A DNA stretch of 64,000 nucleotides from positions 310,001 through 374,000 of the forward strand of contig NZ_PXYJ01000001.1 of NCBI RefSeq assembly GCF_003012815.1. Direction: 5' to 3'. The translations under genes were made by a program, and so were the position numbers. Each line of letters begins with the position of its first letter. Position 1 is the first letter of the stretch. The notes beneath the pieces are model-generated. The model was not told where the DNA came from. It saw nothing but the letters and a program-made list of their open reading frames with translations, and searched no databases. This document shows positions 1 through 64,000 of the stretch, piece after piece. The DNA comes from Allosphingosinicella vermicomposti (GTDB lineage: Bacteria > Pseudomonadota > Alphaproteobacteria > Sphingomonadales > Sphingomonadaceae).

Positions 1-1041
1 TCTCTGGGTGAGGGATTGCTGGTGGTGGGGCTTGGGGCAATCAATCCCATGCCGGAGCTCGCGCGGGGCCTACTGGGTGGATTGGTGCTTGTTCTGATCT
101 ACGAAATGCTGATCCAGGGTGGGAAGCGAATCCACCGGCGGTTCGGAGCGATTGCGGGCGCGGTGTTGGCGCTGCCCCTGCTTATCTATCCACAGGCCCT
201 CTCTTTCTATGACGGCATCGTGCTGGAAAAGGAGCGGGAAGGGGGAGCGGTTCGGCCCCCATTGCTGGTGATGACCGGCTTGCCGCTTTTGTGGGGCGGC
301 TGGAGCGATTGGTCTCGTGAGCCTTGGCCGGTCCGCTCTTATAGTGTTTTGCAGACAGAGTTCGATATCACGCCGCTCGACGTGCTGGACGATGCCGGCC
401 TTGCAAAAGGAAGGCTGCTCCTCCTTGCCCAGCCGCGGCGATTGGAGCCCGTCGAGCTGGTCCGGCTCGATGCGTGGGTGCGTGGGGGAGGGAAGGCGCT
501 GATCCTCACCGACCCGATGCTGCTGTGGCCGAGCGACTTGGCGCTGGGCGACGCGCGCCGTCCGCCGCCGATCGGGCTGCTTGGCCCCTTGCTCGATCAT
601 TGGGGGCTCGCTCTCGAAGAAGGGGCAGAAAGGGGCGTTGCGATCCGGATCAGCGGGCCGCGCAAATGGACAGTGGCTGCCCCCGGCCGCTTTCGAGCGG
701 CGGACCCAGGCTGCCGCCTGGGGGATGAGGGGCTGCTTGCCGATTGCCGGATCGGACGGGGACGTGCGTTGCTGGTCGCGGACGCGGACATGCTTCACGA
801 CACCTTATGGGCCGCGCCCGGGGAGCGGGGCGGGGATCGGCATCGCCGGATTGCCGATAATCCACTGCTCGTGGCCGACTGGCTTGATAGCTTGAGTGGA
901 CTGTCGCGGATGCGGCAGTCGGGAGATGTGGCTTGGCGAAAACCCGGCGATAATGCGGGGCGCGCCATTCTCTTCGCTCTTCTTCCCGTTCTCGCTGCGG
1001 GCGTAACGGGACTCGTCTTGCGCGTCCGCCGCAAGTCTTAA
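1..1041 (+). CDS. GldG/DUF4350-like membrane-anchored auxiliary protein (5' end outside window)
   Basis: The reading frame is open from base 1 and ends with TAA at 1039-1041. The first possible start inside the window is a TTG at 16, so the true start is probably upstream. Two hydrophobic segments lie near the visible N-terminus and a third just before the basic C-terminus (LLPVLAAGVTGLVLRVRR). The middle is a soluble domain with stretches such as KALILTDPMLLW and GRALLVADADML. This layout resembles the periplasmic GIFT/DUF4350-type domains of GldG-like proteins that accompany ABC transporters. No catalytic motif was recognised. An ABC ATPase and permease upstream, outside the window, would fit. 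The family assignment is tentative. Confidence 0.5.
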   Translation, partial: SLGEGLLVVGLGAINPMPELARGLLGGLVLVLIYEMLIQGGKRIHRRFGAIAGAVLALPLLIYPQALSFYDGIVLEKEREGGAVRPPLLVMTGLPLLWGGWSDWSREPWPVRSYSVLQTEFDITPLDVLDDAGLAKGRLLLLAQPRRLEPVELVRLDAWVRGGGKALILTDPMLLWPSDLALGDARRPPPIGLLGPLLDHWGLALEEGAERGVAIRISGPRKWTVAAPGRFRAADPGCRLGDEGLLADCRIGRGRALLVADADMLHDTLWAAPGERGGDRHRRIADNPLLVADWLDSLSGLSRMRQSGDVAWRKPGDNAGRAILFALLPVLAAGVTGLVLRVRRKS

Positions 1042-1321
1042 CTATCCACTACTTCCCACTGACTTATCCACAGGTTGTGCAACAGAACAAAGCTGCAACT
1101 GGGCTCAGAACAAACCATGAATACTATGTCTTATCCCATATTATGGCATGAAATCCCCGTTCAGGGCATGAAAACCCCTTCCATCCCTACCTAATGAATG
1201 TTATCCACGTAGCCATAATAAAGAGGGGCATTCTCTGGCCACGTGGCAACGGCGCAGGGACGCGGAGGCGCGTTCCTGTGGTCAGGGAAGGCTTGGCTTT
1301 AAAGAAGGCAGGCGAAACAGG
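1042..1321 (+). promoter_or_regulatory. mraZ upstream region with DnaA-box-like and CCC-box motifs
   Basis: This 280-bp gap precedes the dcw cluster and should hold its main promoter. A perfect DnaA-box consensus TTATCCACA is at 1064-1072. A one-mismatch copy TTATCCACG is at 1201-1209 and a poorer one at 1042-1050. Two near-identical 14-mers, GGCATGAAATCCCC (1145-1158) and GGCATGAAAACCCC (1165-1178), are spaced exactly 20 bp apart, and a further TCCC follows at 1184-1187. MraZ is known in other bacteria to bind short TGGG-type repeats at 10-bp spacing upstream of its own gene, so these are operator candidates. Binding by DnaA or MraZ is inference. Confidence 0.45.
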
Positions 1322-1807
1322 GTGGAACTCGAACATCTCTTCAACGGGAGCGCACTGAACGCGGTGGATGCCAAAGGGCGTCTGTCGGTTCCGTCGTTCA
1401 TCCGTGGAGTGATCGAGCGCCGCTCCGACGCCAAGGCGTTGATCCTCGGTGCGCATGAGGTCGACCCTTGCCTCACCGCTTATGATCGCGGCTATGCCCG
1501 TTACCTCCATGCCGAAAACGAACGCCGCCGCCTGAACGAAGAGGCGCAGGGCGGTGAGGCGGCCAATCACTATGCCCGCGCGCGTCGCACATTCGGCATT
1601 ACCGAGGACGTTCCTTACGACACGAGCGGCCGCATCATCCTGCCCCCGATGATGCGCAAGAAGGGGCAGATCGAGGATCTGGCGCTGTTCGTCGGCGTCG
1701 GCGGTACGTTCGAAATCTGGAATCCGCATGTTGCGTTGAAGAGCGGCGATGCGGATTTGAAAGAACTCGCGGCTTACCGGCTGGAAGAGAAGGGGATCGC
1801 GCTGTGA
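1322..1807 (+). CDS. mraZ: Division/cell wall cluster transcriptional repressor MraZ
   Basis: This 161-aa protein starts at GTG 1322, just before the conserved N-terminus [19 protein letters not shown]. It has the two AbrB-like SpoVT halves of the family: [10 protein letters not shown] near residues 17-26 and [16 protein letters not shown] near residues 99-114. MraZ is a DNA-binding ring protein that usually represses the dcw operon. Here it is the first gene of that operon, and its TGA overlaps the rsmH GTG in a GTGA junction. Length is typical. The repeated CCC boxes upstream are plausible autoregulatory sites. Confidence 0.95.
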
Positions 1808-2757
1808 GCCAGCCCGCGCCCCATATTCCGGTCCTTCTTGACGAAGTGATTGCGGGTCTCTCTCCCCAGGCGGGCGAAGTTCATGTCGACGGCACGTTCG
1901 GCGCCGGCGGCTATACGCGTGCGATTTTGGAGACGGGTGCGAAGGTCATCGCCTTCGACCGCGATCCCGACGCCATTCGTGACGGGCAAGGGCTCGTCGC
2001 GGAGAGCGGGGAGCGCCTGACGCTTGTTCCGGAGCGTTTTTCCCGGATGCGTCAGGCGCTTGCCGAACGAAACATTGCGGAAGTTGACGGTGTGACGCTG
2101 GATATCGGCGTGTCGTCGATGCAGCTGGACCAAGCCGAGCGCGGATTTTCATTCCAGGCGGACGGCCCGCTCGACATGCGGATGAGCCAGGACGGTGAAA
2201 GCGCCGCCGATTTCGTCAATACTGCCGACGAAGGCGAAATTGCCGACGTCCTCTATCATTATGGCGAGGAGCCCAAGTCGCGCCGCGTCGCGCGCGCCAT
2301 CGTGGCCGCGCGCCCGATCGAGCGGACCGGGCAGTTGGCCGATGTGGTGCGCAAGGCGCTGGGTCATCATCCGGGCATGAAGAAAGATCCGGCGACCCGC
2401 ACCTTCCAGGCCATCCGCATTCACCTCAACCAGGAAATGCAGGAACTGGAAGAAGGGTTGGAAGCCGCGGAGCAGGTATTGAAGGAAGGCGGGCGGCTTG
2501 CCGTCGTCACCTTCCACAGCCTGGAAGATCGGATCGTGAAGCGGTTCCTGAAAGAGCGGAGCGGTTCGACGCCCGCCGGGTCACGCCATCTGCCGGTCGC
2601 GGCTAAGGGCCCGGCACCGACGTTCGAGGCGGTCGCCAAGGCCCTGCGCCCGAGCGAGGCCGAACTCACCCGCAATCCGCGTGCGCGTTCCGCCACGCTT
2701 CGTGTCGCGCGGCGCACCGCCGCAATCGCCTGGAAAAGAGAAGGACTGGCGCAATGA
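1804..2757 (+). CDS. rsmH: 16S rRNA (cytosine1402-N4)-methyltransferase RsmH
   Basis: This 317-aa protein starts at GTG 1804 and overlaps mraZ by 4 bp. It begins [15 protein letters not shown], the family hallmark. The SAM-binding motif is [15 protein letters not shown] near residues 28-42, followed by [26 protein letters not shown] and [12 protein letters not shown] are further conserved blocks. The enzyme methylates C1402 of 16S rRNA in the ribosomal P site and is classically second in the dcw cluster. Length is normal. It ends in a 4-bp overlap with the ftsL-like gene. Confidence 0.96.
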
Positions 2758-3455
2758 TGGCGCAAGGGTTCAAGCCCGTTGGTTGGGTTGCCGGCGTCGC
2801 TGCCGCCGCGCTTGGCTGCTACATGCTCTCGCTCCAGGTTGCATCGGAGCGCGCGGAGCTTGCGAGCCTCGAGCGGCGCATCGTTGCGGCCAAGCAGGAT
2901 ATCCGTTCGCTGCAGACCGAGCTTGGCACGCGCGGCCGCCTGTCGCAGCTCGAGCATTGGAACGCCGAAGTCCTGGCCCTGTCCGCGCCCGCGTCAAACC
3001 AGTTTCTCGACAATGAAGTGATGCTCGCCCGCTTCGAAACCCGCGAAAAGACGATCGAGGAGCGCGCGCCGCTTCGCCTTGCCTCTGCCGAGACGGTGGC
3101 GGTCCCGGATCAGCCTGTGGCAACTGCCCAACCCAGGCTGATTCAGGCCGCCGCCAATGTGGGTGCCGCTGTGCCGCAACCGGTGCTCCGCAAGGCAAGC
3201 TATACGCCGTCCCCCGCTTCACCGGCTGAGGTCGTGGCGCCCAAGGCGGCGGTAAAGAAAATGCCGGTGGAAAAGGCGGCTGCCGAGAAGGCATCCGCGC
3301 AACCCAAGAAAAAGGCGGAAACCGTTGCTGCCGCCAAGCCCCAAAAGAAGAGCGCGCCGGTCAAGTCGGCGGGTCTGCTTGGCGACGATGTGCTCGGCGA
3401 TCTGAGCGCCGCGGCGAAGAGTGAAACGCGCAAGGGGAGCGGGGCCACGCGGTGA
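2754..3455 (+). CDS. ftsL: FtsL-like divisome protein with a long Ala/Lys-rich tail
   Basis: This 233-aa protein lies in the ftsL slot between rsmH and ftsI, overlapping both by 4 bp. A single transmembrane segment ([21 protein letters not shown], split here as residues about 8-28) is followed by a short coiled coil around residues 30-65 ([19 protein letters not shown], then [18 protein letters not shown]). That is FtsL architecture: a bitopic protein forming a complex with FtsB and FtsQ. Unlike typical FtsL of about 100-120 aa, it continues with a roughly 110-residue low-complexity region rich in Ala, Lys, Pro and Val. The identification rests on position and topology because FtsL sequence is poorly conserved. 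Confidence 0.8.
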
Positions 3456-5143
3456 CGGCAATTGCGATCGAGCGGCAGGGGGTAAGCCTTCCGGGACAGC
3501 GGCAGCAGACGCTCTCCCTTACCTATCACCGTCTCATGTTGATGATGCTGGTGTTTGCGGGCGTTACGACATTGATCGTCGCCCGCATTCTCTATTTAAG
3601 CGTCTTTTCCGACCGCGCCGACACGGGCGCGGTCGGCAATCCGCTGTTGCCCGCGCGCGGAGACATTATCGACCGCAACGGCGTGCCGCTTGCCCGCACC
3701 ATCGATGCCTGGTCGATCGCCGTCCATCCGAAGAAACTGCTCGGCGATCCAGCGGAACTTGCGGTGAAGCTGAACGAGCTGATGCCGGAGAAGAGCGCGG
3801 CCGAATATCTGTCCCTTTTAAAATCCGATAAAACATTCGTCTATCTGAGCCGTCGCGCCATGCCGGAACTTGTGGCAGCGGTGAATGCGCTTGGCGAACC
3901 GGGCATCGCTTTCGACCGCGAGCCCGAGCGGCTTTATCCGAACCTTGAGCTTGCCGCCCATGTCGTTGGTTATACCGATCTCGACGGCAAGGGCGCGGCC
4001 GGTATCGAGCGCGCATTCGACAAGCAGATGTCCGACCCTGCGACCCGGGGCGAGCCCATCCAGCTTTCGATCGATGCCCGCGTTCAGCAGGCGCTGGAGG
4101 CCGAACTGCTCGCCGCCATGCACAAGTTCAGTGCGATCGGCGCGGCGGGCGTGATCATGGATGTAAAGACCGGCGAAGTGCTCGCTATGTCTTCGCTTCC
4201 CGAACTCAATCCCAACGTGCCTGGCAAGGGATCGATGGATGCGCGGTTCAACCGCATCACGCTTGGCGTCTACGAGCTTGGATCGACCTTCAAGCCCTTC
4301 ACTGTCGCGATGGCGATGGATGCAGGCGTCGTCAAAAGCCTTGGGCAGATGTACAATTGCTCAAGCGGGCTACGCGCGGGCGGCTTTACGATCACCGACA
4401 CGCACCCGTTCAATCGCGCCTGTTCGGTGTCCGAGATCATGCAGGAATCCTCCAATATCGGGACGGCGCAGATCGCGGCGCAGCTGGGCGCTGAGCGGCA
4501 GAAGGAATTCCTGAAGAAAATGGGCTTCCTCGATCGCGTCGAGATCGAGCTGATGGAGCGCGGGCGGACGCTGACGCCCGGCAATGATTGGGGTGAGGTC
4601 GCGACGATGACGGTGGGCTACGGCCACGGCATCGCGGTGACGCCGCTCCACCTCGCCAGCGGCTATGCGGCCCTGTTCAACGGCGGCATCTGGCATCCCG
4701 CGACCCTGCTCAAAACCGGCAAGAACCGTCCCGTTCCCGCAGGCCGGCGCGTGTTTAGCGAGGATACGTCCTACAAGATGCGCGCTTTGCTCCGCCTTGT
4801 CGTCACGCATGGTACGGGCAAGAAGGCGGATGCGCCGGGTTATCGCATCGGCGGCAAGACCGGCACTGCGGAAAAGATTGTCGGCGGCCGCTACACCGGG
4901 GCATCCGTCGTCACGACCTTTGCAGGCGTTTTCCCGATGGACGAGCCGCGCTATGTTGTGGTGGCGATGCTCGACGATCCCAAATCCACGGCCGAAACCT
5001 ATGGCTTCCATACCGCAGGCTGGAACGTGGCCCCGGTCATTTCAAAGGTTGTGAGCCGCGTCGGCCCGATGCTTGGCGTGCAGCCGAGCACGAGCCGCGA
5101 CGCGAATCTCGCCGAAGTCCTCCCCTTCATCCGGGGGGATTGA
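3452..5143 (+). CDS. ftsI: Septal peptidoglycan transpeptidase FtsI (PBP3)
   Basis: This 563-aa class B penicillin-binding protein starts at GTG 3452 in a GTGA overlap with ftsL. An N-terminal membrane anchor lies near residues 30-52 (MLMMLVFAGVTTLIVARILY), followed by the pedestal domain with ARGDIIDRNGVPLA. The transpeptidase domain carries all three active-site motifs: STFK with nucleophile Ser278, SSN at 333-335, and KTG at 469-471. It crosslinks peptidoglycan at the septum, working with FtsW from this cluster. Length and motifs are normal. It ends 3 bp before murE. Confidence 0.96.
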   Translation: MTAIAIERQGVSLPGQRQQTLSLTYHRLMLMMLVFAGVTTLIVARILYLSVFSDRADTGAVGNPLLPARGDIIDRNGVPLARTIDAWSIAVHPKKLLGDPAELAVKLNELMPEKSAAEYLSLLKSDKTFVYLSRRAMPELVAAVNALGEPGIAFDREPERLYPNLELAAHVVGYTDLDGKGAAGIERAFDKQMSDPATRGEPIQLSIDARVQQALEAELLAAMHKFSAIGAAGVIMDVKTGEVLAMSSLPELNPNVPGKGSMDARFNRITLGVYELGSTFKPFTVAMAMDAGVVKSLGQMYNCSSGLRAGGFTITDTHPFNRACSVSEIMQESSNIGTAQIAAQLGAERQKEFLKKMGFLDRVEIELMERGRTLTPGNDWGEVATMTVGYGHGIAVTPLHLASGYAALFNGGIWHPATLLKTGKNRPVPAGRRVFSEDTSYKMRALLRLVVTHGTGKKADAPGYRIGGKTGTAEKIVGGRYTGASVVTTFAGVFPMDEPRYVVVAMLDDPKSTAETYGFHTAGWNVAPVISKVVSRVGPMLGVQPSTSRDANLAEVLPFIRGD

Positions 5144-5146
5144 GCG

Positions 5147-6562
5147 ATGCGCCTTGGCGAACTGATCGGAACCGAGACGCAAGCGCAGGTCACGGGTTTT
5201 GCGATCGATCATCGGAAGATTGCCCCCGGAACGGTGTTCGGCGCCTTTCCCGGTAGCCGTTTCAATGGCGAGGATTATATCGCCGAAGCCGTAAAGGCTG
5301 GCGCGGTCGCCATCGTCGCGCGGCCCGAAGCGCGGGTGGAGGGCGCCGTGCATGTGAAGGCGGATGAGCCGCGCCAGGCCTTTGCCGCGCTTGCCGCCCG
5401 TTTCTTCGCGCCCTTTCCGGGCACCGTCGTCGCGGTGACGGGCACGAATGGCAAGACGTCCAACGTCGAAATGGTGCGCCAGCTTTGGCGCATGGCGGGG
5501 CATGTTTCCGCGTCGATCGGCACCTTGGGCGTTACCACGGCGGATGAGCAGGTGACGACCGGCCTGACGACGCCGGATGTCGTCACCTTTCTGTCCAATA
5601 TGGCGGGGCTGAAGCGCATGGGCATTACCCATGCCGCGTTCGAAGCATCGAGCCATGGCCTGTCGCAATATCGTACCGAAGGGCTTGCGGTATCGGCGGG
5701 CGCCTTCACCAATTTCAGCCGCGATCATCTCGATTATCACGAGACGATGGACGCCTATTTCGACGCCAAGATGCGATTGTTCCGCGAGGTGCTGGAACCC
5801 GGCGCAGCAGCGGTGATCTGGACCGACGATCCGAAATCCGCCGAAGTCGAAGGCATTGCGCGTCAGCGCGGGCTGAATGTGATGACGGTTGGCACGAAGG
5901 GCGAGAGCCTGCGCCTGATCTCGCGCACGCCGACCCAGCTTGGCCAGACGCTCGTCATCGAAGCCGATGGCACCGAGCATAAGGTGACGCTGCCGCTGAT
6001 CGGCGCCTATCAGGCCGCGAACGTGTTGACGGCGGCGGGCCTGGTCATCGCGACCGGCGGCAATGTGAAGCAGACCCTCTCGCACCTTTCGCGCCTCCAG
6101 CCGGTGCGTGGCCGTCTCGAACGCGCCGTTATTACCAAGGCGGGGGCACCCGTTTACGTGGATTATGCTCATACGCCGGACGCCCTGGAAGCCGCGATCG
6201 AGGCGCTTCGGCCTCATGCCAGGGGTCGGCTCATCACGATTTTCGGTGCGGGCGGCGATAGGGACGTTGGCAAACGGCCCGAGATGGGCGAGGTGGCGGC
6301 CCGCATGTCAGACCTCGTCATCATCACCGACGACAATCCCCGCAGCGAAGACCCCGCCGCCATCCGCCGCGATGTGCTGGCGGGCGCGGCGCGCGCGCGG
6401 GAAGTCGGCGGGCGCCGGGAAGCCATTGCGGCCGGGATCGCGGAAGCGGGACCGGAGGATATCATCCTGCTTGCGGGCAAGGGGCACGAGCAGGGGCAGA
6501 TCGTGGGCGACAAGGTGCTGCCGTTCGATGACGTCACCGTGGCGCGGGAGTGTGCGGCGTGA
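5147..6562 (+). CDS. murE: UDP-MurNAc-tripeptide synthetase MurE, meso-DAP type
   Basis: This 471-aa Mur ligase starts at ATG 5147. The ATP-binding loop GTNGKTS is at residues 99-105. The Mur central-domain signature runs through ASSHGLSQYR and NFSRDHLDYH. DNPR at residues 396-399 is the motif that selects meso-diaminopimelate rather than lysine, so this organism has DAP-type peptidoglycan. The enzyme adds the third residue of the stem peptide in the cytoplasm. The usual overlap to murF is absent: 108 bp follow, most of it an inverted repeat. Confidence 0.97.
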   Translation: MRLGELIGTETQAQVTGFAIDHRKIAPGTVFGAFPGSRFNGEDYIAEAVKAGAVAIVARPEARVEGAVHVKADEPRQAFAALAARFFAPFPGTVVAVTGTNGKTSNVEMVRQLWRMAGHVSASIGTLGVTTADEQVTTGLTTPDVVTFLSNMAGLKRMGITHAAFEASSHGLSQYRTEGLAVSAGAFTNFSRDHLDYHETMDAYFDAKMRLFREVLEPGAAAVIWTDDPKSAEVEGIARQRGLNVMTVGTKGESLRLISRTPTQLGQTLVIEADGTEHKVTLPLIGAYQAANVLTAAGLVIATGGNVKQTLSHLSRLQPVRGRLERAVITKAGAPVYVDYAHTPDALEAAIEALRPHARGRLITIFGAGGDRDVGKRPEMGEVAARMSDLVIITDDNPRSEDPAAIRRDVLAGAARAREVGGRREAIAAGIAEAGPEDIILLAGKGHEQGQIVGDKVLPFDDVTVARECAA

Positions 6563-6579
6563 GGGCTCTCACCCGACAC

Positions 6580-6657
6580 CGTTCGCTTCGATCGAAGTCG
6601 AAAAGCGTGTTGCAGGGCCGGGCGCTGCGTGTCTCGACTTCGCTCGACACGAACGGA
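6580..6657. repeat. REP-like inverted repeat, family D, between murE and murF
   Basis: The arms CCGTTCGCTTCGATCGAAGT (left, from 6579) and ACTTCGCTCGACACGAACGG (right) are inverted copies separated by about 35 bp. The same family occurs at 14162-14229. It lies inside the dcw operon, between stop and start codons, and could form a long hairpin in the polycistronic mRNA. Confidence 0.75.
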
Positions 6658-6670
6658 AAAGGTTCGATTA

Positions 6671-8044
6671 GTGGATAGCCTTTGGACCTCCGAAGAAATC
6701 GCGGCGGCGACCAACGGCAGCGCTTCCGCGCCGTTTGAAGTGACCGGCGTTGCTTTCGATTCCCGGGAGATCGGGCAGGGCGACCTTTTTATCGCGATGA
6801 AGGGCGAATTGACCAACGGGCATCGCTTCCTCGATCAGGTTCAGGCAGCGGGCGCGGCGGGCGCGATTGTGAGCGAAGGCGGCGCCCTGCCGCACGTACT
6901 GGTCGACGACACGACCAAGGCCTTGAACGACCTGGGCCGCGCGTCGCGCGCGCGGAGCAAGGCTAAGATCATCGGTGTCACGGGCTCGGTCGGCAAGACC
7001 AGTACCAAGGAAGCTCTGTTCGCCGCCCTTGATCGGCCGAAGCGCGGCCAGGCTCATCGCTCGGTCAAAAGCTACAACAATCATACCGGCGTGCCGCTGT
7101 CGCTCGCCCGGATGCCGCGCGAGGCGCGGTTCGGTGTGTTCGAAATGGGTATGAGCGCTGCGGGCGAGCTTGCGGCTTTAACCCGATTGGTGCGCCCGCA
7201 TGTTGCCATCGTCACCGCCATTGCGCCCGCGCATCGCGAGTTCTTTGCGAGCGAGGAAGAGATTGCTGATGCGAAGGGCGAGATTTTTCAGGGCCTGGAG
7301 CCGGGCGGGACCGCGATCGTGCCGTTCGACAGCCCATATCGCGACCAGTTGATCCGCGCCGCCGAGCCTTATGCCGCCAAAATTGTGACGTTCGGCCTTG
7401 GGCAGGGGGCCGATGTGCGGGCGCTGGATGTGGTGCCGGTGGCGCGCGGAACGCTCATCTCCGCGACCCTGCCGGACGCTGAACTCACCTTCACCATCGG
7501 CCATCCGGGCGAGCATTGGGTGTCGAACGCGCTGGCGGTAATCGCGGCGGTGCAGGCCGTGGGCGGCGATCTGGCCGCGGCTGGTCTGGCGCTTGCAGAA
7601 CTCGAAGGCATGAAAGGGCGCGGCGCGCGCCATCGTATCGCTTTGCCGGGTGGCGAAGCGCTGGTGATCGACGAAAGCTACAACGCCAATCCGGCGTCCA
7701 TGGCGGCCACGCTGAAGACGCTTGGCGCCGAAGGATCGGCCACGCGCCGGATCGCGATTCTCGGCTCCATGCGGGAGCTTGGGCCGGGCTCGAACGACTT
7801 TCACGCAGCCCTTGCCGAACCGATCGAGGCTGCGCGCGTCGATCATGCGATCCTGGTTGGCGAAGAAATGGGCGCGCTGGCAAAAGCCCTTGGAAACAGG
7901 GTGGATTTCACGCATGTCCCGGACGCTGCAAGCGCGACGGCGCGCGCGCGGGAGATGATCGGGCCCGGTGATGCCATTCTCGTCAAGGGATCGAACAGTG
8001 TGGGCCTGTCCGCCCTCGTCGCAGCTTTGGTGGGGGAAGGCTGA
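6671..8044 (+). CDS. murF: UDP-MurNAc-tripeptide:D-Ala-D-Ala ligase MurF
   Basis: The likely start is GTG 6671 (MDSLWTSEEIAAATNG), giving 457 aa. An in-frame ATG at 6629 lies within the preceding repeat and adds residues with no family resemblance, so it was not chosen. The P-loop GSVGKTS is at about residues 105-111, with the adenine/substrate block NNHTGVPLSLARMP and ESYNANPASM near residue 340. MurF attaches D-Ala-D-Ala to UDP-MurNAc-tripeptide. It is followed immediately by mraY with no spacer. Confidence 0.95.
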   Translation: MDSLWTSEEIAAATNGSASAPFEVTGVAFDSREIGQGDLFIAMKGELTNGHRFLDQVQAAGAAGAIVSEGGALPHVLVDDTTKALNDLGRASRARSKAKIIGVTGSVGKTSTKEALFAALDRPKRGQAHRSVKSYNNHTGVPLSLARMPREARFGVFEMGMSAAGELAALTRLVRPHVAIVTAIAPAHREFFASEEEIADAKGEIFQGLEPGGTAIVPFDSPYRDQLIRAAEPYAAKIVTFGLGQGADVRALDVVPVARGTLISATLPDAELTFTIGHPGEHWVSNALAVIAAVQAVGGDLAAAGLALAELEGMKGRGARHRIALPGGEALVIDESYNANPASMAATLKTLGAEGSATRRIAILGSMRELGPGSNDFHAALAEPIEAARVDHAILVGEEMGALAKALGNRVDFTHVPDAASATARAREMIGPGDAILVKGSNSVGLSALVAALVGEG

Positions 8045-9115
8045 ATGTTTCTGTGGATCGCCGAACAATTCGGTTATGAAGGGATATTCAATCTCTTCCG
8101 GTATCTGACGTTCCGGGCGGGCGCCGCGACGGCGACGGCCCTGTTTCTCGGTCTTCTCATCGGCCCTAAATTCATCGGCTGGTTGCGCGTCCGCCAGGGC
8201 AAGGGGCAGCCGATCCGCGAAGACGGCCCGCAAACCCATCTCGCCAAGCGCGGCACGCCGACCATGGGTGGATTGATGATCCTCACCTGCGTCACCGTGG
8301 CGATGCTGCTGTGGATGGACTTCTTTAACCGCTACCTCTGGGGCTGCCTGATCATCACGGTGGGCTTCGGCCTGATCGGCTTTCTCGACGATTATGACAA
8401 GGTGACGAAGAAGAGCCACAAGGGCGTGTCCGGCAAGGTTCGCCTCGCCGCCGAATTCGTGGTGGCAGGCGCAGGCTGCGCAATCATGATTTGGGGCGCG
8501 GGCACGGAGCTTTACATCCCCTTCTATAACGGGCCGGTTATCGATCTTGGCTGGTTCTACATCGTCTTTGCGGCTTTCGTCGTTGTCGGCGCGGGGAACG
8601 CCGTAAACCTGACGGACGGACTCGACGGGCTGGCGACCATGCCCGTCATTATCGCGAGCCTTGCCTTCCTGCTCATTTCCTATCTGGTCGGTAACGCGAT
8701 CTTCTCGTCCTACCTCGGTATCCCGCATGTGTTGGGATCGGGCGATCTTACGGTCCTGTGTTCGGCGATCATCGGTGCCGGCCTTGCCTTCCTGTGGTTC
8801 AACGCGCCGCCGGCTGCCGTCTTCATGGGCGATACCGGGAGCCTTGCGCTGGGCGGTGCTCTTGGCGCGATCGCGGTCGCGACGCGGCATGAGATTGTGC
8901 TGGCGATCATCGGCGGCCTTTTTGTGCTGGAAGCCGTGTCGGTGATCGTGCAGGTCTTCTTCTACAAGCGGACGGGCAAGCGCGTGTTCAAGATGGCGCC
9001 AATTCACCACCATTTCGAGCAGGTCGGCTGGTCGGAGCCGACCGTCGTAATTCGTTTCTGGATCATCAGCTTCGTCCTCGCGCTTGCGGGCCTGTCGACC
9101 CTGAAGCTGAGATGA
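8045..9115 (+). CDS. mraY: Phospho-MurNAc-pentapeptide transferase MraY
   Basis: This 356-aa polytopic membrane protein directly abuts murF. The conserved [12 protein letters not shown] and KRGTPTMGG (about residues 57-78), [11 protein letters not shown] and [10 protein letters not shown] blocks are all present. So are the Asp-rich catalytic residues and the C-terminal PIHHHFE motif. About ten hydrophobic segments are visible. MraY makes lipid I from UDP-MurNAc-pentapeptide and undecaprenyl phosphate at the inner membrane. It overlaps murD by 4 bp. Confidence 0.97.
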
Positions 9116-10386
9116 TCGGGAGCGCATCGTTCAGGGATAAGGATTATGCCGTCCTCGGCCTCGCGCGATCGGGGCTGGCGACGGTGAAAGCGCTTGCCGG
9201 CAGCGGCGCGCGGGTGATGGCGTGGGACGGGAAGGAAGAGGCGCGGAGTGCCGCGGCTCCCTTCGCGCGGATCGCCGATCCGCTTGTGACCTCCATTTAC
9301 GGCTTTGAGGCGGTGGTGGTGTCGCCCGGCGTGCCGCTCAACAAGCATCCGATCGCGGAGCGGGCGAGGGCAGCCAAAGTGCCTGTCATCGGTGATATCG
9401 AACTTTTCGCGCAGGCGCGGGCCGAGCAGCCGCCGCACCAGGTGGTCGGCATTACCGGCACCAACGGCAAATCGACGACGACGGCGCTGATTCACCACAT
9501 TTTGAAGACGGCGGGCATGCCGGCGGCGATGGGCGGCAATATCGGGCTGCCCATCCTGGAGCAGGATCCGCTTCCCGAAGGCGGCGTCTATGTGCTGGAA
9601 TTGTCGTCCTATCAGATCGATTTGACGCAGAGCCTGGACTGCGATGTCGCGGTTTTGCTGAACGTCACGCCCGATCATCTCGACCGCTATGACGGGATCG
9701 AGGATTATGCGGCATCCAAGGCGCGGCTCTTTGCCATGCAGTCCGAGGATCATATCGCGGTGATCGCGGCGGAGGACGATTATACCCGCGCGATTGCGGG
9801 CGAAGTGAGCGGGCGAAAGATGATCGTTTCCTCTGCCGATGTGAGGGACCAGTCCCGCTGGCCCTCGCTGCAAGGGCCGCACAACGCGCAAAATGCCGCC
9901 GCCGCCGTCGCGGTGGCGCGGGCGCTGGGCGTGAGCGACGACAAGATCGCCGAGGGGCTGGCGACTTATCCCGGGTTGCCGCACCGGATGGAGCGAGTAG
10001 CCGAGAAGAATGGGGTGCTGTTCGTCAACGATAGCAAGGCGACCAACCCGGATTCCACCGCGCCCGCGCTTGGTGCTTATCCGCATATTCATTGGATATT
10101 GGGCGGGCTTGCCAAGGGCGAGGATCTGGATGCCTGCCTGCCCTATCTCGGCAATGTGCGGGGGGCCTATGTGATTGGCGACGCGGCGCCGCTGTTTGCT
10201 CAGCTGCTTGCAGGCAAGGTGCCGGTTAACGAGAGCGGGACGCTGGATCAGGCGGTGCGCGACGCGGCCGCTGCGGCGGTGGCGGGCGAGGTTGTTCTCC
10301 TGTCTCCCGCCTGCGCGTCTTTCGATCAGTTCAAGGATTATGAAGCGCGCGGAGAGGCGTTCCGCACGGCGGTGGAGGCGCTGTGA
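9112..10386 (+). CDS. murD: UDP-MurNAc-L-alanine:D-glutamate ligase MurD
   Basis: This 424-aa cytoplasmic ligase starts at ATG 9112 in an ATGA overlap with mraY. The N-terminal Rossmann-like domain begins [17 protein letters not shown]. The P-loop GTNGKST is at about residues 116-122. [22 protein letters not shown] and [11 protein letters not shown] are Mur-family catalytic or binding blocks. It adds D-Glu to UDP-MurNAc-L-Ala. Length is slightly short but normal for alphaproteobacteria. Confidence 0.96.
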
Positions 10387-11579
10387 TGGATGCGCCTCCT
10401 TCCCGCAAAGCACAGACGGCGCGGCTCGGCCGGTCCGACCGGAGCGCGCTCGGCAAATGGTTTTGGGAGATCGACCGCGTTCTCCTGATGCTGGTCGTCG
10501 TGCTGATTTCCATCGGCCTCATCGCGGTGGCGGCGGCTTCCCCGGCGGCGTCGCAGCGTTATTCGGGCGGAGCGGTGAGCTTCGCGCCGCTTCATTATTT
10601 CTACCGCCAACTTGTCTGGATCATCGTCGCCTTTCCGGTGATGATCGGTGTGTCGATGCTTCCCAAGACGGTTGCACGGCGGCTGTGTCTGATCGGCGCA
10701 GGCATCTTCACCTTCTTCCTCTTCCTGGTGCCGATCATCGGACAGGAAGTGAACGGGGCGCGGCGCTGGATCGGTGTCGGCTTCACCCAATTCCAGCCGT
10801 CCGAATTTTTAAAACCGATGTTCATCGTCTCGATGGCCTGGCTCCTGTCGCTGCGTGATCAGGACAAGAGCTTGCCCGTCGTTCCGCTATCGGCGCTGAT
10901 GCTCGGCATCGTCGCGCTGCTGCTGATGCGACAGCCCAATTTCGGCGAGACGATCATTTTCGGCGCGGCATGGGTGATCCTACTCACTTTGTCCGGCGTG
11001 CCGATGCGCTTCCTGATTGGCCTTGGAGCTGCGGGCATAATCGCGATCGTGCTCGCCTATCTTTTCTATCCGGTCGCGACGACGCGTATCGACGCCTTCC
11101 TGTTCGCCGATGCGGGCAATCATGATACCTACCAGACGGACAGCGCGCTGCGGACGCTGACGGCGGGCGGGTTGTTCGGCACCGGCCCCGGCGGCGGTAC
11201 GCGCAAATTCCACCTTCCCGAGCCGCACACCGATTACATTTTTTCGGTGATCGGCGAGGAATTCGGCCTGATCGCCTGTATCGCCATCGCGGCCATTTAC
11301 ATGACGATCGTTGCGCGCGTGCTGATCAAGCTGCTGCATGAGGAGGATACGTTTCTTCTCCTCGCAACGGCTGGCTTGGTGACGCAGTTCGGGTTGCAGG
11401 CACTGATCAACATGGCGGTCAACGTGCAGATCGCGCCGTCCAAGGGCATGACCCTGCCCTTCATCTCCTATGGCGGATCGTCGATGCTGGCTCTTTCGAT
11501 CGGCTTTGGATTGCTGCTCGCCTTCACGCGGCGAAACCCCTATCTCCACCGCTCCCCTTATGTGGTGAGAGGTAAGTGA
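10383..11579 (+). CDS. ftsW: Septal peptidoglycan glycosyltransferase FtsW (SEDS)
   Basis: The start is GTG 10383, overlapping the murD stop. An ATG at 10386 in the same frame would shorten it by one residue. This 398-aa SEDS protein has about ten membrane segments. Conserved loops are GQEVNGARRWIGVG (the family's GANRW-type motif), QPSEFLKPMF and KGMTLPFISYGGSS near the C-terminus. FtsW polymerises lipid II at the septum with FtsI. The first 35 residues form a basic cytoplasmic tail. Confidence 0.96.
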   Translation: MMDAPPSRKAQTARLGRSDRSALGKWFWEIDRVLLMLVVVLISIGLIAVAAASPAASQRYSGGAVSFAPLHYFYRQLVWIIVAFPVMIGVSMLPKTVARRLCLIGAGIFTFFLFLVPIIGQEVNGARRWIGVGFTQFQPSEFLKPMFIVSMAWLLSLRDQDKSLPVVPLSALMLGIVALLLMRQPNFGETIIFGAAWVILLTLSGVPMRFLIGLGAAGIIAIVLAYLFYPVATTRIDAFLFADAGNHDTYQTDSALRTLTAGGLFGTGPGGGTRKFHLPEPHTDYIFSVIGEEFGLIACIAIAAIYMTIVARVLIKLLHEEDTFLLLATAGLVTQFGLQALINMAVNVQIAPSKGMTLPFISYGGSSMLALSIGFGLLLAFTRRNPYLHRSPYVVRGK

Positions 11580-12733
11580 TCGTGAAGCGCCATTTCGTCA
11601 TGGCCGCCGGAGGAACTGGCGGGCACATGGTTCCGGCCCATGCGCTGGCCGAGGAATTGATGGCGCGCGGACACAAGGTGTCGCTCATCACCGATGATCG
11701 CGGTGCAAAGATTCCGGGCCTGTTCGGCGGGGTTCAGGTCAATATCCTGCCCGCAGGGCGGCTGGCGGGCGGCATATTCGGCTGGCTGAAAGCAGGGCGG
11801 AACATCCTGGCGGGGCGGAAGCAGGCGCGGGCCTTTTACCGTCAGCTGAAGCCTGCCGCTGTCGTCGGCTTTGGCGGCTATCCCGCGCTTCCGGCTTTGC
11901 TGGCCGCGCAGGGAGCGGGGATCGCGACGGCGATCCACGAACAAAATGCGGTGCTCGGCCGGGTGAACCGGCTGCTGGCGCGGAAGGTCGACGCCATTGC
12001 GACCGCTTACCCGCAAGTCGATCGCCTGCCGCCTGCCTGCGCAAGCAAAGTCGAACTGGTCGGCAATCCGGTGCGGGACGAGGTGCTGGCGCTGCGCGAT
12101 AGGCCCTTTCCGAAATCCGATGCCGAGCTGAACGTGCTGGTGACGGGCGGAAGCCAGGGCGCGACCGTGCTTTCGAGCGTGGTGCCGGATGGTCTGACGT
12201 TGCTCCCCGAACCCTATCGCGCGCGGCTCAACATCGTGCAGCAATGCCGGGCCGAGGATATCGACCGGGTGCGGGCGCGCTATGCCGAGCTTGGGCTGAA
12301 GGCGGAGCTTGCGACCTATCTGCCGGACCTGCCGGAGCGGCTCGCCTCGGCCCATATCGTCATCGCCCGCGCGGGCGCCTCGACCATCGCGGAGCTGACG
12401 GCGGCCGGGCGGCCGGCAATCCTGGTGCCGCTGCCTTCCGCGACGGACGATCACCAGACATCCAATGCGCGCGAAATGGCCAAGGAAGGCGGGGCGCGCA
12501 TGGTCCCGCAGGGCGAATTCACGCCGGAGCGGTTGGCGCGGGAGATCGAGGCGCTCGGTCTGGAGCCCGACGCGCTTGCCGAAGCGGCGGCCCATGCACG
12601 GGCCTGCGGGCGCCCGGATGCGACCCGCGCACTTGCGGACCTCGTCGAACGCATCGCCAGGACGCCGGGTATGGACAAAATCGCGGTCACGGAAAAGACG
12701 GTCTCCGCGCCGGTTCAGGGGGCTTTGGCATGA
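11576..12733 (+). CDS. murG: Lipid II synthase MurG (GlcNAc transferase)
   Basis: This 385-aa GT-B glycosyltransferase starts at GTG 11576 and overlaps ftsW by 4 bp. The N-terminal glycine loop [10 protein letters not shown] (about residues 12-21) is the lipid I/phosphate binding motif. [15 protein letters not shown] and [13 protein letters not shown] follow, then the UDP-GlcNAc site VTGGSQGA and [11 protein letters not shown]. It transfers GlcNAc to lipid I on the cytoplasmic membrane face. It ends in an ATGA overlap with murC. Confidence 0.97.
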
Positions 12734-14142
12734 GGGGCGTCGGCACCGACATCGGCACTATCCACTTCGTCGGTATCGGCGGCATCGGCATGTCCGGTAT
12801 TGCCGAGGTGATGCATATCCTGGGCTATAAGGTCCAAGGATCGGATGTTGCCGAGGGCTATGTGATCGAAGGGCTGCGCAAGGCGGGCATCAAGGTGATG
12901 ATCGGACAGCAGGCCGACAATCTCGGCGACGCGGCGGTGGTCGTCACATCAACCGCGATCAGGAAGGATAATCCCGAGGTTCAATGCGCCTATGAGCGGC
13001 GCATCCCCGTCGTCCGCCGCGCGGAGATGCTGGCGGAACTGATGCGGCTCAAGGCGACAGTTGCTGTCGCGGGCACGCACGGCAAGACGACGACGACGTC
13101 CATGGTCGCGGCTTTGCTCGACGCGGGCGGGATCGATCCGACCGTCATCAATGGCGGGATCATTAACGCCTACGGCTCCAATGCGCGGCTTGGCACATCC
13201 GACTGGATGGTGGTGGAGGCCGACGAGAGCGACGGCAGCTTCCTGCGCCTTGACGGCACGCTCGCCATCGTCACCAATATCGATCCCGAGCATCTCGATC
13301 ATTATGGCGGCTTCGATAAGGTAAAGGACGCCTTTGTCGAATTCGTCGAGAATGTGCCTTTCTATGGCGCGGCATTCCTGTGCGTGGATCATCCCGAAGT
13401 GCAGTCGATCATTCCGCGCCTGCGTGACCGGCGGGTCGTGACGTATGGCTTCGCGGCACCGGCCGACATTCGCGGCGACAATGTGACGCCGTTCCCAGGC
13501 GGCAATCGCTTCGATGTTAGCGTGCGCGACCGCCATGGCGATGTGCGCGTGATCGAGGGCGTGGAACTGCCCATGCCGGGCCGCCACAACGTCCAGAACG
13601 CATTGGCCGCGATCGGCGTGGCGATCGAGATGGGCATAGCCGACGACGTGATTGCGCGCGGATTTGCCCAGTTCGGCGGCGTGAAGCGGCGCTTCACCAA
13701 GGTCGGTGAGGTCGACGGCGTCACGATCATCGACGATTACGGGCACCATCCGGTCGAAATCAAGGCGGTGCTCGCCGCCGCCCGTGAAGGCGCGCAAGGC
13801 CGGGTGATCGCGGTGGTGCAACCGCACCGCTATACGCGCCTCCACAATCTGATGGACGAGTTCCAGGGCGCCTTCAACGACGCCGACATCGTCTATGTCG
13901 CGCCGGTCTATGCGGCGGGCGAGGCGCCGATCGAAGGCGCTGGGGCAGCGGATCTGGTCGAAGGCCTGAAGGAACGCGGCCATCGCGCGGTGAGCGCGGT
14001 GCGGGATGCGGATGATCTGGCGCGGCAGCTGCGCGATGTCGCGGCGCTTGGGGATATGGTGATCTGCCTGGGCGCTGGGGATATTACGAAATGGGCTGCT
14101 GGTCTGGGCGAGAAGATCCGCCAAGTGAGACTGGCGAAGTGA
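12730..14142 (+). CDS. murC: UDP-MurNAc:L-alanine ligase MurC
   Basis: The start is ATG 12730, overlapping the murG stop, and gives 470 aa. The open frame extends upstream into murG, but only this start matches the family N-terminus ([17 protein letters not shown]). The P-loop GTHGKTT is at residues 115-121, with [21 protein letters not shown] and [10 protein letters not shown] further on. MurC adds the first stem residue, L-Ala. The downstream overlap is missing: a 97-bp spacer carries a family D inverted repeat. Confidence 0.96.
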
Positions 14143-14161
14143 TGTGCGGTTTCGCCCTCAA

Positions 14162-14229
14162 CCGTTCGGTTCGAGCGAAGTCGAGAACCGCTTGTGCTGA
14201 CGCTTCTCGACTTCGCTCGAAGCGAACGG
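14162..14229. repeat. REP-like inverted repeat, family D, between murC and murB
   Basis: The arms CCGTTCGGTTCGAGCGAAGT and ACTTCGCTCGAAGCGAACGG are perfect inverted complements apart from one position, with a short central spacer. It is the second family D copy and again lies at a dcw junction lacking gene overlap. It could fold into a stable hairpin in the mRNA. Confidence 0.78.
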
Positions 14230-14239
14230 GGGAGGGGGC

Positions 14240-15133
14240 GTGAGTGTAGTGGTTCTCCCTGCCGTGCGCGGCCGTTTGACTGAAGACGCGCCCTTGGCGC
14301 CGCTCGTCTGGTTCAAATCGGGCGGGGCGGCGCAGTGGTTGTTCGAGCCTGCCGATGTGGATGATCTCAGCGATTTTCTGGCCGCGCTCGATCCTGAAGT
14401 GCCGGTCATGGGGTTGGGCCTTGGTTCCAACCTGATCGTTCGCGATGGCGGCTTTCCGGGCGTCGTGGTGCGGCTTGGTAAGGCCTTTGCGAAGGTCGAC
14501 CGGCTGGATGATTTGACCCTTCGTTGTGGCGGCGGAGCATCGGGCATTCTTGTGTCGTCCAATGCGCGCGACGCCGGGATCGGGGGGCTTGAATTCCTGC
14601 GCTCCATTCCGGGCACCGTTGGTGGCTTCGTCCGGATGAACGGCGGCGCTTATGGCCGTGAGGTGAAAGATATTCTCCTCGAATGCGAGGTGGTGCTGCG
14701 TTCGGGCGAGCGGCGGACTTTGCCGCTTTCGGCGCTTGGCTACACCTATCGGCATAGCGCATTGCCCGAAGGGGCGATCGTGGTGTCGGCAACATTCCGG
14801 GGCCATGCCGAAGAGCCCCGTGTCATTCAGGCGGAGATGGACCGGATCGCGCAATCGCGGGAAGAATCGCAGCCGTTGCGGAGCCGCACGGGGGGGTCGA
14901 CCTTCAAGAATCCGGCGGGTGGCAAGGCGTGGCGGCTGGTCGATGAAGCCGGATGCAGGGGGCTCACAATTGGCGATGCGCAAGTATCGGAAAAGCATTG
15001 CAATTTCCTGCTTAACCTTGGCGCGGCGACGTCCGCCGATATCGAGGCATTGGGCGAGGAAGTGCGGCGCCGCGTGAAGGAGAAGAGCGGGGTGACCCTG
15101 GAATGGGAAATCCAGCGGGTGGGGGTGGCGTGA
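14240..15133 (+). CDS. murB: UDP-N-acetylenolpyruvoylglucosamine reductase MurB
   Basis: This 297-aa FAD enzyme starts at GTG 14240, just after the repeat. The FAD-binding stretch GLGSNLIVRDGG is at about residues 55-66, then FLRSIPGTVGGFVRMNGGAYG. The catalytic-serine loop RTGGSTFKNP and the C-terminal QVSEKHCNFLLN block are present. It reduces UDP-GlcNAc-enolpyruvate to UDP-MurNAc with NADPH. No truncation is seen. A 156-bp gap with a repeat separates it from ddl. Confidence 0.95.
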   Translation: MSVVVLPAVRGRLTEDAPLAPLVWFKSGGAAQWLFEPADVDDLSDFLAALDPEVPVMGLGLGSNLIVRDGGFPGVVVRLGKAFAKVDRLDDLTLRCGGGASGILVSSNARDAGIGGLEFLRSIPGTVGGFVRMNGGAYGREVKDILLECEVVLRSGERRTLPLSALGYTYRHSALPEGAIVVSATFRGHAEEPRVIQAEMDRIAQSREESQPLRSRTGGSTFKNPAGGKAWRLVDEAGCRGLTIGDAQVSEKHCNFLLNLGAATSADIEALGEEVRRRVKEKSGVTLEWEIQRVGVA

Positions 15134-15150
15134 TGTGGCAACCTTTCCGC

Positions 15151-15253
15151 GTCATTCCGGCGAAAGCCGGAATCTCAGGCCGGAAGAGCGCGGCCCTGCA
15201 CGATGAGACCCCGGCTTCCGCCGGGGTGACGTCCTGTTTCGCCGGGGTGACGT
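15151..15253. repeat. REP-like pair, family A, between murB and ddl
   Basis: The first arm (15154-15172) is ATTCCGGC-GAAA-GCCGGAAT, itself a hairpin with a GAAA loop. The second arm near 15208-15226 is the inverted CCCCGGC...GCCGGGG form. A third partial copy (TTTCGCCGGGGTGACG) follows at 15238-15253. The local translated frame VIPAKAGIS is a repeat artefact, not a gene. Confidence 0.8.
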
Positions 15254-15289
15254 TGTGGCCCGCCGCAGTGACGATTTATGGGGTGATGT

Positions 15290-16213
15290 ATGCGTAACGA
15301 GAAGCTTCATGTCGCGGTACTGATGGGCGGCTGGTCCGCCGAGCGGCCGGTGTCGCTGATGAGCGGCAATGGCGTTGCCGATGCGCTCGAAAGCCTAGGC
15401 CATAAGGTGACGCGCATCGATATGGATCGCGATGTCGCCGCGCGCATCGCCGAAGCGAAGCCGGATGTTGTGTTCAACGCGCTTCACGGGACGCCCGGCG
15501 AGGATGGCTCGGTGCAGGGCATGATGGACCTGATGGGCGTCAAATATACGCATAGTGGCATGGTCACCTCCGTCATCGCGATCGACAAGGAGCTGACCAA
15601 GCAGACGCTGGTGCCGCACGGCATCCGGATGCCGGAAGGGCAGATCGTCGAGAGCGAGGGCCTGTATGTCGCCGATCCGATGGCGCGGCCTTATGTGCTT
15701 AAACCCGTGAACGAAGGCTCGTCTGTCGGTGTCGCCATCGTCACCAATGAGGGCAATACCGGCAATCCGATCGCGCGCGATGCCAAGGGGCCGTGGCAGG
15801 AATTCGACCGGTTGCTCGCCGAGCCCTTCATTCCCGGACGCGAGCTGACGGCGGCGGTGATCGGCGATGAAGCGCTGGCGGTGACCGAACTTCGCCCCAA
15901 GTCCGGCTTTTACGATTTTGACGCCAAATATACGGACGGCATGACCGAGCATGTTTGCCCGGCGCAAATCCCGGATGATGTTCGCGACGCGGCGCTCGAG
16001 ATGGCGCTGAAGGCGCATCAATTGCTCGGCTGCAAGGGCACGTCGCGGTCCGATTTCCGCTGGGACGATGAGCGGGGTGTCGAGGGGCTCTATTTGCTCG
16101 AGGTCAATACGCAGCCGGGCATGACGCCCTTGAGCCTGGTCCCCGAACAGGCGAAGTATAAGGGCATGTCCTATGCCGAGCTTGTCCAGAAGATCGTGGA
16201 TCTCGCCCTGTGA
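15290..16213 (+). CDS. ddl: D-alanine--D-alanine ligase
   Basis: This 307-aa ATP-grasp enzyme starts at ATG 15290. Family blocks are VLMGGWSAERPVSLMSG at the N-terminus, NALHGTPGEDGSVQG, KPVNEGSSVGVAIV and LEVNTQPGMTPLSLVPEQA at the C-terminus (metal and D-Ala binding). It makes the D-Ala-D-Ala dipeptide used by MurF in this cluster. It ends in a GTGA overlap with ftsQ. Confidence 0.96.
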   Translation: MRNEKLHVAVLMGGWSAERPVSLMSGNGVADALESLGHKVTRIDMDRDVAARIAEAKPDVVFNALHGTPGEDGSVQGMMDLMGVKYTHSGMVTSVIAIDKELTKQTLVPHGIRMPEGQIVESEGLYVADPMARPYVLKPVNEGSSVGVAIVTNEGNTGNPIARDAKGPWQEFDRLLAEPFIPGRELTAAVIGDEALAVTELRPKSGFYDFDAKYTDGMTEHVCPAQIPDDVRDAALEMALKAHQLLGCKGTSRSDFRWDDERGVEGLYLLEVNTQPGMTPLSLVPEQAKYKGMSYAELVQKIVDLAL

Positions 16214-17154
16214 CGGCGCGGGTGGCACGCGGCGGATCGCCTGCGCGTGGCCGCCCGGCCTCTGCCAAGGCGCGCGCCGCCAAGGGGCGTAAGAAGGCAC
16301 AGACTTTTGCCGGATTGCCGGTGTCCGGCGACCTTATCCGCCGCGTCGGCTGGTGGCTGCTCGGCGGCGCGAGTGTCGCGGTGCTGATCGCGCTGGCGCT
16401 GGTTTTCCGCCTGCCGCAGATGGCGGGCGTCGAGATTGGCGAGGCGATCGGACGCGCCGGATTTTCCGTGAAGCGGGTGGAAATCAAGGGGCTGAAGCAT
16501 ATGCAGCGCCTGCCGGTTTATGCCGTGGCGCTGGATCAGCCGTCCATGGCGTTGCCGCTGATCGACATCGGGGCCACGCGGGACCGGCTGATGCAGTTCG
16601 GCTGGGTGAAGGATGCGCGTGTGTCGCGGCGCTGGCCGGACACTTTGGTGGTCGACATCGTCGAACGCCAGCCATCGGCCATCTGGCAGCACAACCGGCG
16701 CCTTGCGCTGATCGATAATGAGGGCGTGGTTCTGGATCAGGTGCGGCTCGACGCGATGCCGGACCTGCCGCTGGTCATCGGGCCGGACGCCAACAAGCAG
16801 ACGGCATCTCTGGGGCGATTGATCGAGGCGGCGCCGCAATTGAAGGCGATGCTGGCGAGCGCGACCTGGATCGGGGCGCGGCGGTGGGATTTGCGGTTTC
16901 AATCCGGCGAGACCCTTGCCCTGCCAGAGGGTGAGGAAGCGGCGAAAAAAGCGCTTGTTCTTTTCGCCCGTATGGATCAGCAGACGGCGTTGCTGGGACG
17001 GGGGCTCGTCCGCTTCGACATGCGCATAGCAGGCAAGTTCATCGTCCGCGTTTCCCGCAATCCGGGGGATGCCGTGCCGGACGTGACGCCCGATGCGCCG
17101 CCGCCTCCGCCGCCGGTCAACACGGGTCCGACGGACCTCACGAAAACGATCTAG
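16210..17154 (+). CDS. ftsQ: Cell division protein FtsQ
   Basis: This 314-aa bitopic protein starts at GTG 16210. A basic Ala-rich cytoplasmic tail precedes one membrane segment near residues 53-73 (VGWWLLGGASVAVLIALALVF). A POTRA domain follows from about residue 92 (FSVKRVEIKGLKHMQ), then the FtsQ domain with WPDTLVVDIVERQPSAIW. It ends in a Pro-rich tail (DAPPPPPPVNTGP). FtsQ recruits FtsL/FtsB and the septal synthases. It is 11 bp upstream of ftsA. Confidence 0.94.
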   Translation: MTARVARGGSPARGRPASAKARAAKGRKKAQTFAGLPVSGDLIRRVGWWLLGGASVAVLIALALVFRLPQMAGVEIGEAIGRAGFSVKRVEIKGLKHMQRLPVYAVALDQPSMALPLIDIGATRDRLMQFGWVKDARVSRRWPDTLVVDIVERQPSAIWQHNRRLALIDNEGVVLDQVRLDAMPDLPLVIGPDANKQTASLGRLIEAAPQLKAMLASATWIGARRWDLRFQSGETLALPEGEEAAKKALVLFARMDQQTALLGRGLVRFDMRIAGKFIVRVSRNPGDAVPDVTPDAPPPPPPVNTGPTDLTKTI

Positions 17155-17165
17155 GGGAAGAATGG

Positions 17166-18425
17166 ATGGCGCCGCCGCCGGGTAGAAAGCTCGTCACCGC
17201 ACTCGATATCGGGTCGTCCAAGGTGTGCGCGCTGATCGCCGAGCCGGGCGAGGATGGCACGCTGCGGATCCTGGGCACCGGTCAGCGCGAAAGCCGAGGC
17301 GTGAAGCGCGGTTTCATCGCCGACATGGAGCGTACCGAGGCGGCGGTGCGCGAAGCGGTGGAGCAAGCGGAGCGGATCGCGGGCCTCAATATTGAAGATG
17401 TGTTCGTCGGCTATTCCGCTGGCGGACTGGTTTCGACCGAAGCGTCCGTCGCTGTCGAAACGGGCGGGCATCGGGTCGAAAAGGACGATATCGACGCGCT
17501 GCTTCTTGCCGGGCGCAATTCGATCGAGCCCGACGGACGGATGGTGCTCCATGCGTTGCCCGCGCTTTATACGCTGGATGGGCTGCAAGGCGTGAAGAAC
17601 CCGCTCGGCCTCCACGCCGATCGGCTCGCGGTCGACATCCACGTCATCGCCGCCGACATCGCGCCGGTGCGCAACCTCGATCTGTGTGTGCGGTCCGCGC
17701 ATCTTGGCGTGCAGGCGATCGTCGCCTCCCCCGTCGCGGCGGGCAAGGCCTGCTTGAGCGAGGAGGAGCGCGAGCTTGGCGTCGCCCTGGTCGAAGTGGG
17801 CGCGGGCGTGACCAACGTCTCGGTTTTTGCGGGCGGCATGCTGGTGGGGCTCAAGTCCATTGCCCTTGGCGGGATCGACATTACCGATGACATCGCTTCG
17901 GCGTTCGGTACGCGCCGGGCGGAGGCGGAGCGGATGAAGTGCTTCTATGGCTCTGCCACCACATCTCCGCGCGACAATCATGAAATGATCGAACTCGTTC
18001 CGATGGGCGGGGGCGAGGAGGGGACGGAAGCGGCGCGCATCACGCGGGCCCAGCTCATTGCCGTCATCCGCCAGCGGCTCGACCATTTGACGGGTGAGAT
18101 TGCGACGGCGCTGAAGGAGTTGGGCTTTGCCGGGCCGTTCGGGCGTCAGGTGGTGCTGACCGGCGGCGGTTCGGAATTGAAGGGCATTGCCGATTATATG
18201 CAGGGCGTGCTCGGCCGCGCCGTCCGCATCGGGCGCCCGCGCCTGGCGGGGCTTCCCGACGCGCATAGCGGCCCGGCCTTCACCACGCTCGTCGGCCTTG
18301 CCCAGTTCGCGGCCTCGAACGAGCTCGACCTGCGGCAGATCTCCCAGCCCGGCGGCGATGCGCCGAAGGGGCCCGGCGGCGGCTTTATGCAAAGGCTGAT
18401 TTCGGCGTTCAAGAGCGGCTATTGA
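17166..18425 (+). CDS. ftsA: Divisome actin-like protein FtsA
   Basis: This 419-aa protein starts at ATG 17166; an out-of-frame ATG lies at 17162. Actin-fold blocks are ALDIGSSKVCALI (phosphate 1), EVGAGVTNVSVFAGG (phosphate 2) and VVLTGGGSELKGIADYM (adenosine). The C-terminus GGGFMQRLISAFKSGY looks like the amphipathic membrane-targeting helix of FtsA. It tethers FtsZ to the membrane. A 204-bp gap with its own regulatory motifs separates it from ftsZ. Confidence 0.96.
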   Translation: MAPPPGRKLVTALDIGSSKVCALIAEPGEDGTLRILGTGQRESRGVKRGFIADMERTEAAVREAVEQAERIAGLNIEDVFVGYSAGGLVSTEASVAVETGGHRVEKDDIDALLLAGRNSIEPDGRMVLHALPALYTLDGLQGVKNPLGLHADRLAVDIHVIAADIAPVRNLDLCVRSAHLGVQAIVASPVAAGKACLSEEERELGVALVEVGAGVTNVSVFAGGMLVGLKSIALGGIDITDDIASAFGTRRAEAERMKCFYGSATTSPRDNHEMIELVPMGGGEEGTEAARITRAQLIAVIRQRLDHLTGEIATALKELGFAGPFGRQVVLTGGGSELKGIADYMQGVLGRAVRIGRPRLAGLPDAHSGPAFTTLVGLAQFAASNELDLRQISQPGGDAPKGPGGGFMQRLISAFKSGY

Positions 18426-18629
18426 CTCTTGGCCCGGGTTGTGAAGCGGCCAAATTCGCCGGCTTGACTGGCTGTTAACCATAATCTATCGGCTTCCCCC
18501 ACGAAAAATCGCCTCTTCGTCACTAAAAACGCAGGCGAAATTAACTTTTCGCTTCCGTCCGCGAATCGGGTCGTGCAATAGTGCGCCGAAGCGCTTCGCG
18601 GCGCGTCGCGTATCAACGGGGAGACCAGC
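18424..18629 (+). promoter_or_regulatory. ftsZ upstream region with GANTC sites and a CtrA-like half-site
   Basis: The ftsA-ftsZ gap contains two GANTC sequences: GACTC at 18424-18428, overlapping the ftsA stop, and GAATC at 18563-18567. GANTC is the CcrM methylation target. TTAACCAT at 18475-18482 matches the motif known as a CtrA half-site in Caulobacter, and another TTAAC is at 18541. A good Shine-Dalgarno GGGGAG precedes the ATG. In Caulobacter ftsZ is cell-cycle controlled through CtrA and CcrM; equivalent control here is inferred. Confidence 0.45.
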
Positions 18630-20054
18630 ATGAGCATCGATTTCATCCGTCCGGAAGTGGATGAGCTTCGGCCGCGGATCAGCGTGATCGGTGTCGGCGG
18701 CGCGGGCGGCAACGCCATTGCCAACATGATTGCCAGCGACGTTCAGGGCGTCGACTTCATGGTCGCCAATACGGATGCGCAGGCATTGAACGCGTCCCCG
18801 ACCGATCAGCGCATTCAGCTTGGTCTCAAGATCACCCAGGGCCTTGGCGCCGGTTCGCGTCCCGAAATCGGCAAGGCGGCCGCTGAAGAGACGATCGCGG
18901 AAATCGAACGTGCGCTCGAAGGCGCCCATATGTGCTTCATCGCAGCCGGCATGGGCGGCGGCACCGGCACCGGCGCGGCCCCCGTCGTTGCCAAGGTGGC
19001 GCGTGAAAAGGGTATCCTGACCGTCGGCGTTGTGACGAAGCCGTTCAGCTTTGAAGGCACGCGCCGTATGCGTTCGGCCGATGCGGGCATCGAAGAACTG
19101 CAGCAGCATGTCGATACGCTGATCGTCATTCCGAACCAGAACCTGTTCCGCATCGCCAACCCGAACACGACCTTCAAGGAAGCGTTCGCGATGGCCGACG
19201 AAGTGCTGCAGCAGGGCGTGCGGGGCATCACCGACCTCATGGTCATGCCCGGCCTCATCAACCTCGACTTCGCCGACGTCCGCTCCGTGATGGGTGAAAT
19301 GGGCAAGGCGATGATGGGCACTGGCGAAAGCAGCGGCGATAATCGCGCGATCGAGGCGGCAGAGAAGGCGATCGCCAACCCGCTTCTTGACGGCGTCAGC
19401 ATGAAGGGCGCGAAGGGCGTCATCATCTCCATCACCGGCGGCGAAGACATGCGCCTGATGGAAGTGGATGAAGCCGCGAACCACATTCGCGAACTGGTCG
19501 ACGAAGATGCTAACATCATCTGGGGTTCGGCCTTCAATCCCGACCTTGAAGGCAAGATCCGCGTGTCGGTCGTCGCGACCGGCATCGATGCCGAAGCGGT
19601 GCCGCAGCCGGTGCCGTCCAAGGTCTTCTCCTTCCCCGGCGGCGGTCGCCCGGCGCCGATGCCGCTGGAGCTTGAAGAGCCGACCGCTCCGGTTGCCGAG
19701 GAGCCGGTTGCGGATGTCACGGACGAACTCGATCTCAGCGGCGCCGAAGCGGGCGACGAGCTGGAACTGAACGACGTTGCAACGCCGGATGAAAATACTG
19801 GCGAGTTGCTGCTTGGCGAGCCGACCGCTCCCGAAGCACCGCAGGCCGAAGCGGCCGAGCCCGCGCCGGGCACGCGCAGCTGGCTGACTGGCCAGGAAGC
19901 GCCCAAACCGGCTCCGGCCCGCGAAGGCGGCACCTTGTTCGAGCGTATGTCCAACATCGCGCGCGGTGCGTCGAAGGTTGGCGATACCGAGGGCGAAGGC
20001 CAGCGCGATCCGCTCGATATCCCACGCTTCCTCAATCGCGGCAGCGGGCAGTAA
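18630..20054 (+). CDS. ftsZ: Division ring GTPase FtsZ
   Basis: This 474-aa tubulin homologue starts at ATG 18630. The N-terminus [18 protein letters not shown] is the nucleotide-binding beginning. The tubulin signature GGGTGTG is at residues 109-115. The catalytic loop runs through [14 protein letters not shown]. After residue about 320 an acidic Pro/Ala/Glu-rich linker of roughly 130 residues follows. The protein ends with [10 protein letters not shown], the C-terminal peptide that binds FtsA and other partners. It is the last dcw gene and has its own upstream region. Confidence 0.97.
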
Positions 20055-20259
20055 GGATTGGGCTGCTCCGCTTTTGCGGGGAGGGGTGAAATGAGCTGGG
20101 CTATCTAGCGAATTCACACCGGCTGGTTCCTTGGAAGGCTCGGGTAGTTCGCGATTATCGAAGGAGGTTTTAGCTGGACCGGGATTCGTCAGCTCAGCCC
20201 GGGTGAGTGGGTGACGCAAATTTCGAGTTGAGACCCTTCAGGTGCAGCATCGCATACAT

Positions 20260-20337
20260 CCGCTAGCCCTGAGCCTGTCGAAGGGCGTGTGAAGGGGGGG
20301 GATGCCCACGCCCTTCGACAAGCTCAGCCCTAGCGGG
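20260..20337. repeat. REP-like inverted repeat, family B
   Basis: Left arm CCGCTAGCCCTGAGCCTGTC begins at 20260 and the right arm GACAAGCTCAGCCCTAGCGG ends at 20336. The arms are inverted complements with one mismatch around a G-rich spacer. It lies downstream of ftsZ and is followed by a second copy about 50 bp away. Confidence 0.8.
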
Positions 20338-20384
20338 GGAGGGAGCCATTTGAATGGGGGAACCGGTTGCCGGATGACATACAC

Positions 20385-20460
20385 CCGCTAGCCCTGAGCT
20401 TGTCGAAGGGCGTGTGAAGGTCGCGATGCTCACGGGCTTCGACAGGCTCAGCCCTAGCGG
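20385..20460. repeat. REP-like inverted repeat, family B
   Basis: The arms CCGCTAGCCCTGAGCTTGTC and GACAGGCTCAGCCCTAGCGG flank a spacer of about 36 bp. It is a near duplicate of the copy at 20260-20337. Confidence 0.8.
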
Positions 20461-20524
20461 TGGTGGGTGGCATAGTGATTTATTTGCGGCCACTGCGGGC
20501 ATAAAGCGCCAAGGGGGATAGGCT

Positions 20525-20596
20525 ATGGCGACTTACTCCATGCTGCTGTCTCCGCGCTGCTGTGTGATTGAGCATTTCCAAGGCAGCGGCGAATGA
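20525..20596 (+). CDS. Possible 23-aa peptide with a Cys-Cys pair
   Basis: ATG 20525 opens a 23-codon frame ending with TGA at 20594. The peptide begins MATYSMLLSPRCCVIEHF and then QGSGE. The sequence AGGGGGATAGG just upstream is a strong Shine-Dalgarno. It lies 67 bp before the TPR/SPOR gene. It could be a leader peptide or chance: length is too short for statistical support and no family was recognised. Confidence 0.22.
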   Translation: MATYSMLLSPRCCVIEHFQGSGE

Positions 20597-20663
20597 CGCG
20601 AAATGGTTCGGTTCGCCGTCCTGGTGAACCGGTCCGGCGCAGCCTTGCTTATTCTTAATTGGC

Positions 20664-22202
20664 GTGAAAGGTTTGGGGTGGCTTAAGGCCGCCATGACTT
20701 CATCGATGACCATGCTGCGCCTGGGTGGGGGTGCGTTGCTGGCCAGCCTGCTGACTTCGGGGGCGGCGGCTCAGGTTCAGTCCGGAAATGGCGGTTCGCC
20801 ATCCTATCAGATGGGATCGGCGCCCCGGCCAGAGGATCCCGCGGTGGCTCTTTCGCGCTATGTGCGGGAGCTTTCATCCAATCCGCAGAGCCTCGTCGCG
20901 CTGAAAGGCGCGGGCGCCGCTGCCCTGCGCCTTGGCGATGCCGAAGCGGCGGGGGGCTTTTTTGCGCGGGCCGAGCAGATTTCGCCCCGCGATGGCGAGG
21001 TGAAGACGGGAATCGCATCCGTACTCGCGCTTCTGGGGCAGCCCGGCAATGCGCTGCTGATGTTCGGCGAAGCGCTCACGCTCGGCGTTCCGGAACAGGA
21101 AATGGCGGCCTATCGTGGCCTTGCCTACGATTTGCAGGGCAATCAGGCGGCGGCGCAGAATGACTATGCGCTTGCCATCCGCACCCATCGCGACGTGCCC
21201 GAAGTCGAACGGCGGCTTGCGCTGTCCCAGGCGATTGGCGGGGACAAGGCCAAGGCGCTCGCCACGATCGAGGGGCAGCTGCGCATGCAGGACAAGGCGG
21301 CCTGGCGGACGCGGGCGTTCATCCTCGCGCTGACGGGCGATATTGGCGGTGCGACGCAAGCAGTGCAGGTGGCACTGCCGACCCAGGCTCCGGCCTTCGC
21401 GCCTTTCCTTGCCAAGCTTCCCACTCTGACGCCCGCGGAAAAGGCCGCGGCCGTGCACCTGGGCCAGATGCCCGTGACCTTCCAGAATTTGCAAGGGACG
21501 CAGACCATTCAGGTGGCCCAGGCGCCCGCGCCGGTGCGGGTTCAGGCCGTTGCCGTAACGCCCGAGCCGACAGCTGCTCAGGTCACGCGCAAGGCAAAAG
21601 AGCGGACGATCGCGCCTCAGACCAAGCCGGTGCGGCAGCAGGCCGTCGCAGCTTCCGCCCCGCCGCCGGTGGCGCAGCCCGTGGCGGTGACCGCTCAGGT
21701 TCTGCCCGTGCAACCGGAACCAGCCGCGATCCAGTTCGCCGACATCGCCGCTCTTGTGCAGGATCTTCCGGCCGCCGCGCCTGTCGTGACGCCGAACCCG
21801 CCCGCGCCCGCCCGTCAGGCGGCGAAGGAAGAGCCGAAACCCAAACAGGAAGTTGCGAAGAAGGCGCCTGTCAAAAAGACGGAAACCAAGAAAGCGGAGG
21901 CCAAGAAGCCCGATCCGGCAAAGGCGCATCCGTCGCGTGCGTGGGTTCAGCTTGCCAGCGGATCGAATGAAAATGCGCTCCCGGGCGAATATAAGAAAAT
22001 CAAAGCCAAGGCCACCAAGACGCTGTCCGCGAAAAGCGCGTGGATGGTGAAGAACGGCGCCAGCAATCGCCTGCTTGTCGGGCCGTTCAAGACGAGTAAA
22101 GAGGCGCAGGCATTCGTCAACGATCTCGCCAAGGATAAAGTGAGCGGCTTTGCATGGACCAGCACGGCGGGACAGGAAATTACCAAGCTTCCAATGAAAT
22201 AA
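20664..22202 (+). CDS. Exported TPR/SPOR-domain protein
   Basis: This 512-aa protein starts at GTG 20664; ATG 20694 (MTSSMTM) is an alternative that places the signal peptide at the very N-terminus. A hydrophobic signal ending in SGAAAQ is followed by TPR-like helices from about residue 55 to 240 (for example [20 protein letters not shown]). A long Pro/Val/Lys-rich linker leads to a C-terminal SPOR domain ([20 protein letters not shown] to [20 protein letters not shown]). SPOR domains bind denuded septal glycan, which fits the dcw neighbourhood. Function beyond glycan binding is unknown. Confidence 0.75.
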
Positions 22203-23362
22203 GGCGACTTGCGCCTTATGCTTCCGATCCTGCCCGCTCGCGTGGACGGCTCCATCCCGAGCCCGGCGGCGAAACGCGGGGGCCGCGCGACGCCTTTCAG
22301 CGCGACCGCGACCGCATCATCCATTCCATCCCGTTTCGCCGTTTGCGCCACAAGACGCAGGTGTTCATCGCACCCGACGGCGATCATTTCCGCGTCCGGC
22401 TGACCCACAGCCTGGAAGTCGCGCAGATCGGCCGGACCGTGGCGCGCGCGCTTGGTCTTAACGAAGATCTGACCGAGGCGCTTTGCCTTGCCCACGATAT
22501 CGGTCATCCGCCCTTCGGCCATGCGGGAGAGGATGCGCTGCAGGCGGCCATGGCGGAGGCGGGCGGCTTTGACCACAACGCCAATACGATCCGCCAGCTG
22601 ACGCTGATGGAGACGCCCTATCCGCGCTTTGCGGGACTTAATCTCAGCTGGGAAACGCTGGAGGGGCTTGCCAAGCATAATGGGCCCGTCGCCCGCGTGC
22701 CTTGGGCGCTGGCGGAGGCCGATGCGGCCTTTCCGCTCGACCTCACCACCTGGCCGAGCCTCGAGGCGCAGGTCGCGGCGATCGCGGACGACATCGCCTA
22801 TGACAATCACGATATCGACGACGGCCTTCGCGCCGGGCTGATCACACTCGACGATATCCTGACCGTGCCGTTCGTCGCCGAAAGCTGGGAAGCGGTGCGC
22901 CGCCGCTATCCGGACATCGAGGAAGCGCGCCTCTATCCGGAGCTGATCCGCGAGCAGATCGGGCGGATGGTGAGTGACCTGCTCGACGAGACGCGCCGCC
23001 GCGTCGCCGAAGCCGCGCCGCGTTCGGCGGACGATGTGCGCACGGCGGGCCGGGCGTTGTGCGGATTTTCGGAAGGAATGGCGGATCAGGAACGGGAGCT
23101 GAAGACCTTCCTCTACGCCGAGGTCTATCGCTCGTCCCCGATCCTCGCCATTCAGGATGCGTCGAAGGCCGTGCTGTCGCGCCTGTTCGCCGCTTATCGC
23201 GACGATCCGTCGTTGATGCCGGTAGAATGGACGGCGCCGACGGACGACAAGGTCCAATGCCTCCGCCGTATCTGCGACTTCGTGGCAGGGATGACGGACC
23301 GCTATGCCATATCGCGGCATGAGGAGCTGATCGGCCCCGTGGAGTTGCCGGAGGGGTTCTAA
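22154..23362 (+). CDS. dgt: dGTPase-like dNTP triphosphohydrolase (HD domain)
   Basis: This 402-aa protein starts at ATG 22154 inside the end of the preceding gene, a 49-bp overlap in another frame. No other ATG, GTG or TTG start was noticed before the conserved region, so the overlap seems real. The family signature [20 protein letters not shown] lies near residues 50-69. The HD metal site is [13 protein letters not shown] and [16 protein letters not shown]. It hydrolyses dNTPs to nucleoside and triphosphate. It resembles the type-2 subfamily of shorter dGTPase-like proteins. Exact substrate is not readable. Confidence 0.88.
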
Positions 23363-23379
23363 CCTGAGTGTCTCAATCG

Positions 23380-23506
23380 CCGTTCGCCCTGAGTAGCCGT
23401 TGATCCTGAGCTTGTCGAAGGATCGAAACGGCGTATCGAAGGGTTTCGTGCGTAGTGCTTCGAAACGGGTCTTCGGCAAGCTCAGCCCCTACTCAGCACG
23501 AACGAG
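23380..23506. repeat. Degenerate/compound family B inverted repeat
   Basis: The outer arms CCGTTCGCCCTGAGTAG and CTACTCAGCACGAACG enclose inner arms with CTGAGCTTGTCGAAG and CTTCGGCAAGCTCAG, so the repeat appears nested. The centre also holds an imperfect inverted pair (GATCGAAACGGCGTATCGAAG and CTTCGAAACGGGTC, the first shown here from 23422). It fills the gap between dgt and argS. Confidence 0.65.
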
Positions 23507-23584
23507 CGGGGGCGGCGGATCGGCTGGACGAAAAGCGCGGCTCTCACTACAGCGTCTTGCTTCCCTCATTTCATTGGATTTGCC

Positions 23585-25315
23585 GTGACGCTTTACGCTC
23601 GTTTTGCCGATCATATCGATGCCATTCTCTCCGCGCTGGAAGCGGAAGGCAGCCTTGCGGCGGGCGTCGAGCGAAAGGGCGTGGCGGTGGAGCCGCCGCG
23701 CGATCCGTCCCATGGCGATCTTGCCACCAATGCCGCGATGGTGCTTGCGAAGAAAGCCGGGACAAGCCCGCGTGCTCTCGCCGACCTCATCAAGCCAAAG
23801 CTCGAAGCGCTGGACGAGGTGGAGAGTGTCGAAGTCGCGGGACCGGGCTTCATCAATATCCGCCTGAAGCCCGATGTGTGGACGGATGAGCTCAGCGCGA
23901 TCCTGGCGGGCGGTGGTGACTATGGCCGCTCGGCCGTTGGCGCCGGGCAGCGGGTGAATGTGGAATATGTCTCCGCCAATCCGACGGGCCCCATGCATAT
24001 GGGCCATTGCCGTGGCGCCGTGGTGGGCGACGCGCTCGCCAGCATGCTGCAATATGCGGGCTACACCGTCATCCGCGAATATTATGTCAACGATGCGGGC
24101 GGCCAGGTGGACGTGCTCGCCCGCTCCGCGCATCTGCGTTACCGCGAGGCGCTCGGCGAGAATATCGGCGAGATTCCGGAAGGGCTTTATCCGGGCGACT
24201 ATCTGAAGCCGGTCGGCGAAAAGCTCGCCGCCGAACATAAAGACGCGTTTGTCGGCAAGCCGGAAAGCGAGTGGCTGGTCCTGTTCCGCAAGACCGCCGT
24301 CGCGGCGATGATGGAGATGATCCGCGCCGATCTGGCGCTGCTTGGCATCCATCACGATGTTTTCTCCTCGGAAGCCGAGGTGCAAGCGGCCAAGAAGCCG
24401 GAGGCCGCCGAAGCGACGCTCCGCGCGCGCGGCCTCGTCTATGACGGCATGCTCGAAGCGCCGAAGGGCGAGACGCCGGAAGATTGGGAGCCGGTCGAGC
24501 TGCCGCTCTTCCGCTCGACCGAATATGGCGACGATCAGGATCGTCCGATCAAGAAATCCGACGGCAGCTGGACTTATTTCGGCGCGGACATGGCCTATCA
24601 CTTCCAGAAGGCTCAGAATGCAGACCAGCTGATCAACATCTGGGGCGCGGATCATGCGGGTACGGTGAAGCGGATCAAGGCGGCGGTTGCCGCGCTGACC
24701 GAAGGCAAGGTGCCGTTCGACGTCAAACTCGTCCAGATGGTGCGCCTGCTGCGTGGCGGCGAGCCGGTGAAAATGTCGAAGCGCGCGGGCAATTTCGTGA
24801 CGCTGGCCGATGTGGTGAACGAGGTGGGGAAGGACGTCGTCCGCTTCACGATGCTCACCCGTAAGGCCGACGCGCAGATGGACTTCGATTTCGCCAAGGT
24901 CGTCGAAGCGTCGAAGGACAATCCGGTTTTCTATGTCCAATATGCCCATGCCCGCATCTGTTCTCTCCACCGCCGGGCGGCGGAAGCGGGGATCGACGTT
25001 TCGGGTGTGGCGGACCTGTCGCTGCTCGACGCCGACGAACTGGCGCTGGTGAAGCTGGGCGCGCAATTCCCGCGCGTCGTCGAGGGCGCGGCGACGGCGC
25101 ATGAGCCGCACCGCATCGCATTCTATCTCCACGATCTGGCGAGCGCGCTCCACAGCCAGTGGAACAAGGGCAATGACGATCCCGCCCGCCGCTTCCTTCA
25201 GCCGGACAATCCGGCGCTTACGCGCGCACGGCTGGAACTCGCGTCCGGGATCGGGCAGATTATCCGCAACGGCCTTGCCATCATGGGCGTGAAGGCCGCG
25301 CAGGAGATGAACTGA
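23585..25315 (+). CDS. argS: Arginyl-tRNA synthetase
   Basis: This 576-aa class I synthetase starts at GTG 23585. The N-terminal Arg-tRNA domain precedes the HIGH-equivalent motif [19 protein letters not shown] near residues 131-149. KMSKRAGNF near residue 395 is the KMSK loop. The DALR anticodon-binding domain closes the protein ([20 protein letters not shown]). It charges tRNA-Arg. It overlaps the next SPOR gene by one base, an arrangement typical of alphaproteobacteria. Confidence 0.97.
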
Positions 25316-25947
25316 TGAGCGAAGGGCGGCGACTTGGCGGGTTGAACGACACGGACACGCCGCCCTGGCTCCAGCCCGTTCCGGTCGAGGAGGATGAGGG
25401 GCCGGAAGGGCCCTCTGCAGGGCGCCTGATACTGGGCGTTATCATAGGCTTCGTACTGATCGGCGGCCTTGTTGGCGGCTTCTTCTGGTTCATGAACCGG
25501 GACGATGGCGGCACGGAGGGCGTGCAGCTGATCAAGGCGGATCCCGGCCCCTATAAGGTGCCTGCGCCGGACCCCGGTGGCATGGAGATTGAAGGGGAAG
25601 GCGACACCGCCTTTGCCGCAAGCGAGGGCGCGAAGCCGCTTGGGCGCCTCGATGTCGACGCCGTGCCCGAAGCGCCGCTGACCGAAGGCGGCGGAGGCCA
25701 GGGCAAAGCTTCGCCCGGCGCGGTCGCGACGATCCAGCTTGGCGCCTTTTCGAGCGAGGCGGCGGCCAACAAGGCGTGGACTGCCCTTTCCAAGCGCTTT
25801 ACCTATATCGCGCCGCTCACCCATAATGTGATCTCCGTGACGTCGGGCGAGAAGACGCTTTACCGCCTCCGCGCTAACGGGCCGGATGCTGCAAACCTGT
25901 GCAACCGCTTGCGCGTCGCGGGCGAAGCGTGCGTGACGGTAGATTGA
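25315..25947 (+). CDS. Bitopic SPOR-domain protein
   Basis: This 210-aa protein has a cytoplasmic N-terminus with PPWLQPVPVEEDEGPEG and one membrane segment near residues 38-62 (LILGVIIGFVLIGGLVGGFF). A flexible periplasmic linker and a C-terminal SPOR domain from about residue 138 (VATIQLGAFSSEAAANKAWT) follow. This is FtsN-like topology, and it lies in the conserved argS-SPOR-nagZ-scpAB string. A role at the division septum is inferred. Confidence 0.82.
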   Translation: MSEGRRLGGLNDTDTPPWLQPVPVEEDEGPEGPSAGRLILGVIIGFVLIGGLVGGFFWFMNRDDGGTEGVQLIKADPGPYKVPAPDPGGMEIEGEGDTAFAASEGAKPLGRLDVDAVPEAPLTEGGGGQGKASPGAVATIQLGAFSSEAAANKAWTALSKRFTYIAPLTHNVISVTSGEKTLYRLRANGPDAANLCNRLRVAGEACVTVD

Positions 25948-25948
25948 T

Positions 25949-26956
25949 ATGCTGGCATCGATCTTCGGCATGACGGGGGAAAGCCTGACCGCTGACGAGC
26001 GGGCCTTCTTCAAGGACGCCGATCCGGCGGGCTATATCCTGTTCCAGCGCAATTGCGCGAGCGTCGAGCAGATGCGGGCGCTGACCGACGATCTCCGCGC
26101 CATCCACGGGCGCGACGATGTGCCGATCCTGATCGATCAGGAAGGCGGTCGTGTCGCGCGGATGAAGCCGCCCGTCTGGCCGGTCTTCCCGCCGGGCGAA
26201 GCGTTCGCCAAGCTGTACCAGGTTGCGCCGATCAGCGCGATCGAGGCGCTCAAGGCCAATACGGCGGCGATTGCGGCGATCCTGCGCGACGTGGGCGTCA
26301 ATGTCGACTGCCTGCCCTTGCTCGATGTTCGTCAGCCGGGCGCGCATGACATCATTGGGGACCGGGCGCTTGGATCCGAGCCGATGCAAGTTGCCTCACT
26401 CGGCCGCGCGACGCTGGACGGGCTTCGCGAGGGCGGCGTTGTCGGTGTCGTGAAACACATGCCGGGCCATGGCCGATCGATGAGCGACAGCCATGTCGAG
26501 CTCCCCGTCGTCGCCGCCAGCGAGGAGGAGTTGGAAGTCGATATCCGGCCTTTCCGCAGCCTTCGCGAGGCGCCGATGGGGATGACCGCCCATGTCGTCT
26601 ACACGGCTTGGGACAAGGACAATTGTGGCAGCCAGTCGCCTTATGTGATCGGCGAGATCATCCGCAAACGGATCGGCTTCGAAGGCTGGCTGATGTCCGA
26701 CGATCTGGGCATGCACGCGCTTCAGGGCGACTTCGGGGAGCGGGCAGCGAAGGTGCTGGCGGCGGGATGCGATGTCGCGCTTCATTGTTCGGGCGACATG
26801 GCCGAGATGCAGGCGATTGCGGGTACTATCGGCGCGTTGACGCCGGAGAGCATCGCGCGGTTGGAGCGGGCGATGGCGACGATCCGCGATGTGTCTCCAG
26901 TGGTGAGTTACGAAGAACTGGCCGCCAAGCGGGATGCGCTTTTAGCTTACTCCTGA
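25949..26956 (+). CDS. nagZ: Beta-N-acetylhexosaminidase NagZ (GH3)
   Basis: This 335-aa enzyme starts at ATG 25949, one base after the SPOR gene. IDQEGGRVARMKPP near residues 62-75 and the GH3 NagZ signature KHMPGHGRSMSDSH beginning at Lys169 are intact, including the catalytic His-Asp loop. MSDDLGMHAL contains the nucleophile Asp. It releases GlcNAc from recycled GlcNAc-anhydroMurNAc-peptides in the cytoplasm. Length is typical. Confidence 0.94.
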   Translation: MLASIFGMTGESLTADERAFFKDADPAGYILFQRNCASVEQMRALTDDLRAIHGRDDVPILIDQEGGRVARMKPPVWPVFPPGEAFAKLYQVAPISAIEALKANTAAIAAILRDVGVNVDCLPLLDVRQPGAHDIIGDRALGSEPMQVASLGRATLDGLREGGVVGVVKHMPGHGRSMSDSHVELPVVAASEEELEVDIRPFRSLREAPMGMTAHVVYTAWDKDNCGSQSPYVIGEIIRKRIGFEGWLMSDDLGMHALQGDFGERAAKVLAAGCDVALHCSGDMAEMQAIAGTIGALTPESIARLERAMATIRDVSPVVSYEELAAKRDALLAYS

Positions 26957-26958
26957 AC

Positions 26959-27038
26959 GTCATACCGGCGAAGGCCGGTATCCCCAGACCAGCCTGCTCC
27001 TTTTCCGTCGTGAGACCCCGGCTTTCGCCGGGGTGACG
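26959..27038. repeat. REP-like pair, family A, between nagZ and scpA
   Basis: The first hairpin ATACCGGC-GAAG-GCCGGTAT and the second CCCCGGC-TTTC-GCCGGGG are in inverted arrangement about 45 bp apart. The first arm keeps its stem through compensating changes (A/T pair) relative to other copies. Confidence 0.8.
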
Positions 27039-27091
27039 AGTAGGTGGGATTCCGCTTCACCTTCGCGCGGGGTTCGGCCTACACTCCTCCG

Positions 27092-27844
27092 ATGGACGAG
27101 GGGGATCTCTTTAGCCCGGCGAGCAATGAGGGCCGGTTGACGCTGGACCTCGACGGGTGGGAAGGGCCGCTCGACCTGCTGCTTAATCTTGCGCGGAGCC
27201 AGAAGGTCGATCTGGCCAGGATTTCGATCCTGGCCCTTGTTGAACAATATCTCACCTTCATCGCCGAGGCGAAGGAACTGAAGCTCGAGATTGCAGCCGA
27301 TTATCTCGTCATGGCGGCGTGGCTTGCTTACCTTAAATCCTGCCTGCTTTTGCCCAAGGATCCTCAGCAGGATCCGAGCCCGGAGGAGTTGGCACTGCGC
27401 CTGCAACTTCGCCTTCAGCGGCTCGATGCAATGCGGGAAGCAGGCGCGCGGCTGATGGCGCGGGACCGGCTTGGCCGCGACGTGTTCGCACGCGCCGCGC
27501 CGGAGGGGCTGCGGGTGGTGCGCAAAGCCGCCTGGCAGGCGGAGCTTTACGACCTGATCGCTGCTTATGGCGCGGTGCGGGCGCGGGCCGAGCCTGCCTT
27601 CCACGTCGTGTCGCGGCGGCCGGTGATGACGCTGGATGAAGCGTTGCATCGGGTGGAGCAATTGCTTGGCGCCTCCATCGAATGGACGGCGATCGAGGCC
27701 TTTCTGCCCGCGACGCAGGATGGCGAATATCGAAAGTCCGCACTGGCATCGAGTTTCCTCGCCGCTTTGGAACTCGCCAAGCAAGGGCGGCTGGAGCTCG
27801 ACCAGAAGGCGCCCTTCGCGCCGCTTTTCGTGAGGGCGGCGTGA
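27092..27844 (+). CDS. scpA: Segregation and condensation protein ScpA
   Basis: The start is ATG 27092 (MDEGDLFSPASNEGRL), giving 250 aa. A GTG at 27044 would add residues reading through the tail of the repeat and is less likely. The kleisin N-terminus is LDLDGWEGPLDLLLNLAR, followed by YLVMAAWLAYLKSCLLLP near residues 71-88. It bridges SMC heads and ScpB in the condensin complex. It ends with a GTGA overlap to scpB. Confidence 0.94.
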   Translation: MDEGDLFSPASNEGRLTLDLDGWEGPLDLLLNLARSQKVDLARISILALVEQYLTFIAEAKELKLEIAADYLVMAAWLAYLKSCLLLPKDPQQDPSPEELALRLQLRLQRLDAMREAGARLMARDRLGRDVFARAAPEGLRVVRKAAWQAELYDLIAAYGAVRARAEPAFHVVSRRPVMTLDEALHRVEQLLGASIEWTAIEAFLPATQDGEYRKSALASSFLAALELAKQGRLELDQKAPFAPLFVRAA

Positions 27845-28416
27845 CCCCGCCGGACGATGCCCTCCGCGCGGTCGAGGCGACCCTGTTTGCTGCCGAAGCG
27901 CCGATGAGCGTGGATGAGATCGTGGCTTATGTCGGTGAAGGTCTGGACGTGAAGGCGGCGCTGGCCGCGCTTCAGAACCATTATGCCGGGCGCGGCATCG
28001 AATTGGTGGAGCGCGGCAAGCGCTGGCATTTCCAGACCGCGCCGGACCTTGCCCATCTCCTCCGTAAGGAGCGGGAGGAAGCGCGCAAGCTCTCCCGCGC
28101 CGCCGTCGAGACGCTGGCGATCATCGCCTATCACGAGCCGGTAAGCCGCGCCGAGGTCGAGGCGATACGCGGCGTCCAGATCTCCAAGGGAACTTTGGAC
28201 GTTCTGATGGAGGCGGGCTGGGTGCGGCCCGCCGGACGGCGTGAAGTGCCGGGGCGGCCGCTTATCTATGCGACGACCGCAGCTTTCTTAACCCATTTCG
28301 GGTTGGGAAGTCGGCGAGATCTGCCTGGGATTGAGGATTTGAAGGCGGCTGGGCTGCTCGATCCGGTCGATTTCGCCTTCGAACAGCAACTTGAGTTGGG
28401 GGCGGCGGACGAATAG
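27841..28416 (+). CDS. scpB: Segregation and condensation protein ScpB
   Basis: The start is GTG 27841, overlapping the scpA stop, and gives 191 aa. The frame is open further upstream, but only this start matches the family. Winged-helix blocks are LRAVEATLFAAEAPMSVDEI and LSRAAVETLAIIAYHEPVSR, then IRGVQISKGTLDVLMEAGWV. It partners ScpA and SMC in chromosome segregation. Confidence 0.94.
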   Translation: MTPPDDALRAVEATLFAAEAPMSVDEIVAYVGEGLDVKAALAALQNHYAGRGIELVERGKRWHFQTAPDLAHLLRKEREEARKLSRAAVETLAIIAYHEPVSRAEVEAIRGVQISKGTLDVLMEAGWVRPAGRREVPGRPLIYATTAAFLTHFGLGSRRDLPGIEDLKAAGLLDPVDFAFEQQLELGAADE

Positions 28417-28525
28417 CCCTCCCTCTCAATGGGGAGGGTTGGGTGGGGGTGATGCGTCCGGAAAAGGCGGCGCTTTACGTCGTAGATCACCCCCACCCAG
28501 CCTCCCCCATCAAGGGGGAGGGGCT
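28416..28525. repeat. Inverted repeat, family E, between scpB and tatA
   Basis: The left arm includes CCTCCCTCTCAATGGGGAGG and GGGTGGGGGTGAT. The right arm has ATCACCCCCACCCAG and CTCCCCCATCAAGGGGGAG. Each outer arm is itself a small hairpin, and the pair is inverted with a spacer of about 30 bp. This is the only copy of this family seen here. Confidence 0.75.
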
Positions 28526-28605
28526 TAATAACCGGGTTTAACTCCGCGCCTACAAGGACTAGATGGGAACCACGGCGCTTCCTCAGGCGCGATGGAGATT
28601 CTCAT

Positions 28606-28848
28606 ATGGGTGGTTTCAGCCTCTGGCATTGGCTCATCGTCGGTATCCTCGTGCTGCTGCTGTTCGGCAAGGGCCGTTTTTCCGACATGATGGGCGATGT
28701 CGCGAAAGGCATCAAAAGCTTCAAGAAGGGCATGGCCGAAGACGATACGCCGCCGCCCGCCCAGCCGCGCCGGATCGCGGACGAGCGGGCTGTCGACGCG
28801 CAGCCCGCGCCGACTTCGACCGCCGACCCGGAGCGGCGCGAGCCCTGA
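28606..28848 (+). CDS. tatA: Twin-arginine translocase subunit TatA
   Basis: This 80-aa protein starts at ATG 28606. One N-terminal membrane helix ([20 protein letters not shown]) is followed by the amphipathic helix [12 protein letters not shown] and a polar tail. That is TatA architecture, with the FGKGRF hinge. It forms the pore with TatC of the following genes. TatB starts 23 bp downstream. Confidence 0.93.
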
Positions 28849-28871
28849 TCCGCTCAGGCTGACGGGCAGAT

Positions 28872-29177
28872 ATGTTCGACGTCGCTCCAACCGAGCTTCT
28901 CATCATCGCCATCGTCGCTTTGGTCGTGATCGGGCCGAAGGATTTGCCGCGCGTTATGCGAACCGTCGGCCATTGGGTCGGGCGGGCGCGGGGCATGGCG
29001 CGGCATTTCCGCTCGGGCATCGACACGATGATGCGCGAAGCGGAGCTTGAGGAAATGGAGAAGAAGTGGCGCGAGGAGAATGAGCGGATCATGCGCGAGC
29101 ATCCGATGCTGCCTTCCGCCGAGACCGAGGCGCTTCCGCCGCCTGCTGCCGCATCCGACGAGCCGAAACAGCCATGA
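28872..29177 (+). CDS. tatB: Twin-arginine translocase subunit TatB
   Basis: This 101-aa protein begins [20 protein letters not shown], then [13 protein letters not shown]. The helix-GPKDLP hinge-amphipathic helix pattern is diagnostic of TatB. An acidic coiled region and a Pro/Ala tail follow. TatB binds twin-arginine signal peptides with TatC. Its stop overlaps tatC by 4 bp. Confidence 0.93.
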
Positions 29178-29944
29178 AGGATATTGACGACAGCAAGGCG
29201 CCGTTGATGGAGCATCTGATCGAGCTCCGCCGCCGCCTGGTTTGGTCCCTTTTGGCCTTGTTCGCCGCCTTTGGCGTCTGCTTTTACTTCGCCGACCATA
29301 TTTTCGCGTTTCTTGCCCAGCCACTTGTCCATGCCTTCGGGCCGGGGCAGGGGACATTGGTCTATACCAAGCTCTATGAGGCGTTTTTCGTCGAGGTGCG
29401 GGTGGCTTTGTTCGCCGCGTTCTTCCTCGCATTCCCGGTCATCGCCAACCAGATCTGGGCGTTCGTGGCGCCGGGCCTCTATGCCAATGAGAAGAAGGCG
29501 TTCCTGCCCTTCCTGATCGCCACCCCGATCCTGTTCGTGATGGGCGGCGCGCTGGCTTATTATGTGGTCATGCCCACCGCGTTCAAATTCTTCCTGCAAT
29601 ATGAAGGCAATATCGGCGGGATCGAGCAGCAGGCGCTGCCCTCGATCGGCGACTATCTCTCGCTCGTCATGCACTTCATCCTCGCCTTCGGCATCGCGTT
29701 TTTGCTGCCGGTGCTGCTGATGTTGCTCGAGCGGGCAGGGATCGTCACGCGGCAGCAGCTCGCTGGCGGGCGCCGCTATGCGATCCTGATTGCATTCGTG
29801 GTTGCAGCGGTCGCGACGCCGCCCGATATCCTGTCCCAGTTCATGCTCGCGATCCCGCTCATCCTGCTTTACGAACTTGCGCTAATGGCGATCTGGTTCA
29901 CCGAAAAGCGCCGAGAGCGGGCCGCGCAAGAGAGCGAAGCCTGA
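29174..29944 (+). CDS. tatC: Twin-arginine translocase subunit TatC
   Basis: This 256-aa membrane protein starts at ATG 29174 in an ATGA overlap. It has about six membrane helices. Conserved blocks are [15 protein letters not shown] near the N-terminus, [20 protein letters not shown] and the late [13 protein letters not shown]. It is the signal-peptide receptor of the Tat pathway. The next gene starts at its last base. Confidence 0.95.
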
Positions 29945-31659
29945 TGGCCGCGCGGGGCCTGCCCTTCGTCCGCGCAGAGGAAAAGGGTGGCCCGGATTGG
30001 ACGCGTCCCTTTCCTGTCCGCCACGACGGCAAGGTCACGCCGTTGATCGAGGCTGCGGACATGTTTCCGGCGCTCGAAAACCTTGTGCTGGATGCCAAGA
30101 TTTCGGTCTGGATGTCCTTTCGCGTCTTCGATCCCGACACCAAGCTCCGTTCCGATCGTGCGAAAGCGAAGGGGCTGGAGGATTGGTCGGCGCTGCTGCA
30201 TGACGCGGTGAAACGCGGTGTGGAAGTGCGCATCCTGCTGGCCGATTTCGAGCCGGTGCTAGCCGATTATCTCCATGCCGGATCCTGGTCGACCTATCGC
30301 CGCATCCGCGCCATCATCGACGAATTGGATGAGGAGGAGCGTCCGCGCCTCCAGCTTATGGTCGTGCAGCATGAAGGGGAGATGGGTTGGGGAATACGTC
30401 AGGCGCTTCGCTTCGCTTTGCGATCCCGCATACGCAATGTGGTCGAGGGCCTGATCGCGGCGAAGAAGAGGGACGATGGCGGGTTCGATACGCGTCCTGG
30501 TTTGTGGCGTTACCTGAGCTGGGAGAAAAACAAGCCCAAAGCGTGGAAGGCTGGCCCGCCGCCACGTTTGTGGCCTGCGACCTATCACCAGAAAGCGGTG
30601 GTCGTGGACGGCGGCGTTGCCATTGTCGGCGGCATCGACCTCGACGAGCGGCGCTGGGACGACCGGCGGCACCGGCAGCGCACGGACCAGACCTGGCACG
30701 ACATTTCGGCCCGGGTTGAAGGCGCGGCGGCGGCTGACGTCGCCCGGCATTTCAAATTTCTGTGGAATCGCGAGCTGCCCCGCTATCGTGAGATCGTCGC
30801 CGGATGGACCGATGGATGCGGGCGCGAATTGATGCTCGATCCGCTTACACCGGTCGGTGCGCTTCCAAAGCCCGAGGCTGTGAAGGGGAATGCGGAGGTT
30901 CAGATCGTCCGCACGCTGTCCGTCCGCTCCCCCTTACCCTTCGCGATTGGGCCTCGCCAACGGGTTCGCGAACTGAAGGCCGCCCACCGCAACGTCATTC
31001 GCGCCGCACGCCGCACACTTTATATCGAGGCGCAATTCTTCCGGTCGGACGATGCCGCCAATTGGGTCGAACAGGCCCTTGAGGCGTCGCCCGACCTTCA
31101 GGTTATCGTTCTGATCGCCAATGTGCCCGAAGAAGTGGCGTTCGAGAAGCAAACGGACAATCTTGCCCATCGGCATGGCGAATATCTCCAGGCGCGGGCG
31201 CTTGGCCGCTTGATCGAAAAGGGCGGCGCGGACCGGGTGGGCCTCTTCACGCTCGCCAAGCAGGAAAAGGTAAAGCCCGGGGAGAAGGAGTTCGAGGCGA
31301 CGCGCGGCTCCGCTTATGGATCGGGCGTCATCCATATTCATTCGAAGCTGCTGATCGCGGACGACGATATTTGCCTGCTCTCATCCGCCAATATCAATGG
31401 CCGAAGCTTCGATTGGGACACCGAGCTTGGCTTTATCTGGCGGGAGGAGGGCGGAGCCATTTCCCGCTTCCGCAATGGCCTGTGGCGGCAATTATGGGGC
31501 GGAACGTTGCCCGATGAGCTTGCCGGATGGCGAAAGATGGCGGAGGCCAATCGCAGTGCGAAGCCGGAGGATCGGCGGGGGTTCGTCGTTCCCTATCAGC
31601 TCAACCGCGCCAAAAAGTTCGCGCGCCCGTATTTGTTCGTGCCTGACGATTTGGTGTGA
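29944..31659 (+). CDS. Phospholipase D-family protein with two HKD motifs
   Basis: This 571-aa protein starts at ATG 29944, sharing one base with tatC. The first HKD motif is YHQKAVVVDGG (His215) with GGIDLDERRWDD. The second is HSKLLIADDD (His466) with SSANINGRSFDWDTELG. Both catalytic His-Lys-Asp sets are intact. No signal peptide or membrane segment is evident. It resembles bacterial PLD/eukaryotic-like PLD proteins that hydrolyse or transfer phosphatidyl groups. The substrate is unknown. A terminator hairpin follows. Confidence 0.85.
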   Translation: MAARGLPFVRAEEKGGPDWTRPFPVRHDGKVTPLIEAADMFPALENLVLDAKISVWMSFRVFDPDTKLRSDRAKAKGLEDWSALLHDAVKRGVEVRILLADFEPVLADYLHAGSWSTYRRIRAIIDELDEEERPRLQLMVVQHEGEMGWGIRQALRFALRSRIRNVVEGLIAAKKRDDGGFDTRPGLWRYLSWEKNKPKAWKAGPPPRLWPATYHQKAVVVDGGVAIVGGIDLDERRWDDRRHRQRTDQTWHDISARVEGAAAADVARHFKFLWNRELPRYREIVAGWTDGCGRELMLDPLTPVGALPKPEAVKGNAEVQIVRTLSVRSPLPFAIGPRQRVRELKAAHRNVIRAARRTLYIEAQFFRSDDAANWVEQALEASPDLQVIVLIANVPEEVAFEKQTDNLAHRHGEYLQARALGRLIEKGGADRVGLFTLAKQEKVKPGEKEFEATRGSAYGSGVIHIHSKLLIADDDICLLSSANINGRSFDWDTELGFIWREEGGAISRFRNGLWRQLWGGTLPDELAGWRKMAEANRSAKPEDRRGFVVPYQLNRAKKFARPYLFVPDDLV

Positions 31660-31705
31660 GTGATCTCTATTTAAACTATCGTTAGTCCTGAGGAGTCTCC
31701 AACGA

Positions 31706-31732
31706 AAAGGGCGCCCAAACGGGGCGCCCTTT
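31706..31732. terminator. Bidirectional intrinsic terminator
   Basis: AAAGGGCGCC and GGCGCCCTTT form a GC-rich stem around a CAAACGG loop, with A-runs on one side and TTT on the other. It can end the PLD transcript (plus) and the entericidin transcript (minus). Confidence 0.8.
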
Positions 31733-31754
31733 CTTATTGCAAAAGCCCTTCAGC

Positions 31755-31883
31755 TTAATCGGCGGCGTCTTCAACCGCTTCACCGGCGGACTGGACATCC
31801 TGGCCAACACCTTCGACCGTGTTGCAGGCCGCGAGCGCGAAGCTGGTGGTGAGGGCAAAAAGGGCGATGAACTTCCGAATCAT
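31755..31883 (-). CDS. Entericidin A/B-family small lipoprotein
   Basis: The preferred start is ATG at 31883, giving 42 aa beginning MIRKFIALFALTTSFALAAC. The lipobox LAAC gives a lipid-modified Cys20. The mature part NTVEGVGQDVQSAGEAVEDA is the entericidin signature (NTxxGxGxDV). The open frame extends upstream to 31964 without family support. Entericidins are small outer-membrane-directed lipoproteins often controlled by stress sigma factors. A near-consensus EcfG promoter is upstream. Confidence 0.88.
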   Translation of the reverse strand: MIRKFIALFALTTSFALAACNTVEGVGQDVQSAGEAVEDAAD

Positions 31884-31945
31884 GGGATCATTCTCCTGAA
31901 CAACTCGCGCGCGCCCGATCGTTTTCGGCGTGCGTGCATCGCACC

Positions 31946-31970
31946 AATGTTCGCGCGTTCCCATGGTTCC
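31946..31970 (-). promoter_or_regulatory. Possible EcfG-type promoter for the entericidin gene
   Basis: On the minus strand GGAAC (31970-31966) is followed after 16 bases by CATT (31949-31946), one mismatch from the EcfG -10 CGTT. Transcription would begin about 55-60 bases before the ATG at 31883. Confidence 0.35.
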
Positions 31971-32035
31971 ACGGACGTCATGATATCCGGTGGAACACCC
32001 TACCGACGCGACATGATCGTCAGCGCGGAGAGAGG

Positions 32036-32158
32036 AAAAATCGGAGTTTAGAAAGTTTTGAGCCCGGAGGCGCTACCGGGGGGGGGGGGGAGGTTAGCGC
32101 GTCCGGGCTCATGTCTTGGATAGCGAGAGCGGGGGGGCAAAAGGTCACTATCCAAACT
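32036..32158 (-). ncRNA. Candidate stress-regulated sRNA with two C-rich loops (GsrN-like)
   Basis: Reading the minus strand from a predicted start near 32158, the first element is an 8-bp stem (32148-32155 with 32116-32123, TTGGATAG/CTATCCAA) whose loop carries CCCCCCC. The second is a 16-bp stem with one mismatch (32095-32110 with 32060-32075; arm GAGCCCGGACGCGCTA) whose 19-nt loop contains CCTCC and a run of 13 C. A GGAAC-N17-GTT promoter sits immediately upstream. Caulobacter GsrN is an EcfG-class, C-rich-loop sRNA, and C-rich loops pair with Shine-Dalgarno sequences. The 3' end is unclear: a T-run lies at about 32037-32041, without a classical terminator. Confidence 0.5.
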
Positions 32159-32162
32159 GCAC

Positions 32163-32187
32163 AACAATGTTGGCAGCGGGTTGTTCC
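32163..32187 (-). promoter_or_regulatory. EcfG-type promoter for the candidate sRNA
   Basis: On the minus strand GGAAC (32187-32183) and GTT (32165-32163) are separated by exactly 17 bases, matching the alphaproteobacterial general stress sigma consensus GGAAC-N16/17-(C)GTT. The first stem of the RNA starts 8 bases downstream. Confidence 0.55.
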
Positions 32188-32246
32188 ATACAAAAATGAA
32201 AAAAATTCCGCAAAGCTAAAAAAATCCTAAATGACCCTTATTGCAG

Positions 32247-32273
32247 GGAAACTCTGATGCGGCCGGGTCCGTT
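32247..32273 (+). promoter_or_regulatory. Possible EcfG-type promoter for the 56-aa gene
   Basis: GGAAAC (32247-32252) and CGTT (32270-32273) are separated by 17 bases. The -35 has an extra A relative to GGAAC. The predicted start lies about 17 bases before the GTG at 32297. It diverges from the sRNA promoter 60 bp away. Confidence 0.35.
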
Positions 32274-32296
32274 CACCGGCCTGAAGGAGATATTTC

Positions 32297-32467
32297 GTGA
32301 CCAAGCCGCCAAAATCCACGCCCCATTCCGATCTCGATGGCATCCATGAGGATGAACGGCGGAATATCGATGCTGCGAACGAGGCGGGGCAGGGATCGGA
32401 CGACCTTGCCCGTGCCCGTAAGGAGAGCGTGGCCCGCCCTGTGCCCAGCAATGAACGGGACGGTTAG
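32297..32467 (+). CDS. 56-aa hydrophilic protein in the stress island
   Basis: GTG 32297 is preceded by a near-perfect Shine-Dalgarno AAGGAGAT with 6-nt spacing. The frame encodes 56 residues beginning MTKPPKSTPHSDLDGIHEDE and ending PVPSNERDG. It is charged, without hydrophobic segments or Cys, and looks disordered or helical. Its TAG overlaps the phyP stop tail to tail. No family was recognised. A possible EcfG promoter and the island location suggest a stress-induced small protein. Confidence 0.6.
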   Translation: MTKPPKSTPHSDLDGIHEDERRNIDAANEAGQGSDDLARARKESVARPVPSNERDG

Positions 32468-34029
32468 AGAATCGCGATATTGAGCGAATAGACGCCTTTA
32501 TCGCCATCCTTGTTCATGGCGGTACGAAGCTGGCGGGACAGGCCTGTGACAATGCGTTCGAACCGCTCGGTCAGCGTTTCGCCGCAGGCGGCGTCATCTT
32601 TCAGGCTTTCCGACATGACCGATAGCGCCGCGGTGCCGTCGCCATTGTCGGCGAGCGCGATCATCACGGCGCGGGCCCCGCAGAACATCGCATATTCGAC
32701 GATCTCGGTGATCAGGAAGGCCACGGAGACCGCGACATCCTGCGTGACGTGGACCGGCGCGACGTTGAGCGCGATCGTCATATTGGCGGCCGTGGGCGGC
32801 GCCGTTCCGCGAAGGTTGGAACTCAATTCGGAGATGAGCGATTTCAGCGCGACGCCGCGATTTTGCTCAAGCTCCGCATAATGGTTGCGGTGAACGACCG
32901 CGAGGGCGTCCACGCGGCGCTGGATCGAGGCGTAAGCGGCCGCCACCGCTTCATCCGCCGACCCGCGCGAATGGATATTGAGCAGGGATGCTACGACCTG
33001 CAGGTTGTTCTTCACCCGGTGATGGACTTCGCGCACCAGCTTCTTCTGCCGCTCTACTGCATCTTCAAGATCGGCCTCGTGACGGGCGACGGTACGGGTG
33101 AGGCCTTCAAAGGCGTCACCCAATTCCTGAATCTCGCGCGCGGGGGTGCGGACGAGGGGAAGATAGAATTCGCGGTCGCCTGGCTGATAGGCGGACACCA
33201 CCTTTTGCATCCGGACGAGCGGACGGAGGAGCAACCGGCTGACCACCGCCCAGCCGATGATCGCGGCGCCGATCCACATCAAAACCGGCAGTACGACCAT
33301 CATGAATTCGGTTGCCGTAACGGGGACGGCACCCGCAACCACGCGGAGAACAAGGCCGTCATTGGCGAGTGGCTTTGAAAGCGCGATCGTTTCGACGAGC
33401 GGGCCGGGCCGGAACCCGCTGACCAAACCCATCGACCGTCCGCCCTGTGTCAGGTCCAAGCTGTAATCGGCATCGACCCCCGGCGGGACCGCTAAGCGGC
33501 GAACCAGGTCGACTGGTAATTCCCCCATGCCCTCGACCCGGCCACCACCGCTGAACAGGGTGAAACGAAGGGCTTCGCCCTCGGGCAGAATCTCGATGAC
33601 GGCGCCGGTGCGGTCTAGGCTGGCGGGGATGGCGGGCGCTACGAAATCCGGGGTAGCGCAGCGGGGACGGCCGTCTGGACCATAAAGCGCATAACGGCCG
33701 CTGGTGCCCGCGCTGCTGAGGCGGCGCAGCGTCGCTTCGCAAACCCCGGACCCTTCCGGTGCAAACTCGATCGCGGCATTGGCGGCACGAATGGTGATCG
33801 CGATGCGGGACAAGGCGAAGTCGATGCGCTGCGCGGACAATTCAAGCCGGCCCTGCGCCTCCGCTTCCCGCCGCATCCGGTTCTGGTCGGCGCTTTCGAC
33901 CGAGGCGAAGATCGCGATGACCAGCAGTGGCAGTAAGAAGCCCGCCATGATGACGAGCATCTTCGGCCCGGTTGGAAGCCGGGAAAAAAATGCGAACAAT
34001 CGATGATGGTTGAAGCGAATCACGCTCAA
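32464..34029 (-). CDS. phyP: PhyP-like HisKA_2 sensor with degenerate ATPase domain
   Basis: This 521-aa protein has membrane helices at about 23-43 and 243-263 enclosing a periplasmic sensor region. A HAMP-like linker follows, then a HisKA_2 dimerisation domain EVHHRVKNNLQVVASLLNIH with His336/337. The catalytic half is eroded. The N-box reads ITEIVEYAMF with no Asn, and the DxGxG and GLGL boxes are not recognisable. That fits Sphingomonas PhyP, known as a negative regulator acting as PhyR phosphatase and encoded beside nepR-phyR-ecfG. It lies downstream of nepR on the same strand. The sensed signal is unknown. Confidence 0.8.
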   Translation of the reverse strand: MSVIRFNHHRLFAFFSRLPTGPKMLVIMAGFLLPLLVIAIFASVESADQNRMRREAEAQGRLELSAQRIDFALSRIAITIRAANAAIEFAPEGSGVCEATLRRLSSAGTSGRYALYGPDGRPRCATPDFVAPAIPASLDRTGAVIEILPEGEALRFTLFSGGGRVEGMGELPVDLVRRLAVPPGVDADYSLDLTQGGRSMGLVSGFRPGPLVETIALSKPLANDGLVLRVVAGAVPVTATEFMMVVLPVLMWIGAAIIGWAVVSRLLLRPLVRMQKVVSAYQPGDREFYLPLVRTPAREIQELGDAFEGLTRTVARHEADLEDAVERQKKLVREVHHRVKNNLQVVASLLNIHSRGSADEAVAAAYASIQRRVDALAVVHRNHYAELEQNRGVALKSLISELSSNLRGTAPPTAANMTIALNVAPVHVTQDVAVSVAFLITEIVEYAMFCGARAVMIALADNGDGTAALSVMSESLKDDAACGETLTERFERIVTGLSRQLRTAMNKDGDKGVYSLNIAIL

Positions 34030-34062
34030 TCGCCCATTCCACGCCCCCCTAGGGCGGCAACG

Positions 34063-34266
34063 TCAGCCCAGCTTGCCGAGCAGATCCAGCATTTCAGGCG
34101 GGATATCCTCATTCACCGTCTGCTGATAGACAGAGCGAAGGGCGTTGCCGAGCTCCGGAGAGGACGGCTTCTTTTCCGCAGGATTTGCGTTGGGCGCGGC
34201 ATTTTTATCGGCCAGCCTTTCTTCCTTGCGCCGGCCTTCGCCGTCTTTGTCGTAATGAAAGCTCAA
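34063..34266 (-). CDS. nepR: Anti-sigma factor NepR
   Basis: This 67-aa protein starts at ATG 34266. A polar N-terminal tail is followed by the NepR core ELGNALRSVYQQTVNEDIPP and then MLDLLGKLG. The pattern GxxLRxxY...P...LLxxL is diagnostic. NepR binds EcfG and is sequestered by phosphorylated PhyR. It is transcribed away from phyR, with phyP 33 bp downstream. An EcfG-type promoter lies about 120 bp upstream, implying feedback. Confidence 0.93.
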   Translation of the reverse strand: MSFHYDKDGEGRRKEERLADKNAAPNANPAEKKPSSPELGNALRSVYQQTVNEDIPPEMLDLLGKLG

Positions 34267-34396
34267 AACCTTTACCCCTCGCGGCCGGACCGCGCCCGCT
34301 ATTGATAACGGCCCGGGCCCGGCCGGTTTGATCCGATCGGCCCCAAGCGGACGATGATTTCACAGGGGCGAGATAAATACCCTGCAGTGGCATGGA

Positions 34397-34421
34397 AACA
34401 AAAAACTCAGCCGTTGGTTCC
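34397..34421 (-). promoter_or_regulatory. EcfG-type promoter of nepR-phyP
   Basis: On the minus strand GGAAC (34421-34417) and GTT (34399-34397) are separated by 17 bases. Transcription would start near 34390 and leave a leader of about 120 nt before nepR. This matches known autoregulation of the stress locus. Confidence 0.6.
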
Positions 34422-34555
34422 ATACAGGGTGTGAAGGGCGGGCAAGACCGGTTTCTTCGTGCAGAATTGGTTCAATTGCATGCTCGCGGTCGGGCTTGCA
34501 AAGCAGGGGGCGGGCTCTCAAGTATCGTCCTGTTCATGAAGGAGTCGTAACGAAA

Positions 34556-35353
34556 ATGTCGCTTGGCCAGGAACTCGCGCCTCATCTTCCTTTCTTGCGC
34601 CGCTATGCCCGCGCGCTCACCGGATCGCAGCAGCATGGCGACGCTTTCGTGCGCGCAACGCTGGAGGCGATCGTTCAGGCGCCGGACGATTTTCCGCGTG
34701 ATGTCGACGCCCGCCTTGGTCTCTACCGGACTTTCCACGCCATCTGGTCTTCCGCGAATATCGAGGAAGATCCGGGCGCGGGTTCGGGGATCGAGGATCC
34801 GGAAGATGTCGCCCGCGCGCGTCTCGCCCGCATCACCCCCTTGTCGCGTCAGGCATTGCTGTTGACCGCGATGGAGGGCTTCACGACCGAGGATGCGGCC
34901 TATCTCATCGGGTCGGACGATGAGGATGTCGAACGCTTGGTTGCCGAGGCGCTTCAGGAAATCGAGCGTCAGACCCGTGCCGAAGTTCTCATCATCGAGG
35001 ACGAGCCGATCATCGCAATGGATATCGAGACGATTGTTCGCGATCTCGGCCACACGGTCACCGGCGTCGCCGTCACGCGCGATGAGGCGGTGGCGCAGGC
35101 CCGCGCGCACCGGCCAGGGCTCGTCCTTGCCGATATTCAGCTCGCCGACGACAGCTCCGGCATCGACGCTGTTAAGGACATTCTCGCCGAATTTTCGGTT
35201 CCGGTTATCTTCATCACGGCTTTCCCCGAGCGTCTGCTGACGGGCGAACGTCCGGAGCCGACCTTCCTTATCACCAAGCCGTTCCAGCGTTCAACGGTGA
35301 AGGCCGCCATCGCGCAGGCCTTGTTCTTCGACACGGCAACCGTTCCGGCCTGA
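34556..35353 (+). CDS. phyR: General stress response regulator PhyR
   Basis: The start is ATG 34556 (MSLGQELAPHLPFLRRYARA), with AAGGAG upstream. The open frame extends to 34496, but those residues do not fit the family. It gives 265 aa. The N-terminal sigma-like domain occupies about residues 1-135 (FLRRYARALTGSQQ, LTAMEGFTTEDAAYLIG). A receiver domain follows, with IEDEPIIAMD and phospho-acceptor Asp193 in LVLADIQL. Phosphorylated PhyR binds NepR by sigma mimicry and frees EcfG. It is divergent from nepR. Confidence 0.95.
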   Translation: MSLGQELAPHLPFLRRYARALTGSQQHGDAFVRATLEAIVQAPDDFPRDVDARLGLYRTFHAIWSSANIEEDPGAGSGIEDPEDVARARLARITPLSRQALLLTAMEGFTTEDAAYLIGSDDEDVERLVAEALQEIERQTRAEVLIIEDEPIIAMDIETIVRDLGHTVTGVAVTRDEAVAQARAHRPGLVLADIQLADDSSGIDAVKDILAEFSVPVIFITAFPERLLTGERPEPTFLITKPFQRSTVKAAIAQALFFDTATVPA

Positions 35354-35361
35354 TAACGATT

Positions 35362-35394
35362 GGAACCTGCCGACGCATCTGGCGTTGGCAGGTT
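35362..35394 (+). promoter_or_regulatory. EcfG promoter embedded in a 13-bp hairpin
   Basis: GGAAC (35362-35366) and CGTT (35383-35386) are 16 bases apart, a perfect EcfG consensus. The same bases form a 13-bp inverted repeat (35364-35376 with 35382-35394, arm AACCTGCCGACGC, one G-T pair) around a 5-nt loop, 10 bases after the phyR stop. It may both terminate or protect phyR mRNA and start the downstream transcript. No strong T-tract follows. Confidence 0.65.
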
Positions 35395-35422
35395 TCGAAC
35401 TTACTTATGGGGAGCGGCAAGA

Positions 35423-35557
35423 ATGGATGATCGCCAGCATATCGGTACGACGGAAGCGCGCGCTGGCGCGACGCCACGCATGACGCGGGTCATCCTTTCG
35501 GTCTCGCTCATGCTTGTCGTTCTGCTGTTCGCACTCATCCTTTTCGTCTGGCGTTAA
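35423..35557 (+). CDS. 44-aa single-span membrane protein between phyR and ecfG
   Basis: The start is ATG 35423, with GGGGAG upstream. The peptide starts MDDRQHIGTTEARAGA and ends with one membrane helix from about residue 23 (TRVILSVSLMLVVLLFALIL) and FVWR. A polar N-terminus and C-terminal anchor suggest an inner-membrane tail-anchored peptide. It is the first gene after the perfect EcfG promoter and precedes ecfG by 86 bp, so it is probably stress induced. No family was recognised. Confidence 0.7.
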   Translation: MDDRQHIGTTEARAGATPRMTRVILSVSLMLVVLLFALILFVWR

Positions 35558-35643
35558 ATACTTACGTCAATTTCCGTACTGCCACTCCACTTAAAATAAG
35601 CGAAGAATGGCATATGCTTACCGCCTCACACGGGGGATCCACG

Positions 35644-36288
35644 ATGGTCGGCGATACGCCAGCCGCTACGAGCGAAAATACTGCGCCGGACGTTCTCGTC
35701 CCGCTGCCCGACGATGAATTCAAGGATCAGCTGGCGCAGGTCATTCCCCATTTGCGCGCATTCGGCCGCTCTCTGTCGGGCAGCCGCGACATGGCCGACG
35801 ATCTTGTCCAGGAAACCTTGCTCAAGGCATGGGCCGCCCGCAAGCGTTTCCAGGCTGGCACGAATATGCGGGCCTGGACCTTCATCATTTTGCGCAACCT
35901 GTTCCTCTCGCAAATGCGCCGAGCCCGCTTCAAAGGCGAATGGGACGAGATTACAGCGTCAAAGCTGCTCGCCGCGCCCGCCAGCCAGGATCGGCATGTG
36001 GAGTTGGGCGACATGCAGCGCGCATTGATGCATTTGCCGCAACCGCAACGCGAGGCACTGATCCTCGTCGGCGCGGGAGGCTTTGCCTATGAGGAAGCGG
36101 CCGAAATCTGCGGCTGCGCGGTGGGCACGATCAAGAGTCGCGTCGCGCGTGGCCGTGTCGCGCTCGAGCAAATCCTGAGCGAGGGTAAGTTGCCGTCGCG
36201 TCGCGAACATGAAACGGACGCCGACAAGACCGCGCTACAGAGCATCATGAGCGAGGTCGACGAGCTGAGCCGCGATCGAGAGATTTGA
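35644..36288 (+). CDS. ecfG: General stress response sigma factor EcfG
   Basis: The preferred start is ATG 35644 (MVGDTPAATSENTAPDVL) after GGGGGAT, giving 214 aa. An in-frame ATG at 35614 would add 10 residues. Sigma region 2 includes HLRAFGRSLSGSRDMADDLV and NMRAWTFIILRNLF. Region 4 has LPQPQREALILVGAGGFAYE and the helix-turn-helix CAVGTIKSRVARGR. It directs RNA polymerase to GGAAC/GTT promoters such as those seen around it, and NepR inhibits it. Confidence 0.95.
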   Translation: MVGDTPAATSENTAPDVLVPLPDDEFKDQLAQVIPHLRAFGRSLSGSRDMADDLVQETLLKAWAARKRFQAGTNMRAWTFIILRNLFLSQMRRARFKGEWDEITASKLLAAPASQDRHVELGDMQRALMHLPQPQREALILVGAGGFAYEEAAEICGCAVGTIKSRVARGRVALEQILSEGKLPSRREHETDADKTALQSIMSEVDELSRDREI

Positions 36289-36329
36289 TCGGCTTGCGTT
36301 TCCGCGCTCCACACCCCTGCCATCCAACG

Positions 36330-36417
36330 CCGCTAGCCCTGAGCCTGTCGAAGGACGGTTCCAGTTTGTTCGACGGTTCCAGTTTGTTCCGGGCTTCGAC
36401 AGGCTCAGCCCTAGCGG
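36330..36417. repeat. REP-like inverted repeat, family B, with duplicated spacer
   Basis: The arms CCGCTAGCCCTGAGCCTGTC and GACAGGCTCAGCCCTAGCGG are perfect inverted complements. The spacer contains two tandem copies of CGACGGTTCCAGTTTGTTC-like sequence about 18 bp apart. It lies between the convergent ecfG and the NepR-like gene. Confidence 0.8.
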
Positions 36418-36449
36418 GGTGGGTATCAGGTTTGCTCTGTTCTCAGCCC

Positions 36450-36599
36450 TCAATCCAGCTTTGCCAATAAATCCTGGAAACCCTGGAGCGAGCGCAATTC
36501 GCCGTCCATCGCGAACGCTTCCCGCAACGCATTTCCGATCCCGGCATGAACTGTCGGCGGCGCTACTTTCACAAAGCGCCGTGAGGAAGCATTGACCAT
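36450..36599 (-). CDS. NepR-like small protein, candidate second anti-sigma factor
   Basis: The preferred start is ATG 36599, giving 49 aa; longer in-frame starts exist at 36629 and 36740. The C-terminal 29 residues start GIGNALREAFAMDGELRS and end FQDLLAKLD. They align without gaps to NepR: GNALR is identical, Phe takes the place of Tyr, and DLLxKL is identical. The Pro pair in NepR is absent. It is convergent with ecfG, only a repeat away, and divergent from glnE. It may be an EcfG-binding paralogue. The Shine-Dalgarno is weak. Confidence 0.55.
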   Translation of the reverse strand: MVNASSRRFVKVAPPTVHAGIGNALREAFAMDGELRSLQGFQDLLAKLD

Positions 36600-36705
36600 G
36601 GCTTCATTTCTCGGGTTAATTCTATCCATTGGGCGGTAGAACGTATGTTCCGCGCCGAAGTTGCAACTATTGCGGGAAGGGAACGGAACAGGTCCGGCTT
36701 GTGAC

Positions 36706-39408
36706 ATGACTGCGACAGTCGACAAATCCATGATTCGCAACGGTCTGGATAGGGCCCAAGACCATTCGCCTTACTTGCGGATGCAGCTTGGCGCATTCCC
36801 GGCGATTACTGCGGCGCTCGAAGAAGGGCGGTTGGATGAAGCGCTGATCCTGTCCGGTGAGATCGGCAAGGATCAGGCACCGGCCGCAGCGATCCGCCTG
36901 GAGCGGAATGCCTTTGCGCTCACTCTGGGCATCGGCGATTTGGCGGGCGCTTTCGATCTGGTATTTGTCGTCGAAACCCTCTCTGACCTCGCCGATCGCC
37001 TGATTGAGCGTGCGCTTTCTGAAACATTCCAGGAGCGAACGCCGGATGCCGAGCCGGAGGGATTTGCGATCCTGGCGCTCGGCAAACATGGCAGTCGCGA
37101 GCTTAACTATTCGTCGGACGTCGATCTTCTCTTCCTCTTCGATCCGGAGCGTCTTCCCTGTCGACCTCGGGAGGAGCCCGCGCAGGCGGCGGTTCGGATC
37201 GGGCAAAAGGTGATCGAGCTGCTCCAGAAACGCGATGGGCATGGTTATGCGTTTCGTGTCGATCTCCGGTTGCGGCCCTCGCCGGAGGTGACGCCGATCG
37301 CCTTGCCGGTAAACGCCGCCATTTCTTATTATGAATCAACTGCTTTGCCCTGGGAAAGGGCGGCGTTCATTCGGGCCAGGATCGTCGCTGGCGATCAGGC
37401 GCTTGGCCGTTATTTCATGGAGGCGATCCATCCGTTCGTTTGGCGCCGCTCGCTCGACTATGGAGCGCTGGGCGAGATCCAGACGATCAGCCGCCGCATC
37501 CGCGACCATTATGCCGAAGGTCAGAAGCTTGGGCCGGGCTTCGATTTGAAGCGGGGACGCGGGGGGATACGGGAGATCGAATTCTTCGCCCAGATCCATC
37601 AGCTCATCCATGGCGGGCGCGAGCCGGGGCTGCGCGCGCCCTCCACGCTCCACGCTCTCGCGGCTCTGGCGGACGCGGGGCGGATCGGGCGGGACGATGC
37701 CGATGCTCTTTGCGAAGGTTATCGACTGTTCCGCACGATCGAGCACAGGCTGCAGATGGTGGATGATCGCCAAACCCACGCTTTGCCGAATGATGCACCA
37801 AGCCTCGACAATGTCGCCCAGCTGCATGGATTGAGCGCAGGGGCCGAGCTTGTCGGCATATTGGAACCGCACGTTGCCCGCGTGTCGGCGATTTATGGGC
37901 GGTTGAGTGGACAGGAAGAGGATCGGCTACCGCGCGGGCCCGATGTACTGGAGGCTCAGCTGTCTGCATTCGGCTTCGCCGATCCGGGCGCGGCGCGGCA
38001 GCGGATCGAGGGGTGGCGCGCCGGCAAGGCGCGTTCGCTCCGCACCAATGCGGCGATGGAAGCGTTTGAGGCAATGCTGCCAAAGCTCGTTCCGGCCTTT
38101 GGTGCCGCCCCCGACCCGATGGCGGCGATGAACCGCTTTGATGATATGGTCGAGCGTCTTCCCACCGGCGTCAATTTCTACCGGCTGATCGAGGCACGGC
38201 CCGCGCTGACCGAAATTGTTGCGACGGTGCTGAGTCACGCGCCCACCCTTGCCGAGCAGCTTGGACGACGGCCTGAACTGCTCGATGGGCTGATCGACGA
38301 AACCGCCTTCCTCCCCGCACCCTCCGTCGAAGACCTTGCTGCCTCCTTCTCGCAAGGGGAGCGGGGCGAGGATTATCAGATGCTGCTCGACCGTGTGCGG
38401 CGGAGCGTCAATGAGCGGCGCTTTGCGCTCGGCGTGCAGCTGATCCTTGCACGCAGCGATCCACTGGAAGTGGCAGCGGGATATGCCCGCGTTGCCGAAG
38501 CCGCGATCCGCGTGCTTGCTGATGCCGCTATTTCGGCGTTTGAAGCGGTTCATGGCAAAGTGCCGGGATCCGAGCTTCTCGTCCTAGGCTTGGGCCGGCT
38601 TGGCGGCGAGGCGTTGACCTACGCGTCGGACCTTGACCTCATCTATATATTCACGGGCGATTATGGGGCGACGTCCGACGGTGGACGGCCCCTGGGCGCG
38701 ACTGAATATTACAACCGCCTCGCCCCGCGCGTTTCCGCGGCGCTGAGCGTGCCGACGGCGGCCGGGCCGCTTTACGAGGTCGATACCCGGCTCCGGCCGT
38801 CCGGCGCGGACGGGCTGCTCGCCGTGTCGCTCGCGAGTTTCGAGGATTATCAGGCTAACCACGCCTGGACGTGGGAGCATATGGCGCTCACCCGGGCGCG
38901 GCCGGTTTATGGATCGCAAATGGGACGGGACCATCTCGCGGCGGCGGTCGATACGGTGCTGCGCGCACCCCGCGATGAAACGAAGCTCCGGGCCGATGCC
39001 GCGCGGATGCGAGCCGAAATGGCGCGTCACAAGCCGCCCGCTGGATATTTCGATATCAAGCTTGAGCCAGGTGGTCTTGTCGATCTGGAATTTGCCGTTC
39101 AGGTGCTGGCGCTCACCCACCAGATTGGTCTCGACCCGCGATTGCCCCGCGCAATCGAGGCGCTGACCGCGGCAGGGCTGGTGCCGCCGGAAATCGCCGA
39201 TGCGCACCGGCTGTTGACCGCGATGCTCGTGATGTTCCGCCTGGTTTCGCCAAGCTCGGCGGAACCGCCCGGAGCCTCCCGCTTTCTGGTAGCCCGGGCC
39301 TGTGGCATGGACGATTGGAACGCGCTCCTTGCCGCCTACGATCGGGCCCGGCGGAGCGTTTCGGACTTATGGCGGCAGGTGTCGCGCGGAGAAGACAATG
39401 GTGAATGA
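36706..39408 (+). CDS. glnE: Glutamine synthetase adenylyltransferase/deadenylase GlnE
   Basis: The likely start is ATG 36706, giving 900 aa; a TTG at 36661 would add 15 residues. Two nucleotidyltransferase halves are visible: GKHGSRELNYSSDVDLLFLF near residue 120 (deadenylylase) and GLGRLGGEALTYASDLDLIY near residue 627 (adenylylase). [18 protein letters not shown] and FDIKLEPGGLVDLEFAVQ repeat the same fold. It controls glutamine synthetase by AMP addition and removal according to nitrogen status. It overlaps bcp by 11 bp. Confidence 0.95.
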   Translation: MTATVDKSMIRNGLDRAQDHSPYLRMQLGAFPAITAALEEGRLDEALILSGEIGKDQAPAAAIRLERNAFALTLGIGDLAGAFDLVFVVETLSDLADRLIERALSETFQERTPDAEPEGFAILALGKHGSRELNYSSDVDLLFLFDPERLPCRPREEPAQAAVRIGQKVIELLQKRDGHGYAFRVDLRLRPSPEVTPIALPVNAAISYYESTALPWERAAFIRARIVAGDQALGRYFMEAIHPFVWRRSLDYGALGEIQTISRRIRDHYAEGQKLGPGFDLKRGRGGIREIEFFAQIHQLIHGGREPGLRAPSTLHALAALADAGRIGRDDADALCEGYRLFRTIEHRLQMVDDRQTHALPNDAPSLDNVAQLHGLSAGAELVGILEPHVARVSAIYGRLSGQEEDRLPRGPDVLEAQLSAFGFADPGAARQRIEGWRAGKARSLRTNAAMEAFEAMLPKLVPAFGAAPDPMAAMNRFDDMVERLPTGVNFYRLIEARPALTEIVATVLSHAPTLAEQLGRRPELLDGLIDETAFLPAPSVEDLAASFSQGERGEDYQMLLDRVRRSVNERRFALGVQLILARSDPLEVAAGYARVAEAAIRVLADAAISAFEAVHGKVPGSELLVLGLGRLGGEALTYASDLDLIYIFTGDYGATSDGGRPLGATEYYNRLAPRVSAALSVPTAAGPLYEVDTRLRPSGADGLLAVSLASFEDYQANHAWTWEHMALTRARPVYGSQMGRDHLAAAVDTVLRAPRDETKLRADAARMRAEMARHKPPAGYFDIKLEPGGLVDLEFAVQVLALTHQIGLDPRLPRAIEALTAAGLVPPEIADAHRLLTAMLVMFRLVSPSSAEPPGASRFLVARACGMDDWNALLAAYDRARRSVSDLWRQVSRGEDNGE

Positions 39409-39862
39409 GGGCGATCTGGTGCCGGATGTGGTGCTGGAAGGCATGGATGGGCAGACGATCAGCCCGGCCGACTTTCGCGGCCAGAAGCTGGTTATCTATT
39501 TCTACCCGAAGGACGACACACCCGGCTGCACGACGGAAGCCAAGGATTTTTCCGCGCTTGCCGAAGCGTTCGAACAGGCAGGCACCTGGGTGATCGGCGT
39601 GTCGAAGGACGACGCGAAAAAGCACAGGAACTTCATCGATAAACACAGCCTTCGTGTTGCCCTCGCCAGTGATACGGACGGTCAGGTTTGCGCGGCTTTT
39701 GGAACGTGGGTCGAAAAGAACATGTATGGCCGCCAATATATGGGCATCGACCGCGCGACCTTCCTCATCGACCGAGACGGCGTGGTGAAGCGCATCTGGC
39801 GCAAGGTGAAGGTTGGGGGCCATGCCGAGCAGGTGCTGGCCGCCGCCCGGGAACTGACCTGA
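39398..39862 (+). CDS. bcp: Thioredoxin-dependent peroxiredoxin Bcp/PrxQ
   Basis: The start is ATG 39398, inside the end of glnE, giving 154 aa. VIYFYPKDDTPGCTTEAKDF holds the peroxidatic Cys44. The usual resolving Cys five residues later is replaced by Lys49, so it is not of the C-x4-C type. Cys98 (GQVCAAFG) is the only other candidate resolver. Bcp reduces hydroperoxides with thioredoxin electrons. Length is typical. Confidence 0.93.
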   Translation: MVNEGDLVPDVVLEGMDGQTISPADFRGQKLVIYFYPKDDTPGCTTEAKDFSALAEAFEQAGTWVIGVSKDDAKKHRNFIDKHSLRVALASDTDGQVCAAFGTWVEKNMYGRQYMGIDRATFLIDRDGVVKRIWRKVKVGGHAEQVLAAARELT

Positions 39863-39871
39863 GGTTCACTC

Positions 39872-39951
39872 TCGTCATTCCGGCGAAAGCCGGAATCTGG
39901 TGCCGGATAGGGTGTTTTTCCGTCCTGAGATCCCGGCTTTTGCCGGGATGA
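39872..39951. repeat. REP-like pair, family A
   Basis: The hairpins ATTCCGGC-GAAA-GCCGGAAT and ATCCCGGC-TTTT-GCCGGGAT are inverted about 38 bp apart, between the convergent bcp and enoyl-CoA hydratase genes. Confidence 0.82.
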
Positions 39952-39971
39952 CGTGAGGGCGGGATGTGGGT

Positions 39972-40724
39972 TTAGGCCGCTGTCTTCTTGTTGAAGAACG
40001 CCTGGAAGGCCTGCATCGCTTCGGGTGAGCGCAGGCGTTGGGCGAAGGCCAGTCCTTCCGCTTCGATCCGATCCTGAACGCTGCCGCCCGTGTCGCGGAT
40101 GAACGCCTTGGCGATGCGCACCGCCTCTTGCGGCTTGGCGGCGGCGCAGGCGGCAATGGCGGCGGTTCGCTCCGCGACGGCGGAAACCGGGACGATTTCG
40201 CTGACGAGGCCGAAACCGAGCGCTTCGTCCGCAGAGAAGGGTTCGCCAAGAATGAGATGTTTGGCGGCCCGCTGCGGCCCGGCGAGGCGGGGGAAGAGGA
40301 GGGAGCTCGCCGCTTCCGGGACCAGGCCAAGGTCGATGAACGGCATGGAAAAGACGGTGCCTTCCGCTGCGACGACCATGTCGCAATGGAGAAGCATCGT
40401 CGTGCCGATGCCGACCGCGCGGCCATGAACGCCCGCGACGATGAACTTGGGGAAGGCGTTGAGCGCGGTCAGGAAGTGGTAGACGGGCTGATCGGCGCCC
40501 ACGGGCGGCGCGGCCATGAAGTCGGCAAGATCGTTACCGGCGGTGAAGATATCGCCGTCGCCGAGCAGCGCCACGGCACGAATCGCATCGTCCTCCGCGG
40601 CCTGTGTGAGCGCATCGGCGAGCGCTGCATACATGGCGATCGTTATCGCATTCTTCTTGTCCGGGCGGCTCAGCCGTAACGTCAAAACGCCATTGTCGAG
40701 AGAGGACAGGATATGTTCGGACAT
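39972..40724 (-). CDS. Enoyl-CoA hydratase/isomerase family protein
   Basis: The start is ATG 40724 (MSEHILSSLDNGVLTLRLSR), giving 250 aa; an upstream start at 40799 is not supported. Crotonase-fold blocks are RPDKKNAITIAMY, DGDIFTAGNDLADF (oxyanion hole) and VAGVHGRAVGIGTTMLLHCD, then LGLVPEAASSLLFPRLAG. One acidic catalytic residue at the usual second position is present in PEAAS. The substrate is unknown. It is convergent with bcp. Confidence 0.85.
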   Translation of the reverse strand: MSEHILSSLDNGVLTLRLSRPDKKNAITIAMYAALADALTQAAEDDAIRAVALLGDGDIFTAGNDLADFMAAPPVGADQPVYHFLTALNAFPKFIVAGVHGRAVGIGTTMLLHCDMVVAAEGTVFSMPFIDLGLVPEAASSLLFPRLAGPQRAAKHLILGEPFSADEALGFGLVSEIVPVSAVAERTAAIAACAAAKPQEAVRIAKAFIRDTGGSVQDRIEAEGLAFAQRLRSPEAMQAFQAFFNKKTAA

Positions 40725-40882
40725 GGCGCTTTCCCGGTTGTTGCAAGGCCATATTGGCGCGGCGCCGGGATCCCCACAAGCGGGCAGATTTCTCGTCATT
40801 ACGAGGAGCGGAGAGACGAAGCGGCCAGGTTCGGAGCCGCTGGATTGCTTCGCTTTGCTCGCAATGACGAGGGTCAGCGTTT

Positions 40883-41707
40883 ATGGGATCGCTCATGACG
40901 GGTGAAATGACGGTCGCGGCGGCGGCGCGGCTTGTGCTGGAGACAACGGAGCCGCGCGAAAAGGTGAAGGCGGCGCGGGCTGTGGCACGGGCCTGGCGAC
41001 AGGGAAGACTGCTCCACCGGTTCGACGTGGCGATGCCCGCGCGGCCCGGACGTCCGGCAAAGCCCGATCTGCTGCCGCCCGCAAGGATGCCGAAAAGAGG
41101 GAAGGGCGGATCGGAACGGGGCCGGATCGCGATGCTCCATGCGCTCGCCCATATCGAATTCGGTGCCATCGACCTTGCGTTTGACCTGGCGGGACGATTT
41201 GGCGAGCAGTTTCCGCGCGCATTCGTCGACGACTGGTTCGGCGTCGGCGCGGACGAGGCGATGCATTTCGCCCTGCTCGATCGTCGCCTCAGGGCGCTTG
41301 GCTCCTCTTACGGCGCACTCCCCGCTCACGACGGCCTTTGGGAATCGGCGGAAAAGACCGCCCATGATGTTCTCGCGCGGCTGGCCGTCGTTCCCATGGC
41401 GTTGGAAGCGCGCGGTCTCGACGTCACCCCAGCGACGATCGATCGCTTTCGATCGGCTGGCGACAAGCGATCCGCGACCATCATCCACCGCATTTATTGC
41501 GACGAAATCCGCCATGTCGCGGCTGGCACGCGATGGTTCAAATATGCCTGCGATTCTGCCGGATTCGAGCCAAAAAGCCGCTGGAAATGGTTAATAGAAA
41601 CCTACTTCCGGGGGATGATTAAGCCACCATTCAACGACTCAGCGCGTGACCAAGCCGGTTTGTCCCGGGATTTTTACGAAGGGGTTGCCGCGAGGGAACA
41701 AGTCTAA
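40883..41707 (+). CDS. DUF455 ferritin-like protein
   Basis: This 274-aa protein starts at ATG 40883; ATG 40898 is an alternative. An all-helical ferritin-like domain is suggested by acidic/His helices: AMLHALAHIEFGAIDLAFDL, DDWFGVGADEAMHFALLDRR and IIHRIYCDEIRHVAAGTRWF. The repeated E/H residues can bind a di-metal centre. Function of DUF455 proteins is not established. Upstream lies a 158-bp gap after the hydratase gene. Confidence 0.8.
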   Translation: MGSLMTGEMTVAAAARLVLETTEPREKVKAARAVARAWRQGRLLHRFDVAMPARPGRPAKPDLLPPARMPKRGKGGSERGRIAMLHALAHIEFGAIDLAFDLAGRFGEQFPRAFVDDWFGVGADEAMHFALLDRRLRALGSSYGALPAHDGLWESAEKTAHDVLARLAVVPMALEARGLDVTPATIDRFRSAGDKRSATIIHRIYCDEIRHVAAGTRWFKYACDSAGFEPKSRWKWLIETYFRGMIKPPFNDSARDQAGLSRDFYEGVAAREQV

Positions 41708-41829
41708 CACTTTGCAGCCACGTCACGGGGTGGGCAGTTCCTTGGCGTAGTAGACAGGCTTCGAACAGCCTGTTTGTTCGGCCGCATTTTGTGGCCTTGT
41801 GCGTACCAGATAGGGACCGCCGGGAAATT

Positions 41830-42741
41830 ATGACGAACATCGCGAAAACGACCAAACTGGCCGGAAGGTTTCCTGTGGTCTTCAAACAACGCGAATTTTT
41901 TTACCATGACGGCAAGGCGCTGAAGCGTTTCAGCGTGAGCGGCGAAGCGCAGGCCGCCGGGGCCGTCCTGTTGCTGATGCTGCTGATCTGGTCGGCCTTT
42001 GCCGCCGCCAAGATCGCAACCGCGGCTCCGGAAAACGACGTCGAACGCATGGCGCGGCAGGTCCAGGCTATGCAGGCCGATGTGAAGGCGTTGAAGGCTC
42101 ATGCCGCCGCCCGCTACGGCAAGACCGCAGCCGAAGTCGAAAAGCTTGGCCTCGATCCGGAGCGTTTTACCGGCGTTGGCGGTCCGTTCGAAGTGGTTGA
42201 ACCGCTCAAAACCGCCGATCCGAATTTCAAATCCCTTTTCACGAGCTGGAAGCAGCTCGACCAGCTCGAGCAGGGCATGATCGCCATTCCGTCCGCAATG
42301 CCGGTGAAGGGCACGGCGCTTACCTCCAAATTCGGCGTGCGGTCCGATCCTTTCCAAGGCCGCGCCGCCATGCATGCCGGTGTCGACCTTGCAGGACCGC
42401 TTGGCACCCCGATCTATGCAACGGCTGATGGTTATGTGCAGCGTTCGAACTGGGTGGGCGGTTACGGCAATCTCGTCGAGTTGAACCACGGTCGCGGTAT
42501 CCAGACGCGCTACGGCCACCTTTCAAAGGCTCTTGTTGCGCCCGGCCAGCGCGTGAAGCGCGGCGACCTCATCGCGCTGATGGGTTCGACCGGCCGCTCG
42601 ACGGGCAGCCACCTTCACTATGAAGTCCGCATCGACGGCAAGGCCGTGAACCCGGTGCCCTTCCTGCAATCCAACGAATATCTCGCCGCCGTCCAGCGCC
42701 GCGCGTCGAGCCAGCTCGCTTATGGTGGGCCGAAGCGCTAA
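41830..42741 (+). CDS. M23 (LytM) peptidoglycan endopeptidase
   Basis: The start is ATG 41830 (MTNIAKTTKLAGRFPVVFKQ), giving 303 aa; ATG 41791 would add 13 residues. One membrane segment lies near residues 46-66 (GAVLLLMLLIWSAFAAAKI). A coiled stretch follows (DVERMARQVQAMQADVKALK). The M23 domain has its zinc ligands in HAGVDLAG and SHLHYEVR, so it looks catalytically intact. It would cleave crosslinks in periplasmic peptidoglycan. A terminator follows. Confidence 0.9.
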   Translation: MTNIAKTTKLAGRFPVVFKQREFFYHDGKALKRFSVSGEAQAAGAVLLLMLLIWSAFAAAKIATAAPENDVERMARQVQAMQADVKALKAHAAARYGKTAAEVEKLGLDPERFTGVGGPFEVVEPLKTADPNFKSLFTSWKQLDQLEQGMIAIPSAMPVKGTALTSKFGVRSDPFQGRAAMHAGVDLAGPLGTPIYATADGYVQRSNWVGGYGNLVELNHGRGIQTRYGHLSKALVAPGQRVKRGDLIALMGSTGRSTGSHLHYEVRIDGKAVNPVPFLQSNEYLAAVQRRASSQLAYGGPKR

Positions 42742-42767
42742 GTTTCTGAATTGTCAGGATAAGGAAG

Positions 42768-42804
42768 AGCCCGCCCTCCAGAATGGGAGTGGCGGGCTTT
42801 TTTG
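42768..42804 (+). terminator. Intrinsic terminator after the M23 peptidase gene
   Basis: AGCCCGCC and GGCGGGCT form a stem with an inner CTCC/GGAG pair, followed by TTTTTT. Confidence 0.88.
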
Positions 42805-42812
42805 TATCTAGT

Positions 42813-42894
42813 ACGTCACCCCGGCGAAAGCCGGGGTCTCATGACGGACAAGGCGCATTCTCGTCACGAGATCCCGGCTTTCGCCGGAATGACG
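42813..42894. repeat. REP-like pair, family A (compound copy 1)
   Basis: The hairpins ACCCCGGC-GAAA-GCCGGGGT and ATCCCGGC-TTTC-GCCGGAAT are inverted around a spacer with TTCTCGTCACGAG. Confidence 0.82.
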
Positions 42895-42941
42895 ATATAA
42901 TGGTGACCTCTCAAACACGGCGACTACCGGTTTAGCTGGAA

Positions 42942-42970
42942 CCGTCCTTCGACAAGCTCAGGACTAGCGG
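42942..42970. repeat. Family B half repeat
   Basis: CCTTCGACAAGCTCAGGACT is a single right arm without a nearby left arm. It is preceded by TTTAGCTGGAACCGT, which recurs at 43172. Confidence 0.65.
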
Positions 42971-43056
42971 CTGGGGGGAAGGCGGTATGCTTCGGGTCGC
43001 ACAATGAGGAAAAGCCAGCCTTTCGGACTAGAGAGGCGAGCTCTTGGGGTTTTGCC

Positions 43057-43137
43057 GTCGCCCCGGCGAAAGCCGGGGTCTCAGGACAAAAGAGGTGCGT
43101 TCTCGTCACGGGATCCCGGCTTTCGCCGGAATGACGG
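43057..43137. repeat. REP-like pair, family A (compound copy 2)
   Basis: The hairpins CCCCGGC-GAAA-GCCGGGG and ATCCCGGC-TTTC-GCCGGAAT are arranged as in the copy at 42813, with similar spacer sequence. Confidence 0.82.
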
Positions 43138-43171
43138 GTGGAAGAATCGCCGCAGGTTCCTCTCACCGCCA

Positions 43172-43213
43172 GTTTTAGCTGGAACCGTCCTTCGATAAGC
43201 TCACGACTATTCG
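43172..43213. repeat. Degenerate family B half repeat (compound copy 2)
   Basis: TTTTAGCTGGAACCGTCCTT continues into CGATAAGCTCACGACTATTC, a diverged form of the element at 42942-42970. It ends 26 bp from the purC stop. Confidence 0.6.
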
Positions 43214-43238
43214 GTGGATTAGGACCCGGGCGGAAGCC

Positions 43239-44015
43239 TTATTTTCCCCGCTTCTTCCGGTGCGTTTCGAGATCCAGTACCGCAGTCTCACCTTCCGGCA
43301 GCAGCCCCAAGCGCCGTGCGACGTCCTGATAGGCTTCGGCCTCTCCGCCAAGGTCGCGGCGGAAGCGGTCTTTGTCGAGCTTTTCATTGGTGGCCATGTC
43401 CCACAGGCGGCAGCCGTCGGGGCTGATCTCGTCGGCAAGGATGATGCGGCTGAAATCGTTTTCCCACAGCCGTCCGAATTCGAGCTTGAAGTCGACCAGG
43501 CGGATGCCGATCCCCGCGAAGAGGCCGGACAGGAAATCGTTGATACGCACCGCCATGTCGGCGATGTCGTTCATCTCATCTTGGCTCGCCCAGCCGAAGC
43601 AGGCGATATGTTCTTCCGCGATCATCGGATCGCCGAGCGCGTCGTCCTTATAATAATATTCGATGATCGTGCGGGGGAGCTGCGTACCCTCTTCGATGCC
43701 GAGCCGCTTGGAGATCGATCCGGCCGCGACGTTGCGCACCACAACCTCAATCGGGACGATCTCGACCTGGCGGATCAATTGCTCACGCATGTTGAGGCGA
43801 CGGATGAAGTGCGTCGGTACGCCGATATTGCCGAGCAGGGTGAAAATATGCTCGGAAATCCGGTTGTTGAGCACGCCCTTGCCGCTGATCGTGCCCTTCT
43901 TCTGCGCGTTGAAGGCGGTCGCGTCGTCCTTGAAATATTGGATGAGCGTGCCGGGCTCCGGACCCTCATACAGGATCTTGGCCTTGCCCTCGTAAATCTG
44001 GCGGCGGCGGGACAT
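43239..44015 (-). CDS. purC: SAICAR synthetase PurC
   Basis: This 258-aa enzyme starts at ATG 44015 ([20 protein letters not shown]). Conserved blocks are [53 protein letters not shown] and [15 protein letters not shown] (SAICAR synthetase signatures 1 and 2). It joins CAIR and aspartate in purine biosynthesis. It stands alone on the minus strand, bounded by repeats on both sides. Confidence 0.97.
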
Positions 44016-44139
44016 GTCGCTTTACTCCCGAAAAAGAGCGCCCCGGATAAGCGCGACGCTCGCCTGAGCGCGGCCGGTCCGGGGCTTTGGCCGCTCCTAT
44101 ACGGCAAGGGGCGGGGGAGGGCAATGTCGCCGGCCCATG

Positions 44140-44222
44140 CGTCACCCTGAACTCGTTTCAGGGGCCATCGAGCCGCATCGCGATATAACCGGCATGGGCC
44201 CTGAAACAAGTTCAGGGTGACG
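44140..44222. repeat. REP-like inverted repeat, family C
   Basis: The arms GTCACCCTGAACTCGTTTCA and TGAAACAAGTTCAGGGTGAC are inverted. Each arm also folds on itself (CCTGAA...TTCAGG). It lies between the divergent purC and parC genes; a second copy is at 50731. Confidence 0.8.
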
Positions 44223-44260
44223 ATTGAGGCGGCGATGATGCCCTGCTATCCCCCGTACCC

Positions 44261-46507
44261 ATGTCCGAAGTCACCACCGACGAATTCGACCAGATCGTCC
44301 GCCAGCCTTTCGATGAGGCCCTGTCGCAGCGCTACCTTGTCTATGCGCTCTCGACGATCACGGCGCGTTCGCTGCCGGATGTGCGGGACGGGCTGAAGCC
44401 CGTGCACCGGCGCCTGCTCTGGGCGATGCGGCTGCTGCGGCTCGATCCGGGTGCGGGCTACAAGAAATGCGCGCGCGTTGTTGGCGACGTCATCGGTAAA
44501 TATCACCCGCATGGCGACCAGTCGGTTTATGACGCGATGGTCCGCCTCGCGCAGACTTTCTCGCTGCGCTATCCGCTCGTCGACGGGCAGGGGAATTTCG
44601 GCAATATCGACGGGGATAATGCCGCGGCCTATCGCTATACCGAAGCGCGGCTGACGCAGGTTGCGCTCGACCTGATGGCGGGGCTTGACGACGGCACGGT
44701 CGATTTCCGGCCCACCTATAATGGCGAGGATGAAGAGCCGGAGGTGATGCCGGGGCTCTTCCCGAACCTGCTCGCCAATGGCGCGAGCGGAATTGCGGTG
44801 GGCATGGCGACCAGCATTCCGCCGCATAACGTGGAGGAGATCATCGATGCCGCAACGCATCTGATCGACAATCCCAGGGCCGAGCCTGAGGAATTGATGG
44901 CCTATGTGAAAGGGCCGGATTTCCCGACGGGCGGCATCATCGTCGACCATGAGGATGTGATCGCGGCAGCCTATCTGAACGGCCGGGGCAGCTTCCGGGT
45001 GCGGGCAAAATGGACGACCGAGGATCAGGGGCGCGGCACCTGGGTTGCGGTGATCAGCGAAATTCCGTTCCAGGTTCAGAAGTCGAAGCTGATCGAGCAG
45101 ATTGCTTCGCTGATTTCGGAGAAGAAGCTGCCGATCCTCGCCGACGTGCGCGATGAATCGGACGAGGAAGTGCGGATCGTCATCGAACCGCGCAGCCGGA
45201 CGGTCGAGCCTAACGTCCTGATGGACCGGCTCTTCCGCCTCACCGACCTCGAAGTGCGCGTGCCATTGAACATGAACGTGCTCGACGCCAACCGCACGCC
45301 GCGCGTTATGGGGCTGCGCGAGGTGCTGACATCATGGCTTGCGCATCAGTTCGACGTGCTGCGGCGCCGTTCGCGGCATCGCATTGCGAAGATCGACGAC
45401 CGGCTGGAGCTGGTCGGCGGCTATATCATCGCCTTCCTCAATCTCGATCGCGTCATCCAGATCATCCGGGAGGAGGATGAACCGAAGCCCGTGCTGATGG
45501 CCGAATTCGGCCTCACCGACCGTCAGGCGGAGGCGATCCTCAACATGCGGCTGCGCTCGCTTCGTCGCCTGGAGGAAATGCAGCTGCGCGCCGAGAAAGA
45601 TGCGTTGGAGAAGGAGCGGGATGGCCTGCTGAAATTGCTTAACAGCGATAAGGCGCAGCAGACGCGGCTGAAGAAGGATTTGGCGACGCTGAAGGCCCGC
45701 TACAATCTTGATACGCCGCTGGGTGCGCGCCGGACGCTGATTGAGGAAGCGGCGCCGATTGCGGACATCCCACTCGAAGCCTTTATCGAAAAGGAGCCGA
45801 TCACGGTCATCATGTCCCAGCGGGGTTGGATTCGCGCGATGAAGGGGCATGTCGATCTCGCCCAGCCCGAAGCGATGAAGTTCAAGGAAGGGGATGGCCC
45901 GGCCTTCGCCTTCCACGCGCAGACCACGGACAAATTGCTGCTTGCGACGGCCAATGGGCGCTTCTTCACACTGGCGGGCGACAAATTGCCGGGCGGACGC
46001 GGTTTTGGCGAACCGGTCCGCGCGATGGTGGATTTGGAAGGCGAGGGTGATGTCATCGCGTTGCTTCCGGCTCAGGACGGCAATCTGCTCGTCGCGGCAT
46101 CGGACGGGCGCGGTTTCCTCACTTCCGCGCGCGGCGCCGTGGCGGAAACGCGCAAGGGCAAGCAGGTGGTGAATGTTCGCACCGGGTCGCGGCTCAGCAT
46201 CGTAAAGCCTGTCCCAAAAGGGCACGATTATATCGCGGTGGTCGGGGAGAACCGGAAGATGGTGGTCTTCCCCTTGAGCGAGCTTCCCGAAATGGGGCGC
46301 GGGCAGGGCGTGCAGCTCCAGCGTTACCGCGACGGCGGGCTTGCGGACGTCACGAGCTTCCTGTTTTCCGAAGGTTTATCGTGGGAAATGGGTGGGGAGA
46401 GCGGCCGCGTGCGGACCGAGCCTGATTTGTCAGGCTGGCGCACGGCGCGCGGCGCGGCGGGACGAATGCCGCCCACCGGATTTCCGCGCAACAATCGCTT
46501 CGGTTGA
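44261..46507 (+). CDS. parC: DNA topoisomerase IV subunit A
   Basis: This 748-aa protein starts at ATG 44261. The N-terminal winged-helix region has [20 protein letters not shown] and [19 protein letters not shown]. The catalytic Tyr126 is in RYTEARLT. The coiled arm and the C-terminal beta-pinwheel with GRGFGEP and [11 protein letters not shown]-like boxes follow. The length and weak GyrA-box favour ParC over GyrA. The quinolone-site positions equivalent to E. coli Ser80 and Glu84 are Gln87 and Asp91. It decatenates chromosomes with ParE. Confidence 0.93.
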
Positions 46508-46567
46508 GCAATTATTGACCAAAATCCTCATCAAGAATTAACCGCTTCGGACTAAATCCCGCCAGCG

Positions 46568-48352
46568 ATGCAGTCTGCTTTCCCTCAGCGACGCTCGGAA
46601 GAGCCCGCCCTGTCCCTCGCTTTTCCCAGTGAGATGGCCGCGTCGCATTGGCCCGTGTCCCGTGACGTGCTCCTCGAGACGGGGCGCCAGGAATATCTCG
46701 ACGCCCTGCCGATCGCGGGCGCGGTAATCTGCGCCGATGGCCCCGGACATATCTGGATCGACAAGTCTAATCGCCATTTCCGCCGCATCGCAGGTCTGGA
46801 CGGCAACCCGGTCGATGCGCCCATCGCCGACGCGCGGCTGATGACGGCGAGTGAAATCGGGGGCCGTGTCGAAGCATTCATCATTAGCGATGCGGAAGAG
46901 AGTGAGTTCGACAGTGGGGACGGCACTGTCGGTGGCCGCCATTTTGCGGTTCGCTTCGCCCGTCTCCGCCCCGCACCCTATGCCCCCTATCGCTGCCTGC
47001 TGACGCTGATCGACAGGACCGCGCAGGTCGATACGGAGCGGAGCCTGCGCGCCGAGATGCTGCGCGACAGTCTTACCGGCCTCCCCAACCGCCTCGCCTT
47101 TGCCGAAAATGTCGAGCTTCTGCTTCAGCATCCGAATTTTTCGGAAGGCAGCCACGCGGTGCTCGTTATCGACATGGCGCGGTTCAGCCGGGTCAATGAA
47201 TGTGTCGGCGCCATCGCGGGCGATGAATTGCTCATTGCCTTTGCGAGCCGGCTTTTCTCGGCCTTGGCACCGGGCAATGTGCTCGCCCGCATCGGCTCCG
47301 ACGAATTCGGCGTGTTGATGCGTCTCGACACCGGCCTTGACGACGCTTTGGCTGCGGCCCGGCGGATAAAAGAGGCGCTGGTCATGCCCTTCCGGCTATC
47401 GGAGCTCGAGATCCAGGTCGATTGCTCGATCGGTTGCGCGCTGGTGAGCGGGGAAGTCGATTTCGCCGAGGAAGTGGTGCGCAACGCCCAGTTTGCGGTG
47501 AAGCGGGCCAAGGACAATAACGAGATTCACGTTTACGAGCCGCACGAAGGCCAGGCCGCGCGGCGATTGTTCAGTTTGGAAACCGAGCTCCGCCGCGCGA
47601 TCGAAAACGGCCAACTGACCATGGCCTTCCAGCCGCTCGTCGACCTTCAAAGCGGCGCGGTGTCAGGGTTTGAGGCCCTGACACGATGGGAGCGGGACAA
47701 TGGTGACCACGCCCATGCATCGGAATTCATCGCCGTCGCCGAAGAATCGGGGCTTATCGTGCCGCTTGGCCGCTGGGCGATCGAGGAAGCGGTGCGCACG
47801 CTCGCCGATTGGGACGAAAAGGCGGGACAGGAGCTGCCGCTCTATATGGGCGTCAACGTCTCCGCGGTTCAGATCGCGCGGGATGATGTCGCGGCGCAGG
47901 TATCCGCGGCGCTCGCCCATCACAAGGTTGAGGGACGCCGCCTGACGCTTGAACTCACCGAAAGCGCGATCGTCCGCGATCCGGAACGGGCCGCATCAGT
48001 GCTGAACGGATTGAAGGCACTTGATGCCCGTATCGCGATGGACGATTTCGGGACGGGTTATACCTCGCTCGCCTATCTTCAGCGCCTGCCGATCGACATA
48101 TTGAAGATCGACCGCAGCTTCGTGTCGCAAATGATGACCGACCGCGACAGTTTCGCGATCATCCGCGCCGTTCTCTCGCTCGCCACCGCGCTCGGCATGT
48201 CGACGACGGCGGAGGGCATCGAAACGGAGGATCTTGCCCGCACCCTCGGTTATCTCGGCTGTTCGCACGGGCAGGGTTATCATTTCGCCATGCCGATGAC
48301 GGCCGATGACGCCTACGCCTATATCCTGTCGCGGAGCGCGCCTTCGACCTGA
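46568..48352 (+). CDS. PAS-GGDEF-EAL cyclic-di-GMP protein
   Basis: This 594-aa protein starts at ATG 46568. An N-terminal PAS-like region spans about residues 35-155. The GGDEF domain motif reads RIGSDEF (Gly243-Phe247), with Ser in the second position. The EAL domain is intact: FEALTRW (Glu369), then MDDFGTGYTSLAYL and DILKIDRSFV. Phosphodiesterase activity is likely. Cyclase activity is uncertain because of GSDEF. No membrane segment is seen. Its end overlaps the convergent cca gene by 34 bp. Confidence 0.88.
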   Translation: MQSAFPQRRSEEPALSLAFPSEMAASHWPVSRDVLLETGRQEYLDALPIAGAVICADGPGHIWIDKSNRHFRRIAGLDGNPVDAPIADARLMTASEIGGRVEAFIISDAEESEFDSGDGTVGGRHFAVRFARLRPAPYAPYRCLLTLIDRTAQVDTERSLRAEMLRDSLTGLPNRLAFAENVELLLQHPNFSEGSHAVLVIDMARFSRVNECVGAIAGDELLIAFASRLFSALAPGNVLARIGSDEFGVLMRLDTGLDDALAAARRIKEALVMPFRLSELEIQVDCSIGCALVSGEVDFAEEVVRNAQFAVKRAKDNNEIHVYEPHEGQAARRLFSLETELRRAIENGQLTMAFQPLVDLQSGAVSGFEALTRWERDNGDHAHASEFIAVAEESGLIVPLGRWAIEEAVRTLADWDEKAGQELPLYMGVNVSAVQIARDDVAAQVSAALAHHKVEGRRLTLELTESAIVRDPERAASVLNGLKALDARIAMDDFGTGYTSLAYLQRLPIDILKIDRSFVSQMMTDRDSFAIIRAVLSLATALGMSTTAEGIETEDLARTLGYLGCSHGQGYHFAMPMTADDAYAYILSRSAPST

Positions 48353-49536
48353 GCGCGGGCCATCATGCGGATGGCTGCTTCATCGTTCGTGAAGCCACCT
48401 CTCGCCCATTCCTGCTCGATCATCTTCAAGACCCGCGCAACTACCGGCCCGGCGGTCAGCCCCATGGCGATGAGATCGCCGCCGCCGATCGGAAAGCGCG
48501 GCCGGACCCATTGGGAAAGAAAAGGCACGGCCACGTCCAGTCCCTGATCCTCGTCCCGGAGCAGGAGGCGGTCCAAGGCTTCCTCGCCGCCAATCTCATA
48601 AGCCACGATCGCCGGATCGCTTTCGGATGAGGCAGGCCATAAGGCAGCCGAGGCAAGCCGCTTCTGCTGGCGGTTGGACAGCCGCAGCCGGGCGCCCACT
48701 GCCATGGATTTGTCCACGTCGGCGGGAAGCAGGGCGGCGAGGCGGCGGAGGGGATCGGGCGCAATCCCGAAAGCCCGTTCGCGATCCACCAATCGCTCCA
48801 GCCGCTCGACGCCGTCCGATCCGATTTCAGGAAGGACGGGGCGGAAAATAGCCCGATCCGCCATCAGGCGCACTGTTGCCACGGGGTCGGCAAGGGCGAG
48901 CAACTTCAGGGTCTCGTCCGCAATCCGTTCGCGCGACAGAGCCATGAGGTCATTGGCGCGCGCCGTGCACGCGTCCAGCGCCTGCGCGTCGGGCGCGCCC
49001 GCGCCAAACCGCGCATGGAAACGGAAGAAGCGCAGGATGCGCAGATGATCTTCCGCAATGCGCTGCAACGGATCGCCGATGAAACACACCGTGCGGGAGT
49101 CGAGGTCATCTAGCCCGCCAAAATAATCGAAAATCTCGCCGGTCATCGGATCGGCGGACAAGGCATTGAAAGTGAAATCACGCCGGGCCGCATCTTCCTG
49201 CCAATCGTCCGAAAAGGCCACGGTCGCGCGCCGCCCGTCCGTCGAGACGTCTCGCCGCAGCGTGGTGATTTCGACCGGCCCGCCCGGCAGCACCGCTGTG
49301 ACGGTTCCATGTTCTAGTCCGGTGGGGACGGCTTTGATGCCCGCATTCTTTAGCCGCGCGAGCACGTCTTGAGGCAGAAGCGACGTCGCGATATCGACAT
49401 CGCTCACAGCCAGCCCGAGCAGAGCGTCGCGCACCGCGCCGCCGACATAGCGCGCCTTGCCGCTGGCCGCGTCTAATGCTTCCAGAAGGCCAGCCATTCC
49501 GTTCTGATTTCGCCAAGGGGCGTGGGGAAGTCTCAT
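48319..49536 (-). CDS. cca: CCA tRNA nucleotidyltransferase / poly(A) polymerase family
   Basis: The start is ATG 49536 (MRLPHAPWRNQNGMAGLLEA), giving 405 aa and an ATGA overlap with the upstream nudix gene. The nucleotidyltransferase motif is YVGGAVRDALLG followed by DVDIAT. RRDFTFNALSADP and EDHLRILRFFRFHARFG are the class II CCA/PAP signatures. It adds or repairs the 3' CCA of tRNA. Poly(A) polymerase activity cannot be excluded. The C-terminus overlaps the convergent c-di-GMP gene. Confidence 0.9.
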   Translation of the reverse strand: MRLPHAPWRNQNGMAGLLEALDAASGKARYVGGAVRDALLGLAVSDVDIATSLLPQDVLARLKNAGIKAVPTGLEHGTVTAVLPGGPVEITTLRRDVSTDGRRATVAFSDDWQEDAARRDFTFNALSADPMTGEIFDYFGGLDDLDSRTVCFIGDPLQRIAEDHLRILRFFRFHARFGAGAPDAQALDACTARANDLMALSRERIADETLKLLALADPVATVRLMADRAIFRPVLPEIGSDGVERLERLVDRERAFGIAPDPLRRLAALLPADVDKSMAVGARLRLSNRQQKRLASAALWPASSESDPAIVAYEIGGEEALDRLLLRDEDQGLDVAVPFLSQWVRPRFPIGGGDLIAMGLTAGPVVARVLKMIEQEWARGGFTNDEAAIRMMARAQVEGALRDRI

Positions 49537-50138
49537 GCCCGTTCCGCCAGACGCCGGGACAGATTGACGATCATCGCGGCCGTCGCGCCCCAGATGCGGC
49601 GGCCTTCCCACAAAATTTCATAATAATGCCTCTCGCGGCCCTGATAGAAAGCGGTGCGGGCCTGTTGGTGCACGGGGTCGAGCAAATAGGGAAGGGGGGC
49701 TTCGAAAATATCCGCCACCTCCGCTGGATTGGGAACGAGCGGCAGGCCGGGCGGAATGAGGCCGACGACCGGCGTAACCTGATAGCCGGTAATTGTACGA
49801 TAGGGATCGGCCGCGCCGATAATCTCGACCGCTTGCCGCGGCAGCGCGACTTCTTCCTCTGCCTCGCGCAGAGCCGCACGGATGGCATCGGCATCGCCGG
49901 GATCGATCCGGCCGCCGGGAAAGCTCACCTGCCCAGCGTGGCGCCGCACCGTTTCGGGGCGCAGGGTGAGGAGCAAGGTCGGTTCGGGGCGCATAACCAC
50001 GGGGACGAGGACGGCGGCCGGCGTCGGCATCACCTCCTCACCGGGCGGGGCCGGATCGACGGGATCGCCGGGGATCAGCATGGGATGCGGCTCAAGCGGA
50101 TTGCCGAAGGCTTCCCGCAAGCGCGCGATCAGGCTCAT
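49533..50138 (-). CDS. Nudix hydrolase, CoA pyrophosphatase (NudL) type
   Basis: The start is ATG 50138 (MSLIARLREAFGNPLEPHPM), giving 201 aa. The CoA-specific signature LLTLRPETVRRHAGQVSFPG precedes a Nudix box ending AALREAEEEVAL. This LLTxR...HxGQxxFPGG pattern marks the CoA diphosphatase subgroup. It would cleave CoA or its oxidised forms to 4'-phosphopantetheine and ADP derivatives. It is sandwiched with 4-bp overlaps between DUF1285 and cca genes. Confidence 0.88.
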   Translation of the reverse strand: MSLIARLREAFGNPLEPHPMLIPGDPVDPAPPGEEVMPTPAAVLVPVVMRPEPTLLLTLRPETVRRHAGQVSFPGGRIDPGDADAIRAALREAEEEVALPRQAVEIIGAADPYRTITGYQVTPVVGLIPPGLPLVPNPAEVADIFEAPLPYLLDPVHQQARTAFYQGRERHYYEILWEGRRIWGATAAMIVNLSRRLAERA

Positions 50139-50701
50139 GCGCTCTCCAGCGGGAAGAAGACGCCATCGGACCACAGGCCCGGCGGCGCACCGTCGTCCGC
50201 GAGCGCGAGACCGGCCAGCTCGTAATAGACTGGGCGGACGATCAGTGCCTCAAGGCCGTCGCGCACGGTAAGATAGGGGCGCGGACCTTCGGGATGGTTT
50301 TCGAAGCGGAGAGGGTGCGCCTCACCCGCAACGATCAGGTCGCCCGTATTGAGGCGGAAGGCGAGGCGCCGTCCCGTCCCGTCCCCCTCGCTCTTTAGTT
50401 CAACGGCGGTGAAGGGCGCATCCTCGACGTCGATGGCCAATTTCTCGACGGGCGTGACCAGAACGAAGCTGCCATCGGGTTCGCGGCGCAAGATGGTCGA
50501 AAAGAGCCGCACCATGGCCGGGCGACCGATAGGGCTGCCGTCATGAAACCAGGTGCCGTCCCGCGCGATCCGCATACCGCTATGGCCGCAATGGGCCGGG
50601 TTCCAAAGCGCGACGGGCGGCAGCTTATGCTCTTCCGCCAGCCGGGCGATTTCGGCGAGGCTCAGGTTGGAGAGGTCGGCGGGAGGTTCGGGAGCGGGCA
50701 T
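50135..50701 (-). CDS. DUF1285 protein
   Basis: This 188-aa protein starts at ATG 50701. The central blocks NPAHCGHSGMRIARDGTWFH, SPIGRPAMVRLFSTILRREP and VTPVEKLAIDVEDAPF match DUF1285. It has no signal peptide or membrane helix. Function is unknown. It is the first gene of a translationally coupled trio with nudix and cca, suggesting a shared RNA or nucleotide-related role, but that is inference only. Confidence 0.82.
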   Translation of the reverse strand: MPAPEPPADLSNLSLAEIARLAEEHKLPPVALWNPAHCGHSGMRIARDGTWFHDGSPIGRPAMVRLFSTILRREPDGSFVLVTPVEKLAIDVEDAPFTAVELKSEGDGTGRRLAFRLNTGDLIVAGEAHPLRFENHPEGPRPYLTVRDGLEALIVRPVYYELAGLALADDGAPPGLWSDGVFFPLESA

Positions 50702-50730
50702 GAAGGCGATGTAGGTCTTCCCTCGCTCAT

Positions 50731-50816
50731 CGTCACCCTGAACTTGTTTCAGGGTCTAGGCTGGTGACGGTCATGCTGCCCGCAAGATGGATGCTGAAAC
50801 AAGTTCAGCATGACGG
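50731..50816. repeat. REP-like inverted repeat, family C
   Basis: The arms CGTCACCCTGAACTTGTTTC and TGAAACAAGTTCAGCATGAC are inverted with a spacer of about 45 bp. It lies between the divergent DUF1285 and SDR genes. Confidence 0.8.
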
Positions 50817-50855
50817 GGAGGGGGGAGGGGGTGGCAACATAGGGCTGAAAAACGT

Positions 50856-51626
50856 ATGCGCCCTGCAATGACCAGCGAGTTTGAAGGACCGGGAACCGCC
50901 ATCGTCACAGGCGGTGCAAAGCGGATCGGCGCGGCGATGGTGCGTGCGCTTGCCGACGATGGCTGGCACGTCCTCATCCACTGCAACCGCTCGCGCGCGG
51001 AGGCGGAGGCGCTGGCGGCCGAAATCGGGAATGCCACGGTGGTTTCGGCCGACCTCGCCGATCCCGACGCGGCGGACGCGATCATGGCGGCGGCGGACGG
51101 CCTTCCGCCGGCTCGCCTGCTCGTCAACAACGCCTCGCTCTTCACCTATGACGCCCCGCTCAATTTCACGGTCGAGGATTGGGACGCGCACCACGCGGTG
51201 AATTTGCGCGCGCCAGCCCTGCTGACCCGCGCCTTTGCCGCGCGGGCGGAAGGAGGCGGGGTCGTCATCAACCTGCTCGACGCCAAGCTCCTCCAGCCCA
51301 ATCCTGATTTCTTTACCTATACCGTGTCGAAGATGGGCTTTGCCGGGCTGACCGAATTGTATGCCCGGGCTTTGGCCGAACGGCGCATCCGCGTCTGCGG
51401 CATCGCGCCGTCCGTCACGCTCGTATCCGGACCTCAAAGCCGCGAAAATTTCGATGCGGTGCATAAGATGAATGCACTGGAACGAGGCGTCGACGTGGCG
51501 GAGATTGTGGCGGCGCTGCGCTTCATCCTCTCGGTGCCGACATTGACGGGGCAAACCATCACCATCGACGGCGGGCAACGCTTTCTCGGCCTGCCGCGCG
51601 ACGTACAATATCTGGAGTCTAAATAA
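50856..51626 (+). CDS. SDR oxidoreductase, probable FolM-like pteridine reductase
   Basis: This 256-aa protein starts at ATG 50856; ATG 50868 is also possible. The cofactor site TGGAKRIGAAMVRALADDGW has TGxxxxIG form with an Arg that favours NADPH. LVNNASLFTYD and the catalytic YTVSK pair follow. The C-terminus GQTITIDGGQRFLGLPRDVQ resembles pteridine/dihydromonapterin reductases. The immediate downstream gene is folB, with no spacer, which supports a pterin role. The substrate is inferred. Confidence 0.8.
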   Translation: MRPAMTSEFEGPGTAIVTGGAKRIGAAMVRALADDGWHVLIHCNRSRAEAEALAAEIGNATVVSADLADPDAADAIMAAADGLPPARLLVNNASLFTYDAPLNFTVEDWDAHHAVNLRAPALLTRAFAARAEGGGVVINLLDAKLLQPNPDFFTYTVSKMGFAGLTELYARALAERRIRVCGIAPSVTLVSGPQSRENFDAVHKMNALERGVDVAEIVAALRFILSVPTLTGQTITIDGGQRFLGLPRDVQYLESK

Positions 51627-52028
51627 GTGAGCGATCTTCGCAATCTCGACGGGCTGGTGCCGTCAGCCCTCGCGCCGAGCACGCGCAAGATCGTGCTGGA
51701 AGATTATTGCCTCAATGCCGACATCGGCTTCCATGACTTCGAAATCGGAACGCCGCAGCGCCTGAGCGTCAGCGTCGAGGTATGGGTGGACGAGGCCTCC
51801 TTCGCGACCGAGGACGAGGAAGCTGCCGCCTGGAATTACGATTTCCTGCGCACGGAAATCGGCAAGCTTGCCGCCAGCCGCCGCTTCAATCTTCAGGAAA
51901 CATTGGTGCGGGCGATCTACGATCTCGTCGCGGCGCGCAAGGGCGTAACGGCTCTCCGCGTGTCCAGCCGGAAGCCCGACATCTATCCCGATTGCGCGGG
52001 CGTCGGCGTGGAATTGGCGTCCTTTTAA
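51627..52028 (+). CDS. folB: Dihydroneopterin aldolase-family protein FolB
   Basis: This 133-aa protein starts at GTG 51627, immediately after the SDR stop. The FolB fold is seen in KIVLEDYCLNADIGFHDFEI (first strands with the pterin-site region), LSVSVEVWVDEASF, then NLQETLVRAIYDLVA and LRVSSRKPDIYPDC. The Lys in SRKP is a candidate catalytic residue. It would convert dihydroneopterin to hydroxymethyl-dihydropterin. An inverted repeat follows. Confidence 0.82.
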   Translation: MSDLRNLDGLVPSALAPSTRKIVLEDYCLNADIGFHDFEIGTPQRLSVSVEVWVDEASFATEDEEAAAWNYDFLRTEIGKLAASRRFNLQETLVRAIYDLVAARKGVTALRVSSRKPDIYPDCAGVGVELASF

Positions 52029-52040
52029 GGAGTAACATAC

Positions 52041-52121
52041 CGTTCGCCCTGAGCTTGTCGAAGGGCCGCCCTTCCTTCCAGGAAAGAAGTGCAGGGCTTC
52101 GACAGGATCAGCCCGAACGGT
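52041..52121. repeat. REP-like inverted repeat, family B variant
   Basis: The arms CCGTTCGCCCTGAGCTTGTC and GACAGGATCAGCCCGAACGG use CCGTTCG instead of CCGCTAG ends. It separates folB from a convergent secreted-protein gene. Confidence 0.78.
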
Positions 52122-52135
52122 GACGGCTAGGCAGC

Positions 52136-53002
52136 TTAGCGTGCAGTCCGCGTCCGCGTCCGCGTGCAGGGGCCTAGCGACATCTTGATCAGGTTATAAT
52201 CGGCCCGGATGGCGGGAATGGTCGCTGCGTCCGCCTCTGCAAAGCTTTGTTGCGGCAGGGAAGCGGGCAAGGAACAAGCGAGACGATACCAAAGCAGGGT
52301 GTCGGGACGCGGTGCAGTCGCGGATTCATCGACGATCTCCGTCACCGAAACCGCCCAGCGCGGCTGCTCGCCCGGACGGCGCAGCACGCTGATCGACAAG
52401 GGGCGATTGTCCGCGCCCATCAGGAAGAATTGCGTTTCGCTCTCGCCCGGTAGGCTGCCCGGCACGTGAAAGGCGCGGCCGATGCCGGTGATGCGCGGCG
52501 CCGCATCGCGCGCATTTGCCTCGCGAAGGATGGCGCGAACCCGGTCGGCCTCTGCGGCGCTGTGACGAACCTGCGCGTCGGGGGCGACAAGCCGGACTTC
52601 GCCAGGGCGCCCGCCCTCCGCCGTCGCGAAGATGAGATATTCGTCTTTCTTGCGCAGCTTGGGCGCGCGTCCACCCGTGTCATTGCGAAGATCGGCCAAG
52701 TAGCGAACCCGCGTCTGGATGCCGTTCGCCCCGCGGATCAGGGAAAGGACGTCGGCCTCGACATAGAAGCGCGTGCTTCCCGCAGGCACGCCGGCCGCAT
52801 CGGCGCCCTTGAGGCGGGACGCCTTGGCAACCCGGACATGGGCGATCACCGGTGCCTGGAGCGTCAGGTCGGCGGCGTCGGCATAAGTGAGGCTGGGGGC
52901 GGCAATCGGGACGGGCTGGGCGTGCAGTGATTCGCCCGCCATCGTCCCAAAACTGAGCGTCATTACAAATCCCGCGAAAATCGCCTGCTGCCGCACTCTC
53001 AC
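52136..53002 (-). CDS. Secreted protein of unknown function
   Basis: This 288-aa protein starts at ATG 53002. An N-terminal signal (FAGFVMTLSFGTMAGESLHA) is cleaved around AQP. The rest is soluble, with YADAADLTLQAPVIAHVRVA and KKDEYLIFATAEGG. It ends in an unusual RTRTRTAR tail encoded by a short GCGTCC tandem. It does not match a family I recognise. It is divergent from tonB across a 239-bp gap. Confidence 0.65.
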   Translation of the reverse strand: MRVRQQAIFAGFVMTLSFGTMAGESLHAQPVPIAAPSLTYADAADLTLQAPVIAHVRVAKASRLKGADAAGVPAGSTRFYVEADVLSLIRGANGIQTRVRYLADLRNDTGGRAPKLRKKDEYLIFATAEGGRPGEVRLVAPDAQVRHSAAEADRVRAILREANARDAAPRITGIGRAFHVPGSLPGESETQFFLMGADNRPLSISVLRRPGEQPRWAVSVTEIVDESATAPRPDTLLWYRLACSLPASLPQQSFAEADAATIPAIRADYNLIKMSLGPCTRTRTRTAR

Positions 53003-53241
53003 TCTCCCTTGATCCGAAATGGCGGAATAACGTTAGTTTCCGCCACATTAACGCCAGATTTCGCTATGGCGGCTCCGGTAACAATGTGACATTTTGTAGG
53101 ATTGCGTACCCCGGACTGTCACGATACAGAAATAGGCCTTGTCCAAGAAATGCTCTGACATGATTGGACCCGTAACGGATCGGGTGCGTTTTATAGCGCA
53201 TCCGACCTGCACTATTTTTAGATAGGGAGTGTGGCTGATTA

Positions 53242-53922
53242 ATGGCATATGCTGATCAGAAGATGAGCTCCAACAGGGTCATGGCGATTGCCGTCGTGGC
53301 GCTGCTTCACGCTCTTCTTGGCTACGCGTTCGTCTCGGGCTTGGCGCTGAAGGTTGCCAAGCAGGCCGTTCAGGACCTGAAGACGTTCGACGTTATCGAA
53401 GAACCGCCGCCCCCTGAGGAAGAGCCGCCGCCCCCGCCGGAAACCCCGGTGCCGGTGCAGCCGCCGCCCGTGGTTTCGCCGCCGCCGCTTGTGCGGACGC
53501 CGTCGCCGCCGCCTCCGGTCCAGACCGTCAACGTCGCGCCGCCGGCCGTCGTGATCACGCCGAAGGCCGCTCCGGCCCCGCCGGCGCCGGTCGCTCCGCC
53601 GCCGCCGCCCGCACCGCGCAAGGTTGAAACCGCCAAGGCTCGTGGTAATCCGGGTACATGGATTTCGGACGCCGACTATCCTTCGAGCGCGCTTCGTGCC
53701 GAAGAACAAGGTACGACTGGCTTCCGCCTCGAAATCGGCGCCAACGGACGTGTCACGAACTGCACCGTGACGTCGGGCAGCGGATCGTCCGCCCTCGACA
53801 GCGCGACCTGCCGCCTTCTCCGCAGCCGTGCGCGCTTTACGCCGGCCAAGGATTCGGCGGGCAATCCGACGACCGATACTTATTCAAGCCGGATCGTCTG
53901 GCGTCTTCCCAGTGACAGATAA
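53242..53922 (+). CDS. tonB: Energy transducer TonB
   Basis: This 226-aa protein starts at ATG 53242. One N-terminal membrane anchor (VMAIAVVALLHALLGYAFV) is followed by a long Pro-rich periplasmic spacer (residues about 53-125, with PPPPEEEPPPPPE). The C-terminal TonB domain begins DADYPSSALRAEEQGTTGFR. It transmits proton-motive force to TonB-dependent receptors. It heads an operon with exbB and two exbD genes. Confidence 0.94.
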   Translation: MAYADQKMSSNRVMAIAVVALLHALLGYAFVSGLALKVAKQAVQDLKTFDVIEEPPPPEEEPPPPPETPVPVQPPPVVSPPPLVRTPSPPPPVQTVNVAPPAVVITPKAAPAPPAPVAPPPPPAPRKVETAKARGNPGTWISDADYPSSALRAEEQGTTGFRLEIGANGRVTNCTVTSGSGSSALDSATCRLLRSRARFTPAKDSAGNPTTDTYSSRIVWRLPSDR

Positions 53923-53972
53923 GTTCTTCGATTACTGAACCCACTTTTTGATTTGAAGAGGAATAACTTAAG

Positions 53973-54746
53973 ATGGCTAATCCAGCTGCACATGGCGGTG
54001 ATAACCCGTATGGCCTGATGGCGGCGCTCGAGCAGGGCGGCACGATCGCCTGGGCGACCTTCATCATCCTCGTCGTGATGTCCGCCGCTTCCTGGTACAT
54101 CATGTTCACCAAGCTGTTCGAACAGCAGAAGATCCTGAACCAGGGCAAGCGCGTGCGCACCGCGTTCTGGCAGTCGGCGAACCTGCGCGAAGGCGCTGGC
54201 AAGCTCGACAAGAACAGCGCCTATCGTCAGATCGTCGACGATGGTCTCGTCGCTCAGGAACAGCACACGAAGCTCACCGATCCGATCGACCAGCATGACT
54301 GGATGCTCGGCTCGCTCGCTCGCAGCCAGGGCGCGATCGCCTCGAAGCTGTCGAACGGCCTTGCTCTGCTCGCCACCGTCGGTTCGACCGCGCCGTTCAT
54401 CGGCCTGTTCGGTACGGTTATCGGTATCTACCGCGCGCTCATCAAGATCGGCGCCGCCGGTCAGGCATCGATCGACGCCGTCGCCGGCCCGGTCGGTGAA
54501 GCGCTCATCATGACCGCACTCGGCCTCGCCGTGGCCGTTCCGGCCGTGCTTGGCTACAACTGGCTGATGCGCCGCAACAAGTCGGTTCTGGAAGAGCTCG
54601 CGCACTTCTCGAACGATCTGCATGGCTACATGATGTCGAATGGTGCGGTGAAGCCGATGTCGGCTGCCCGCGCTCCGGCCGCTGCCGCTGCCAAGCCGGT
54701 TGCTCCGGCCGCGAAGCCCGCGACCACGACGGGGCCGAAGGCCTAA
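53973..54746 (+). CDS. exbB: ExbB/TolQ-family proton channel protein
   Basis: This 257-aa protein starts at ATG 53973. Three membrane segments are visible: AWATFIILVVMSAASWYIMF, LLATVGSTAPFIGLFGTVIG and EALIMTALGLAVAVPAVLGY. The family core GSTAPFIGLFGTVIGI is intact. It energises TonB with ExbD. An Ala/Pro/Lys tail is added at the C-terminus. Confidence 0.94.
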   Translation: MANPAAHGGDNPYGLMAALEQGGTIAWATFIILVVMSAASWYIMFTKLFEQQKILNQGKRVRTAFWQSANLREGAGKLDKNSAYRQIVDDGLVAQEQHTKLTDPIDQHDWMLGSLARSQGAIASKLSNGLALLATVGSTAPFIGLFGTVIGIYRALIKIGAAGQASIDAVAGPVGEALIMTALGLAVAVPAVLGYNWLMRRNKSVLEELAHFSNDLHGYMMSNGAVKPMSAARAPAAAAAKPVAPAAKPATTTGPKA

Positions 54747-54852
54747 AGGAAGATCGGCCGGCGCCCCTTTGCGAGCGCCGGCCGCCCTTTCAGCGATTGA
54801 GTTTTAGCGCGGATCCGTCCGCGTCACGAATGATCAGGATAGGATATAGTCT

Positions 54853-55329
54853 ATGGCCATGAGTGTCGGCCCAGCGGAGGGTGGCGAAGATACCCCGATG
54901 TCGGACATCAACACGACGCCGCTCGTCGACGTCATGCTGGTGCTCCTCATCATCTTCCTCATCACTGTTCCCGTCGTGGTGCAGGCCGTCGATGTCGAGT
55001 TGCCGCAGGTGGAATTCGAACCGACGACGACCAAGCCGGAAAACGTGTCACTTTCGGTGCGTGCAACTGGCAATGAGTGCGAGGTCTATTGGGGCCTGGA
55101 GCGCGTCAACTCCCAGCAGCTGCTCGACAAGGCGGTGAAGAAGCTCGAGGACGAAATCGCGCGTCAGGGCGGCCCGGAAAATGTGACCGAGCTCCCCGAA
55201 GCCCATATCCGCGGTGACATCAACACGCCGTACCGTTGCATCGGCGGTGCCATCTTCACGATGCAGCGTGCGGGCTTCTCGCGCGTCGGCTTCATCTCCG
55301 AGCCCGCCCCGAAGGGCGGCGGCGCGTAA
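54853..55329 (+). CDS. exbD: ExbD-family protein, first copy
   Basis: This 158-aa protein starts at ATG 54853. The conserved SDINTTPLVDVMLVLLIIFL contains the membrane Asp that carries protons. The periplasmic part is longer than usual, with two Cys (NECEVYW and YRCIGGA) that could form a disulfide. Two different ExbD proteins after exbB are common in sphingomonads and xanthomonads. It lies 26 bp before the second copy. Confidence 0.92.
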   Translation: MAMSVGPAEGGEDTPMSDINTTPLVDVMLVLLIIFLITVPVVVQAVDVELPQVEFEPTTTKPENVSLSVRATGNECEVYWGLERVNSQQLLDKAVKKLEDEIARQGGPENVTELPEAHIRGDINTPYRCIGGAIFTMQRAGFSRVGFISEPAPKGGGA

Positions 55330-55355
55330 CGGCAAGTTTCTAGGAGTATATTGAA

Positions 55356-55781
55356 ATGGCGATGTCAGCGGGAAGCGCCGAAGGCGAACCGATGATGGAT
55401 ATCAACACGACGCCGCTTATCGACGTCATGTTGGTGCTCCTCATCATGTTCATCATCACCATTCCCATTCAGACGCACGCGGTGAAGCTCGACCTTCCGG
55501 TCGACAGCCGGACCAACACGCCGCCGCCGGTCGATCCGGTGAAGAACAAGATCGTCATTGAAACGTCGGGCCAGATCCTCTGGAATGGCGCCGCGGTCGA
55601 CGAGACGACTCTTCGCCAATATCTCGACCTGACGACGACGATGAACCCGGTTCCGGAACTGCATCTGCAGCCCTATCCGGACGCGCGTTACGAAGTCGTC
55701 GACCAGGTGCTCGCGATTACCAAGCGTGCCAATGTCGAAAAGATGGGCTTCGTCGGAAACGAGCAATACGGCAATTTCTAA
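55356..55781 (+). CDS. exbD: ExbD-family protein, second copy
   Basis: This 141-aa protein starts at ATG 55356. MDINTTPLIDVMLVLLIMFI includes the proton-carrying Asp. The periplasmic domain ends RANVEKMGFVGNEQYGNF and has standard length without Cys. It shares only the membrane part closely with the preceding ExbD, so the two are not a recent duplication. A terminator follows. Confidence 0.93.
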   Translation: MAMSAGSAEGEPMMDINTTPLIDVMLVLLIMFIITIPIQTHAVKLDLPVDSRTNTPPPVDPVKNKIVIETSGQILWNGAAVDETTLRQYLDLTTTMNPVPELHLQPYPDARYEVVDQVLAITKRANVEKMGFVGNEQYGNF

Positions 55782-55807
55782 GCCTTAGCTCTTTCGCAAA
55801 GCAGAAT

Positions 55808-55835
55808 AAGGGCGGCTCTTTAAGGGCCGCCCTTT
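55808..55835 (+). terminator. Intrinsic terminator of the tonB-exbBDD operon
   Basis: AAGGGCGGC and GCCGCCCTT form a stem around TCTTTAAGG, followed by TTCTTTT. Confidence 0.88.
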
Positions 55836-56029
55836 TCTTTTGGCGGCTCCAGTCTGCGATACGGCGCTTTGACTTGGGCTGACGATCGGACAAGATATAC
55901 AAAGGCATCTGTCCGCACCGAGCGATGCTCCCAAGGGGCACCGCTTCGCAGCGCTGACTGACAGCGTTGAGGTGGACGGATGCCGTGAAGCGATATCTTC
56001 GCACGTTTTCCGTTTGGAGGGGGTATTTA

Positions 56030-56196
56030 ATGAGTTTTAAAGTAGGTGATACGGCGCAACTGCGTTCGGGCGGTCCAGTCATGACCCTCGGCTCAGAGAC
56101 GATCGGGGCAGTTGGGAGTGCCACTGGTTTGTCGATGGCGAGCCTAAGTGGCACACGTTTAAGCCCGACATGTTGAAGTTGGTCAGCCCGCGCTGA
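56030..56196 (+). pseudogene. Frameshifted YodC-like (DUF2158) gene
   Basis: ATG 56030 follows a strong GGAGGGGG ribosome site. The first frame reads MSFKVGDTAQLRSGGPVMTL, the YodC/DUF2158 N-terminus, but then drifts to a stop at 56176. From about 56115 the +1 frame continues the family with ECHWFVDGEPKWHTFKPDML and KLVSPR, ending with TGA at 56194. One base is missing near GTTGGG (56111-56116); adding a T restores AVWECHW. It is either a recent pseudogene or a sequencing error. Confidence 0.75.
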
Positions 56197-56408
56197 AACA
56201 ACTGACAAGATCATAAGCGGCGAGCCAGCCAGCCCTGTTCGGTGAATGGAAATACGCTCGGGGAGCGTAAAGCGCTCCGCCTTCCGGGTTGGCGAGGCAA
56301 TCCATGACGTCGTCTCACCACGCCATGTGAGGCACGGGCGCATCTTCAATCCAGAAGGCGCGGACGACTTCGGCGTCGCGTAGATAAAGCGGGCGTCGAG
56401 CGCCGGAA

Positions 56409-56726
56409 TTGATCAGCGACGGTCTGGTAAAGGAACCGGCTGCCAGGTCTCGTCGTTCGCTGTTCATGGTCTATGCCGCAATCCCGCTCATCATATTGGG
56501 CGCGCTGGGATATATGTTCTGGCGCGCTGCGGCTCGGATGCGCTGGGACCGCATCCGTAATGAGCGGCAGGCGACGCGCGGCCGCCACGCCTTCACTCGC
56601 TTCCACCGCGCCCGTTTTCTCCTCGACAAAGCCTTTAAACCCCGGCTGGACGAGCCGCGCTGGCAAGCCGAACTTCGCCGTCGTCTGGAGCGAGCGGGCT
56701 CGCGTTCGGACCGTTCCGGACGCTAG
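56409..56726 (+). CDS. Possible small basic membrane protein
   Basis: TTG 56409 gives 105 aa; ATG 56466 gives 86 aa and may be the true start. One membrane segment (FMVYAAIPLIILGALGYMFW) is followed by a strongly basic region rich in Arg (WRAAARMRWDRIRNERQAT). No ribosome site stands out and no family was recognised. It may be a real orphan or chance. Confidence 0.35.
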   Translation: MISDGLVKEPAARSRRSLFMVYAAIPLIILGALGYMFWRAAARMRWDRIRNERQATRGRHAFTRFHRARFLLDKAFKPRLDEPRWQAELRRRLERAGSRSDRSGR

Positions 56727-56855
56727 ACGATGTGCCTTATAAGGCTCGCTTCAATCCTGTGACCCTAATCGACGAGCAGCAAGTTTGAGCCTGAGCTTGC
56801 TTTCGGCTCGATTTGCGCGGGCGCGGGCGTGACAGTTTTCACGGTTCGTGACCGC

Positions 56856-57407
56856 TTAAGTCAGCGCCGCCCTTAGCTGCTCGGCAAGGGCGTCGAGCAC
56901 GGAGAGATCGACCGCATCGGCAGTCTTCTCTTCCGCGCTGGGCAACTGCACGTAGCAGGTATCGCACCAATTCATGTGGAAATAGGCAGCCATACGCTCA
57001 AAGGGCACGGTAAAGCCGTCCGGAAGCGCAGGGTCAGTGCCGCTGGCCAGCAGCCAGGCATGGCGGCCTTCCAATTGCCGGCCGCGCCGAGCTTGATCGC
57101 GATCGCCAAGCAGATCGGTCAGACGGTCGAAGAGCGTCTTCATGACGCCGCTCATCGCATACCAGTAAACCGGCGTGGCAAACAGGATATGGCGGTTGGC
57201 GAGCAGGTGCGTGACGATCTGATCGAATGCGTCGCGCTGATGCGCCGTCCGGTAATCGAAGGGATGGAGGTTCATGTCCGCCAGATCGATCGTCTCAACC
57301 GTCAATGGCCGCAAGCGTTCGGCGAGGGCATTGGTCAGGGCTGCGGTGCGCCCGTCGTTGCGGGCGGCGCCGCTAATGATCAGCAGATCGGCGCCCGCAA
57401 TCGTCAT
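56856..57407 (-). CDS. Flavodoxin-like NAD(P)H-dependent oxidoreductase
   Basis: This 183-aa protein starts at ATG 57407. The fold starts DLLIISGAARNDGRTAALTN (FMN phosphate loop) and has FATPVYWYAMSGVMKTLFDR, the second FMN loop typical of NADPH-dependent FMN reductases. It overlaps the upstream ABC exporter gene by 4 bp and is probably cotranscribed. The substrate is unknown. Confidence 0.85.
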   Translation of the reverse strand: MTIAGADLLIISGAARNDGRTAALTNALAERLRPLTVETIDLADMNLHPFDYRTAHQRDAFDQIVTHLLANRHILFATPVYWYAMSGVMKTLFDRLTDLLGDRDQARRGRQLEGRHAWLLASGTDPALPDGFTVPFERMAAYFHMNWCDTCYVQLPSAEEKTADAVDLSVLDALAEQLRAALT

Positions 57408-59176
57408 GCCGCCAATCCTTCGAATTGCAGCCGCGCCAGGCGAGCATAGAGGCCGCCTGCAACGCTCAAACTGTCATGCGTGCCTTCTTCGACGATCCGG
57501 CCGCCATCCATCACAATGATCCGGTCGGCGCGGCGGACGGTGGCGAGGCGATGGGCGATAACGATGGTGGTGCGTCCGCCCATCAATCGTTCAAGCGCGG
57601 CCTGGACGAGCTGCTCCGATTCCGCATCCAGTGCCGATGTCGCTTCATCGAGCAGCAACAGCGGTGCGTCGCGCAGGAGCGCGCGGGCGATGGCAATGCG
57701 TTGACGCTGCCCGCCGGAAAGGCGCGCTCCGCCTTCGCCCAGATAGGTGTCGAGCCCATCGGGCAGCGCCTTCAGAAACGCGGCGGCATTGGCTGCTTCG
57801 GCGGCGGCCCAAAGATCCGCGTCCGGCGCATCCCAGCGGCCATAACGCAGATTGTCGCGCGCGCTGGCGGCAAAGATCATGGTTTCCTGCGGCACGACCG
57901 CGATGCGGGCACGCACATCGGAAGGGTCGGCATCGCGCAGGTCGATCCCGTCCATCCGCACGGTGCCCGTTTCCGGGTCATAAAAACGCTGCGCAAGCTG
58001 GAAGAGGGTGGTCTTCCCCGCGCCGGACGGGCCCACGACCGCCAGCGTCTCGCCGGGCTTTACAGCGAGCGAGAATTGATCGAGCGCGCTCATTTCCGGC
58101 CGCGTCGGATAGCGGAACGACACCTTCTCGAATTGGAGGGTGCCAATGCCCGGGGACGGAAGGAGGAGCGGCACCGGCGGCGCCTTGATCTCCGGAACTT
58201 CGTTCAACAACTCGTTGAGCCGCCCGGCCGCGCCGCTGCCGCGTAGCAATTCGCCATAAACTTCGCTCAAGGCGCCGAACGCCCCGGCGACAAGACCGCC
58301 GGTCAGCACGAAAGCGGCGATGGTGCCACCGGTCAGACGTCCGGCCTGAACGTCCATCGCGCCCTGCCACATGACCAGCGTAATCGCCCCGAAGATGAGC
58401 GCGATCACGATCGCCGTCATTGCGGCGCGCAGCGCGATGCGGGCGCGGGCGGTACGGAAGACGCGTTCGACCGCACCTTGGAAGCGGCCTGCCTCGCGAT
58501 TTTCTTGGCCAAAGCCCTGGACGATCTTCATCGCGCCCAGCACTTCATCGACCATCGCGCCGACATCCGCCACGCGATCCTGACTGTCCCGAGAAACCGC
58601 GCGTACCTTCCGTCCCAAAACGATGATGGGGACGAGCACCAAAGGAATGCCAAGCAGCAACATGCCGGTCAGCTTGGGCGACAGGGCGAAAAGATAGATG
58701 AGCCCGCCAATCCCCATCACGATGTTGCGGAGCGCCACCGATACGGACGATCCCACGACGCCCTCGATAATTGTCGTGTCGGCAGTCAGACGCGACGCGA
58801 TTTCGGACGGGCGGTTCTCCTCGAAGAACCGCGGCGCGAGGCGCAGGAGATTGTCCTGCACGGCAATCCGGATGTCCGCGACCACGCGTTCGCCGAGCCA
58901 GGATACGAAGTAGAAACGAAATGCCGTCGCGATCGCCATCACGACCACGACGAACAGCAGATATTGGAACCACCGGCCGATATCGCCGCCCGCCGATCCG
59001 AAGCCGCGGTCGATGATCAAGCGAAAGGCGTTCGGGATAGCGAGCGTTGCGCCCGCCGACACGAGCAGGGACAGCGCCGCCAAGGCTATCCGCCCCTTAT
59101 AGCGCGCGGTGAATCGCCAGATCATGGCGAGGTTGCCGAAGCTGCGTTCGGCGGGGGCTGGGGCCGTATCTGCCAT
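57404..59176 (-). CDS. ABC exporter (fused permease-ATPase)
   Basis: The start is ATG 59176 (MADTAPAPAERSFGNLAMIW), giving 590 aa; the frame upstream enters a repeat. Six membrane segments form an ABC type-1 exporter domain. The ATPase domain has Walker A GPSGAGKTTLF near residue 385, signature LSGGQRQRIAIARALL, Walker B LLLLDEATSALD and the switch His in VIAHRLATVR. It resembles MsbA/ABCB-type half transporters that work as homodimers. Substrate not predictable. Confidence 0.9.
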   Translation of the reverse strand: MADTAPAPAERSFGNLAMIWRFTARYKGRIALAALSLLVSAGATLAIPNAFRLIIDRGFGSAGGDIGRWFQYLLFVVVVMAIATAFRFYFVSWLGERVVADIRIAVQDNLLRLAPRFFEENRPSEIASRLTADTTIIEGVVGSSVSVALRNIVMGIGGLIYLFALSPKLTGMLLLGIPLVLVPIIVLGRKVRAVSRDSQDRVADVGAMVDEVLGAMKIVQGFGQENREAGRFQGAVERVFRTARARIALRAAMTAIVIALIFGAITLVMWQGAMDVQAGRLTGGTIAAFVLTGGLVAGAFGALSEVYGELLRGSGAAGRLNELLNEVPEIKAPPVPLLLPSPGIGTLQFEKVSFRYPTRPEMSALDQFSLAVKPGETLAVVGPSGAGKTTLFQLAQRFYDPETGTVRMDGIDLRDADPSDVRARIAVVPQETMIFAASARDNLRYGRWDAPDADLWAAAEAANAAAFLKALPDGLDTYLGEGGARLSGGQRQRIAIARALLRDAPLLLLDEATSALDAESEQLVQAALERLMGGRTTIVIAHRLATVRRADRIIVMDGGRIVEEGTHDSLSVAGGLYARLARLQFEGLAA

Positions 59177-59253
59177 GGTGCCGCGCGTAGCAGTGCGGCG
59201 GTCCGGGCTCAATGATATTTGCCCTGGATTAGCTTCTATCAGCTCAAACCTTG

Positions 59254-59330
59254 CCGCTAGGGCTGAGCCTGTCGAAGCCCGGGGTGCATCGTGCATTGCC
59301 CACGCCCTTCGACAAGCTCAGGGCTAGCGG
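59254..59330. repeat. REP-like inverted repeat, family B
   Basis: The arms CCGCTAGGGCTGAGCCTGTC and GACAAGCTCAGGGCTAGCGG are inverted. Here the usual CCC/GGG positions are swapped in both arms, preserving stem pairing. It lies before the divergent phaZ gene. Confidence 0.8.
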
Positions 59331-59378
59331 GGAGGGTGTATTGAAAGCATATCTCTCACTCAGCTCCCCCAACTCATC

Positions 59379-59459
59379 GTCACCCCAGAGAAAGCCGGGG
59401 TCTCAAGCCGGAAAAGGCGCTTATCCGTGACGAGATTCTAGCTTTCGCCGGGATGACGC
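59379..59459. repeat. REP-like pair, family A (degenerate)
   Basis: ACCCCAGAGAAAGCCGGGGT has lost part of its stem, and the inverse arm CTAGCTTTCGCCGGGATGAC is also decayed. It lies about 50 bp from a family B copy. Confidence 0.7.
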
Positions 59460-59552
59460 AGTTTGGAACGTTCCAAGCCAGTTCATGTTTGAAACCTATA
59501 GCTTTTCAGGCGTCAGTCGCGCTATTGCAGTGCAGCACGGGCGGGAGGTTCA

Positions 59553-60773
59553 ATGCTTTACGACGCTTATGAATTTCAGCGGTCGCTGCTTGCGGGGGCG
59601 AGCACGCTGGCGAATATCGGCGCGGGCTGGATGCAAAATCCCGCCAATCCTTTTTCTTACAGCGCGATGGGACCGGTCGTGTCCTCGGCGCTCGATGTAT
59701 TCGCCCACGCCGCCGCGCCTCGCGGCAAGCCCGAATTCGGCCTTGATAAGACAATGATCGATGGCCGCGAGGTAGCGGTGCACGAGGAAATCGTCCTTCG
59801 GAAACCCTTTGGCCAGTTGAAGCGCTTCCGCCGCGATGGAGCGGACGGGTCGCCTAAGCTGCTGATCGTCGCGCCCATGTCGGGACATTTTGCAACGCTG
59901 TTACGCGCAACGGTCGAACGGATGCTGCCCGGCCATGATGTCTACATCACCGATTGGCGTGATGCGAAATTGGTGCCGGTGGAAGAGGGGCGCTTCGACC
60001 TCGACGACTATATCGATTATCTCATTGCTTTTCTGGATCATATCGGTCCGGGCGCGCATATGCTGGCCGTCTGCCAGCCGTCAGTTCCCGCTTATGCTGC
60101 GGTCGCGCTGATGAACGAAGACAAGCATCCGGCCACGCCGCGCACGCTCACCATGATGGGCGGTCCGATCGACACGCGTAAGGCGCCGACGGCCGTGAAC
60201 CTGCTCGCCACGCAGCGCCCGCATGCCTGGTTCGAGCAAAATGCCATCGCCACCGTGCCTTATTCCTATCCCGGCGCGGGGCGGAAGGTCTATCCCGGCT
60301 TCCTTCAATTGGCCGGCTTCATGACCATGAACCTTGGCAATCACCTGATGAGCCATTGGGAGATGTTCAAGCATCTCGTCGAGGGCGATGGCGAAAGCGC
60401 GGATGCGACCAAGGCCTTTTACGAGGAATATCGATCGGTTTGCGACATGACCGAGGAATTCTACCTTCAGACGGTGGACGTCGTTTTTCAGCGCCACCTG
60501 CTTCCCAAGGGCGAAATGGAGCATCGCGGGCGGCTGGTGAAACCGGGCGCGATCACCGACACGGCGATCCTCGCCATCGAGGGCGAGCGTGACGATATTT
60601 CCGGTATCGGCCAAACCAAGGCGGCGCTCGACATGGCGACGAAGTTACCCAAGGATATGAAGAAATATCATATGGCCAAGGGTGTCGGCCATTACGGCAT
60701 ATTCCATGGCAGCAAATGGCGGGGCAAGATCGCGCCCGTGCTCGAACAATGGATCATGGACCATAATCGCTAG
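59553..60773 (+). CDS. phaZ: Intracellular polyhydroxyalkanoate depolymerase PhaZ
   Basis: This 406-aa protein starts at ATG 59553. The N-terminus MLYDAYEFQRSLLAGASTLA is characteristic. VCQPSVPAYAAVALM is the intracellular-PhaZ version of the lipase box, with candidate nucleophile Ser177. Other blocks are VYITDWRDAKLVPVEEGRFD and MMGGPIDTRKAPTAVN, and the catalytic His is probably in GVGHYGIFHG. It degrades stored PHA granules. No PHA synthase lies in the window. Confidence 0.93.
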   Translation: MLYDAYEFQRSLLAGASTLANIGAGWMQNPANPFSYSAMGPVVSSALDVFAHAAAPRGKPEFGLDKTMIDGREVAVHEEIVLRKPFGQLKRFRRDGADGSPKLLIVAPMSGHFATLLRATVERMLPGHDVYITDWRDAKLVPVEEGRFDLDDYIDYLIAFLDHIGPGAHMLAVCQPSVPAYAAVALMNEDKHPATPRTLTMMGGPIDTRKAPTAVNLLATQRPHAWFEQNAIATVPYSYPGAGRKVYPGFLQLAGFMTMNLGNHLMSHWEMFKHLVEGDGESADATKAFYEEYRSVCDMTEEFYLQTVDVVFQRHLLPKGEMEHRGRLVKPGAITDTAILAIEGERDDISGIGQTKAALDMATKLPKDMKKYHMAKGVGHYGIFHGSKWRGKIAPVLEQWIMDHNR

Positions 60774-60842
60774 TTGCTCGTTTCAGACGCGGCCCATCTC
60801 GGGGCTGACAAATAAGATCGCCTAAGGGCGTAAAGGGGTTTG

Positions 60843-63800
60843 GTGGCGAGCGGGTCTTCGGTCATTCCGACTTATCTGGCGGGCGGCGGCGAAATGGGGG
60901 ATCGGATCCGGTCCCACGATTGGTCGCGCACGCCGCTGGGCGACCCGAATGAATGGCCGCTGGCGCTGCGGACCGCTCTGGGCATCTGTCTCCACTCGAG
61001 CTTTCCGACGGCCATCTATTGGGGTTCTGACCTCCATCTGTTGTACAATGACGCCTGGGCACCCATTCCGGCCGACCGTCACCCCTGGGCGCTCGGTCGG
61101 CCCGGTGCCCAAGTCTGGGCGGACATATGGGCCATCGTCGGGCCGCAGCTCGAAAAGGTTATGGCGACGGGCGAGGGCTTTTCGGCCTTCAACCAGATGC
61201 TGCCGATGGAGCGCGACGGCGTCCCCCAGGAAACCTATTGGACGTACAGTTTCACGCCCATTCGCGATGAAAATGGCGTTGTCGCCGGTGTGCTCAACCA
61301 AGGCCATGAAATGACCGCGCAGATCGTGGCGGAGCGCGCTTTGCGTGAAAGCCAGGAGCGGCTGGAACTGGCGCTCAGTGCATCGAACAGTGTCGGCACG
61401 TGGGACTGGGACATCGCCAATGATCGCGTCACTGCGGACGAGCGCTTCGCGCATATCTACGGCGTCGATCCCGAGCAGGCGGCGCGCGGTGCGCCGATCA
61501 CGGATTTTTTCAGCGGCATTCACCCCGGCGATATTGGCAGCGTTCAGGGGCGCATTGCTGAAATTTTGAAGACCGGCGAGCTGTTTTCTGAAGAATATCG
61601 GCTGGTCCAGCCCGATGGCTCCATCCGCTGGGTCGCCGCCCGGGGCAGAGCCGTCCTCGACGAACAAGGGAAGGCGATCCGCTTTCCGGGTGTAACGTTC
61701 GACATCACCCAGCGCAGGCTCGCCGAAGAAACGATCCGCGAGGCGAAGGAGCGGCGCGATTTCATCTTTTCGCTGTCGGAGCGTCTGCGCGCATCGAGCG
61801 ATTCCGATACGATCCTCTCAACCGCAGCCGAGGCGCTCGGGCGTCAGCTTGGCATTGACCGTGCTGGCTTCTACCGGACCGAGGGCGACGCGATGGTCTT
61901 TGGCCCCGGCTGGAGCGCGGGCCGCCTGCCTGTGCGGAAAGGGCGCACCGACAGCGCCCGTTACGGCGACTATTACAACCGCACGATCCGTAGCGGAAAG
62001 ACGATGTGGTTCGAAGACAGCCTCGCCGATCAAAATCTGGCGATGACCGATTTCGCCAAATTCGGCATTCGGGCCGCGATTGGCGTGCCCGTCGTGCGCG
62101 ACGGCATCTGGCTTTCAGGACTCTACATCAACCACCAGGATCCGCACGCCTGGAGCGCGGAAGACATCGCCTTGGCCGAAGAAGTGGCCGAGCTGACCTG
62201 GGACGCCGTCGCACGCGCGGAGGCCGCCGACGCTCTGCGCCAGAGCGAGGAAAAATTCCGCGGCATCGCCAATTCGATCAACCAGATGATCTGGTCGACG
62301 CAACCGGACGGCTATCACGATTATTATAATGACCGCTGGTACGAATATACCGGCGTCCCCTACGGATCGACCGATGGCGCGGGCTGGAACGACATGTTCC
62401 ATCCCGACGATCAGGAGCGCGCCTGGGGCGTCTGGCGGGAATGCCTGGAAACGGGCGAGCCTTATCATATCGAATATCGCCTGCGTCATCGTAGCGGCGA
62501 TTATCGCTGGGTGCTCGGCCGTGCCCAGCCGGTGCGTGACGCCCATGGCGCGATCACCCGCTGGTTCGGTACTTGCACCGATATTCACGAGCTGAAGGTC
62601 GCTGAAGACCGCCAGGCCTTCCTGCTGGAATTGAACGATATTCTACGTGGCGTTTCCGATCCGCGCGCCGGAACCATGGCCGCTGCCGAGGCTCTTGGCC
62701 GCCATTTGCGCGTCGCCCGCGCGGGCTATGGCGACGTGGACGCGAGCGGTGAAATCGTCCGCGTGGAACGGGATTGGACGGCGCGCGATGATGTGCCGAA
62801 TCTTGCGGGCGAAGCGCGTATCCTCGACGGCTTCGGCCCCGCCATCGTTGCCGAGCTCCGCGCCGGGCACAGCCTGGTCGTCGACGATTTCCGCACCGAT
62901 CCGCGCGCGGGGCCTGCTTATGCGGAAACATGGGACAGTATCGGTTGCCGAGCCCTGATCGTCGTGCCGCTTGTCTCGGAAGGACAGCTGCGCGCGCTCT
63001 TTTACCTTCACGAGCCCGAGCCCCGGGCGTGGACGGCGGACGATGTGACGCTCGCCAATGATGTCGCCCAGCGCACCTGGGATGCCGTCGAGCGTGCCCG
63101 TGCCCAGCAGGCGCTCCGGCAGCTGAACGCCACGCTGGAAGAACGCGTGCTCGAACGCACCGCGGAGCTCGAACGCACCCAGGCCGCGCTTCGCCAATCG
63201 CAGAAGATGGAGGCGATCGGCCAGCTGACCGGTGGCATCGCGCACGATTTCAACAATATGCTCGCCGTCGTGATCGGTGGGTTGAACCTCCTTCAGCGCC
63301 GCTTGGCCAAGGGTGAAACCGACGTCGCCAAATATATCGACGCGTCGATGGAAGGGGCGACGCGGGCGGCATCGCTGACACAGCGCCTCTTGGCTTTTTC
63401 ACGCCAGCAGCCGCTCCAGCCCGAGCCGATCAATGCCAACCGCATGGTGGCGGGCATGACCGAGCTTCTGACCCGTACGCTTGGGGAAGACGTGCGCGTC
63501 GAAACCGTCCTGTCGGCGGGTCTTTGGAAGGCCAATGCGGACCTTGGCCAGCTCGAAAACGCGGTCCTCAATCTTTCCGTCAACGCGCGCGATGCCATGC
63601 CGGGCGGCGGTAAGCTCACGATCGAGACCGGCAACGCCCATATCGACGACGATTATGCCCGCGATTACGAGATACAGAGCGGCCAATATGTGATGATCGC
63701 GGTCAGCGACACCGGTTCCGGCATGCCGCCCGACGTCATTGAAAAAGCGTTCGATCCCTTTTTCACGACGAAGAGCGTCGGCAAGGGCACCGGCCTTGGC

Positions 63801-64000
63801 CTCAGCCAGGTGTTCGGCTTCGTCCGCCAATCGGGCGGGCACGTCAAAATTTATTCCGAGGTCGGCGTCGGCACGACGGTGAAGATTTATCTCCCCCGCT
63901 TCTATGGGCCCGAACCGCAGGTGCAGCCCAAGGTGGTCGAGGCGCCGCGCGGCGGCAGCCTTTCCGAAGTGATCCTGGTGGTCGAGGATGAAGAACGCGT
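60843..64000 (+). CDS. Multi-sensor hybrid histidine kinase (3' end outside window)
   Basis: GTG 60843 after AAAGGGG opens a frame that runs through base 64000, showing 1052 residues. A PAS-like region (about 20-165) is followed by a second PAS (EYRLVQPDGSIRWVAARGRA), a GAF, another PAS (EYRLRHRSGDYRWVLGRAQP) and a second GAF. A coiled coil leads to HisKA with phospho-acceptor His801 in GGIAHDFNNML. The HATPase has NLSVNARDAMP, VSDTGSGMPP and KGTGLGLSQVFG. A receiver domain starts LVVEDEERV and is cut off. No membrane segment is seen, so it is a soluble sensor; GAF domains may bind a chromophore or small ligand. The partner is unknown. Confidence 0.88.
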   Translation, partial: MASGSSVIPTYLAGGGEMGDRIRSHDWSRTPLGDPNEWPLALRTALGICLHSSFPTAIYWGSDLHLLYNDAWAPIPADRHPWALGRPGAQVWADIWAIVGPQLEKVMATGEGFSAFNQMLPMERDGVPQETYWTYSFTPIRDENGVVAGVLNQGHEMTAQIVAERALRESQERLELALSASNSVGTWDWDIANDRVTADERFAHIYGVDPEQAARGAPITDFFSGIHPGDIGSVQGRIAEILKTGELFSEEYRLVQPDGSIRWVAARGRAVLDEQGKAIRFPGVTFDITQRRLAEETIREAKERRDFIFSLSERLRASSDSDTILSTAAEALGRQLGIDRAGFYRTEGDAMVFGPGWSAGRLPVRKGRTDSARYGDYYNRTIRSGKTMWFEDSLADQNLAMTDFAKFGIRAAIGVPVVRDGIWLSGLYINHQDPHAWSAEDIALAEEVAELTWDAVARAEAADALRQSEEKFRGIANSINQMIWSTQPDGYHDYYNDRWYEYTGVPYGSTDGAGWNDMFHPDDQERAWGVWRECLETGEPYHIEYRLRHRSGDYRWVLGRAQPVRDAHGAITRWFGTCTDIHELKVAEDRQAFLLELNDILRGVSDPRAGTMAAAEALGRHLRVARAGYGDVDASGEIVRVERDWTARDDVPNLAGEARILDGFGPAIVAELRAGHSLVVDDFRTDPRAGPAYAETWDSIGCRALIVVPLVSEGQLRALFYLHEPEPRAWTADDVTLANDVAQRTWDAVERARAQQALRQLNATLEERVLERTAELERTQAALRQSQKMEAIGQLTGGIAHDFNNMLAVVIGGLNLLQRRLAKGETDVAKYIDASMEGATRAASLTQRLLAFSRQQPLQPEPINANRMVAGMTELLTRTLGEDVRVETVLSAGLWKANADLGQLENAVLNLSVNARDAMPGGGKLTIETGNAHIDDDYARDYEIQSGQYVMIAVSDTGSGMPPDVIEKAFDPFFTTKSVGKGTGLGLSQVFGFVRQSGGHVKIYSEVGVGTTVKIYLPRFYGPEPQVQPKVVEAPRGGSLSEVILVVEDEER

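Follow-up and report, generated by a model that had tools for sequence, protein, structure and literature searches.

A putative EcfG-driven small RNA with two C-rich loops beside the sphingomonad general stress locus

Does the general stress locus of this sphingomonad hold, besides its protein genes, the gene of a small RNA controlled by its own sigma factor? A preliminary description of the 64-kb window (the whole stretch of DNA that was analysed) had proposed such an RNA beside the PhyR-NepR-EcfG locus, with a minus-strand GGAAC-N17-GTT promoter and two stems with C-rich loops. Its placement is borne out, as the element adjoins the stress kinase gene and phyR, nepR and ecfG lie nearby (Table 1). 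We consider it likely that this is the gene of a trans-acting general stress sRNA of about 105–110 nt, driven by EcfG, whose C loops would pair with G-rich ribosome-binding sites. Within the same locus, a 65-aa ORF between phyR and ecfG (35360–35557, plus strand) has a hydrophobic C-terminus and no Pfam match, and overlaps the ecfG promoter.

Table 1. Features of the putative sRNA gene and its surroundings in the window
Feature	Position	Strand	Remarks
Putative small RNA, ~105–110 nt, two hairpins and T-rich terminator tail	32049..32158	-	Fold, homologues, covariation, tail statistics
EcfG-type promoter of the sRNA	32163..32187	-	GGAAC 32187–32183, N17, GTT 32165–32163; read directly
Hairpin 1	32115..32156	-	Loop CCTTTTGCCCCCCCGCTCT, C7 at 32137–32131; the RNA is best conserved at this C core
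Hairpin 2 (terminator stem)	32059..32111	-	Loop ACCTCC..C, C13 at 32090–32078
Entericidin (EcnA/B family) lipoprotein gene, downstream neighbour	31755..31883	-	PF08085
Own EcfG-type promoter of the entericidin gene, GGAAC-N17-ATT	31946..31970	-	Equivalent in 30/39 loci
HWE/HisKA_2 histidine kinase of the stress locus	32464..34029	-	
nepR, anti-sigma factor	34063..34266	-	TTG start; G-run ribosome-binding site GAGGGG 34280–34275
EcfG-type promoter before nepR, GGAAC-N17-GTT	34397..34421	-	
phyR, anti-anti-sigma response regulator	34547..35353	+	
EcfG-type promoter before ecfG, GGAAC-N17-GTT	35362..35386	+	
ecfG, general stress sigma factor	35614..36288	+	
Phospholipase D-like gene between entericidin and tatC	29944..31659	+	Match in 7/60 regions

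The promoter is present as described, and transcription from it would start at about 32155–32158 on the minus strand. Both strands of the window together hold four GGAAC-N17-GTT sites, compared with 1.1 expected (60 first-order Markov sequences), and three of the four belong to the stress locus, standing before ecfG, before nepR and before the sRNA. The motif agrees with those given for EcfG in S. melonis (GGAAC-N17-20-GTT; PMC6599016) and S. granuli (GGAAC-N16-CGTT; PMC7083833).

The RNA is predicted to fold into two hairpins. The C7 loop of the first had been recognised correctly; its stem, described as 8 bp long, comprises 12 predicted pairs (32156–32145 with 32126–32115), with nine modelled in relatives. 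Stem 2 agrees with the earlier reading of 16 bp and one mismatch around a loop with CCTCC and C13 (10 + 6 pairs, 32111–32095 with 32075–32059), and two further C-G pairs are predicted inside its loop. Except for the first C of C7, every C of both runs is predicted to be at least 98% unpaired. The 136-nt strand folds at −47.3 kcal/mol vs −26.4 ± 3.1 kcal/mol for 200 shuffled sequences, none of which folds as well (z −6.7). About 12 runs of at least seven G or C would be expected in the window; it has four, and the sRNA loops account for two of these. A G8 run at 20294–20301 lies beside an apparent inverted copy of a CCCTTCGACAAGCTCAG-type repeat.

Directly after stem 2 comes the tail AAAACTTTCT (32058–32049). 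Across 50 loci, the T fraction behind this stem is 0.54–0.80 at positions 3–8 vs 0.14–0.36 from position 9. Stem 2 therefore has the GC-rich hairpin and T-rich tail of an intrinsic terminator, T-rich from position 3 and with no textbook T run.

How far does the element extend among relatives? A DNA search recovered it in 24 of 25 same-genus relatives, in three of 10 genomes that represent other genera of the family, and in none of 24 genomes of other families. GGAAC-N17-GTT lies 7–8 bases 5' of stem 1 in 28 of the 29 loci from this search, the 29th being a chance match (L029, a second match), and its 17 spacer bases vary among the 28. A pattern scan of named genomes, using an N18 spacer, returned 28 stretches, and both C-loop hairpins could be read in all of them. 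They come from 27 assemblies whose titles give Sphingomonas, Sphingomicrobium or Sphingomonadales bacterium, names from which we take the family to be Sphingomonadaceae.

We also searched with two covariance models, R1, made from the RNA alone without the promoter, and the broader R2; searches of more than 40 genomes were run under stricter filters. R1 matched 120 of 298 family genomes (E up to 0.01) and 91 of 296 order genomes (E up to 0.1), with one match outside the family (L145), which has no promoter. Six of 289 class genomes were matched (E up to 0.05, strict filters), of which only two are convincing, both in the window's family. With R2, matches were obtained in 122 of 298 sampled family genomes, representing 42 of 96 genera (E up to 0.001) and including some weak ones without promoter; where inspected, the promoter was missing at the matches of G028, G226, G086 and G078 and at weak second matches of G000, G008, G307 and G072. 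Within the genus, 25 of 26 genomes have model matches, as do all 21 of those with completeness of 90% or more and contamination of 5% or less. An EcfG response can do without the RNA, since over half of the family genomes sampled have no match. Thirty match-less genera showed no promoter followed by a C run within 1.5 kb of tatC (two loci were shorter) and no match in a whole-genome model search; seven of these 30 also had no PhyR match (E up to 1e-40).

Because the promoter was excluded from the covariance model, its presence upstream of matches is separate evidence. GGAAC-N17/18-GTT was found just 5' of 50 of 60 inspected model matches, spanning 38 genera, and at all 48 inspected matches that score at least 37 bits. 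The weaker two of the 50 are L149 and L114 (g46), and in L114 the promoter ends 12 bases upstream of the match. The 60 regions were picked by hand, mostly one per genus, plus second copies, weak matches and more members of the genus; 11 further regions picked likewise stand outside this count. Ten matches of at most 36.3 bits that have no promoter (L109, L134, L140, L142–L146, L148 and L150) were discarded as chance or other hairpins. The motif as searched was also missing at L248–L252 and L256, L248 having GGAGC instead of GGAAC.

Two side observations came from these lists. L169, from another family of the class (G628), has two hairpins with C7 and CCTCCCCC loops and no GGAAC-N17-GTT; it was not counted and is perhaps a relative, perhaps a convergent C-loop RNA. 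A hairpin with a long C/T loop of the CCTCCTCCCCTCCCCC type recurs at G000:C2:69406-69486 (minus strand; L146/L173) and at L144, L250 and L256. It comes right after an ORF ending in ..APSLDLVGKI, and in L173 an ORF starting with MLDANLKEQLKAYL is next; the flanking ORFs look like ahpC and ahpF, so that a peroxide-defence operon may hold a further C-rich-loop element.

The preliminary description had named conservation of the stems and C-rich loops in relatives, and covariance of both stems, as checks. Hairpins, loops and promoter do recur in the 38 genera, with covarying stems and the C core of loop 1 kept. In a model-fitted alignment of 53 diverse sequences, which by its construction leans toward the structure, 95.7% of cells pair, compared with 31–42% in slid controls; double changes affect 24 of 25 pairs (182 cells vs 34 in shuffles), and the covariation score is 0.471 vs 0.176 shuffled and 0.07–0.10 slid. 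A MAFFT alignment of 35 sequences, not fitted to the model, gave 95.5% pairing cells (29–46% in slid versions) and double changes in eight of 25 pairs (3.7 in shuffles), or 40 cells vs 12.9. Stem 1 had no double change in this unfitted alignment, and pair types numbered 23 vs 23.0 in shuffles. We conclude from homology and covariation in relatives that the element is real.

The gene order ecfG-phyR-nepR-kinase, RNA, entericidin, tatCB is conserved. Among the 50 promoter-bearing regions, tatC lies downstream of the RNA on the opposite strand in 43, and phyR falls inside the 4-kb flanks at E below 1e-50 in 35.

What might such an RNA do? EcfG RNA polymerase would initiate it at GGAAC-N17-GTT, hairpin 2 with the T-rich tail would terminate it, and both hairpins would present single-stranded C-rich loops. 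Under stress, these loops may pair with G-rich ribosome-binding sites of mRNAs, which would lower their translation, or raise it by opening structure. A loop mechanism of this kind has precedents: the papers concerned establish it for sX13 (PMC3771888) and lend support to it for GsrN (PMC5869019).

The nepR mRNA of the same locus would be a plausible direct target, and silencing of NepR would prolong the stress response. In the window, nepR reads GAGGGGTAAAGG-N2-TTG; TTG also opens the top-scoring nepR window at 21 of the 32 RNA-bearing loci compared. When the starts of nine locus genes were compared, nepR stood out, with a duplex energy of −18.3 vs −13.3 for the control and a run of four or more G near the start in 88% vs 8% (n=32). 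G-runs were also common near ecfG starts (44% of 25), and at ecn, kinase, phyR, tatC and tatB starts they were near background (0–17%). With an HMM-based search for nepR, 30 of 34 RNA-bearing loci proved to have such a run close to the start, vs 7 of 22 distinct genes of RNA-less genera (8 of 24 rows, two genes occurring twice), with 11–12% at random positions (Fisher p 2.4e-5, uncorrected for phylogeny). These 34 are the loci among the 50 in which nepR and its start could be located, and the count leaves out the remaining 16; each start, in either group, is the best among about 2.9 in-frame candidates, and random controls were matched. The RNA-less genes come from ecfG loci, which yielded nepR in 22 of 23 genera (phyR loci, in 2 of 23). 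The comparison has to be read with the other locus layout of RNA-less genera in mind, and with a profile built from RNA-bearing loci, several of them of one genus.

Predicted pairing was less specific. For loop 1 and nepR it is −20.2 in the window vs −16.5 with shuffled flanks. Over 35 loci, however, the flanks of the loop 1 C run added nothing (−18.8 kcal/mol vs −18.7 kcal/mol flank-shuffled; 18 of 35 better), so that only pairing of the C run with the G-run is supported and specificity for nepR is unproven. Complements of loop 1 in its own genome with at most one mismatch number 183 vs 133 for the reversed pattern, and 59 vs 84 in a second comparison; the exact ones besides the RNA and nepR (2 + 2) include none at an evident start. 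Because flank shuffling leaves the pairing intact, locus layouts differ and related genomes are not independent, we regard nepR as a candidate target and not as a finding. Only tentatively, then, do we suggest that the EcfG-made RNA silences nepR through its G-run site, a post-transcriptional positive feedback in keeping with a nepR G-run that is retained along with the RNA and mostly missing in its absence.

The RNA could instead act as a broad damper of translation in stress, an anti-Shine-Dalgarno RNA of the cuckoo/alpha-r14 type with no special link to nepR. We regard this as possible, since flank shuffling shows no nepR-specific pairing on average and CCTCC, the anti-Shine-Dalgarno core, occurs in loop 2 and its edges in 34 of the 53 rows of alignment A5 (which excludes L109, all matches above E 5e-6 and the window, and includes the close relative G008); it sits less well with a loop 1 that is a C run between largely fixed neighbours (TTTG, GCTC) and not CCUCCUCCC, or with the way nepR stands out among the nine locus genes.

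Could the C runs be mere composition or slippage, in a strong terminator or protein-binding hairpin pair with no base-pairing role? Stem 2 and its tail resemble an intrinsic terminator, and loop 2, whose longest C run in A5 is anything between 3 and 12, is conserved no better than its stem (0.73 vs 0.76). Loop 1 behaves otherwise: it is slightly more conserved than stem 1 (0.89 vs 0.85), its CCCCC core is invariant in all 53 rows, and 36 of the 53 have 7 as the length of its longest C run (range 5–10). The dedicated promoter right upstream likewise speaks for more than a terminator. In addition, some genomes carry extra copies outside the stress locus that have the promoter but replaced stems (L147, L246, L247, L151 and L149). 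L147 and L246 keep the promoter and TTTGCCCCCCCGCTC of loop 1 on other stems, which marks loop 1 as the constant part; L247 keeps CCCCCCGCTC, and L151 and L149 keep C runs only. We therefore find a role without base pairing improbable.

The element could also be a long 5' leader acting in cis on the entericidin mRNA, as 39 of the 50 promoter-bearing loci have this gene directly downstream of the RNA, on its strand, and ecnAB is described as EcfG-dependent in Sphingopyxis granuli (PMC7083833). The gene has an EcfG-type promoter of its own (GGAAC-N16..18-RTT) in 30 of these 39 loci; no separate promoter was found in the remaining nine, four of which start the gene within 45 bases of the RNA end. 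A stand-alone transcript of 105–110 nt is the simplest reading of that promoter together with the T-rich tail after stem 2. The RNA also occurs without the gene, as the extra copies L147, L246 and L151 have no entericidin match nearby. We set the leader aside as quite improbable and conclude, from these sequence features, that the RNA probably stands alone. A small protein starting at the ATG that stands at the foot of stem 2 in loci of the genus is scarcely credible and was rejected, as relatives differ by single bases in the length of the C run behind it, which breaks the frame, and the ATG is missing in many other genera.

Is the RNA one already known? Rfam 15, proposed earlier as a check, returned no match at gathering score in the window and none in four divergent loci, and a known Rfam RNA was accordingly rejected; at E up to 10, the only match was a microRNA on the other strand, far below the cut-off. 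The main text of two sphingomonad EcfG transcriptome papers (PMC6599016, PMC7083833), queried by term searches, mentions no EcfG-dependent sRNA. Searches of the open literature for sphingomonad sRNAs with EcfG or the general stress response showed no paper on such an RNA; a further paper (PMC8103513) speaks of RpoE sRNAs. With this element the sphingomonad group gains a concrete, widely conserved gene for deletion, and feedback on NepR becomes a testable idea.

HPnc5490 of Helicobacter pylori, also known as RepG, carries its C-rich loop in the terminator, and in that system the G-run of the mRNA is the varying partner. The sRNA described here has C-rich loops too, but its own C run varies between species. 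The HPnc5490 loop is reported to repress TlpB synthesis (PMC3771888). In sX13 of Xanthomonas, stable stems with apical C-rich loops, an arrangement shared by the sRNA here, repress mRNAs with G-rich motifs near the start; sX13, however, has three C4/C5 loops and is Hfq-independent (PMC3771888, as described there), whereas here there are two loops, mostly C7 and C5–C13, behind an EcfG-type promoter.

Like alpha-r14 (NfeR1), CcsR and the cuckoo RNAs, the element belongs to alphaproteobacterial hairpin RNAs in which stems vary and loops are conserved. The loops of alpha-r14 are an anti-Shine-Dalgarno motif, CCUCCUCCC, identical in all three hairpins, and CcsR and the cuckoo RNAs have the same loop letters. 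Cuckoo and alpha-r14 RNAs carry two to four hairpins, and CcsR sits behind a DUF1127 gene under RpoHI/HII. Repeated hairpins with variable stems and conserved loops characterise these RNAs, some of which are stress-linked (PMC10746234, PMC10253847, PMC4504443). The sRNA here differs in its EcfG-type promoter and in the unlikeness of its loops: loop 1 is of the CCTTTTGCCCCCCCGCTCT type, loop 2 has CCTCC in the proportion given above, and no CCTCCTCCC is repeated.

Erythrobacter litoralis is a relative of the sphingomonads. The GsrN study puts forward the idea that GsrN-like sRNAs form a general arm of the stress response in Alphaproteobacteria and names E. litoralis as an outgroup without apparent gsrN-like gene; the EcfG-driven sRNAs that it proposes, on grounds of position and promoter, come from Caulobacteraceae, Rhizobiaceae and some further genera of rhizobia (PMC5869019). 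The absence of an obvious sequence relation to GsrN, noted at the outset, agrees with what we found and with GsrN BLASTn hits that are described as stopping at Caulobacteraceae (PMC5869019); we gauged the relation indirectly, by R1 in the 289 class genomes, where convincing members occur only in the window's family. GsrN is given as a transcript of about 100 nt with an EcfG-type promoter, close to ecfG-nepR-phyR in most species, and its exposed C-rich 5' loop should recognise G-rich sites in mRNAs (PMC5869019). Cleavage to a stable 5' isoform, stabilisation by Hfq and katG as a target also characterise GsrN. The sRNA here shares the promoter type, the proximity to ecfG, nepR and phyR and, by prediction, the exposed C-rich 5' loop; it differs in its usual neighbours, entericidin and tatCB, and in that it has two C-rich loops, of which loop 2 lies within the terminator. 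We conclude that it resembles GsrN in promoter, place and loop, a likeness short of established homology, which suggests that an EcfG-driven C-rich-loop RNA recurs with unrelated sequence.
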